DNA of 32,815 nucleotides from Hyphomicrobiaceae bacterium (lineage in GTDB: Bacteria > Pseudomonadota > Alphaproteobacteria > Rhizobiales > Xanthobacteraceae). The notes under the pieces are model-generated. The model had not been told where the DNA came from. It did no database searches and saw only the letters and a program-made list of their open reading frames with translations. How positions within the stretch are numbered: the first letter of the stretch is position 1; the number at the start of each line of letters is the position of its first letter. A program made the position numbers and the translations under genes. The DNA is taken from assembly GCA_021324465.1 (NCBI GenBank), contig JAJPJB010000090.1, forward strand, positions 1-32,815, written 5' to 3'. This document shows, in pieces, positions 1 through 32,815 of the stretch.

Positions 1-1
1 C

Positions 2-3000
2 GGCGATTCGATGGTCGCGCAGCTCTCCGAGCGGGGCGGCGATCTGCTCGATCGGCTGGAAGCGACGAGCGAGGAGACCTCGCGCGCGATTGCGGCGGCG
101 AGCGACCGCCTCACCTCCAACCTGAACTTCAAGACCAATCATATCGGCGAGGAGTTTTCGGAAATCGCCGACGGCCTGGAAGCCATGATGACGCAGCGCC
201 TCGACCGCGTCACCGAAAGCTTCTCGGAAAAATCGCTGGCCGTGGTCGATCTGATGATCGGCCGCTCACAGGAGCTGACCGACACCATCATCGAGACATC
301 GAGCCAATTGGCCGAGACCATCGCCACCCGTGCCGACGAGGCCAATGCTACGCTGAAGGCTTCCGCCGAATCTTTCATCATTGATCTCGATCTGCGCGGC
401 AGCGAAATCGCCAGCAAGCTCAAACAAGCGGGCGATGGCATCGCCGAACAGCTGGTCGCGCGCACCGCCACTTCGACCGAGGCCATGCGCGAAACCGCCG
501 AACACGTGGCGGGCGTGATCGCCACGCGCAGCGACGCGGTGCGCGAACTGTTGGCGACGCGGCTCGCCGCCTTCGAGGAAATGTTCAGTCACACCGGCGC
601 CGAGCTGGGCGAAAAGATCTCGCGCGATTCTTCCACGCTGGGCAACCTCATCACTCGGCATCTCGCCGAATTCGACCGCACCGTGAAGACCTACGGCGCC
701 GAGCTCGTCGAGCGGCTTGGCGCGCGCACGCAGGACGTCTCCGAGTCGATGCGCAGCTATGTCGACACTTTCGACAATCGCGTCACCGCCAAGGCCAACG
801 AGGTCACGACCGCGCTCGACCAGCGCCTTACCCGCTTCCAGGAGGCGATCGACAACCGCTCGCAGAGCCTGACCGACGCGCTGTCCGCCCGCATCGTCGA
901 GATTTCCAAGACGCTTGCCGAGAACGGCAAGGAGGTGGTCGCCGCGCTCGACAAGCGCGTCGGCGAAGTCACCAGCGTGATCGATACCCGCTCGGCCAAG
1001 CTCGCCGAAACCATCGGCGAGCGCATAGCGGCGATCGATTCGGCGCTCGGCAAAGGCGCGCTCGACGTCGCCAACACGCTCGATTCGCGCGTCGGTCATC
1101 TCGAGCAGCTGTTGGGCGGCCGCGCCGAGCAGATCGTGCATCAGATGGAGGTGCGCAGCCGTGCCGCCGCCGATCTGTTGGCCTCCCGCTTCGAGCAATT
1201 ATCGGAATCGATCAGGACCCATTCGACCGGCGCCGAACGGGCGCTGACCCAGCTCGCCGTCAACACCACCGAGGCGCTGAGCAAGAGCGCCGCCGCGAGC
1301 ACCGCGGCGACCGAAGCGCTCAATCGCAGCGCCGCCGAGGCGACCGTCTCGCTCAACCGCAGCACCGGCACGCTGACCAATGCGATCAGCAAGAGCGCAG
1401 GCCTTGCTACCGAGGCGATCGGCAAGGCGACCGCCGGAGCCAGCGATCTCCTCGCCAAGAGCGCGCAGAGCGCGGCCGAGGCGATCGGACGCAGCGCCAC
1501 CGAGGCCGAGCGCAAGCTCACCGGCATGAGCGGGGAGGTGTCGCGCAGCATCGTCGGCAAGTCCAACGAGATCAACACCGCCCTGTCGCAGCGCGTCGAA
1601 GACATGTCGCGCATCCTCGATGAAAAGTCGAACAGCCTGATCTCGGCGTTGAACAGCAAGGCGCAGGGTTTCGCCGGCGAGATCGGCCGCGTCACCGATC
1701 AGACCGTCAAGGCGATCGAGGCCAAGGGCTTCGTGTTCACCCAGACCATGATGGACAAGAGCGAGGAGATCGCCCGGCTGATCAACGATGCCAGCCTCAA
1801 CGCGACCGCTGCGGTCACCCGCACGCTCGGCCAGATGCAGGAAGGCGCGCAGGGCGTCACCGAGGCCGCCAAGCTGACCATCACACGCACGCTCGAAGAC
1901 CTGCACAAGGCGACGAGGACCGCAATCGAAGAATCGAAGCAGACGGCGGCGGCCACGGTGGCCGACATGCTGGAGACGCACACCATGCTGCGCTCCGACT
2001 CGACCGCTTTGTTCGAGCGGCTGCGCGAGGCCAATATTTTGCTGCAGGAAGTTCTGTCGGGCGCGCAGGAGAATATGAGCTCGATCGAGCACACCATGGC
2101 GGCGCGCATTTCCGAATTCGTCGCCGCGATGAACGATCTCTCGACCAAGAGCGGCGCCACCACCGCCAAGGTCGAGCAGCATCTCGGCATCTTCAACAAT
2201 GTCACGTCGAAGGTGCTGAGCGATCTCGGCGATCTCGCCGACCAGTTCACCTCGCACGGCCGCACCCTGAGCGAGGCGGTGGAAATGCTGGAAGCGAGCA
2301 ATCGCCGCACCGAAGAGACGCTCACCAGCCGCCACGCCAGCATCGAGACGCTGGTGACGACGCTCGACGCGCGGACCGAAGATTTCGGCCAGCGCCTGCA
2401 GCGCTTCTCGGCGCTGCTCGAACAGTCGCTCGATACCGCGACCACCCGCGCGCGCGAGATCGCCGGCGTGATAGCCGAGACCAGCAACGAAAGCCTGCAA
2501 AATCTCGAGCAGCAATACGATCTCGTGCGCAAGAATTCTGAGCTCGAACGTGCGCGCACCAGCGACGCCTTAAAGACGGTGTACGAGGAAGTCGCCGCCG
2601 AAACCCACGACATGTTCAATCGGTCCGCCGCCCGCTTCACCGAGGTCATGCAGGGGATGAAGCAGATGGCGGCGGAAATGCAGGAGGAGCTCGAAGCGAC
2701 GCGGGCCCAGTTGCGCCGCGGCATTCTCGAACTGCCGCAGGAGACCGCCGAAAGCGCGGCGCAGATGCGGCGCGTCATCGTCGACCAGATCGAGGCTCTG
2801 GCCGAGCTCAATCGTATCGTCGCCCGCCACGGCCGCTCGCTCGATACGGCCGAGCCGGTGCGGCGCGAAGCCGAACCGCTTTATGCGTCGGGTGGCGGAC
2901 GCGGTCAGCCGCGGCCCATCCGGCCCGACATGCGCGCCGACATGCGCGCCGACATGGGGCCGCCGCCGGCGCCCCCGGCCCCGCCGCGCGACATTACCGG

Positions 3001-3505
3001 CGCGCCGACGCGGCGGCCCGGTCCGCCGAACTTAAGCCCGGTGCAAGGTGGCAAGGACGAAGGCAATGGCCGCAACGGCGGTTGGCTGTCCGATCTGCTC
3101 ACCCGTGCCTCGCGCGACGAGGCGCCGTCGGTTGCGCCTTCGCGGGAGCCCGTGCCGCGCGAGCCCGTCGATTCCATCGATTCCCTGTCGGTCGACATCG
3201 CGCGCATGATCGACCATGACGCGGCGGCGGAATTGTGGGACCGCTACAAGCGCGGCGAGCGCGGCGCGTTCAATCGCCGCCTCTATACGCCGCAGGGCCA
3301 AAAGGCCTTCGACGAGATCCGCGCCAAATATCGCGCCGATCCGGAATTCCGCCAGACCGTGGAGCATTACATCCACGAATTCGAGCGGCTCCTCGACGAC
3401 GTGTCGCGCGGCGACCGCGGCCCCGCCGTTGCCCGCAATTATCTCACCTCCGATACCGGCAAGGTCTACACCATGCTGGCACACGCGGCGGGACGGTTCG
3501 ATTAG
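2..3505 (+). CDS. Giant coiled-coil (apolipoprotein/kinesin-like) protein, 5' truncated by window edge
   Basis: The frame is open from the first bases with no stop upstream of the first ATG (position 11), so the true start probably lies outside the window. At least 1164 residues are visible. About residues 1-960 are low-complexity helical sequence rich in Ala, Ser, Thr, Glu and Arg, with degenerate repeats such as TRSxxLxETI and SKSAxxATEAI, as expected of long coiled coils. A Pro/Gly/Arg-rich linker follows (about 965-1020; it includes a tandem RADM repeat at nucleotides 2929-2955). A compact C-terminal domain of about 110 residues contains LWDRYKRGE, YTPQGQKAFDEI and LTSDTGKVYTMLAHAAGRF. 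Proteins of this build are widespread in Hyphomicrobiales and usually annotated only by their resemblance to apolipoprotein or kinesin-like repeats. A structural or envelope-associated scaffold role is inference. An N-terminal membrane anchor could exist but is not visible. Confidence 0.85.
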   Translation, partial: GDSMVAQLSERGGDLLDRLEATSEETSRAIAAASDRLTSNLNFKTNHIGEEFSEIADGLEAMMTQRLDRVTESFSEKSLAVVDLMIGRSQELTDTIIETSSQLAETIATRADEANATLKASAESFIIDLDLRGSEIASKLKQAGDGIAEQLVARTATSTEAMRETAEHVAGVIATRSDAVRELLATRLAAFEEMFSHTGAELGEKISRDSSTLGNLITRHLAEFDRTVKTYGAELVERLGARTQDVSESMRSYVDTFDNRVTAKANEVTTALDQRLTRFQEAIDNRSQSLTDALSARIVEISKTLAENGKEVVAALDKRVGEVTSVIDTRSAKLAETIGERIAAIDSALGKGALDVANTLDSRVGHLEQLLGGRAEQIVHQMEVRSRAAADLLASRFEQLSESIRTHSTGAERALTQLAVNTTEALSKSAAASTAATEALNRSAAEATVSLNRSTGTLTNAISKSAGLATEAIGKATAGASDLLAKSAQSAAEAIGRSATEAERKLTGMSGEVSRSIVGKSNEINTALSQRVEDMSRILDEKSNSLISALNSKAQGFAGEIGRVTDQTVKAIEAKGFVFTQTMMDKSEEIARLINDASLNATAAVTRTLGQMQEGAQGVTEAAKLTITRTLEDLHKATRTAIEESKQTAAATVADMLETHTMLRSDSTALFERLREANILLQEVLSGAQENMSSIEHTMAARISEFVAAMNDLSTKSGATTAKVEQHLGIFNNVTSKVLSDLGDLADQFTSHGRTLSEAVEMLEASNRRTEETLTSRHASIETLVTTLDARTEDFGQRLQRFSALLEQSLDTATTRAREIAGVIAETSNESLQNLEQQYDLVRKNSELERARTSDALKTVYEEVAAETHDMFNRSAARFTEVMQGMKQMAAEMQEELEATRAQLRRGILELPQETAESAAQMRRVIVDQIEALAELNRIVARHGRSLDTAEPVRREAEPLYASGGGRGQPRPIRPDMRADMRADMGPPPAPPAPPRDITGAPTRRPGPPNLSPVQGGKDEGNGRNGGWLSDLLTRASRDEAPSVAPSREPVPREPVDSIDSLSVDIARMIDHDAAAELWDRYKRGERGAFNRRLYTPQGQKAFDEIRAKYRADPEFRQTVEHYIHEFERLLDDVSRGDRGPAVARNYLTSDTGKVYTMLAHAAGRFD

Positions 3506-3703
3506 AGGTCAAAACCTTGGGTCACAGTCCCTGACCGCCATCGCGCCGGTGGGCGGGTGACGCCGTCGATCACACGGCGGTAAAGCTTCATAGTGGCCCT
3601 ACAGCTTTCCGGCTCCGGAGTTCGCCGCAGCGCCCTTGCCTGTGACATATTCGCGGCGCTACCGTTACCCATATTGATGCGTGCATGGCGCCAAAGGCGC
3701 GCA

Positions 3704-4714
3704 ATGGATCGCGTTGTGGACGCCTCGTTCGACTTGCCGGTTTCCGAACTGCCGACCGCCGCGGACGTCGATGCGGCCGCGCGCCGCCTCGACGGCGTGG
3801 CGCTGCACACGCCGCTTTTGACCTCGGTTGCGCTCGATGCGATGACCGGCGGCCGCGTCTTTCTCAAGGCCGAGACGCTGCAGCGCACCGGCTCGTTCAA
3901 GTTCCGCGGCGCCTATAACAAGCTCGCCGCGCTGCCGCCGGAGCGGCGCTCAGGCGGCGTGGTCGCCTATTCGTCGGGCAATCATGCCCAAGGCGTCGCC
4001 GCCGCCGCACGGCTTCTCGGCATGCCCTGCGTGATCGTCATGCCGCATGACGCGCCGCGCGCCAAACGCGAGCGCACCATGGCGCATGGCGCCGAAGTCG
4101 TCCTCTATGATCGCACCCGCGAGGATCGCGAGGCGATCGCCAAGGACATTGCCGAAAAACGCGGCGCGGTGCTGGTGCCGCCCTATGACGACGCGCTGAT
4201 CATTGCCGGCCAGGGCACCGCCGGCCGCGAGATCGTCGCGGACCTCGGCGCGCTCGGGCTCAAGCCCGATATCGTCGTCGTCACCGCCTCGGGCGGCGGC
4301 CTCGCTGCCGGCATCGCGCTTGCGGTGAAGACGCGCCTGCCGTCCGCCGCGCTCTACACGGCCGAGCCGGCCGGTTTTGACGATCATGCCCGCTCGTTCA
4401 AGAGCGGCCAGCGCGAGGCCAATGCGGCATTGACCGGCACCATTTGCGACGCGCTGATGGCGCGCATGCCGGGCCGGCTCACCTTCGCCATCAATCGCGC
4501 GCTGATCGGCGCCGGCGTGGTGGTGAACGACCAGGAAGTTGCCGCGGCCGTGGCTTTTGCCTTCGCCGAACTGAAGCTTGTGGTCGAGCCCGGCGGGGCG
4601 GTCGCGCTCGCCGCCGTCATGACCGGCAAGATCGACGTCAAAGACAAAATCGCCGTCGCCGTGCTGTCCGGCGGCAATGTCGATCCGGAAGTCTTCTCAC
4701 GTCTGGTCGCGTGA
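3704..4714 (+). CDS. Threonine/serine dehydratase, PLP-dependent, catabolic (TdcB-like) type
   Basis: A fold-type II PLP enzyme that would deaminate L-threonine to 2-oxobutyrate, or L-serine to pyruvate. From the ATG at 3704 the protein is 336 residues. The PLP-binding lysine lies in TGSFKFRGA (about K66), the substrate loop is SSGNHAQG (about 90-97), and the phosphate-binding glycine loop is SGGGLAAG (about 196-203). It ends with LSGGNVDPEVF, typical of the family. There is no C-terminal ACT regulatory domain, so it resembles the short catabolic form rather than the feedback-inhibited biosynthetic IlvA. Serine racemase or threo-3-hydroxyaspartate ammonia-lyase activity cannot be excluded. 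In-frame starts at 3593 and 3677 would add residues that do not resemble the family, so 3704 was chosen. It converges on the next gene with only 21 bp between them. Confidence 0.9.
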   Translation: MDRVVDASFDLPVSELPTAADVDAAARRLDGVALHTPLLTSVALDAMTGGRVFLKAETLQRTGSFKFRGAYNKLAALPPERRSGGVVAYSSGNHAQGVAAAARLLGMPCVIVMPHDAPRAKRERTMAHGAEVVLYDRTREDREAIAKDIAEKRGAVLVPPYDDALIIAGQGTAGREIVADLGALGLKPDIVVVTASGGGLAAGIALAVKTRLPSAALYTAEPAGFDDHARSFKSGQREANAALTGTICDALMARMPGRLTFAINRALIGAGVVVNDQEVAAAVAFAFAELKLVVEPGGAVALAAVMTGKIDVKDKIAVAVLSGGNVDPEVFSRLVA

Positions 4715-4735
4715 CGCCTGCCGCCGTCGCTCCCG

Positions 4736-5098
4736 CTACGCCCCGGCTCCCGGCAGGAAGCAGCGGATTTGCGTCACCCCGTCGCTGTCCTTGTACGGCC
4801 ACACCACCGCGGGACCGAATCTGTTCGGCTCGGTCACGACCGCATTGTCGGGCACGACGATCCATTCGCCCTGGATGCGCACGCGATAGCGGCCGTTCTG
4901 GGTGTCCCAATCGACATTTTCGATCTTCACGCCGTCCGCGAACGAGCAGCACAGGCCTTTGCCGCTGGCGAGCTGGTCGAACCATGGCTTCAGCGGTGAA
5001 TTCGCATAGCGGCCGTCGTCACGCGCGGAGAGCGAGCTTGGAAGCGACGCAACTATGCACAACGCCACGGTCGGAAAAAAAGCGGCAAGTCTGTGCAT
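4736..5098 (-). CDS. Small secreted protein of unknown function
   Basis: 120 residues with a clear Sec-type signal peptide: a short basic start (MHR), a hydrophobic stretch to about residue 20, and a likely cleavage after SLSA (about 24). The mature part of about 95 residues has a CC pair in GLCCSFADG and one further Cys near the end (RCFLPG), so a disulfide is possible. The pattern VDWDTQNGRYRVRIQGEWIVVPDNAVV suggests a small beta-rich domain. It resembles short conserved hypothetical exported proteins of Bradyrhizobium relatives. I recognise no function. It converges with the dehydratase gene, and about 250 bp without a convincing gene lie upstream. Confidence 0.75.
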   Translation of the reverse strand: MHRLAAFFPTVALCIVASLPSSLSARDDGRYANSPLKPWFDQLASGKGLCCSFADGVKIENVDWDTQNGRYRVRIQGEWIVVPDNAVVTEPNRFGPAVVWPYKDSDGVTQIRCFLPGAGA

Positions 5099-5346
5099 CG
5101 ATGGCCTCCAGATGATCAGCTGTGCAGATCTTCAACAAAGACCATGCAGACAACGTTCTGTAGACTGGAGAGTTCAAAGAAGCTTCGCCTGCACGCCCCT
5201 GTTGATTCGCATGGCTAGTCCAAGCAACTTCCGTGCCGCACCTGACGCAATGGTCATGGAACTTGGCGAGCACCCGCCGGGGAACTTTGGAAAACGGCAG
5301 CCTGTTCCGGCACATACGCCTGCGCGGCGTGACCCGACGCAACGCC

Positions 5347-6279
5347 TCAACCAAACAGGGCGATGACTTCATCCTCGCTGAGCGCGTCCGCTACACTGAG
5401 CGGGCCGCCGCGAATCGGACGATGATGGGTCGGTGCGTCGAGATTTGCAACGCGCAACTGCGGTCGCAAGGGATCCGGCACGGGGTCGAGCGCGGTCGCG
5501 GGCGGCGATGACGGCGCGGCCGCAGCATCCGCACTTGTTGTACTTGTAAAGTCCAGCGCGACGACAACACCCTGCGGACGGTCGAAGGTCTCGGCGGCGT
5601 CATCACGCGACTCGGTGAGAAGCCGTGCTCCCGACAATTGCGTTTCGCGCGCGACACTGGCTGCGGCGGACTCGATCTCGACATCGCTGCGCTGGCCGCC
5701 GCCGCTGAACACGAAATCCGGCGGCTCGATATACCAGCGCGGCGAATTATCCTGGATCACACGATCGCGCGCTGCCGCAGCCGGCGTCAGATCGGGCCCT
5801 GCATGCTCGGACTGCGCAGCTTGCGGCTTGGGCTTGGACTCCGGCTGCAACGCGTCGGCCACGTCCTTTTGCGATTGTTTTTGCGGTTCGGCGGGCACCA
5901 TGCCCGGCGCAGCCGAGACGCGATCGGCATCGCCTTCGCTCGGCACTCGGCCGGTATCGCCTGGCGGCTGATTTGGCGCAAGAAAACTGGCGCCCGGCGC
6001 CAGCGCCGCCAGGCGCCCCCGCAGCGTCGTCGGTGTCCTCTCGCCCTCTTTATTCTCACGCGCCGGCGCCGGCGCCGCCTCGCCGCGAATATAGGCCTCG
6101 ATCCGCGCGACGGCGGCAAGGACCAGGTCGGTGTCGACGGTGCGATTGCGGCGGGCGAATTCGGCGAGGAACCAGCGGCCGCGCTCGGTCGCATTTACCG
6201 ATGCAAAAACAGCCTCGTAATCCGCTTCATTGCGCGGCCCGGCCGCGACAATCGACTGCACGAGGTGATCATTGGACAT
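5347..6279 (-). CDS. Conserved hypothetical protein with low-complexity middle
   Basis: 310 residues from the ATG at 6279 (MSNDHLVQSI). An upstream in-frame ATG at 6324 would add 15 unconvincing residues. The N-terminal third (about 1-75) is ordered and conserved-looking, with ERGRWFLAEFARRNR and a following helix, VLAAVARIEAYIRGE. The middle (about 80-290) is rich in Pro, Ala, Ser, Glu and Gln and probably disordered. The last residues form a short conserved-looking tail, LSEDEVIALFG. The RGRWFLxEFARRNR block is familiar from unannotated Hyphomicrobiales proteins. No catalytic motif, signal peptide or membrane segment is visible, so it is likely cytoplasmic. The neighbouring epimerase gene lies on the same strand 131 bp upstream, so cotranscription is possible but not shown. 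Confidence 0.7.
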   Translation of the reverse strand: MSNDHLVQSIVAAGPRNEADYEAVFASVNATERGRWFLAEFARRNRTVDTDLVLAAVARIEAYIRGEAAPAPARENKEGERTPTTLRGRLAALAPGASFLAPNQPPGDTGRVPSEGDADRVSAAPGMVPAEPQKQSQKDVADALQPESKPKPQAAQSEHAGPDLTPAAAARDRVIQDNSPRWYIEPPDFVFSGGGQRSDVEIESAAASVARETQLSGARLLTESRDDAAETFDRPQGVVVALDFTSTTSADAAAAPSSPPATALDPVPDPLRPQLRVANLDAPTHHRPIRGGPLSVADALSEDEVIALFG

Positions 6280-6410
6280 GCTACTACCCGCTGAATCATG
6301 ACCATAACGCACGATGCCCTGCAATCTTGTTGGCAGCGGGTCGGGGCGAGATATTCACAGGTTCTTCATATGGAGACTGGTCGGAAAGGCTTGCCAAAGC
6401 TGGACGGCGA

Positions 6411-7388
6411 TCATCCCCAAAGCTCCGCGTCCGGCGGATAAGCACGGCTGCCCACGTAGCGCAGCCCTTCCGGCCGATCCTTGGCAAGCAGCAAAGGGCC
6501 GTCGAGATCGACGATGCTTGCCCGCTGTGCCAGCAGCATGGCCGGCGCCATGGCGAGCGATGTCGCCACCATGCAGCCGACCATGACGCCATAGCCGTGC
6601 TGCTGCGCTTGCGCCGCCAGCGCCAGGGCTTCGGTCAGCCCGCCGGCTTTATCCAGCTTGATGTTGACGGCGTCATATTTGCCGGCGAGCGCTTTGAGCG
6701 AAGCGCGATCATGCACGCTCTCGTCGGCGCAAACCGCAATCGGCCGCTTTAAGCCTGCGAGCGCTTCATCGCGCCATTCCGGCAGCGGTTGCTCGATCAG
6801 CGTCACACCGGCATCCGCACAGGCGGCGAGGTTCTGCGCCAGATTGTCGATCGTCCAGCCCTCGTTGGCATCGACAATGAGCTCGGCCTTTGGCGCGGCG
6901 CGGCGGACCGCGGCGATGCGCGCTGCATCGTCGCCGGCGCCGAGCTTGACCTTGAGCAGGGGCCGATCGGCGGCGCGCTCCGCCGCCTGCGCCATCGCTT
7001 CGGGCGCGGCAAGCGAAATCGTATAGGCGGTGACCCGCGGCTTCGGCACCGCCATGCCAGCCAATTCATGGGCGCGACGACCGCTCTTCTTGGCGGCGAG
7101 ATCCCACAGCGCACAATCGAGCGCGTTGCGCGCGGCGCCGGGCGCCATCGCCTGTTGCAGCGCGGCGCGGTCGAGGCCCGAGCGCAGCGGCGCCCGCATG
7201 GCCTCGATCGCCGCGACGACGCCGTCCGGCGATTCGCCATAGCGCGCGTAAGGAACGCACTCGCCGCGGCCACGGAATTGGCCGTCGCTGAGCTCGGCCG
7301 TCACCACGACCGCCTCGGTCTTGCTGCCGCGGCTGATGGTGAAGGCCTTGGCGAGCGGCCAGCGCTCGATGCGGACGGCGAGATCCAT
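6411..7388 (-). CDS. dgcA: Dipeptide epimerase / N-acetyl-D-glutamate racemase-like enolase-superfamily enzyme (DgcA-like)
   Basis: 325 residues of the muconate-lactonizing/enolase superfamily. The N-terminal capping domain starts MDLAVRIERWPLAKAFTISRG, with RGRGECVPYARYGES carrying the substrate-lid region. The barrel carries the acid/base KxK motif (LLKVKLG), the three metal ligands in VDANEGW, IEQPLP and CADES, and the second catalytic lysine in NIKLDKAGG. This set is that of L-Ala-D/L-Glu epimerases, which recycle murein peptide. In rhizobia the same sequence type is called DgcA and works with an N-acetyltransferase, DgcN, in D-glutamate use. No DgcN (DUF1611) gene is visible beside it, so the classical dipeptide epimerase role remains open. 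It is transcribed in the same direction as the metallophosphoesterase gene, 204 bp downstream of that gene's end. Confidence 0.85.
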   Translation of the reverse strand: MDLAVRIERWPLAKAFTISRGSKTEAVVVTAELSDGQFRGRGECVPYARYGESPDGVVAAIEAMRAPLRSGLDRAALQQAMAPGAARNALDCALWDLAAKKSGRRAHELAGMAVPKPRVTAYTISLAAPEAMAQAAERAADRPLLKVKLGAGDDAARIAAVRRAAPKAELIVDANEGWTIDNLAQNLAACADAGVTLIEQPLPEWRDEALAGLKRPIAVCADESVHDRASLKALAGKYDAVNIKLDKAGGLTEALALAAQAQQHGYGVMVGCMVATSLAMAPAMLLAQRASIVDLDGPLLLAKDRPEGLRYVGSRAYPPDAELWG

Positions 7389-7592
7389 GCCGGAAGTATG
7401 ACGGCGGAAGCGCCCGGCTCAAGGGGCGTGACGGCCGCTACAAGGCCCGCCATCGCCGCAGCGATGGGGTCGTCCTTGAGGTCGAATTCCCCTCAGGCAG
7501 ATTCACGAGCGGCAGCAACAGAATGACGAGCGTGTCGAGGACTCGGCGCGGACTGGCGCGATCTCGCATAAATCCTGGCGCAAGCCGAAAGC

Positions 7593-8417
7593 TTAAGCTG
7601 CCATCCCGGTCTGCGCGCCGACCGCCACCGCCTCCTCCTCGTCCGGCAGCGGCGGCAGCATGCCGACATGATCGGTCCAGCGGATGATCTCGAAGCGGCC
7701 GTCCGGATGCTCGGCAAGCGCGGTGCAGCTTTCGACCCAGTCGCCGCAGTTCATGTAGCGAATCCCGAAATTGTCGTGGATCACGGCATGATGGATGTGG
7801 CCGCAGATCACCCCGTCGGCCTGGTGGCGCTGCGCCTCCTCGGCCAGCGTCTGCTCGAACGCGCCGATATAGTTCACCGCGTTCTTGACTTTGTGCTTGG
7901 CCCATTGCGACAGCGACCAGTAGCGGAAGCCGAGCCTGCGGCGGATCGCGTTGAAGTAGCGGTTGACGAAGATCGCGAAATCGTAGGCGGTGTCGCCGAG
8001 CAGCGCGAGCCAGCGTGCATGCTTGACCACCATGTCGAAGACGTCGCCATGGACCACGAGATAGCGCCGCCCGTCGGCGGCCTGATGGATCGCAGTCTCC
8101 ATGACCTCGATGCCGCCGAAATGCGTGCCGTAATAGTCGCGCAGAAACTCGTCGTGATTGCCCGGCAGATAGATCATTCGCGCGCCTTTGCGCGCCTTGC
8201 GCAGCAGTTTCTGCACGACGTCGTTGTGCTCCTGCGGCCAGTACCAGCCCGAGCGCAACTGCCAGCCGTCGACGATGTCGCCGACCAGATAGATCGTCTC
8301 GGCGTCATGATAACGTAGAAAGCCGATGAGCTGATCGGCCTGGCAGCCGCGCGCGCCGAGATGCACATCGGAGATAAAGAGAGTACGGAACTTTTTTGTA
8401 CCGTGCTCGAATGTCAC
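7593..8417 (-). CDS. plcP: UDP-2,3-diacylglucosamine diphosphatase-family metallophosphoesterase, probable PlcP-type phospholipase C
   Basis: 274 residues, GTG start at 8417. All calcineurin-type metal-binding blocks are present: DVHLG (D17, H19), GDIVDGW (D47), GNHDE (N87, H88), VVHGD (H123) and GHIHH (H207, H209). Annotation pipelines usually label this family UDP-2,3-diacylglucosamine hydrolase (LpxH-like). The FRTLFISDVHLG start, WYWPQEHNDVVQKLLRKARKGA and the NCGDWVESCTALAEHPDGRFEI tail match what I remember of Sinorhizobium meliloti PlcP. That enzyme is a PhoB-controlled phospholipase C that removes head groups from phosphatidylcholine to give diacylglycerol when phosphate is scarce. 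A Pho-box-like site with a matching -10 lies 39-72 bp upstream, and a lipid glycosyltransferase is divergent. Both support PlcP over a housekeeping lipid A role. No signal peptide or membrane span is visible, so it would act at the cytoplasmic face. Confidence 0.85.
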   Translation of the reverse strand: MTFEHGTKKFRTLFISDVHLGARGCQADQLIGFLRYHDAETIYLVGDIVDGWQLRSGWYWPQEHNDVVQKLLRKARKGARMIYLPGNHDEFLRDYYGTHFGGIEVMETAIHQAADGRRYLVVHGDVFDMVVKHARWLALLGDTAYDFAIFVNRYFNAIRRRLGFRYWSLSQWAKHKVKNAVNYIGAFEQTLAEEAQRHQADGVICGHIHHAVIHDNFGIRYMNCGDWVESCTALAEHPDGRFEIIRWTDHVGMLPPLPDEEEAVAVGAQTGMAA

Positions 8418-8455
8418 CGAATCAATGCTCGCATCACTGGCGGTTTTCGAGTCTG

Positions 8456-8489
8456 CTTTTAGATGCGCTGCATTGCAGAACCATGACAG
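8456..8489 (-). promoter_or_regulatory. Pho-box-like promoter of the PlcP-like gene
   Basis: Read on the minus strand, CTGTCAT-GGTT-CTGCAAT (8489 to 8472) is two 7-base half-sites 11 bp apart, with 7/7 and 5/7 matches to the CTGTCAT half-site of PhoB boxes. Exactly 10 bp later comes TAAAAG (8461 to 8456), placed where the -10 of a PhoB-activated promoter, which lacks a -35, should be. A start near 8449 would leave a leader of about 32 nt before the GTG at 8417. The match is by eye. Confidence 0.65.
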
Positions 8490-8537
8490 ACGGCGAAGGC
8501 AATGGTTAACGGCGCGGACAAAGCGCGCTGCGCGCGC

Positions 8538-8571
8538 GAGTCACAACTCTGTCATGGCGCATGCCTAAAAG
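8538..8571 (+). promoter_or_regulatory. Pho-box-like promoter of the glycosyltransferase gene
   Basis: GAGTCAC-AACT-CTGTCAT (8538-8555) is a 7-4-7 direct repeat, with 5/7 and 7/7 matches to CTGTCAT. It is followed after exactly 10 bp by TAAAAG (8566-8571). Spacing and -10 are identical to the opposing promoter of the PlcP-like gene. The strong half-sites of the two boxes form a perfect 9-bp inverted repeat, CCATGACAG (8481-8489) and CTGTCATGG (8549-8557). Transcription would begin near 8578, almost at the ATG. Confidence 0.65.
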
Positions 8572-8579
8572 TTCCCGCG

Positions 8580-9803
8580 ATGACAGTGACGATTCTCGCG
8601 GCAGCGACGTTCACCATCGCCGTCAGCCTCATCCATGTTGCGAGCATTGCGGCGGCGATCGGCCGGTTTCGCCGCAAGCCTGACCGCGAATCGCCGCCCT
8701 ATCCGCCCGTCACTTTGGTGCGCCCGCTGTGCGGCATCGACAACTACGCCGTCGACACGCTGCGCACGACATTCGAGCTCGATCACCCGCAATATGAGAT
8801 TCTGTTCTGCGTCGCCTCGGCAAGGGATCCGGTCATCCCGCTGGTGCGCGATTTGATCGCCGAATATGGCGGCGCCAATGCCAAAATCCTGATCGGCGAC
8901 GATCGCGTCAGCGCCAACCCCAAGCTCAATAATGTGATCAAAGGCTGGCGCGCCGCCGCGCACGACTGGATCATCATCGCCGACTCCAATGTGCTGATGC
9001 CGCGCGACTATGTTGCGCGCCTGTTCGCGAGCTGGCGCGCCGACACCGGACTTGTCGCCTCGCCGCCGATCGGCTCGCATCCGCATGGCTTTTGGGCCGA
9101 GCTCGAATGCGCGTTTCTCAATACCTATCAGGCGCGCTGGCAATATCTCATCGACACGCTGGGCGGCGGTTTTGCCCAAGGCAAAACCATGCTGTGGCGG
9201 CGCGCCGACCTGGAAAGCGCCGGCGGCATCGCGGCTTTGGCCAAGGAGGCCGCCGAAGATGCGGCTTCAACCAAGATCGTGCGCGGCATGGGCCGCAAGG
9301 TGCGCTTGATCGATCGCCCGCTCGCCCAGCCGCTTGGCTACCGTACCGCGTCCGAAGTCTGGAATCGGCAATTGCGCTGGGCGCGGCTGCGGCGCGCCAG
9401 CTTCTTTTTCTATTTTCTGCTCGAGATTTTTTCCGGCGGCGTGCTGCCGATGCTGACGATTGCGTTTCTGGCGCACGCTCTGGCGTGGCCGGTTGCGCTC
9501 AGCGCGCTCGCCTTCGGTGCATTCTGGTACGGCGGCGAAATGTTTCTAGCCGCCGCGGCCGGCTGGCATACGCGGCTCTGCTCCCCGCTCTACGGCCTGT
9601 GCCGCGATCTCCTGCTGCCGGTGCTGTTCGTCGCGGCGCTCAAAGGCAACGACTTTGTCTGGCGCGGCAATGCAATGCAGGTCGAGCGCATGGACGCGCA
9701 GCGCCGCCGCGTGCTGGCGCGCGTCCGCCCGCGCGTGCAAAAAGTCGCGAGCGACGGCCGGCGCCGCCTGCGCTCGCTGCGCGAGCGGCTGTCGGAGCGG
9801 TGA
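8580..9803 (+). CDS. GT21-type lipid glycosyltransferase (ceramide glucosyltransferase-like)
   Basis: 407 residues from the ATG at 8580. Upstream in-frame starts (from 8502) would lie before or inside the Pho box. An N-terminal membrane helix (about 4-28) is followed by a GT-A domain with GIDNYAVDTL, the metal-binding region IIIADSNV (D135), GGGFAQGKTMLWRRADL, the catalytic-type Asp in AAEDAAS (D227) and the (R/Q)xxRW motif RQLRW (263-267). At least two hydrophobic segments follow (about 274-330), and the tail is very basic. This is the ceramide glucosyltransferase (GT21) architecture. Members in Agrobacterium and Mesorhizobium transfer glucose, galactose or glucuronate to ceramide or diacylglycerol. 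It would act at the inner membrane. Being divergent from the PlcP-like gene with a shared type of promoter, diacylglycerol is an attractive acceptor, but this is inference. Confidence 0.85.
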   Translation: MTVTILAAATFTIAVSLIHVASIAAAIGRFRRKPDRESPPYPPVTLVRPLCGIDNYAVDTLRTTFELDHPQYEILFCVASARDPVIPLVRDLIAEYGGANAKILIGDDRVSANPKLNNVIKGWRAAAHDWIIIADSNVLMPRDYVARLFASWRADTGLVASPPIGSHPHGFWAELECAFLNTYQARWQYLIDTLGGGFAQGKTMLWRRADLESAGGIAALAKEAAEDAASTKIVRGMGRKVRLIDRPLAQPLGYRTASEVWNRQLRWARLRRASFFFYFLLEIFSGGVLPMLTIAFLAHALAWPVALSALAFGAFWYGGEMFLAAAAGWHTRLCSPLYGLCRDLLLPVLFVAALKGNDFVWRGNAMQVERMDAQRRRVLARVRPRVQKVASDGRRRLRSLRERLSER

Positions 9804-9825
9804 TTTCTGCCGCGTCGTTTTGAAA

Positions 9826-10029
9826 GCGGATACGCATAAGAATACCCGTCTAACGTTGAGAGGCCGAGAGGCCATGCTACGGGCCGTGGCGGATGACGGA
9901 CTAAGCAAGACCGAGGCGGCATGACGCTGTCGCACCACGCCGAAGACGGCAGACAAGTGGGTGCAGCGCTACCGCAAGCAAGGCGTCGATGGCTTGCGCG
10001 ACCGCTCGTGCCGACCTCATTGCTCCTCA
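9826..10029 (+). pseudogene. IS481-family transposase N-terminal fragment with internal stop
   Basis: In one reading frame the translation gives ADTHKNTRLTLRGREAM, then GLSKTEAA, a TGA at 9922-9924, and then TTPKTADKWVQRYRKQGVDGLRDRSCRPH. This is the helix-turn-helix start of IS481-type transposases, which normally reads through with an Arg or Lys where the TGA stands. Homology stops near 10029, and there is no DDE catalytic domain. The usual ATG appears replaced (GCG at 9826). It is a dead remnant of about 70 codons between the glycosyltransferase and cca genes. No terminal inverted repeats were identified. Confidence 0.75.
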
Positions 10030-10093
10030 ATTGGTTTGTGAACTCGGGAAAATCCACAGTCCCCGCCTTTGCCATTCTTCCGAAGTGTCCTGG

Positions 10094-11371
10094 TCATGGG
10101 TCCCCGCTTGGGCCGGCGCGACGCGTCGCAGATGCCGCTTCGCGCACCGCGCGATCGGCGATCGCCGCGATCGCGGCGCGATCGGCCGGAAAGTCCGCCT
10201 CGATCCACATTTGCTCGGCGCGGCGCATGGCTTGGCCCAAAGCCGGCCCTGCGCCGATGCCGCGCTCCATAATGTCGGCGGCTTTGAGCGGAAAGGCGGG
10301 CGCCGTCCAGCGCTGCGGCAGGGCAGCAAGCGCGCGCCAAGCCTGATCCCTGGCGCCGGCCTCTGAGCGCGACCAGGCCAATAGCACGCAGTCAACGTAA
10401 GAGTCCCGCCCGACATCATAAAGCAGGGCATGTGCGGCCTGCTCGCCGCTCTCCGGCGATAGGCGCCACCAGCCTTCGAGCGCGCTCAAGCGCGTCGCTT
10501 CGGCATTCGACAGACGCAGCCGCTCGGTCAGCCGCCCGGCATCCTCTTTGACGAAGACATTGAGCGCGCCGAGTCGCCGCAGCGCGTCGGGCGGCAGGCC
10601 GGCCGCCGCCTCCACCTTCACCATGTTTTCGTAACTGGCCAGAAGCGGCACGCCGCCGAGCACGCTGCCGAGAAGCCCGGCTTCCGTCATCACCGCGAGC
10701 GCCGGTGTCGCATGCGGCGCCAGCAAGAGCTTTAACAGCTCCATACGCACGCGCTCGCGTGACAGCGTCTCCAGCCCGGCGCGCGCGGCGATGCAGGCGT
10801 GCAGTCCGGCGGGATCGGGCGCGCCTTTGCCATACCAGGCGTGAAAGCGGAAGAAGCGCAGGATGCGCAAGAAATCCTCGGCAATACGGGTCGCCGGATC
10901 GCCGATGAAGCGCACGCGGCGCGCGGCGACATCGGCAAGCCCGCCGACATAGTCGTAGACGGTGCCGTCGGCCGCCGCGGTCAGCGCATTGATGGTGAAG
11001 TCGCGGCGCTGCGCGTCAGCGCTCCAGTCACGGCCGAACACGACCTTGGCCTTGCGGCCATAGGTCTCGACGTCGCGCCGCAACGTCGTGACCTCGAAAG
11101 GCACATTGTGGATCACGACCGTGACGGTGCCGTGGTCGATCCCGGTCGGCGCCGCCTTCCAGCCGGCCGCCTCGACGCGGCGGACCACGTCGTCCGGCAA
11201 GGCCGTCGTTGCCACGTCGATCTCTCCGACCGGCAAGCCGAGCAAGGCGTCGCGCACCGCTCCGCCCACGACGCGCGCCTCTTCGCCGTCGCGATTGAGC
11301 AGCGCAAGCAGTTTCGCCACTTCGCCGCGCGTGAGCCAGGCCGCATCGGCAAGATGCGCGCTCGCCGTCAC
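10094..11371 (-). CDS. cca: CCA-adding enzyme (tRNA nucleotidyltransferase)
   Basis: 425 residues. The enzyme adds or repairs the 3'-CCA end of tRNAs. The class II nucleotidyltransferase head shows VVGGAVRDALLG (about 34-45), EIDVATTALPDDV (E50, D52 of the metal site), RRDFTINAL and DPATRIAEDFLRILRFFRF, the last in the conserved neck region. The helical body and tail follow. Length fits the alphaproteobacterial form without an HD domain. It is the last gene of a four-gene minus-strand operon. Its ATG at 11371 overlaps the stop of the DUF6111 gene by 4 bp (ATGA), which suggests translational coupling. It ends about 65 bp from the IS481 remnant. Confidence 0.93.
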   Translation of the reverse strand: MTASAHLADAAWLTRGEVAKLLALLNRDGEEARVVGGAVRDALLGLPVGEIDVATTALPDDVVRRVEAAGWKAAPTGIDHGTVTVVIHNVPFEVTTLRRDVETYGRKAKVVFGRDWSADAQRRDFTINALTAAADGTVYDYVGGLADVAARRVRFIGDPATRIAEDFLRILRFFRFHAWYGKGAPDPAGLHACIAARAGLETLSRERVRMELLKLLLAPHATPALAVMTEAGLLGSVLGGVPLLASYENMVKVEAAAGLPPDALRRLGALNVFVKEDAGRLTERLRLSNAEATRLSALEGWWRLSPESGEQAAHALLYDVGRDSYVDCVLLAWSRSEAGARDQAWRALAALPQRWTAPAFPLKAADIMERGIGAGPALGQAMRRAEQMWIEADFPADRAAIAAIADRAVREAASATRRAGPSGDP

Positions 11372-11631
11372 TGTGTCGTCCCCGGCACGAATCTGCCGTC
11401 TTCAACATGCGCCGGCACGTAAGTCGAGCCGGGCGGCGCGCCGGAAAAATTGGCGAAGATCACGAAGCTGCCGATCATCAAGAGCAGCGCGGCGATGAGG
11501 AGGCCGGCCACACGTCGGGGCTGCCAGGCCGCCGGCTGCAGGGCGCGCTCACCCGAGGCAAACAGAAAGGCCAGATAGAGCGCGAAGGGCGTAAGAAACA
11601 GCGCCAGTTCGGTGGCGATGGGCCTGATCAT
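11368..11631 (-). CDS. DUF6111 family small membrane protein
   Basis: 87 residues from MIRPIATELALFLTPF (ATG at 11631). Two membrane helices are clear, about residues 5-24 and 38-58 (VAGLLIAALLLMIGSFVIF). A short polar tail, STYVPAHVEDGRFVPG, ends the protein. The sequence agrees with the DUF6111 family as I know it from Hyphomicrobiales. Function is unknown. The gene sits between the Nudix and cca genes with 4-bp overlaps at both ends, so it is certainly cotranscribed and probably translationally coupled. A longer in-frame start at 11685 would lie inside the Nudix gene and is not favoured. Confidence 0.85.
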   Translation of the reverse strand: MIRPIATELALFLTPFALYLAFLFASGERALQPAAWQPRRVAGLLIAALLLMIGSFVIFANFSGAPPGSTYVPAHVEDGRFVPGTTQ

Positions 11632-12293
11632 TCGGCATAGACCCGCTCGTAGAGATTGCGCAGGATACCCGCAGTAATGCCCCAAATGTAGCGATTCTCG
11701 AATGGGATGGCGTAGTATTCACGCTGCATGCCGTTCCAGTCGCGGACCTTGCGCTGGTGATTGCCGGGCGTCATCAAGAATTGCAGCGGCACCTCGAATG
11801 TCTCGGTCACCTCGCGCGGATTGAGCGTGAGCGTGAAGTCCGGCCGGACCCGCGCCACCGTTGGCAGAATGCGAAAGCCGGAAAAGGTCAGATAAAGATC
11901 GAGGTAGCCGATCGGCTCGATGAGCGCCGGCGGCAGCCCGGTCTCTTCCCTGGCCTCGCGCAGCGCCGCCGCAACCGGCGACGCATCGGTCGGGTCGATC
12001 TTGCCGCCGGGAAAAGCCACCTGCCCGGCATGGCTTGCCAATTCCGCGGTGCGCAATGTCAGCAGCACAGTAGGCTCGGCGCGATCGACCACGGGCACCA
12101 GCACGGCCGCAGGCTTGGTCGCCGTCACGCCGGCGCGCGCCCACATTTCCGGATTGAGATCGAGATCGCCGCGCGCTCCCTCGATGCTCGGATCGTTGAG
12201 CGCCGGCGGCACTTCCAAGCTGAGCCGGGCCCGCGCGCGATCGAAAAAATGCTGTGTTGCCGGGCGCTCCAAAGCAATGCGGCTATCGTTCAC
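11628..12293 (-). CDS. CoA pyrophosphatase-type Nudix hydrolase
   Basis: 221 residues from a GTG at 12293 that overlaps the TGA of the DUF1285 gene (GTGA). The longer open frame upstream is a shadow of that gene. The enzyme family cleaves coenzyme A or its derivatives to 4'-phosphopantetheine and 3',5'-ADP. The modified Nudix box begins FPGGKIDPTDAS and ends AALREAREETGL. The first conserved acid is Asp rather than Glu, as in many CoA-type members. The downstream region NPREVTETFEVPLQFLMTPGNH and WGITAGILRNLYERV is also typical of the CoA group (NudL-like). It is the second gene of the operon DUF1285-Nudix-DUF6111-cca. Confidence 0.88.
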   Translation of the reverse strand: MNDSRIALERPATQHFFDRARARLSLEVPPALNDPSIEGARGDLDLNPEMWARAGVTATKPAAVLVPVVDRAEPTVLLTLRTAELASHAGQVAFPGGKIDPTDASPVAAALREAREETGLPPALIEPIGYLDLYLTFSGFRILPTVARVRPDFTLTLNPREVTETFEVPLQFLMTPGNHQRKVRDWNGMQREYYAIPFENRYIWGITAGILRNLYERVYAE

Positions 12294-12886
12294 GCAAAAT
12301 CCTTTATTTGATTGGCCGGGGCCATGGGAAAGAACGCGCCCATGGACGAAACACCGAACATGGCCGCACCGCCGATATCGCGCTCTTCGCCGAGCTCGAC
12401 CAGATCGAAGAACAGCGCGCGCGTGACCTTGGCCCACAGGCCACGCCGAACGTGGAGATAAGGCTTTAAGCCGCCGGTAGCGGTCTCGGTCTCGAAGCGC
12501 AGTTCGTGATCCGGCCCGCACGCGACCCAATCGTCGACATTGGTGCGAAAATTCAGCACGCGGCCGTCGGCGCCGTCGTCCACCTGCATTTCGACCGCTA
12601 GAAACGGCGCGTCATCGACGCGGATGCCGCACTTTTCCGCCGGCGTGACCAGAAAATACCGGTCGCCCTCGCGCTTGAGAACCGAGGCAAAGAGTCTGAC
12701 CAGCGCCGGTCGTCCGATCGGCGTGTTGAGATAGAACCAGGTCCCGTCGGCCGCGATGCGCATGTCGAGATCGCCGCAGAACGGCGGGTTCCAAAGCTCG
12801 ACGGGCGGCAAGCCGTGCGGCCCTTTTGCCGCACGACCTAGCGCCCCCGTGATCGTCTCAAGGCCCATTTGCCCTTGCTTCGCCAT
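12290..12886 (-). CDS. DUF1285 domain-containing protein
   Basis: 198 residues, ATG at 12886. Recognised as DUF1285 from the block PPVELWNPPFCGDLDMRIAADGTWFYLNTPIGR, then LVRLFASVLKREGDRYFLVTPAEKCGIRVDDAPF and the LNFRTNVDDWVACGPDHEL region with PYLHVRRGLWAKVTRALFFDLVELGEE. The function of the family is unknown. It appears cytoplasmic, with no signal peptide or membrane span. It is the first gene of the minus-strand operon ending in cca and is divergent from the MoxR operon. The 288 bp between 12887 and 13174 must hold both promoters. Confidence 0.9.
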   Translation of the reverse strand: MAKQGQMGLETITGALGRAAKGPHGLPPVELWNPPFCGDLDMRIAADGTWFYLNTPIGRPALVRLFASVLKREGDRYFLVTPAEKCGIRVDDAPFLAVEMQVDDGADGRVLNFRTNVDDWVACGPDHELRFETETATGGLKPYLHVRRGLWAKVTRALFFDLVELGEERDIGGAAMFGVSSMGAFFPMAPANQIKDFA

Positions 12887-13105
12887 GGTTTGTGCCTTGA
12901 ATCATACCTTCTATGCGGCTTCCGGGCGAAACTTACTGCGGGTGCGCACGCTTGCTACCTAGTAATCCAGCAGCCCGAAACACCAAGCTTTGTTCCAGTT
13001 GAGGAAGAATCAGCGCAAGATCGGCGAGCTGCAGCTGGCGCATATATTGCATGATGTGGCTCATCGCCCCGCAAGATCGCTGCCCGTTGTTCGTGCCCAT
13101 GGTTC

Positions 13106-13141
13106 GAACCTGAGTGCGAACCTGACCGCGAACTGGTCGGC
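13106..13141 (+). repeat. Three tandem 12-bp repeats upstream of the moxR gene
   Basis: GAACCTGAGTGC (13106-13117), GAACCTGACCGC (13118-13129) and GAACTGGTCGGC (13130-13141) follow one another without gaps. The first two share the same first eight bases and the third is degraded. They end 33 bp before the moxR ATG, where an activator or repressor could bind. Function unknown. Confidence 0.5.
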
Positions 13142-13162
13142 GCAAGAATACTGCAGAACTAC

Positions 13163-13168
13163 AAGGAG
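13163..13168 (+). promoter_or_regulatory. Strong ribosome binding site of the moxR gene
   Basis: AAGGAG six bases before the ATG at 13175 fixes the start of the MoxR coding region and suggests efficient translation of the first gene of the operon. Confidence 0.75.
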
Positions 13169-13174
13169 TTAGAT

Positions 13175-14185
13175 ATGCCCTTTGCCGGCGGAGATGGGCT
13201 CGAAAAGCTCGAAGACATGATCGTGCGGACGGCGGAATCGACCGCGGATCATGTGCGCGCCGCAAAGGCGGCCATCGGCACCGTCATATTCGGCCAGGAC
13301 AGGGTGGTCGAACAGGCGCTGGTCACGATCCTGTCGGGCGGTCATGCGCTCCTGCTCGGCGTGCCGGGTCTCGCCAAGACCAAGCTCGTCGAAACCATGG
13401 GCATGGTGCTCGGGCTCGACGCGCGGCGCATCCAATTCACGCCCGACCTCATGCCCTCCGACATTCTCGGCACCGAGGTGCTGGAGGAAAGCCAGACCGG
13501 CAAGCGCAGCTTCCGCTTCATCTCGGGTCCGGTCTTCGCGCAGCTCCTGATGGCAGACGAGATCAACCGCGCCTCGCCGCGCACCCAGTCGGCGCTGCTG
13601 CAGGCCATGCAGGAGCAGCATGTCACCGTGGCCGGGACGCGTTACGACTTGCCGCGTCCGTTCCACGTGCTGGCGACGCAAAACCCGCTGGAGCAGGAAG
13701 GCACCTATCCGCTGCCGGAAGCGCAGCTCGACCGTTTCCTGATGGAGATCGACGTCACCTATCCCGATCGCGACGCCGAACGGAAAATTCTGTTCGAGAC
13801 GACCGGCTCCGAAGAGACGCGGCCCAAGCCGGCAATGACGGCGGACGATCTTGTCGCCGCGCAGCGGCTGGTGCGGCGGCTTCCGGTCGGCGAATCGGTC
13901 GTCGAAGCCATTCTCGCGCTGGTGCGCTCGGCGCGCCCGGGACAGGATAGTGGCGATGCCGCAAAACTCATTGCCTGGGGACCGAGCCCGCGCGCGAGCC
14001 AGGCGCTGATGCTGGCCGTGCGTGCTCGCGCCCTGCTGGAAGGGCGACTCGCGCCCTCTATCGATGACGTGGTCGATCTCGCCGAACCGGTGCTCAAGCA
14101 CCGCATGGCGCTGACTTTCAGCGCCCGCGCCGAGGGCGAAACCATCGAAGGGGTGATTGCGCGTTTGAAGGCCCGGATTGGATAG
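13175..14185 (+). CDS. MoxR-family AAA ATPase
   Basis: 336 residues. An AAA+ ATPase of the MoxR group, thought to act as a chaperone that activates or assembles partner complexes through VWA-domain proteins. The Walker A region is GVPGLAKTK (about 66-74; A replaces one G, normal for MoxR). Walker B and its neighbourhood are LLMADEINRASPRTQSALLQAM, the sensor region is VLATQNPLEQEGTYPLPEAQLDRF, and the C-terminal lid contains WGPSPRASQALMLAVRARALLEGR. It is the first gene of a plus-strand operon with DUF58, BatA/DUF4159 and membrane VWA genes, the usual partners. Its TAG shares a base with the GTG preceding the DUF58 ATG. Confidence 0.93.
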   Translation: MPFAGGDGLEKLEDMIVRTAESTADHVRAAKAAIGTVIFGQDRVVEQALVTILSGGHALLLGVPGLAKTKLVETMGMVLGLDARRIQFTPDLMPSDILGTEVLEESQTGKRSFRFISGPVFAQLLMADEINRASPRTQSALLQAMQEQHVTVAGTRYDLPRPFHVLATQNPLEQEGTYPLPEAQLDRFLMEIDVTYPDRDAERKILFETTGSEETRPKPAMTADDLVAAQRLVRRLPVGESVVEAILALVRSARPGQDSGDAAKLIAWGPSPRASQALMLAVRARALLEGRLAPSIDDVVDLAEPVLKHRMALTFSARAEGETIEGVIARLKARIG

Positions 14186-14187
14186 TG

Positions 14188-15180
14188 ATGGCCGTTGCGC
14201 CCAAAAACAGCAAATCGCGCAGCCCGCCGCGCACATATCAGGATGGTCCTGCAGTCGCCCGCGCAGTCGGCGCGAGCCACAGCCTCGCCGCCAGCATGCC
14301 GCGATTGATCCTGGAAGCGCGCCGCGTCGCCGCGACCGTCATTCACGGCTTGCACGGCCGCCGCCGGGCCGGGCCGGGCGAAAATTTTTGGCAGTATCGC
14401 CGCTTTGTTTCGGGCGAGCCGGCGTCGCGGGTGGATTGGCGGCGCTCGGCGCGCGACGGTCATCTTTATGTGCGCGAGCAGGAATGGGAGGCCGCGCATA
14501 CGGTGTGGATCTGGCCGGACCGCTCGCCGTCCATGAATTTCGCTTCGCCCTTGGTTCGCGACAGCAAGCTTTATTGCACGCTGGTCGTTGCGCTGGCGCT
14601 CGCCGAAATTCTGGTCGAAGGTGGCGAGCGCGTCGGCATACCCGGCCTGACCCGGCCGAGCGGCAGCCGCAACATCGTCGAGCTGATCGGCCAGGCGATC
14701 GTGCATGATCGCGAGGAGCGTACGAGCCTGCCGCCGAATTTTGCGCCTTCGCCACTGGCCGAGGTCGTGCTGCTGTCCGATCTGTGGAGCGAGATCGACG
14801 AGGTGCGGCATACGATCACGCACCTTTCCGGGGAAGGCACGCGCGGCCATGTCGTGCAGATCGTCGATCCGGCCGAGGAAACATTCCCCTATTGGGGCCG
14901 CATCGAATTCGTCGAGCCGGAAGGCGCCGGCAGCATCACCGCAGGCCGTGCCGAGACCTGGCGTGCCGATTACGTCGAACGTGTCGCGCGCCACCGCGCC
15001 GCCATCCGCAGCGAGACCGATCGGCTCGGCTGGAGCTTCGCCATCCATCGGACCGATCGGCCGGCAGGCGAGCTCTTGCTTGCGCTGCATGCACGCATTG
15101 GCGCGGCGGTCGCGGATCTGACCGGGCGACTGATGCCTGCGGCCGGGATCAAGCTCGCGCCACCGCGGGAGACGACATGA
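14188..15180 (+). CDS. DUF58 domain-containing protein
   Basis: 330 residues from the ATG at 14188. A GTG at 14185, overlapping the moxR stop, is an equally possible start and adds one residue. The DUF58 signature is the run around PGENFWQYRRFVSGEPASRVDWRRSARDGHLYVREQEWEAAHTVWIWPDRSPSMNF (about 70-120). Within it, DRSPSM resembles a VWA metal-site motif. DUF58 proteins are the standard companions of MoxR ATPases and are often predicted VWA-like adaptors. No membrane helix is visible. The C-terminal part contains LLSDLWSEIDEV and a long region without known motif. The gene overlaps the next one by 4 bp (ATGA at 15177), indicating coupled translation. Confidence 0.9.
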   Translation: MAVAPKNSKSRSPPRTYQDGPAVARAVGASHSLAASMPRLILEARRVAATVIHGLHGRRRAGPGENFWQYRRFVSGEPASRVDWRRSARDGHLYVREQEWEAAHTVWIWPDRSPSMNFASPLVRDSKLYCTLVVALALAEILVEGGERVGIPGLTRPSGSRNIVELIGQAIVHDREERTSLPPNFAPSPLAEVVLLSDLWSEIDEVRHTITHLSGEGTRGHVVQIVDPAEETFPYWGRIEFVEPEGAGSITAGRAETWRADYVERVARHRAAIRSETDRLGWSFAIHRTDRPAGELLLALHARIGAAVADLTGRLMPAAGIKLAPPRETT

Positions 15181-18005
15181 TCGGATCGCTGCCGCTGGGC
15201 TTTGCCGAGCCACTGGTGCTGATCGGGCTGCTGACGCTCCCGGTGCTGTGGTGGCTGCTGCGCCTCATTCCGCCGCGCCCGCGCCGCATCGATTTTCCGC
15301 CGACGCGCCTTCTCCTGGCCATCATGCCGCGGGAGGAAACGCCGGCGCGCACACCCTGGTGGCTCACTTTGCTGCGGCTTGCGCTGGCCGCGCTCATCAT
15401 CATCGCCGCGGCCGGCCCGCTATGGCATCCGCCGCTTGCCGCGACGACGTCGCATGCGCCGATCGCGATGCTGATCGACGACGACTGGGCGGCGGCGGCG
15501 ACCTGGGATGCGCGCATGCGCACGGCCGATGACATTATCGCCCGCGCGGAGGAGGACCGCCGGGCGGTGGCGCTGATTCCGCTGTCCGAAGGACCGCACG
15601 ATATCTCGCTGGAGCCCGCCGGCTCGGCGCGCGTGCGCCTACATCAGCTCACGCCGGTGCCGCACACGCTCGATCGCAGTGAAGCGCTGTCGTCGATCGC
15701 GCGCTTTCTGTCGCAGGCATCGGACGCCGATGTGATCTGGCTGTCCGACGGTGTCGATGTCGGTCGCGGCGCCGATTTTATCAAAGCGCTGGGGCAGGCC
15801 GTCGGCCGCCACCCGATGACGATTGTCACCGGCGGCATCGCCGGAACCCGCGCGCTCACTGCGGCCGACAATGCCGCCGGCGCACTCACCGTCAAAGTCC
15901 TGCGCGTCGCGACCGGCGCGCCCGAGAGCGGCACCGTGCGCGCGCTCGATCTCAAGGGGCTGCCGCTCGGCGACGCGCCGTTTACGTTCAAGGCCGGCGA
16001 TCGGGAAACCGAGGCGCGGCTCGAATTGCCGGTCGAGATCCGCAACGACATCGCGCGCATCGAAATCGCCGGCGAGCGGTCCGCCGGTGCCGTGCAGCTG
16101 CTCGACAAGCGCTGGCGGCGGCGCGCCGTCGGCATCGTATCGGGCGCCCAAGCCGACGTGGCGCAACCGCTCCTGTCGTCGAGCTATTATGTCCAGCGCG
16201 CGCTGGCGCCATTTGCCGACACGCGTCTGGCGCAAGGCGAATCGCCGGCCGAAGCGATCACGCATTTTCTCGATCAAAGACTGCCGATGCTGATCCTGAC
16301 CGATGTCGGCAATGTCGGCGATGCGCATGAGCGGCTGGCGCAATGGATCGAAGACGGCGGCGTGCTGGTACGCTTTGCCGGCCCTCGTCTCGCCGCTTCC
16401 GACGACGATCTGGTGCCGGTGAAATTGCGGCGCGGCGGCCGCATCCTGGGCGGCAGTCTGAGCTGGGATAAGCCGCAGCCGCTTGCGGCCTTTTCGCGCG
16501 AGGGGCCGTTCGCCGGCATGCCGGTACCGAACGACGTGACGGTCACGCGCCAGGTGCTCGCGGAACCTGACGCCACATTGAGCGATAACACCTGGGCGAC
16601 GCTTGCCGATGGTACGCCGCTCGTGACCGCCGCCCGGCGGGGCAAAGGTTTGCTCGTGCTGTTTCATGTCACCGGCGATACGCGCTGGTCGGATCTGCCG
16701 CTGTCCGGCAGCTTTGTCGAAATGCTCAAGCGCATCGTGGCGCTCGCCGGCTCGGCGCCCGCAGCCAACGGCAATGGCGCCAATGCGCAAGCGCGCAACA
16801 GCCACGAACTGATGCCGGCGACGCATGTGCTCGACGGGTTCGGCACGTTCATCGCCCCGCCGCCGACAGCGCGGCCGATCCCGGAGGACTATGCGGGCAG
16901 CGCCACCGCCGAACATCCGCCGGGGTTTTACGGGCCGCCAGAGAGCCTTTTCGCCGTCAACACGCTCGCAGCGGGCGATCGGCTGGCGCCGCTTGATTTC
17001 TCGCCGCTGGGCAATGCCAGGCATGAAATCTACCGGGTGAGCGAGCCGCAGGATCTGCGCGGGCCGGTTTTTCTCGCCGCGCTGGCGCTTTTGCTGTTCG
17101 ATACGATCATTGTGCTTTTCCTGGGCGGCGGCCTCCAGCGGCTTATTCCGCGCGCGTCGCGCGCCGCGACAACAGGTATGATCGCCGTTGCCGTGCTGGC
17201 GCTGAGCCTTGTGCACGCGCACGCGCAAAAAGCCGTTGCCGCATCCAACGTTCCGCAATCGGCGCTCGAAACAAAACTGGCTTATGTCGTCACCGGCAAT
17301 GCCGATGTCGACAACATCAGCAAGGCCGGCCTCGCCGGATTGACGCTGTTTCTCGCCCAGCGCACCGCGCTCGAGCCGGGCGACCCGATCGGGCTCGATA
17401 TTGCGCGCGATGAGCTTGCGTTCTATCCGCTGATCTATTGGCCCATCGTGCCGGGCGCGCCGGTGCCGTCGGATGCCGCGCTCAAGCGCATCGATACTTA
17501 CATGAAAGACGGCGGCACGGTGCTGTTCGATACCCGCGACGCCGTGACTGCGCCGGTTGGTCCAGGCGGCGAAACCCGCAGTCCCGGCATGATGGAATTG
17601 CGCAAGATTCTCTCGTCGCTCGACATCCCCGAGCTCGAGCCGGTGCCGCGCGATCACGTCCTGACCAAGACATTTTATCTCTTGCGCAACTTTCCCGGCC
17701 GCTTCGACACCGGCCAGCTCTGGGTCGAGGCGCTGCCCGCCTCCGACATAGACGATGAATCGTCGCGCCGGCCGGCGCGCGGCGGTGACGGCGTATCCTC
17801 CATCCTCATCACATCGAACGACCTCGCCGGCGCCTGGGCGACGCGGCCCGACGGCCAGCCGATGCTGCCGATGGTCGACGGCGAGCCGCGCCAGCGCGAG
17901 ATGGCCTTCCGCGCCGGCGTCAACATCGTCATGTACACGCTGACCGGCAATTACAAGGCGGATCAGGTGCACGTGCCGGCGCTGCTTGAGCGCCTCGGTC
18001 AATAG
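15177..18005 (+). CDS. BatA-like N-terminal domain plus DUF4159 membrane protein
   Basis: 942 residues from the ATG at 15177; the open frame upstream is a shadow of the DUF58 gene. The N-terminus (about 1-85) is a BatA/aerotolerance-type membrane segment with two helices (PLVLIGLLTLPVLWWLLRLI and LRLALAALIIIAAAGPLWHP). A degenerate VWA-like region follows: IAMLIDDDWAAA lacks the serines of a metal site, while IWLSDGVDVG remains. After a long periplasmic-type part there are two more helices (about 622-650 and 664-684), and then a C-terminal DUF4159 domain (about 700-938) beginning KLAYVVTGNADVDNISKAGLAGL with DGGTVLFDTRD. It works by inference with the MoxR and DUF58 products in a membrane complex. 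Its function in this lineage is not established. Confidence 0.88.
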   Translation: MIGSLPLGFAEPLVLIGLLTLPVLWWLLRLIPPRPRRIDFPPTRLLLAIMPREETPARTPWWLTLLRLALAALIIIAAAGPLWHPPLAATTSHAPIAMLIDDDWAAAATWDARMRTADDIIARAEEDRRAVALIPLSEGPHDISLEPAGSARVRLHQLTPVPHTLDRSEALSSIARFLSQASDADVIWLSDGVDVGRGADFIKALGQAVGRHPMTIVTGGIAGTRALTAADNAAGALTVKVLRVATGAPESGTVRALDLKGLPLGDAPFTFKAGDRETEARLELPVEIRNDIARIEIAGERSAGAVQLLDKRWRRRAVGIVSGAQADVAQPLLSSSYYVQRALAPFADTRLAQGESPAEAITHFLDQRLPMLILTDVGNVGDAHERLAQWIEDGGVLVRFAGPRLAASDDDLVPVKLRRGGRILGGSLSWDKPQPLAAFSREGPFAGMPVPNDVTVTRQVLAEPDATLSDNTWATLADGTPLVTAARRGKGLLVLFHVTGDTRWSDLPLSGSFVEMLKRIVALAGSAPAANGNGANAQARNSHELMPATHVLDGFGTFIAPPPTARPIPEDYAGSATAEHPPGFYGPPESLFAVNTLAAGDRLAPLDFSPLGNARHEIYRVSEPQDLRGPVFLAALALLLFDTIIVLFLGGGLQRLIPRASRAATTGMIAVAVLALSLVHAHAQKAVAASNVPQSALETKLAYVVTGNADVDNISKAGLAGLTLFLAQRTALEPGDPIGLDIARDELAFYPLIYWPIVPGAPVPSDAALKRIDTYMKDGGTVLFDTRDAVTAPVGPGGETRSPGMMELRKILSSLDIPELEPVPRDHVLTKTFYLLRNFPGRFDTGQLWVEALPASDIDDESSRRPARGGDGVSSILITSNDLAGAWATRPDGQPMLPMVDGEPRQREMAFRAGVNIVMYTLTGNYKADQVHVPALLERLGQ

Positions 18006-18112
18006 GAGCTTATTGCGACTGCGCGGGAAGCAAGCATGGTAGTGATGACGCGCGATAACAGAATCCTTGCCCATTCCAGGGCAGGCTACGTTCGAACGAT
18101 GGCGTGTTGAGC

Positions 18113-20179
18113 ATGAATCTCGGTGTTGCGTTCGCTCCCCTGATCAGCACGTCTCTTCTGTGGGCGGCGATCGCGATCGCGTGTCTGCTCTCGCTTCTCT
18201 TGTTCGTGTCGCGCAGCCGCGGCGCGGTGATCCGCACGCTGGCGCTGGGCCTGGTGGTGCTGGCGCTCGCCAACCCGTCGCTCACCCGCGAGCATCGCGA
18301 TCCGCTCAACTCGGTCGCCGTCGTCGTGGTCGACAAGAGCCCGAGTCAGAACTTCGGCGATCGCATGCAGCAGACCGAGGCGGCGCGCGCCGCGGTGGTC
18401 GAGCGGCTGCACCATATAGCCGGCCTCGACGTGCGCGTCGTGGACGCGGGCCAGGCCGACGGCCAGACCGACGGCACGCGCCTGTTCTCCGCCCTCACCT
18501 CGGCACTCGCCGATGTGCCCTCCGACCGCGTCGCCGGCGTGATCATGATCACCGACGGCCGCGTTCACGACGTGCCGGCGGACGCGTCTGCGCTCGGTTT
18601 CGCCGCGCCGCTTCACGCGCTTATCACCGGCAACAAGAACGAGCGCGACCGCCGCGTCGCGCTGATCGCGGCGCCGCGCTTTGGCATTGTCGGCCAGCCC
18701 CAGACCATCACCTATCGCGTCGAGGACCAGGGCGCCAAGGACGCGACCGCGCAAGTGACGGTCCGCCGCGACGGCGAGATGATCGACCAGCGCACGGTTC
18801 CCGTGGGCACGCCGCAAAATGTCACGATTCCCATTCCGCATGGCGGGGCGAATATCGTCGAGATCGAAGCTTCTCCGCTCGCCAATGAACTGACGCAGGT
18901 CAACAATCGCGCCGTGGTGACGATCGACGGCGTGCGCGACAAGCTGCGCGTGCTGCTGGTGTCCGGCGAGCCGCATGCCGGCGAGCGCACCTGGCGCAAT
19001 CTGCTCAAATCGGACCCGTCGGTCGATCTGGTGCATTTCACCATCCTGCGGCCGCGGGAAAAGCAGGACGGCACGCCGATCAACGAGCTCTCGCTGATCG
19101 CCTTTCCGACGCGCGAATTGTTTCAGCAGAAGATCGACGAATTCCAGCTGATCATTTTCGATCGCTATGCGCGGCAAGGCGTGCTGCCGATCATCTATTT
19201 CGACAACATCGCGCGCTATGTGCGCGACGGCGGCGCGGTCCTGGTCGCGGCCGGCCCTGATTATGCGAGCCCGACCAGCATCTGGCGCACGCCGCTCGAC
19301 GCCATTCTGCCGGCGGAGCCGAGCGGTGACGTCACCGAGCAGGCGTTCCGCCCGACGCTGACCGAAGCCGGCCAGCGCCATCCGGTGACGCGCGGGCTCG
19401 ACGGCTCCGATTCCACTCCGCCGCATTGGAGCGAGTGGTTCCGCATCGTCGATACCAGAAGCGCGAGCGGCACGACGGTGATGCAGGGTCCGGACGCCAA
19501 GCCGCTGCTCGTGCTCTCGCGCGAGGGCGAGGGCCGCGTCGCGCTGCTTCTTTCGGATCACATCTGGCTGTGGGCGCGCGGCTTCGAAGGCGGCGGGCCG
19601 CATCTCGATCTGTTGCGCCGGCTCTCGCACTGGCTGATGAAAGAGCCGGATCTCGATGAGGAAGCGCTGCGGCTCAATGTCAGCGGCCACAATCTTGTCG
19701 TGCAGCGGCAGACCATGGCGGACCAAGTGTCGGACGTAACGGTGACCTCGCCGTCCGGCGCGACGCAGACCGTCAAGCTCGATCCAACGGAGCCCGGCGT
19801 GTGGCAGACGACCATCGCAGCCAATGAGCTCGGGCTATGGCGCGCCACCGACGGCAAGCTCAATGCGCTGGTGAATATCGGCCCGGCCAATCCGCGCGAA
19901 TACGCCGAAGTGACGTCGACACCCGACGTGCTGGCGCCGCTTGCCAACGCGACCGGGGGCGACGCGCGCCGGCTCGACAACGGCGCCGGCCTCGACGTGC
20001 CGCGCCTGGTCGCAGTGCGCTCCGGCGACACCTACAAGGGCGACGACTGGCTCGGCCTGAAGATGCGCGACGCCAGCGTGGTGCGCGGCATCGGCGTGCT
20101 GCCGGTGTTTGCCGGCTTGCTCGGGCTTCTGCTCCTGCTCGGCAGTCTCGCCGGCGCCTGGGCGCGCGAGGGGCGGTAG
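18113..20179 (+). CDS. Membrane-anchored VWA-like / glutamine amidotransferase-like protein
   Basis: 688 residues from the ATG at 18113; an in-frame GTG at 18104 is possible. Two N-terminal helices (about 10-29 and 36-55) precede a VWA-like domain with an intact-looking metal-site motif, VVVDKSPSQ (DxSxS), and MITDGRVHD. An Ig-like stretch and a class I amidotransferase-like fold region follow (LIIFDRYARQGVLPIIYFDNIARYVRDGGAVLVAAGPDY), with no obvious catalytic Cys. One C-terminal helix (VLPVFAGLLGLLLLLGSLAGAW) ends the protein. It is the fourth gene of the MoxR operon, separated from the DUF4159 gene by about 107 bp, the only sizeable gap in the operon. It is probably the VWA client of the MoxR ATPase; this is inference from context. 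Confidence 0.85.
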   Translation: MNLGVAFAPLISTSLLWAAIAIACLLSLLLFVSRSRGAVIRTLALGLVVLALANPSLTREHRDPLNSVAVVVVDKSPSQNFGDRMQQTEAARAAVVERLHHIAGLDVRVVDAGQADGQTDGTRLFSALTSALADVPSDRVAGVIMITDGRVHDVPADASALGFAAPLHALITGNKNERDRRVALIAAPRFGIVGQPQTITYRVEDQGAKDATAQVTVRRDGEMIDQRTVPVGTPQNVTIPIPHGGANIVEIEASPLANELTQVNNRAVVTIDGVRDKLRVLLVSGEPHAGERTWRNLLKSDPSVDLVHFTILRPREKQDGTPINELSLIAFPTRELFQQKIDEFQLIIFDRYARQGVLPIIYFDNIARYVRDGGAVLVAAGPDYASPTSIWRTPLDAILPAEPSGDVTEQAFRPTLTEAGQRHPVTRGLDGSDSTPPHWSEWFRIVDTRSASGTTVMQGPDAKPLLVLSREGEGRVALLLSDHIWLWARGFEGGGPHLDLLRRLSHWLMKEPDLDEEALRLNVSGHNLVVQRQTMADQVSDVTVTSPSGATQTVKLDPTEPGVWQTTIAANELGLWRATDGKLNALVNIGPANPREYAEVTSTPDVLAPLANATGGDARRLDNGAGLDVPRLVAVRSGDTYKGDDWLGLKMRDASVVRGIGVLPVFAGLLGLLLLLGSLAGAWAREGR

Positions 20180-20234
20180 GGAATGATACCGCCCCTGTCA
20201 AGCGGGACGCCGTGTCGGCTTCGTGCCAACAGTC

Positions 20235-20277
20235 TCTGACGGAAAACCGGTCCCCGATTTTCCGGACAATGCTCTAG
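20235..20277. repeat. Dispersed palindromic repeat, copy 1 (half element), supplying a stop codon
   Basis: The core GGAAAACCGGTCCCCGATTT followed by TCCGG and ATGCTCTAG matches the right half of the longer copy at 23014-23117 and part of the copy at 27125-27173. Its terminal CTAG, read on the minus strand, supplies the TAG (20276-20274) that ends the porin gene. I remember this repeat type as abundant between genes of Bradyrhizobiaceae. Confidence 0.7.
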
Positions 20278-21050
20278 AATTTGTAGTTAAGACCGGCGCG
20301 CACGATGTTGTCATGAATACGCGCGCTCGCGGTAATTCCGGAAGCCACAACGCCTGGCGCGACGAACGACTGTGACGTGCCGGAAATCGTGCCCAGATCG
20401 ATATAGAGGTATTCAATTTTGCCGGTCCAGTTTCCGAAGAGATGTGATTCGAGGCCTCCGCCTATTGTCCACCCAGTGTTGGTCTTGGTGAAAGTGCCGG
20501 CGGTCGGGAGGGCTGGGAAAATCGAATTAGTCTGACTGAGCTTCAGTTCATCTCTGCCATAGGCAAGTCCGCCTGTTACATACCAGAGGTTCACATTGTC
20601 TTGGATGTACCCAATCCGGCCGCGCACAGTACCAAACCAATCGGTGTCGACCTGCACTGTGTCGGTGGACGCGACGGCTGCGCTATTTGTAAATGTGGCC
20701 GAACCTCTCTGTCCGCTGCCTTGAAAATCTGCCTCAAAGCCGACCAACCAGTTCGGTGCGGTCTGCCAATTGTATCCAATCTGCCCGCCCCCGATCACGC
20801 CGTTGACGCCGAGGTTTGCCGAGTTGGCGAGCAGCACCGGAAAGGCAACGTTCGAGGAAGTCTCGGTCAGCGGATCACTGGCTATTCCGTAGCCGACGTT
20901 CACACCGACATAGAAGCCGCTCCAGTTCCATGCCGGCGAAGGCGACGGCGCGGCGGCTTTGACAGGCATGCGCAAATCGGCCGCGAATACCGCTCCCCCT
21001 AATGAAACGACCGCCATTATCAGCGGTAGAAGCGCAATAAGGCGACGCAT
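20274..21050 (-). CDS. Outer membrane beta-barrel porin, Omp25/Omp31/RopB-like
   Basis: 258 residues. A signal peptide (about 1-23, cleaved after AVFA) leads into ADLRMPVKAAAPSPSPAWNWSGFYVGVNVGYG, the standard opening of alphaproteobacterial Omp25/Omp31 small porins. Alternating strand segments follow (QIGYNWQTAPNWLVGFEADFQ, GTVRGRIGYIQDNVNLWYVTGGLAYG, KTNTGWTIGGGLESHLFGNWTGKIEYLYIDLG). The protein ends in a terminal aromatic residue (LNYKF), the usual recognition signal for outer membrane insertion. A ribosome binding site, GGGAG, precedes the ATG. The stop codon is supplied by a dispersed repeat. Likely an abundant structural outer membrane protein that helps hold envelope integrity. Confidence 0.92.
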   Translation of the reverse strand: MRRLIALLPLIMAVVSLGGAVFAADLRMPVKAAAPSPSPAWNWSGFYVGVNVGYGIASDPLTETSSNVAFPVLLANSANLGVNGVIGGGQIGYNWQTAPNWLVGFEADFQGSGQRGSATFTNSAAVASTDTVQVDTDWFGTVRGRIGYIQDNVNLWYVTGGLAYGRDELKLSQTNSIFPALPTAGTFTKTNTGWTIGGGLESHLFGNWTGKIEYLYIDLGTISGTSQSFVAPGVVASGITASARIHDNIVRAGLNYKF

Positions 21051-21359
21051 CGTTTGATCTCCCTGTGATCACTGTATTTGCCAAAGAGATCATGTAAATC
21101 TGATGCGTCGCTGAATGAATGAAAATGAGTTAGTTCGGCGTATTTTCCGGAGAAAAGTGACCTGCCGGCAACACCAACACGCGAACAGAGGGCTCGCGAC
21201 GCCAAGGCTGCGCCTCCACCGCACTTACCGGTCATCGGCTCTGGTTGTCGCCGACGGGTCATTTTCAACTGAGCGGGCAGTTTGTTTCGCTTGCCGATAC
21301 ATGTCCGCTTTGCCCGAAAGCGCTTGAATACGACTGGGCCGCCCGTAATGAGTTCACGC
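21051..21359. other. Intergenic region, 309 bp, with porin upstream sequence
   Basis: No convincing gene. The first part must carry the porin promoter on the minus strand. It contains an 8-bp palindrome, GTGATCAC (21065-21072), flanked by GATCTC (21057-21062) and GAGATC further upstream, which could be an operator. The remainder, up to the end of the GNAT gene, shows no recognisable element. Confidence 0.4.
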
Positions 21360-21863
21360 CTAGAAATCCGGCCGCACCCTTCCTGTCACGCCTTCGAATG
21401 CGCCAGGGCTGAGCTCCGCGACCAGCAGCCGCGCCGGATCGACAGGTCCGGGCATGGTCACGCGGCCGGGCGGCACCGGCTTGAAGCCGGCCTTGCCGTA
21501 ATAGGGCTCGTCGCCGACCAGAATCACAAGGCGATGGCCGCCCGCCGCGGCTTCCTTCAATGCGCGGTCGATCAAGGCCTGGCCGACGCCGCGCTCGCGA
21601 AATGCCGGCTCGACAGTGAGCGGGCCAAGCAGCAGCGCCTTGGTCTCGCCGATGCGGACCGGCGACAGCCGCACCGATCCGACCAGCAGCGTGCCGATCC
21701 GGGCCGTGAACGACAGCGCCAGCGTGTGCGGCACCTGCTCGCGCAGCCGATAGGCGGTTTTCGCATAGCGGCCCGGCCCGAACGTGCGCTCATGCAGCCG
21801 TTCGATGGCAAAAGCGTCGTCAGGCGTCTCGGCGGCAATAATTAAGGACAAATCCTCGTTCAT
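21360..21863 (-). CDS. GNAT family N-acetyltransferase (YhbS-like)
   Basis: 167 residues from the ATG at 21863 (MNEDLSLII). The open frame continues to 21959, but those residues do not look like the family. The acetyl-CoA-binding motif A is LLGPLTVEPAFRERGVGQALIDRALKEA (RxxGxG core). The later block RLVILVGDEPYYGKAGFKPVPP is characteristic of the YhbS-type subgroup. The acceptor substrate is unknown. The N-terminal part, AFAIERLHERTFGPGRYAKTAYRLRE, also matches this group, which often includes acyltransferases of unknown target. The gene is divergent from the glutathionyl-hydroquinone reductase gene with 119 bp between starts. Confidence 0.88.
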   Translation of the reverse strand: MNEDLSLIIAAETPDDAFAIERLHERTFGPGRYAKTAYRLREQVPHTLALSFTARIGTLLVGSVRLSPVRIGETKALLLGPLTVEPAFRERGVGQALIDRALKEAAAGGHRLVILVGDEPYYGKAGFKPVPPGRVTMPGPVDPARLLVAELSPGAFEGVTGRVRPDF

Positions 21864-21982
21864 TGCGCCGCCGCCTAGCATTTTGCCAAGCTCGAAGTCC
21901 AGCGCTGGAGTAGCTGCCTTACGACAGTCGTGGGGAATGATTAAATTGGCGAAGAACACGCAAGAACCCGCCGGAGAAGACG

Positions 21983-22978
21983 ATGGGACAGCTGGTCGAA
22001 GGCCAATGGCAAGAGGACACTCTGCGCACCACCAACGGCCGTTTCGTCCGGCCGTCCTCGGTCTTCCGCAATTTCGTCACGCCCGACGGCAGTCCCGGCC
22101 CGACCGGCAAGGGCGGCTTCAAGGCCGAGCCCGGCCGCTACCACCTCTATATTTCGCTCGCCTGCCCCTGGGCGCATCGCACCCTGATCTTCCGCACGCT
22201 GAAAAAGCTCGACAATGTGATCTCGCTGTCGATCACCGAGCCGCTCTACGGCAAGACCGGCTGGGAATTCGGCACGGCGCGCGGCGGCACGCTGGACGAG
22301 GCCAACGGCAAAAAGACGCTGGCGGAAATCTATCTGATCGCCGATCCGCGCTATACCGGCCGCGTCTCGGTGCCAGTGCTCTGGGACAAGCGGGAGCGCA
22401 CCATTGTGAACAACGAATCGAGCGAAATCATTCGCATGTTCAATTCGGCGTTCGACGCCTTCACCAACGAGCACACGGATTACTATCCGGCCTCGCTGCG
22501 CGCCGAGATCGATGCGATCAATGAGATCATCTATCCGAACGTCAATAACGGCGTGTATCGCGCCGGCTTTGCCACCTCGCAGGAGGCTTATGAAGAAGCC
22601 GCGCGCGGCATTTTCGCGACTTTCGACCAACTCGAAGAGCGGCTGTCACGCCAGCGCTATCTGGTCGGCCATCGGATCACCGAGGCGGATTGGCGGCTGT
22701 TCACGACGCTCGTTCGGTTCGACAGCGTCTATCACGGCCATTTCAAGTGCAATCTGCGCCGCGTCGCCGATTATCACAATCTGTCAAATTATCTGCGCGA
22801 TCTCTATCAAGTCCCCGGCGTGGCCGAGACCGTCAACATCCCGCAGATCAAGCTGCATTATTACGGCAGCCAACGGCAGGTGAACCCGACCGGCATCGTA
22901 CCGATCGGGCCGGAGATCGATTTCAGTGCACCGCACGACCGCAACCGGTTCATGCAGCGGCGCGCCGCTCACGCCTAG
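21983..22978 (+). CDS. yqjG: Glutathionyl-hydroquinone reductase (Xi-class glutathione S-transferase)
   Basis: 331 residues, the normal length of the YqjG/PcpF group. These enzymes reduce glutathionyl-hydroquinones back to hydroquinones using glutathione. The catalytic cysteine is in SLACPWAHRTLI (C61), the motif separating this class from ordinary Ser/Tyr transferases. LYGKTGWEF, RVSVPVLWDKRERTIVNNESSEIIRMFNSAF and the C-terminal WRLFTTLVRFDSVYHGHFKCNL and NLSNYLRDLYQ segments agree with the family. Cytoplasmic. A likely ribosome binding site (GGAGAAGACG) precedes the ATG. The role in this organism is probably quinone or stress detoxification. Confidence 0.9.
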   Translation: MGQLVEGQWQEDTLRTTNGRFVRPSSVFRNFVTPDGSPGPTGKGGFKAEPGRYHLYISLACPWAHRTLIFRTLKKLDNVISLSITEPLYGKTGWEFGTARGGTLDEANGKKTLAEIYLIADPRYTGRVSVPVLWDKRERTIVNNESSEIIRMFNSAFDAFTNEHTDYYPASLRAEIDAINEIIYPNVNNGVYRAGFATSQEAYEEAARGIFATFDQLEERLSRQRYLVGHRITEADWRLFTTLVRFDSVYHGHFKCNLRRVADYHNLSNYLRDLYQVPGVAETVNIPQIKLHYYGSQRQVNPTGIVPIGPEIDFSAPHDRNRFMQRRAAHA

Positions 22979-23013
22979 GCGGCACGCCGGGCGGCCTCGA
23001 TGATCGGGTGGCG

Positions 23014-23117
23014 AGAGCGTTTTCCGAATTCGATGGAATCGGAAAATGATCCAGCCTTTTTGTTCTGTCGCATTTTCTTGCGGAAACCGGTACCCACTTT
23101 TCCGGAAAATGCTCTAG
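23014..23117. repeat. Dispersed palindromic repeat, copy 2 (full element), supplying a stop codon
   Basis: An imperfect palindrome of about 102 bp running from AGAGCGTTTTCCG (23014) to CGGAAAATGCTCT (ends 23115), followed by AG. The inner right half has GCGGAAACCGGTACCCACTT. The end CTAG gives the TAG stop (23116-23114) of the Gly-rich protein gene, exactly as copy 1 does for the porin gene. Confidence 0.75.
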
Positions 23118-23647
23118 TAGCACACCCACACGTCACGCCAGCGCCAGCCGTAAGGCGTCCAGACGCGGCGCCATTGGTAGCAACTGTCGTAATCGTAGTA
23201 ATCGTAGTCGTACCACGGCCCGCCGAAGGCGAAGACACCGCCACCAAAGCCGAAGAAGCGATGGTGGTGCCGATCGAAATCGTGGTCGTGATCGCGCCAT
23301 GCGAAGCGGTTGCTCGGATTGGCGGTGAAAGTGTTTGGCCTGTTGGTCGGCGCAAAGTTGCGTGCCGTGCCAAGATTGGCTGGGCCGGGACCGCTTGGGC
23401 CTGACATATTCGGCGCTGCATTCATGAGACCGCGCGGAGCGCCACCGCCCATGCCGCCGGGCGCTACGCCGGCACTCAGGTGCGGACCGCCCATTCCACC
23501 GCCGCCCATTCCACCGCCGCCCATGTGTCCGCCGCCGCCACCGCCGCTACCATGGCCATGCTGCGCGAGGGCGGCATTCATGCCGAGCCCGAGGCCGGCA
23601 ACGCCGAGGGCCGCTGCAGCCGTCGCTGCGATCAGTGTCTTACGCAT
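23114..23647 (-). CDS. Secreted Gly/His-rich protein with aromatic C-terminus
   Basis: 177 residues from MRKTLIAATAAAALG (ATG at 23647); a longer frame to 23692 is not favoured. A signal peptide (about 1-28, ending NAALA) precedes a Gly/His/Met-rich region with GGGGMGG repeats, then a Pro/Asn-rich part. It ends in an HDHDFDRHHH block and a Tyr/Trp/Arg-rich tail (YDYDYYDYDSCYQWRRVWTPYGWRWRDVW) with two cysteines. Similar small exported proteins occur in Bradyrhizobium relatives without known function. Metal binding by the His/Asp cluster is only a possibility. The stop codon comes from the adjoining dispersed repeat. Confidence 0.75.
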   Translation of the reverse strand: MRKTLIAATAAAALGVAGLGLGMNAALAQHGHGSGGGGGGHMGGGGMGGGGMGGPHLSAGVAPGGMGGGAPRGLMNAAPNMSGPSGPGPANLGTARNFAPTNRPNTFTANPSNRFAWRDHDHDFDRHHHRFFGFGGGVFAFGGPWYDYDYYDYDSCYQWRRVWTPYGWRWRDVWVCY

Positions 23648-23823
23648 TGCAACTCTCCCGTCGTGAATTACCCGACGACTCCGTTGCAGCAACGTCCGGA
23701 ATTAGAGTTGGTTGCAGCCGGTGCAAGCGCGGCCGCTTGCAGCAACGAACATCAAGACGAAAGGCACCCGCGGCGCTGCGTCGCGCCAAATCTCACCGCG
23801 ACAACACGCCGCTTGCGACGGGC

Positions 23824-24306
23824 TCACCACAATTCGGCCGGCGGCCGTCCGCTGAGCACTTCGGCGAGGCGCTCGCGTGTGGCGCGCGTCGTGTCGGCGG
23901 GCAGTTCATTGGGCGCAAAGAAGCCGTGCGCGATGATCTCGCGATTCGGCTGCGGCGGCGCGACCAGGCGAAAGTCGCGAACGATGTACAACGCGACATG
24001 ATCGCGCCGCGAGGCGCGCTTGTTGAAATAGACCGCGTGCAGAACCGGCGGCGCGCTCACTTCGATATTGCCTTCCTCGCGCAATTCGCGTTCGAGCGCG
24101 GCGAGCAAGGTCTCGCCTTTCTCGACGCCGCCGCCCGGCAGATGCCAGCCCGGCACATAGGAGTGCTTCACCAGAAACACCCTGCCCTCGCCGTCGAAGA
24201 CCAACGCCCGAGCGCCCAGCGTCAGCCCGCGGGAAAAGCGCCAATAGCGATGCAAAACCCACCGGACCACGGGTGCAAAAAAGCGCCGGATTGGATCGAG
24301 ACCCAT
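23824..24306 (-). CDS. Nudix hydrolase domain protein
   Basis: 160 residues. A single Nudix domain with the box GGGVEKGETLLAALERELREEGN (about 58-80). The expected Gly after EEx is Asn in this protein, a minor departure. The approach sequence GARALVFDGEGRVFLVKHSYVPGWHLPGGGVEKGE is the mutT-like type. No substrate can be assigned. The N-terminus (WVLHRYWRFSRGLTLG) is a basic amphipathic stretch often found in this Hyphomicrobiales group. It is divergent from mbfA with 101 bp between starts, and the Irr-like box lies only about 25 bp upstream of its ATG, so iron control of this gene too is conceivable. Confidence 0.88.
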   Translation of the reverse strand: MGLDPIRRFFAPVVRWVLHRYWRFSRGLTLGARALVFDGEGRVFLVKHSYVPGWHLPGGGVEKGETLLAALERELREEGNIEVSAPPVLHAVYFNKRASRRDHVALYIVRDFRLVAPPQPNREIIAHGFFAPNELPADTTRATRERLAEVLSGRPPAELW

Positions 24307-24330
24307 TTGTATTCCTGGCCAGACGCCTTA

Positions 24331-24347
24331 TTTAGAATTATTCTAAG
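24331..24347 (+). promoter_or_regulatory. Irr-type iron control box (ICE) upstream of mbfA
   Basis: TTTAGAATTATTCTAAG contains the perfect 15-bp palindrome TTAGAATTATTCTAA (24332-24346). This matches the known rhizobial Irr box form, TTTAGAAnnnTTCTAAA, except for the last base. It lies 60 bp before the mbfA GTG. mbfA is an established Irr-repressed gene in Bradyrhizobium and Agrobacterium, so the site would repress mbfA under low iron. Confidence 0.85.
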
Positions 24348-24407
24348 TGACAACGGCCCCCCATTTTACAGGCCGCGTGGCACCCTGCGCCGTCAAGAGG
24401 AACCCCC

Positions 24408-25361
24408 GTGAAGAGTTTTGCCGATCTGAGCGAGCAGGAAGTTGTGGCGCTCGCAATATCCAACGAAGATGAAGACAACCGCATCTACCGCTCCTTTGCG
24501 GATGCGCTCCGGCCCGCTTATCCCGACACTGCGGAAATGTACGACAAAATGGCGGAGGAGGAGATCGGTCACCGGGACATGCTGCTCGATCTCCATCGCA
24601 CGAAATTCGGCGACTTTTTGCCCCTGATCCGTCGTCAGGACGTCAAGGGCTTTGTCGCGCGCCGGCCGATCTGGCTCAACCGGCCGCTGTCGATCGACGC
24701 CACGCGCAAATTCGCCGAGGAAATGGAGTACGAGACCGCGCGTTTCTACCGCCGCGCCGCAGAGAACGCGCGCGATGAGTCGGTGCGCAAATTGCTCAAC
24801 CAGCTCGCTGCCGCCGAGGACAAGCACGAAGAGTTGGCGCAGGAATTGGGTGCGAAGATCACGCCGGAAAAGCGCGCCCACGAGGACGAGACCGCACGCC
24901 GCATGTTCGTGCTGCAATATGTGCAGCCGGGGCTGGCCGGGCTGATGGACGGCTCGGTCTCGACACTGGCGCCGCTGTTTGCGGCGGCCTTTGCCACGCA
25001 CAATACCTGGTCGACGTTTCTGGTCGGGCTGGCTGCCTCGATCGGCGCCGGCATTTCGATGGGCTTCGCCGAGGCGCTCTCCGACGACGGCTCGCTGACC
25101 GGGCGCGGCGCACCTTTGGTGCGCGGCGCCGTCTGCGGCCTGATGACCGCGCTCGGCGGACTTGGCCACGCCCTGCCTTACCTCATTCCACAGTTCTGGA
25201 TCGCGACGGCCATCGCCTTCGTCGTGGTCGCGATCGAGCTCGCGGTGATTTCCTGGATCCGTTACCGATACATGGATACGCCGTTCCTGCAGGCGGCCTT
25301 CCAGGTCGTGGTCGGCGGCGTTTTGGTGTTTGCGGCCGGCATCGTGATCGGCAGTTCGTGA
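24408..25361 (+). CDS. mbfA: Membrane-bound ferritin / VIT1-type iron exporter MbfA
   Basis: 317 residues from a GTG at 24408, with AAGAGGA (24395-24401) as ribosome binding site. The N-terminal half (about 1-150) is a ferritin/rubrerythrin-like four-helix domain. Its iron ligands are visible as NEDEDNRIYRSF, EEEIGH (ExxH), EMEYETARFYRRA and AAEDKHEELA (ExxH). The C-terminal half is the VIT1/CCC1 transporter domain with FVLQYVQPGLAGLMDGSVSTLAPLFAAAFAT, GAGISMGFAEALSDDGSLTGRG and three further membrane helices. This fusion is diagnostic of MbfA, which exports iron across the inner membrane and protects against iron-dependent peroxide damage. An Irr box lies in the promoter, and a strong hairpin follows at 25400-25425. 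Confidence 0.95.
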   Translation: MKSFADLSEQEVVALAISNEDEDNRIYRSFADALRPAYPDTAEMYDKMAEEEIGHRDMLLDLHRTKFGDFLPLIRRQDVKGFVARRPIWLNRPLSIDATRKFAEEMEYETARFYRRAAENARDESVRKLLNQLAAAEDKHEELAQELGAKITPEKRAHEDETARRMFVLQYVQPGLAGLMDGSVSTLAPLFAAAFATHNTWSTFLVGLAASIGAGISMGFAEALSDDGSLTGRGAPLVRGAVCGLMTALGGLGHALPYLIPQFWIATAIAFVVVAIELAVISWIRYRYMDTPFLQAAFQVVVGGVLVFAAGIVIGSS

Positions 25362-25399
25362 GTGAACAACAAAATGCCGGCGCCGGCGATCAAGGAAAG

Positions 25400-25425
25400 C
25401 CGTCGATCGCGCCGGCGATCGACGG
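25400..25425. terminator. Strong hairpin downstream of mbfA
   Basis: CCGTCGATCG and CGATCGACGG form a perfect 10-bp stem around the 6-base loop CGCCGG, 39 bp after the mbfA stop. No T-run follows, so it may be a factor-dependent terminator or an mRNA-stabilising structure rather than an intrinsic terminator. Confidence 0.5.
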
Positions 25426-25534
25426 CATGTTGCGCGCCACCGAGATTGGCAGCCGTGACCGGCGGGTCGATAGGTCTTTCAGATTTGTTATGCACTCTCT
25501 GCGATGATGGATCGTCACCGTACTCGCGCAGCCT

Positions 25535-26416
25535 ATGTTCATTCTGGCCCACCTGTCCGATCTGCACATGGCCCTGCCGCCAAAGCCCGCGCAGCTTCTT
25601 GGCAAGCGCGGACTCGGCTTCATCAATTGGCAGCGCAAGCGTAAATTCATTCATCGCCCTGACGTTCTGGAGGCGATCACCGCCGACGTTAAGAAGCGCG
25701 GCGCCGACCACATCGCGGTAACCGGCGATCTCGTCAACCTGTCGCTGCCGGACGAATATGCGCGCGCCCGCGCCTGGCTCGACGGTCTTGGCCGGCCGAG
25801 CGACGTCACCGTCATCCCGGGCAATCACGACGCTTATGTGCCGACCGCGGCGCCGATGCCGGCTGTCCATTGGGGCGACTACATGCGCGGCGATGATGGG
25901 CTGCAGCGTTTTCCGTTTTTGCGCCGGCGCGGCGACGTTGCGCTGATCGCGCTGTCTACCGGCGTGCCGACCGGGCCGTTCATGGCCACGGGCCGGCTCG
26001 GCGCGCGGCAGCTTGCCGACCTCGCCGCAATGCTGGAGCAAACGCGCGGTGCGTTTCGCGTCGTACTCATCCATCATCCGCCGGCGACGCCGCTCAAGCG
26101 CTATCTGCGCCGCCTCATCGATGCAGCAGATTTTCGTCGCACGCTCGCGGCGCATGGCGCCGAGCTTGTGCTGCATGGTCACGACCATCGCCGTTCGCTC
26201 CTGTGGCTCGACGGCATGGAGCAAAAAATTCCCGCAATCGGCGTGCCATCGGCCTCGGCGAATGCGGCACACGGCCGCGAAGACGGCGCCGGATATAATG
26301 TCATTCAGATCGATGCCGGGGGCGGCAGGCGGCGCTGCGAAATGATCGCGCGGCAGCGCGGCGCCGACGGCAAGATTGCGGACGCGGAACGGGTGACGCT
26401 CGTTCCTTACGGGTGA
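25535..26416 (+). CDS. Calcineurin-type metallophosphoesterase (CpdA-like)
   Basis: 293 residues. All metal-site motifs are seen: HLSDLHM (D, H), AVTGDLVNLS, VIPGNHDAYV, VLIHHPP and LVLHGHDHRRS. The layout is that of the Icc/CpdA group, which includes cyclic-nucleotide phosphodiesterases, but the substrate cannot be inferred. The insertions KPAQLLGKRGLGFINWQRKRKFIH after the first motif and the block AVHWGDYMRGDDGLQRFPFLRRRGDVAL are typical of rhizobial homologues as I recall them. Cytoplasmic; no signal peptide. It follows the mbfA hairpin and converges with the tail-anchored protein gene. Confidence 0.88.
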   Translation: MFILAHLSDLHMALPPKPAQLLGKRGLGFINWQRKRKFIHRPDVLEAITADVKKRGADHIAVTGDLVNLSLPDEYARARAWLDGLGRPSDVTVIPGNHDAYVPTAAPMPAVHWGDYMRGDDGLQRFPFLRRRGDVALIALSTGVPTGPFMATGRLGARQLADLAAMLEQTRGAFRVVLIHHPPATPLKRYLRRLIDAADFRRTLAAHGAELVLHGHDHRRSLLWLDGMEQKIPAIGVPSASANAAHGREDGAGYNVIQIDAGGGRRRCEMIARQRGADGKIADAERVTLVPYG

Positions 26417-26469
26417 AACTCGTCATTCGGGGCTTCTTGCTCCCGCTCGGCCTCCAAACGACAAAAAGT

Positions 26470-27069
26470 CTAACCGCCGCCCGCCAACACCAACGCCAGG
26501 ACCACAAGCGCGATGATGCCGCCGAAGAAGCCGAGCGCGAGCCAGGCCAAGGCGCGCCGGCGCCGCCGCGCGCGATGGCGCTTGGCCTCCTGCGGCATCA
26601 CGCGCGTGAGCAGGCCCGGGTCCTCGTCGAGCGCGCGCTGGCGCTCGACAAGCCGGCGCGCAACGTAGGTAGTTACCGCGCGGACGATATCCGGGATTTC
26701 GTGCGACTCGGCGAGCACGTGGCGGCCGAAACGGCTGTCATGCAGAAAGCGGTAGCCGCGCTTGTCGCGGCCCATGGCGATGTGAGCAACCGCGTCAAGC
26801 CACAGCCGCGGGGTCTCGCCGCGGCTGATGCCGCGATCGAACAGATCGACCTCCGGCGGAACCTCGGCAAACAGCGGATCGAGCGCCTCGTTGAGCAATT
26901 CGAGGCGGGCGACCTCGGCATCGCGCAGGTCGACGACCACGCTCATGCGCTCGGCCGCTTCGATGCGCGCCTGATGCATCGCCGCCTTCAGCGACGACCG
27001 CGGAGCATCGGCCGCGGCCCCGGCCTTGGTCCCGACCTCGGCCGGCGCCTTGCTTTTTCGTCCCCACAT
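26470..27069 (-). CDS. Tail-anchored protein of unknown function
   Basis: 199 residues from the ATG at 27069 (MWGRKSKAP). The open frame extends to 27165, but those extra codons read through a dispersed repeat and are rejected; an alternative ATG at 27099 is possible. The body has a helical region, LKAAMHQARIEAAERMSVVVDLRDAEVARLELLNEALDPLF, then VDLFDRGISRGETPRLWLDAVAHIAMGRDKRGYRFLHDSRFGRHVLAES. After a basic patch (KRHRARRRRRA) a single C-terminal membrane helix (LAWLALGFFGGIIALVVLALVLAG) suggests tail anchoring in the inner membrane. Similar Hyphomicrobiales proteins are unannotated. Function unknown. Confidence 0.75.
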   Translation of the reverse strand: MWGRKSKAPAEVGTKAGAAADAPRSSLKAAMHQARIEAAERMSVVVDLRDAEVARLELLNEALDPLFAEVPPEVDLFDRGISRGETPRLWLDAVAHIAMGRDKRGYRFLHDSRFGRHVLAESHEIPDIVRAVTTYVARRLVERQRALDEDPGLLTRVMPQEAKRHRARRRRRALAWLALGFFGGIIALVVLALVLAGGG

Positions 27070-27124
27070 GTCAGTCCCGTCCCCGGGAGCGACAATCATG
27101 CGATTGCCGCTTTTGGTTCCTGGC

Positions 27125-27173
27125 GGAGCATGATCTCTTCGGAAAACCGGTTCCCACTTTTCCAAATCACGCC
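27125..27173. repeat. Dispersed palindromic repeat, copy 3
   Basis: GAGCATGATCTCTTC followed by GGAAAACCGGTTCCCACTTT and TCC shares the core GAAAACCGGT-CCCAC/G-TTTTCC with copies 1 and 2. It lies 56 bp upstream of the start of the tail-anchored protein gene and creates a false N-terminal extension (MEKWEPVFRRDH) in that frame. Confidence 0.7.
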
Positions 27174-27286
27174 CGCACCTAACAACAATCTAAACAAACA
27201 ATGAGCCGGCAAAAAGGCTGCCAAACGGGGTCGAGAAACGCCCGGCCGGTGAAAGGACCGTGTCGCATCCGGAGCGGGCGCGGACC

Positions 27287-28030
27287 TCACACGCACCGCC
27301 CGCCATCGACTTCGACGATATTGCCGGTCACGAATTCGGCGTCAGGCGAGGCCAGGAACAGAGCCGTATTGGCAATGTCCTGCGGCCGGGCGAGCCGGCC
27401 GAGCGGCACTGTCGCCTCGAATTTCTGTCGCATGCCTTCGGCCGGACCGAGAAAGGACGGCAGCAGCGGCGTGTCGGTCGCAACCGGCGCGATGGCGCAG
27501 ACGCGGATGCGATCGGGCGCGAGCTCGACCGCGAGCGTCTTGGTGAGGATGTGCACGGCGCCTTTGGTGGAATTATAGGCCGACAGCCCCGGGCGCGGCC
27601 GCAGGCCCGCGGTCGAGCCGATATTGATGATGACGCCGCCGCCCTGTCGTCGAAACACCGGCACCACCGCCTGACAGCCGAAGAACACGCCCTTCACATT
27701 GACCGCATAGACGCGGTCGAACTCCTCCTCGCTGATCTCGAGCATCGGCTTGTTGACATGCGTTGCGCCGGCATTGTTGACCAAAATATCGAGCCCGCCG
27801 AAGGTCGAGACCGTCTCCTCAACCACGGCATCGACGTCGGCCTTTTTGCTCATATCGCAGCGCAATGCGATGGCGCGATTGCCGATCGCGCGCGCCACGC
27901 TTTTCGCGGCATCGGCGTTGATGTCGACCACCGCGATGCGCGCACCCTCCCGCGCATAGGTCTCCGCGATGCTCTTGCCGATGCCCGACCCGGCGCCGGT
28001 GACCAAAGCTGCCCTGCCATCGAGACGCAT
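27287..28030 (-). CDS. SDR-family NAD(P)-dependent oxidoreductase
   Basis: 247 residues from the ATG at 28030; the longer open frame is a shadow of the isomerase gene. A classical short-chain dehydrogenase. The cofactor motif is VTGAGSGIG (TGxxxGxG), with Asp in VVDIN after strand 2 suggesting NAD(H) preference. LVNNAG, IINIGSTAG (catalytic Ser) and YNSTK (catalytic Tyr and Lys) follow, ending with TGNIVEVDGG. The substrate is unknown. It lies 10 bp downstream of the hydroxypyruvate-isomerase-like gene on the same strand, so it probably acts on a related hydroxy-acid or keto-sugar intermediate, as a tartronate-semialdehyde or 3-hydroxyacid dehydrogenase would; this is inference. Confidence 0.9.
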   Translation of the reverse strand: MRLDGRAALVTGAGSGIGKSIAETYAREGARIAVVDINADAAKSVARAIGNRAIALRCDMSKKADVDAVVEETVSTFGGLDILVNNAGATHVNKPMLEISEEEFDRVYAVNVKGVFFGCQAVVPVFRRQGGGVIINIGSTAGLRPRPGLSAYNSTKGAVHILTKTLAVELAPDRIRVCAIAPVATDTPLLPSFLGPAEGMRQKFEATVPLGRLARPQDIANTALFLASPDAEFVTGNIVEVDGGRCV

Positions 28031-28040
28031 GACCTCACCC

Positions 28041-28820
28041 TCATTTCTGCTGCGGCACCACGCCGTAAGCCTTGGCCCAGCCCAGCCCGTCTTCGGTGCG
28101 CCCGCGCGGCTTGTATTCGCATGATATCCATCCGCCATAGCCGAGCGCATCGATCGCGTCGAACACATGCGGATAATGGATCTCGCCTTCGTCCGGCTCG
28201 TGGCGCGAGGGCACTGCGGCGATCTGCACATGGCCGATCAGCGGCAGATATTTTTCGAAGCGCTTGATCAGATCACCCCCCATGATCTGCAGGTGATAGC
28301 AATCAAACTGGATGCGGACGTTGACCGCGCCGATCGCGTTGACGATGTGCGCCGCATGGTCGAGGTGACTGAGGAAATAGCCGGGCCGGTCGCGCGCATT
28401 GATCGGCTCGATCAGGAGCATGATGTTTGATTTGGCGGCATCGTCCGCGGCGCGCGCGAGATTCTTGATGAACACGCGCTCGGCCGCCGGGCGTTGGTTC
28501 ACCGGCACCGTGCCCGCCATGCAATGGACGGCGCGGCCGCCGATCGCGATGACATAGTCGAGCGCGCGTTTGAACGACGCGTCGAAATCGCGCTCGCGGC
28601 CAGGCAGCGCAGCAAGGCCGAATTCCGGCGTTTGCGGGGTGTTGATGCCGAGCTGGATCAGCCTGCACTTTTCCAGTTCGGCCTTCACCGCCGAGGGAGC
28701 CACCTCATAAGGAAATTGCAATTCGACCGCCGTAAAGCCGGCGGCGGCCGCCGCGGCAAAGCGCTCCATCAGCGGACGTTCAGTGAACAGATGGCCGAGA
28801 TTCGCGGCGAAGCGGGGCAT
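28041..28820 (-). CDS. Hydroxypyruvate isomerase-like TIM-barrel protein
   Basis: 259 residues from MPRFAANLGHLFTERP (ATG at 28820), the usual length for the Hyi/OtnI group. Members interconvert hydroxypyruvate and tartronate semialdehyde, or related 2-oxo-tetronates. The AP-endonuclease-2-type barrel shows FAANLGHLFTE at strand 1, the metal ligand Glu in LIEPINARD, IQFDCYHLQIMGGDLI (Asp and His), GHVQIAAVPSRHEPDEGEI and the last Glu in ISCEYKPRG. It forms an operon with the SDR gene downstream. Its promoter must lie in the 28821-29474 region. The longer open frame to 28916 has no family resemblance. Confidence 0.88.
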   Translation of the reverse strand: MPRFAANLGHLFTERPLMERFAAAAAAGFTAVELQFPYEVAPSAVKAELEKCRLIQLGINTPQTPEFGLAALPGRERDFDASFKRALDYVIAIGGRAVHCMAGTVPVNQRPAAERVFIKNLARAADDAAKSNIMLLIEPINARDRPGYFLSHLDHAAHIVNAIGAVNVRIQFDCYHLQIMGGDLIKRFEKYLPLIGHVQIAAVPSRHEPDEGEIHYPHVFDAIDALGYGGWISCEYKPRGRTEDGLGWAKAYGVVPQQK

Positions 28821-29474
28821 TTTCTCCGTCCTCGGGGATTCAGGCGGGGGCCAGACGGTAGCAAGCCCGGTGAGAAGGAGAAAGCTGGCGCTTTCCCGCC
28901 GTAACGCGGCATGCAATGTATCGTTCGGGCTCGCGAGCGGCTTCGCGACACCGAGCTACACCACTTCAGGGGACACGATCGGGGGACACGATCCCCGCCC
29001 GCCGCTTCTTATTGGGCTTGGGCGGTGCGTTCGCCGAGCAAAGGTCAGGCTCCGCCCCCTGTTTAATGACGCGGCCGCCATGCGCGCGGCTGCTGGGCTG
29101 ACACGCCAGAGTCTTTGGGGCAGTTGCCCACAAATTGCTGCGGCAGTGGATAAAATCCTAGCCTTCCGCTCGCTTCGGAGGCGGATTCGATGGTTCGGAC
29201 CCGTTGCGGCGGTGGACCAAGCTCGAGCGAGCGCGTCCCTTTGCACCGCATTATTAACCGCCTTAGCCCAGTCCACATCCTTTTGCCCAATTGATTGTGG
29301 GCAATTACCCATTATCTTGCCCACTGTCATAGTGGGCGAATTTGTGGTTGATTCCGTTACCACAGCTTGCTTGGCTCACCGGCGAAAATCGGCTGCGCCA
29401 GCGCCCTTCCTGCAACAAGAGCGTCGCCCGCGCGCCGTTTCTGAGGAAACAAACCTAGCGAGTGGCGTGACACC
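28821..29474. other. Gene-free region of 654 bp with tandem and inverted repeats
   Basis: No convincing gene on either strand. The open frames here give arginine- and serine-rich translations without recognisable family features. The region contains two copies of GGGGACACGATC, 13 bp apart (28969-28980 and 28982-28993), like the ends of transposon-associated sequence. Three direct TTGCCCA motifs lie at 29124, 29283 and 29317, two of them in inverted repeats. It must carry the promoters of the hyi-SDR operon (-) and the methyltransferase operon (+). Confidence 0.5.
29283..29337. repeat. Two nested inverted repeats built on TTGCCCA/TGGGCAA
   Basis: TTGCCCA (29283-29289) pairs with TGGGCAA (29298-29304) across 8 bases. 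GCCCACT (29319-29325) pairs with AGTGGGC (29331-29337) across 5 bases. They sit about 140-190 bp upstream of the methyltransferase ATG. They could be operator sites or a transcript hairpin; this is unproven. Confidence 0.55.
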
Positions 29475-30914
29475 ATGAACGCGCAGCAACTCCTGCAAGA
29501 AATTTCTGACTATTGCCGCCAGGCCGGGCTTGCCGAATCGACCTTTGGACGACGCGCGGTGAATGACGGCAAGCTCGCCTCGCGGTTGCGCAATGGCGGC
29601 CGCATCACCACCGACACACTCGACCGCATCCACGGCTTCATGGCCGCGCATCCGGCGCCGAGCGAGCGGCAGATCGTCATCGAGCGCGCGCACGCCCCGC
29701 GTCCGGCCGCTCCGGCCATCGCGCCCTCGCCGGCGCATGTGCCCGTGCCGGCCGCCGGCGGCCCCGGAACCCCACCCGGAAAACCCGCCGATCCGCAAAA
29801 GAATTTTCGTTTCTTCGACAACCGGCAAAAATATCTGCTGTTCGTGAACACCTGCAGCGAGAAGTGGGAGGTCGCACACCGCGTCTCCGAGGAGCTCGCG
29901 CATATTCATCCCCGGCCGCCGGCGGTGCGCGTGTTCGATGCCGGCGTCGGCGACGGCTCGGTGCTCACCCGGGTGATGCGCGCGATGCACGACCGCTTCA
30001 CGCATATGCCGTTCTATATCGTCGGCAAGGAAATCTCGCTGGAAGACGTGCGGCTGACCTTGCAGAAAATGTCGGACCGTTTCTTCGAGCATCCGGCGAC
30101 CGTGCTCGTGCTCACCAATCTCGCTTATGCCGATGCGCCCTGGCTTGCGGTGAAATCGCTGACCGCGGCATCGAGCCTGGTCTGGCACGAGCTGCCGCTC
30201 ACCGGCAATTCGGCGCATCGTTTCGAGGAACAGATTATCGGACTCGAGCCGTTTCTGGCGGAGAATTGGAAGGCCGGCGTCTCCGCGCGCACCGGCAATC
30301 CGGTCTATGAGCGGCCGGTAGTGCTCGTGATCTATCGCGAGGATCACCGTTTTCTGCTCGATCCGATCATCCCGAAGCCGGGCGGCACGATGGCGGAATA
30401 CGATCTTGTCATCGCCTCGCAGCCCTATCGCGCGCGCGCCTCGCTCGAGTTCAAGGCCAAGCGCGTGATCGCGCCGCTGGCGAAGGCGCTCGGCCCCGGC
30501 GGCCGGCTGATTGCGATTCATTCGCATGGGCAGGATCCCGGCATGGAGATCATCCAGCGGGTATGGCCGGAGGACAATCCGTTCATTCACGATCGGCATC
30601 AGATCTTGAAAGCGGTGAAGCAGGAGCTGGGCGCCGCAGGCCGCGACATGAATTTCAACGCCTATGCCGACAATCGCGCGCTCTTCCGCTACGACATGCA
30701 TACCCTGCCGTCGGAGATTTCCGAATCGATCGGCACTTCGACGCTGTTCGCGGCCTGGAACGCGGCGATCTATGTGGCGCAGGTCGAGGACCATCGCGTC
30801 AGCGAAGCCGCCGCCGACGGGCGCTATATCGAAGCCACGCGCTCGGTGCTGCAGGAGCGCGGCGGCCTGTGGTTCTACGACGAGTCCTATGTAATCTCGC
30901 GCCGGCGAGATTGA
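29475..30914 (+). CDS. SAM-dependent methyltransferase with N-terminal HTH-like module
   Basis: 479 residues. The N-terminus (about 1-60: LLQEISDYCRQAGLAESTFGRRAVNDGKLASRLRNGGRITTDTLDRIHGFM) looks like a small helical DNA-binding or adaptor module found at the start of several Hyphomicrobiales proteins. A Pro/Ala-rich linker (about 66-110) leads into a Rossmann methyltransferase domain with motif I, VFDAGVGDGSVLTRV (about 152-166). FYIVGKEISLEDVRLTLQKM, VLVLTNLAYADAPWL and the later VIAPLAKALGPGGRLIAIHSHGQD (post-motif region) follow. The substrate is unknown. It is followed after 3 bp by an MTHFR-like gene, so the pair likely works in one-carbon transfer. Upstream inverted repeats may regulate it. 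Confidence 0.8.
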   Translation: MNAQQLLQEISDYCRQAGLAESTFGRRAVNDGKLASRLRNGGRITTDTLDRIHGFMAAHPAPSERQIVIERAHAPRPAAPAIAPSPAHVPVPAAGGPGTPPGKPADPQKNFRFFDNRQKYLLFVNTCSEKWEVAHRVSEELAHIHPRPPAVRVFDAGVGDGSVLTRVMRAMHDRFTHMPFYIVGKEISLEDVRLTLQKMSDRFFEHPATVLVLTNLAYADAPWLAVKSLTAASSLVWHELPLTGNSAHRFEEQIIGLEPFLAENWKAGVSARTGNPVYERPVVLVIYREDHRFLLDPIIPKPGGTMAEYDLVIASQPYRARASLEFKAKRVIAPLAKALGPGGRLIAIHSHGQDPGMEIIQRVWPEDNPFIHDRHQILKAVKQELGAAGRDMNFNAYADNRALFRYDMHTLPSEISESIGTSTLFAAWNAAIYVAQVEDHRVSEAAADGRYIEATRSVLQERGGLWFYDESYVISRRRD

Positions 30915-30917
30915 GCT

Positions 30918-31847
30918 GTGGCGGCACCCGCACCCCGGCCGGCCGCGACGCTGCCCGCGGCGATAGCGCGGATTGCCTCGTTCATGGCCGATTTTTCCGT
31001 CGAGGCGACGAGGCCGTCAGACGCCGATATCGCCGCGCTCGCCGTGCTGCCGCGCGGCACGCGTGTCTATATCAGCGCGGTGCCGAACCGGCCCGCCGAC
31101 GAATCGATAAGCGCCGCAGTGCGCCTGCGCGCGGCCGGCTTCGAGCCGGTGCCGCATGTGGCGGTACGCAACTTTACAAGCTCGGCTTCGCTCGACGATT
31201 TCCTGGCCCGGCTTGCCGCCGAAGCCGACGTGCGACGCGTGCTGGTGATTGCCGGCGATCGCGCCGAATGCGGGCCGTTCCGGCGCGCGCGCGACGCGAT
31301 CGACAGCGGGATTTTCCGCCGCCGCGGCATTCGCGCCATCGGCATCGCCGGCTATCCGGACGGCCATCCGCGCATCGGGCCCGAAGAGTTGCAGCGGGCG
31401 CTCGCGGAAAAAATCGCCGCGGCCGAGGCGACCGGGCTCTCGCTGGAGATCGTCACGCAGTTCGGCTTCGACCCACAAAAAATGCTGGATTATGTGGCGT
31501 GGCTGCGCAGCTTCGGCTTCGAGCAGCCGGTGCGCATCGGCCTTGCCGGGCCGACCAGCCTGTCATCGCTGCTCCGCTATGCCAGCCGCTGCGGCGTGCG
31601 CGCCTCGGCGCAGGCGCTGGCGCGGCGCGCCGGCCTGGTGCGGCAGCTGTTCGCGCTCGCCGTGCCCGACGATCTCATCCGCGCGCTCGCCGACGCGGCG
31701 CCAGCGCAAAAGGGCCTGCATAATGTGAGCGCGCATTTCTTCTCGTTCGGCGGGCTCGGCGCAACCGCGCGCTGGGCGCGTGCGGTCGCCGACGGCCGCA
31801 TCACGCTCGAAGGCGAGACCGGCTTCAAGGTGATGGGGCCGCAATAG
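30918..31847 (+). CDS. Methylenetetrahydrofolate reductase-like protein
   Basis: 309 residues from a GTG at 30918, 3 bp after the preceding stop; an ATG at 30984 (MADFSVEATRP) is an alternative start. The MTHFR-type barrel is visible in SVEATRPSDADI, TRVYISAVPNRPADESISAAVRLRAAGFEPVPHVAVRNF, VLVIAGDR (flavin region) and VTQFGFDPQKMLDYV (the TQFxFD motif, about residue 178). It lacks the strict N-terminal PPK-type start of MetF and is a divergent member. It may handle folate-bound one-carbon units from a demethylation, together with the upstream methyltransferase, rather than feed methionine synthesis. This is inference from the operon. Confidence 0.8.
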   Translation: MAAPAPRPAATLPAAIARIASFMADFSVEATRPSDADIAALAVLPRGTRVYISAVPNRPADESISAAVRLRAAGFEPVPHVAVRNFTSSASLDDFLARLAAEADVRRVLVIAGDRAECGPFRRARDAIDSGIFRRRGIRAIGIAGYPDGHPRIGPEELQRALAEKIAAAEATGLSLEIVTQFGFDPQKMLDYVAWLRSFGFEQPVRIGLAGPTSLSSLLRYASRCGVRASAQALARRAGLVRQLFALAVPDDLIRALADAAPAQKGLHNVSAHFFSFGGLGATARWARAVADGRITLEGETGFKVMGPQ

Positions 31848-32230
31848 GTCCTCCCGGCGCTTCTCGAATTCGCAGCAAGCGGGAATAAGACAGTCGTTAC
31901 CGCTCACAGACGGCTCTGGTCCTCGACAAGGCGGCCGTTCTTTCGCCCCGTTCCGCTCGCGCAGATTTCTGATTCATCGTTGCAACTCACAAAATGGCAA
32001 GCGGGCTTGAAACGAGGAGGTCGCATGCCGCCGCACTTCGGAGCTCGCCACAGACGACCACCTCGCGCCGCCGATCATTGTCGCGCGCGGCAGAACGAGC
32101 ACGGCCGTCGAGTCGCGGCTTTGCCGCTGTTCCTGCCGTCGCTTGTGCCTTGCGCGCACCGCTCGACGGTGCGCTCACATTGCGCAAAAGCCTGCTCGCG
32201 CCAAAGCGGCGCGGGCGCTACAATGGCGAC
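31848..32230. other. Intergenic region, 383 bp, no recognised element
   Basis: Between the MTHFR-like and YciI-like genes. An ATG at 32024 has a good AGGAGG ahead of it, but its frame overlaps the YciI-like gene and gives an Arg/Cys-rich product resembling no family. Nothing else is supported. In other Bradyrhizobiaceae this neighbourhood commonly carries gpsA next to the YciI-like gene; it is not seen here. Confidence 0.4.
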
Positions 32231-32539
32231 ATGCTGTTTGTCGTGCACGCGCTCGATAAGAAAGACATGCTGCCGGTGCGGGCCAAGCATTACCGCGCGC
32301 ACCGCATCCATCTCGACAGGGCCGACGATCACGCTGTCGATGTGGTGACGGCCGGCACCTTGGTCGCCGATGACGGCGAAACGCCGATCGGCAGTATCTT
32401 TGTGATCGACGCGAAGGATCGCGCGGCGGTTGACGCCTTCACCCGCACCGATCCGTATCATGTCAACGGCGTGTGGGGCGACGTCGCCATCCATCGCTAC
32501 AACAGGAAACGCGGCACGCCGATCGTGAGCCGGCGGTAG
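32231..32539 (+). CDS. YciI-like protein
   Basis: 102 residues from MLFVVHALDKKD (ATG at 32231); the open frame extends upstream but without family resemblance. The YCII fold is a small ferredoxin-like dimer. The pattern RAKHYRAHRIHLDRA with a conserved His near the start of helix 1, DDGETPIGSIFVIDAKDRAAVDAFTRTDPYHVNGVWGDVAIHRYN, and the Asp/His in the TDPYH segment are typical. Members include muconolactone isomerase-like enzymes and proteins of unknown function. In this clade they are unassigned. It stands alone, with a repeat-rich stretch and an IS5-family end downstream. Confidence 0.88.
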   Translation: MLFVVHALDKKDMLPVRAKHYRAHRIHLDRADDHAVDVVTAGTLVADDGETPIGSIFVIDAKDRAAVDAFTRTDPYHVNGVWGDVAIHRYNRKRGTPIVSRR

Positions 32540-32627
32540 CGCCAGCGCCCTGCGGCCATGTTTGTGGTCGCCCTGAGACACGCACCGAAGACGCGCCTCG
32601 AAGGGCGCAAGCTGAGGCCCTCGACAG

Positions 32628-32670
32628 CATCCTTCGAGGCTCGGCGCTACGCGCCGAACGCCTCAAGATG
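32628..32670. repeat. Imperfect hairpin in a dispersed-repeat-like intergenic segment
   Basis: GAGGC-CGGCGC (32636-32647, one base apart) pairs with GCGCCG-GCCTC (32651-32664), with a TAC loop and outer CATC/GATG pairs. The CATCCTTCGAGGC wording is, from memory, common in repeat families of Bradyrhizobiaceae. It lies between the YciI-like gene and the IS5-family end and may also end transcription. Confidence 0.5.
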
Positions 32671-32713
32671 ACGACTCTCTGTCATGTAGTGTTTGCATCT
32701 TTTGTCGCCCTGA

Positions 32714-32815
32714 GAGCCTGGCCGAAAAGTAATTGAGTGATTTCAGCCCTTTGTGATTCCGTCGGATTTGCAAAGATTCGATGGAGGTCACAATGGCTTG
32801 GACTGAAACCACCCG
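32714..32815 (+). mobile_element. IS5-family insertion sequence, left end (cut by window edge)
   Basis: From about GAGCCTGGCCGAAAAGT (32714) the sequence matches the left end style of an IS5-group element and leads into a transposase start at 32793. The exact boundary and the terminal repeat cannot be fixed, because the right end lies outside the window. Confidence 0.6.
32793..32815 (+). CDS. IS5-family transposase, N-terminal fragment at window edge
   Basis: Only MAWTETTR is visible. A Shine-Dalgarno GGAGG (32783-32787) precedes the ATG by 5 bases. MAWTETTR is the start I know from IS5-group transposases of Bradyrhizobiaceae (followed in those by a Tyr/Arg-rich stretch and a DUF4096-type domain). 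The rest lies outside the window, so identification rests on eight residues and the upstream left-end-like sequence. Confidence 0.6.

What the first reader, a model, noticed from the sequence alone, without database searches (positions are those of the whole stretch)
8456..8571. Mirrored Pho-box promoters between a PlcP-like phosphoesterase and a GT21-type lipid glycosyltransferase
Seen: on each strand of this gap there is a 7-4-7 direct repeat (CTGTCAT-GGTT-CTGCAAT on minus, GAGTCAC-AACT-CTGTCAT on plus). Each is followed after exactly 10 bp by TAAAAG. The two strong half-sites form a perfect 9-bp inverted repeat. Known: PhoB binds pairs of CTGTCAT-like heptamers about 10 bp before the -10. 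In S. meliloti, PlcP is a PhoB-controlled phospholipase C, and plcP lies beside a lipid glycosyltransferase gene (agt) in several marine bacteria. Inference: one phosphate-starvation switch turns on phospholipid breakdown and glycolipid synthesis together.
Basis: partly seen in the sequence, partly recalled or inferred. Interest (0 to 1): 0.8.

Follow-up and report, generated by a model that had tools for sequence, protein, structure and literature searches.

The report
Divergent phosphate-starvation promoters for lipid swap
A short stretch between two back-to-back genes, one that probably breaks down phosphorus-containing membrane lipids and one that probably builds phosphorus-free sugar lipids, carries a conserved phosphate-starvation switch site for each gene, and related bacteria often add a DNA-methylation sequence to the same kind of promoter.

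Summary
In detail: each strand of 8456-8571 has a 7-4-7 heptamer pair, exactly 10 bp, then TAAAAG. A matrix made from pstS-upstream boxes of the same genus ranks the two sites 1st and 2nd of 65,596 window positions if the linker is ignored, 2nd and 4th if scored. In 28 unique divergent plcP/GT21 gaps the GT-side box core is exact in 24 and within one mismatch in 28; TA follows exactly 10 bp later in 24. The genome encodes PhoB. Corrections: two separate operators at variable spacing; the exact inverted repeat recurs in 2 of 28 gaps; the GT is a Pgt-like GT21, not Agt (a homologue lies elsewhere) or HpnI; its ATG lies where transcription should start, so its mRNA is probably near-leaderless. 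Unexpected: plcP promoters of other families carry a GANTC (CcrM) site 13 bp after the distal Pho core (71 of 110; pstS 0 of 38). The window's gap lacks that spacing, but GA[GT]TC sits inside the GT box in 8 of 8 genus gaps. A methylation input is possible, untested.

The parts
7593..8417 (-). plcP-like metallophosphoesterase (probable intracellular phospholipase C); likely GTG start at 8417
   Evidence: PF00149 46.5 bits; LpxH models far below cut-off; one match in the genome; homologues in 129 of 149 family genomes
8580..9803 (+). GT21-family lipid glycosyltransferase (Pgt-like); ATG at 8580, not the mechanical ORF start 8502
   Evidence: PF13506 189 bits; Met1 invariant in the 9 sequences aligned; HpnI model 199 bits against cut-off 310
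8472..8489 (-). Pho box of plcP: CTGTCAT-GGTT-CTGCAAT
   Evidence: rank 1 of 65,596 with linker ignored; conserved
8456..8461 (-). -10 element of plcP (TAAAAG), 10 bp from the box
   Evidence: TA at this place in 8 of 8 genus gaps, more variable in the other 20
8538..8555 (+). Pho box of the GT21 gene: GAGTCAC-AACT-CTGTCAT
   Evidence: rank 2 of 65,596 with linker ignored; core within 1 mismatch in 28 of 28 gaps
8566..8571 (+). -10 element of the GT21 gene (TAAAAG), 10 bp from the box and 8 nt before the ATG
   Evidence: TA at exactly +10 in 24 of 28 gaps, 0-2 at the other offsets from +4 to +19
8538..8542 (.). GANTC (CcrM-type) sequence inside the distal half-site of the GT21 Pho box
   Evidence: GA[GT]TC in 8 of 8 genus gaps, 0 of 20 other gaps
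8449..8453 (.). second GANTC, at the expected plcP transcription start; a third lies at 8419-8423
8505..8510 (.). GTTAAC element 15 bp upstream of the plcP Pho box, function unknown
   Evidence: [AG]TTAAC 5 bp (6 gaps) or 15 bp (2 gaps) upstream of the plcP box in 8 genus gaps, one of them (L122) placed by eye; exact GTTAAC somewhere in 7 of 8; 1 GTTAAC in the whole window

Best explanation
The gap is a bidirectional regulatory region with two separate PhoB-activated sigma-70 promoters. When phosphate is short, phosphorylated PhoB binds each heptamer pair in place of a -35 element and recruits RNA polymerase to the -10 ten bp downstream. One transcript makes PlcP, which would remove head groups from phospholipids and leave diacylglycerol; the other makes a Pgt-like GT21 enzyme, which would add sugars to diacylglycerol to give phosphorus-free glycolipids. 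The GT21 transcript probably begins at or within a few bases of its ATG. Shown here: sites, geometry, conservation, gene families, presence of PhoB. Inferred: PhoB binding, induction, enzyme activities, leaderless start.
For: A matrix from pstS regions, not from this gap, ranks the sites 1 and 2 in the window with the linker ignored. pstS boxes of the genus include a type with proximal half CTGAAAT, like CTGCAAT here. 28 unique divergent gaps: GT core exact in 24, within 1 mismatch in 28; mononucleotide-shuffled gaps have an exact one in 0.07%; TA at +10 in 24. 23 of the 42 family genomes with this GT21 have it divergent from an adjacent plcP, in 10 of 19 genera (hand tally). GT21 genes away from plcP also carry a box: of 89 unique upstream regions 53 have one, and 45 of these 53 have an ATG 22-25 nt after it. 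In S. meliloti 16 of 33 predicted PhoB boxes with mapped starts lie 22-25 nt before the start (PMC3616915, passages). PhoB 347.5 bits against cut-off 296.2. Published: PhoB-activated PlcP synthesis in S. meliloti, predicted Pho box before pgt in A. tumefaciens (PMC3972451, passages).
Against: No transcript, binding or lipid data for this organism, known only as an assembly of 107 contigs. The distal GT half-site GAGTCAC is a poor PhoB half-site. 36 of 89 GT21 upstream regions show no box by the rule used. With the linker scored the two sites rank 2 and 4. The pstS dyads used for training were picked because they resembled the consensus: 12 of 19 stretches scanned, of which two (L082, L083) were cut off by a contig end and did not lie upstream of the gene.
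Confidence: 0.9

Rival explanations
1. One shared operator: PhoB bound across both boxes forms a single cooperative unit, so the two promoters fire as one switch.
For: Conserved head-to-head arrangement. In the window the two strong half-sites form a 10-bp inverted repeat, and 14 of 28 gaps have some perfect inverted repeat of 7-12 bp containing TGAC, the longest 12 bp in L098.
Against: The other 14 of 28 gaps have no such repeat of 7 bp or more, and the window's 9-mer recurs in 2 of 28; a 7-bp repeat is what two like half-sites give by themselves. Distance between the boxes varies (48 bp here, about 5 bp in L092, over 100 bp in L127; read). Single boxes before GT21 genes away from plcP keep the same geometry.
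Confidence: 0.1
2. The promoters join PhoB with a cell-cycle or methylation signal: GANTC sites methylated by CcrM and read by GcrA (or shielded by MucR) tune the lipid switch.
For: GTCAY-N13-GANTC in 71 of 110 plcP promoters of other families and 43 of 118 in the window's family; pstS regions 0 of 38. 25 of 35 other families have it, other spacings tried 0-2 loci. In the window's genus GA[GT]TC is fixed in the GT distal half-site, also in two gaps where GATTC breaks the Pho G (8 of 8). GcrA is encoded 169 bp from phoB. In Caulobacter, GANTC between -10 and -35 marks a group of cell-cycle-timed promoters (PMC4287350, passages), and PhoB raises methylation of a MucR-shielded GANTC promoter under starvation (PMC5172544, passages).
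Against: In that same Caulobacter case the promoter with its GANTCs mutated was still induced by starvation (PMC5172544). The window's plcP box lacks the N13 site. 31 of 75 promoters of the family without the exact site have a one-off variant in the slot (about 4 expected from control offsets), and 8 of 39 in other families (about 1.5 expected), so a looser element may be the real unit. The middle base is biased (A 57, C 9, G 5, T 0 outside the family), which methylation alone does not require. The pstS control is partial: by the lenient score only 10 of its 21 order-level regions reach 13. CcrM itself was not searched for.
Confidence: 0.27
3. The GT21 enzyme serves hopanoid or sphingolipid glycosylation, not glycerolipid remodelling.
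For: Its only NCBIfam matches are HpnI and HpnB, both below cut-off; Pgt also accepts ceramide, though it favours diacylglycerol (PMC3972451, passages).
Against: HpnI score 199 against cut-off 310, while two other proteins of the same genome pass it (457 and 416 bits). Neighbourhood with plcP and its own Pho box.
Confidence: 0.12
4. The heptamers are chance matches in a GC-rich gap.
For: 222 genome sites within 3 mismatches, so single weak matches are common.
Against: Conservation with fixed geometry in 28 gaps and top matrix ranks.
Confidence: 0.01

Closest known systems
PhoB-regulated plcP of Sinorhizobium meliloti
   Same: Metallophosphoesterase-type intracellular phospholipase C under PhoB (PMC3972451, passages)
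   Different: Here plcP is divergent from a GT21 gene that has its own Pho box; the S. meliloti sequence itself was not compared
plcP-agt operons of marine bacteria and type II methanotrophs
   Same: plcP beside a lipid glycosyltransferase gene; Pho boxes predicted in plcP clusters of marine bacteria (PMC4796936, passages and section 13; PMC9239053, passages)
   Different: agt is GT4 and lies downstream of plcP; here a GT21 in divergent orientation, while an agt homologue (56% identity to the Methylosinus Agt-like protein) lies on another contig. Types 3 and 5 of PMC4796936 have plcP upstream of other glycosyltransferases, one confirmed in Devers 2011
Pgt, processive glycosyltransferase of Mesorhizobium loti and Agrobacterium
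   Same: GT21 family (PMC8231724, passages); predicted Pho box before pgt (PMC3972451, passages)
   Different: No characterised Pgt sequence was compared; a divergent plcP neighbour was not described in the passages seen
Caulobacter promoter P169 (elpS)
   Same: PhoB-responsive promoter with GANTC sites (PMC5172544, passages)
   Different: Different gene; sites shielded by MucR and not needed for the phosphate response there; no fixed Pho box-GANTC spacing described in the passages seen

Membership tests
PhoB-dependent promoter (Pho box) | Two direct heptamers related to CTGTCAT with 11-bp period | tested here: met
PhoB-dependent promoter (Pho box) | Box replaces the -35, about 10 bp before the -10 | tested here: met
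   10 bp on both strands; TA at +10 in 24 of 28 GT promoters
PhoB-dependent promoter (Pho box) | PhoB encoded in the genome | tested here: met
   347.5 bits against cut-off 296.2
PhoB-dependent promoter (Pho box) | PhoB binding and induction by phosphate starvation | not testable with these tools
   needs footprinting and expression data
PlcP | Calcineurin-type metallophosphoesterase, not LpxH | tested here: met
   PF00149 above cut-off; LpxH models 51 and 48 bits against 134 and 190
PlcP | Orthologous to plcP of genomes with a plcP-agt neighbourhood | tested here: met
   One match at E <= 1e-20 in each of 6 named genomes, 63-67% identity; an Agt-like frame follows it in L198, L199 and L203. 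Those frames were recognised by eye from their sequence; no family search was run on them
PlcP | Phospholipase C activity on phospholipids | not testable with these tools
   biochemistry needed
Pgt-type GT21 | GT21 domain with conserved Asp and RxxRW residues (motif recalled) | tested here: met
   PF13506 189 bits; D135, D227, R263, R266, W267 invariant in 9 sequences
Pgt-type GT21 | Closest to a characterised Pgt | tested here: inconclusive
   51% to a Rhizobium cremeum homologue, itself below the HpnI cut-off; no characterised Pgt sequence was compared
HpnI | Score above the curated cut-off of TIGR03472 | tested here: not met
   199 against 310 bits
CcrM/GcrA-type promoter | GANTC between -10 and -35 | tested here: not met
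   Not met in the window (sites at 8419, 8449 and 8538); met in plcP promoters of 62 of 104 loci, 25 of 35 other families
CcrM/GcrA-type promoter | GcrA encoded | tested here: met
   196 bits against cut-off 26.9, 169 bp from phoB
CcrM/GcrA-type promoter | CcrM encoded | not tested
   no search for CcrM was made in this genome
CcrM/GcrA-type promoter | Site methylated; transcription depends on methylation | not testable with these tools
   needs methylome and mutants

The most novel reading that the evidence does not exclude
In Hyphomicrobiales the phosphate-starvation lipid switch is often a two-input promoter: PhoB plus a CcrM-methylated GANTC locked 13 bp after the distal Pho core, so that phospholipid breakdown (and glycolipid synthesis) is licensed by cell-cycle or replication state as well as by phosphate. 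In the window's genus the methylation site has moved into the distal Pho half-site of the glycosyltransferase promoter, where methylation state could directly compete with, or gate, PhoB binding.
Probability: 0.27. Interest if true: 0.82.

Novelty: new variant of a known kind. Interest (0 to 1): 0.62.

Why it matters
It gives a sequence-level case that breakdown of phospholipid and synthesis of replacement glycolipid are co-wired by divergent Pho-box promoters in 10 genera of one bacterial family (hand tally), with a probable near-leaderless glycosyltransferase mRNA. The spacing-locked GANTC in plcP promoters of 25 of 35 other families of the order makes a new question directly testable: does DNA methylation or the cell cycle gate membrane remodelling under phosphate starvation?

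Tried and rejected
The inverted repeat as a functional palindrome: not favoured; the window's 9-mer recurs in 2 of 28 gaps, though 14 of 28 have some repeat of 7-12 bp. GT21 as a replacement for a lost agt: rejected, an agt homologue is present elsewhere. GT21 as HpnI: rejected. Ranking sites genome-wide by mismatches to the consensus: not informative by itself; of the 25 two-mismatch sites one is this plcP box and one is the pstS box, and the other 23 were not annotated. CtrA full sites (TTAA-N7-TTAA) for the GTTAAC element: none noticed by eye, no formal scan. GANTC density in the gaps was not decisive alone, because control pentamers GTNAC and CANTG were also enriched; the fixed-spacing test was used instead. 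In that test control pentamers at the same spacing gave 0-3 of 118 and 0-1 of 110. Box detection for plcP allowed a degenerate proximal half after seeing the data; the spacing test avoids that by using only GTCAY and GANTC.

Full report
What is in the sequence. On the minus strand the order is CTGTCAT-GGTT-CTGCAAT (8489-8472), ten bases, TAAAAG (8461-8456); on the plus strand GAGTCAC-AACT-CTGTCAT (8538-8555), ten bases, TAAAAG (8566-8571). The plcP-like gene most likely starts at GTG 8417 (minus). The glycosyltransferase starts at ATG 8580; the longer mechanical ORF from 8502 runs through the promoter, and Met1 at 8580 is invariant in the nine sequences aligned.

More than chance. The window is the whole contig C91 of a 4.57-Mb genome in 107 contigs. 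Counting mismatches to CTGTCATN4CTGTCAT gives 222 genome sites within three mismatches against 65 for the pattern read backwards. A better test used boxes upstream of pstS in the same genus. Of 24 pstS matches in 13 genomes I scanned stretches at 19; two of these (L082, L083) were cut by a contig end and did not lie upstream of the gene. Twelve showed a clear dyad and were used, of two types, CTGTCAT-N4-CTGTCAT and CTGTCAT-N4-CTGAAAT. They were picked for resembling the consensus, but without use of this gap. The matrix ranks the two gap sites first and second of 65,596 positions when the linker is ignored and when half-sites are pooled; with the linker scored they rank second and fourth. The CTGAAAT type suggests that a proximal half like CTGCAAT is normal for Pho boxes here.

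Conservation. Of 149 genomes sampled from the family, 129 have a plcP match and 42 have this GT21. Comparing positions by hand, 23 of the 42 have the two genes divergent and adjacent, in 10 of 19 genera; 4 have them in one direction, 1 convergent, and 14 apart or on other contigs. The nearest named relatives are labelled Xanthobacteraceae, so I call the family that (the best 80 of 520 confirmed stretches were kept). Of those 80 named loci 22 are divergent, 1 is GT then plcP, and 57 show no plcP in the DNA held. Pooling and removing duplicates left 28 unique divergent gaps, window included. The GT-side core (GTCAY twice, 11 bp apart) is exact in 24 of 28 and within one mismatch in 28; mononucleotide-shuffled gaps have an exact one in 0.07%. 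TA follows at exactly +10 in 24 of 28, and at the other offsets from +4 to +19 in 0 to 2. The plcP-side box is exact in 23, one off in 4, two off in 1, if the proximal half may be GCAAY, a choice made after seeing the data.

Two operators rather than one. The distance between the boxes varies from about 5 bp (L092) through 48 bp (window) to over 100 bp (L127) (read). The window's inverted repeat is 10 bp; its 9-mer form is in 2 of 28 gaps. In fairness, 14 of 28 gaps have some perfect inverted repeat of 7 to 12 bp built on the half-sites, and 14 have none. GT21 genes away from plcP keep the same single box: of 89 unique GT21 upstream regions 53 have a box with at most one core mismatch, and 45 of those 53 have an ATG 22 to 25 nt after it. 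In S. meliloti, 16 of 33 predicted PhoB boxes with mapped starts lie 22 to 25 nt before the start (PMC3616915, passages). The GT21 ATG is therefore where transcription should begin, and a leaderless or nearly leaderless mRNA is the inference. The 36 regions without a box by this rule include methanotrophs, Roseiarcus and Rhizobiaceae; nine such loci have a box with GANTC about 260 to 360 nt upstream of the estimated start.

The proteins. P0001 is a calcineurin-type phosphoesterase, far below the LpxH cut-offs, with one match in its own genome and one match in each of six named genomes at 63-67% identity. In three of these (Methylocapsa, Methylosinus, Hyphomicrobium) an Agt-like frame follows (recognised by eye), as reported for type II methanotrophs (PMC9239053, passages). 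P0002 is a GT21. It scores 199 bits on HpnI against a cut-off of 310, while two other proteins of the same genome pass it. Pgt enzymes are GT21 and Agt is GT4 (PMC8231724, passages). The same genome also has an Agt homologue on another contig (56% identity to the Methylosinus frame), with a degenerate candidate box upstream, CCGTCACACGATTGAGAT, whose lenient score of 13.8 equals that of many accepted plcP boxes. So the genome resembles Agrobacterium in having both kinds (PMC3972451, passages). No characterised Pgt sequence was compared, so 'Pgt' is a likely label, not a test.

Regulator. PhoB is encoded at C16:83166-83843, above its cut-off, about 3.7 kb downstream of the pstS match, and GcrA lies 169 bp further on, convergent, at C16:84013-84489.

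An unexpected element. Looking at plcP promoters in general, I noticed GANTC, the CcrM methylation sequence, at a constant place after the Pho box. Of 127 promoters collected (115 loci and 12 of the 28 gaps, some overlapping), 108 had a usable box, and 46 of these had GANTC at offset +2; other offsets from -30 to +40 had at most 4, and five control pentamers had none at +2. A test free of box calling asked only for GTCAY and GANTC: at spacing N13 there are 43 of 118 unique promoters of the family and 71 of 110 from other families, with at most 7 and 2 at any other spacing tested; control pentamers at the same spacing gave 0-3 and 0-1; pstS regions have 0 of 38, one of them having it one base further. 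The pstS control is partial, since only 10 of its 21 order-level regions reach the lenient box score of 13. Four of the 71 lie far from the gene; restricted to 230 nt and to loci with a family code, it is 62 of 104 loci in 25 of 35 families (in at least half of the loci in 19), while the other spacings tried give 0 to 2 loci. In 80 named GT21 loci (457 kb, both strands) the N13 pattern occurs 24 times: by my reading of the positions 15 upstream of the GT21 gene, 4 upstream of plcP and 5 elsewhere; other spacings gave 2 to 14. In 53 GT21 promoters with a box, GANTC lies in the spacer at offset 0-3 in 12, control pentamers in 0-1.

What this means for the window. The window's gap does not contain the N13 pattern; the only copy in the window is at 14068 on the minus strand, away from the gap. 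It has GANTC at 8419, 8449 and 8538. The last lies inside the distal half-site of the GT box, and GA[GT]TC is fixed there in 8 of 8 genus gaps and in none of the 20 other gaps; in two of the eight it reads GATTC, which keeps GANTC but breaks the Pho consensus. In Caulobacter, GANTC between -10 and -35 marks a group of cell-cycle-timed promoters (PMC4287350, passages), and PhoB raises methylation of a MucR-shielded promoter (PMC5172544, passages). Against the methylation reading: in that Caulobacter case the promoter with mutated GANTCs was still induced by phosphate starvation; the middle base is biased (A 57, C 9, G 5, T 0 outside the family; C 26, G 9, A 7, T 1 inside); and 31 of 75 promoters of the family without the exact site, and 8 of 39 of other families, have a one-off variant in the slot, where control offsets predict about 4 and 1.5. 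A looser promoter element that often happens to be GANTC is not excluded. CcrM was not searched for in this genome.

Literature. In the held library no paper contains both plcP and GANTC, one contains plcP and GT21, and one contains GANTC, CcrM and PhoB; further searches were made, of which I saw the listings. The divergent plcP/GT21 arrangement was not described in the passages I saw; PMC4796936 (section 13) describes plcP upstream of glycosyltransferases in one direction, one of them confirmed by Devers 2011. Most subscription papers are not held; Yuan 2006 was looked up and not held.

Verdict. It is a new arrangement of known parts. The GANTC element is the part a specialist would find surprising, and it can be tested directly.

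Noticed in passing
L345-L424, L318-L342, L198-L203 and the family's plcP loci: GTCAY-N13-GANTC spacing locked in plcP promoters across Hyphomicrobiales (71 of 110 outside the family, 43 of 118 inside), against 0 of 38 pstS regions.
   Followed up: yes
window 8505-8510: [AG]TTAAC lies 5 or 15 bp (about one helical turn apart) upstream of the plcP Pho box in the 8 genus gaps; one GTTAAC in the whole window. Could be an UP-like element or another regulator's site.
   Followed up: partly
G000:C16:83166-84489: phoB and gcrA are convergent neighbours, 169 bp apart, in this genome.
   Followed up: no
L155, L158, L159, L173, L174, L179, L189, L190, L194, positions about 2030-2220: In these loci, mostly with methanotroph names, a Pho-box-like site with GANTC at N13 sits about 260-360 nt upstream of the estimated GT21 start, perhaps before a small upstream gene.
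   Followed up: no
L064-L075, L077: pstS regions of the genus show two Pho box types, with CTGTCAT or CTGAAAT as the proximal half; several genomes have more than one pstS match.
   Followed up: partly
L145, L165, L168, L169, L170, L182, L184: A shared degenerate dyad CCTTCATAGAAGCGTCG[CT] upstream of GT21, in Methylocapsa, Roseiarcus and unnamed relatives.
   Followed up: no
window 11-3505: 1164-residue repetitive protein matching apolipoprotein-type repeats (PF01442, 118 bits).
   Followed up: no
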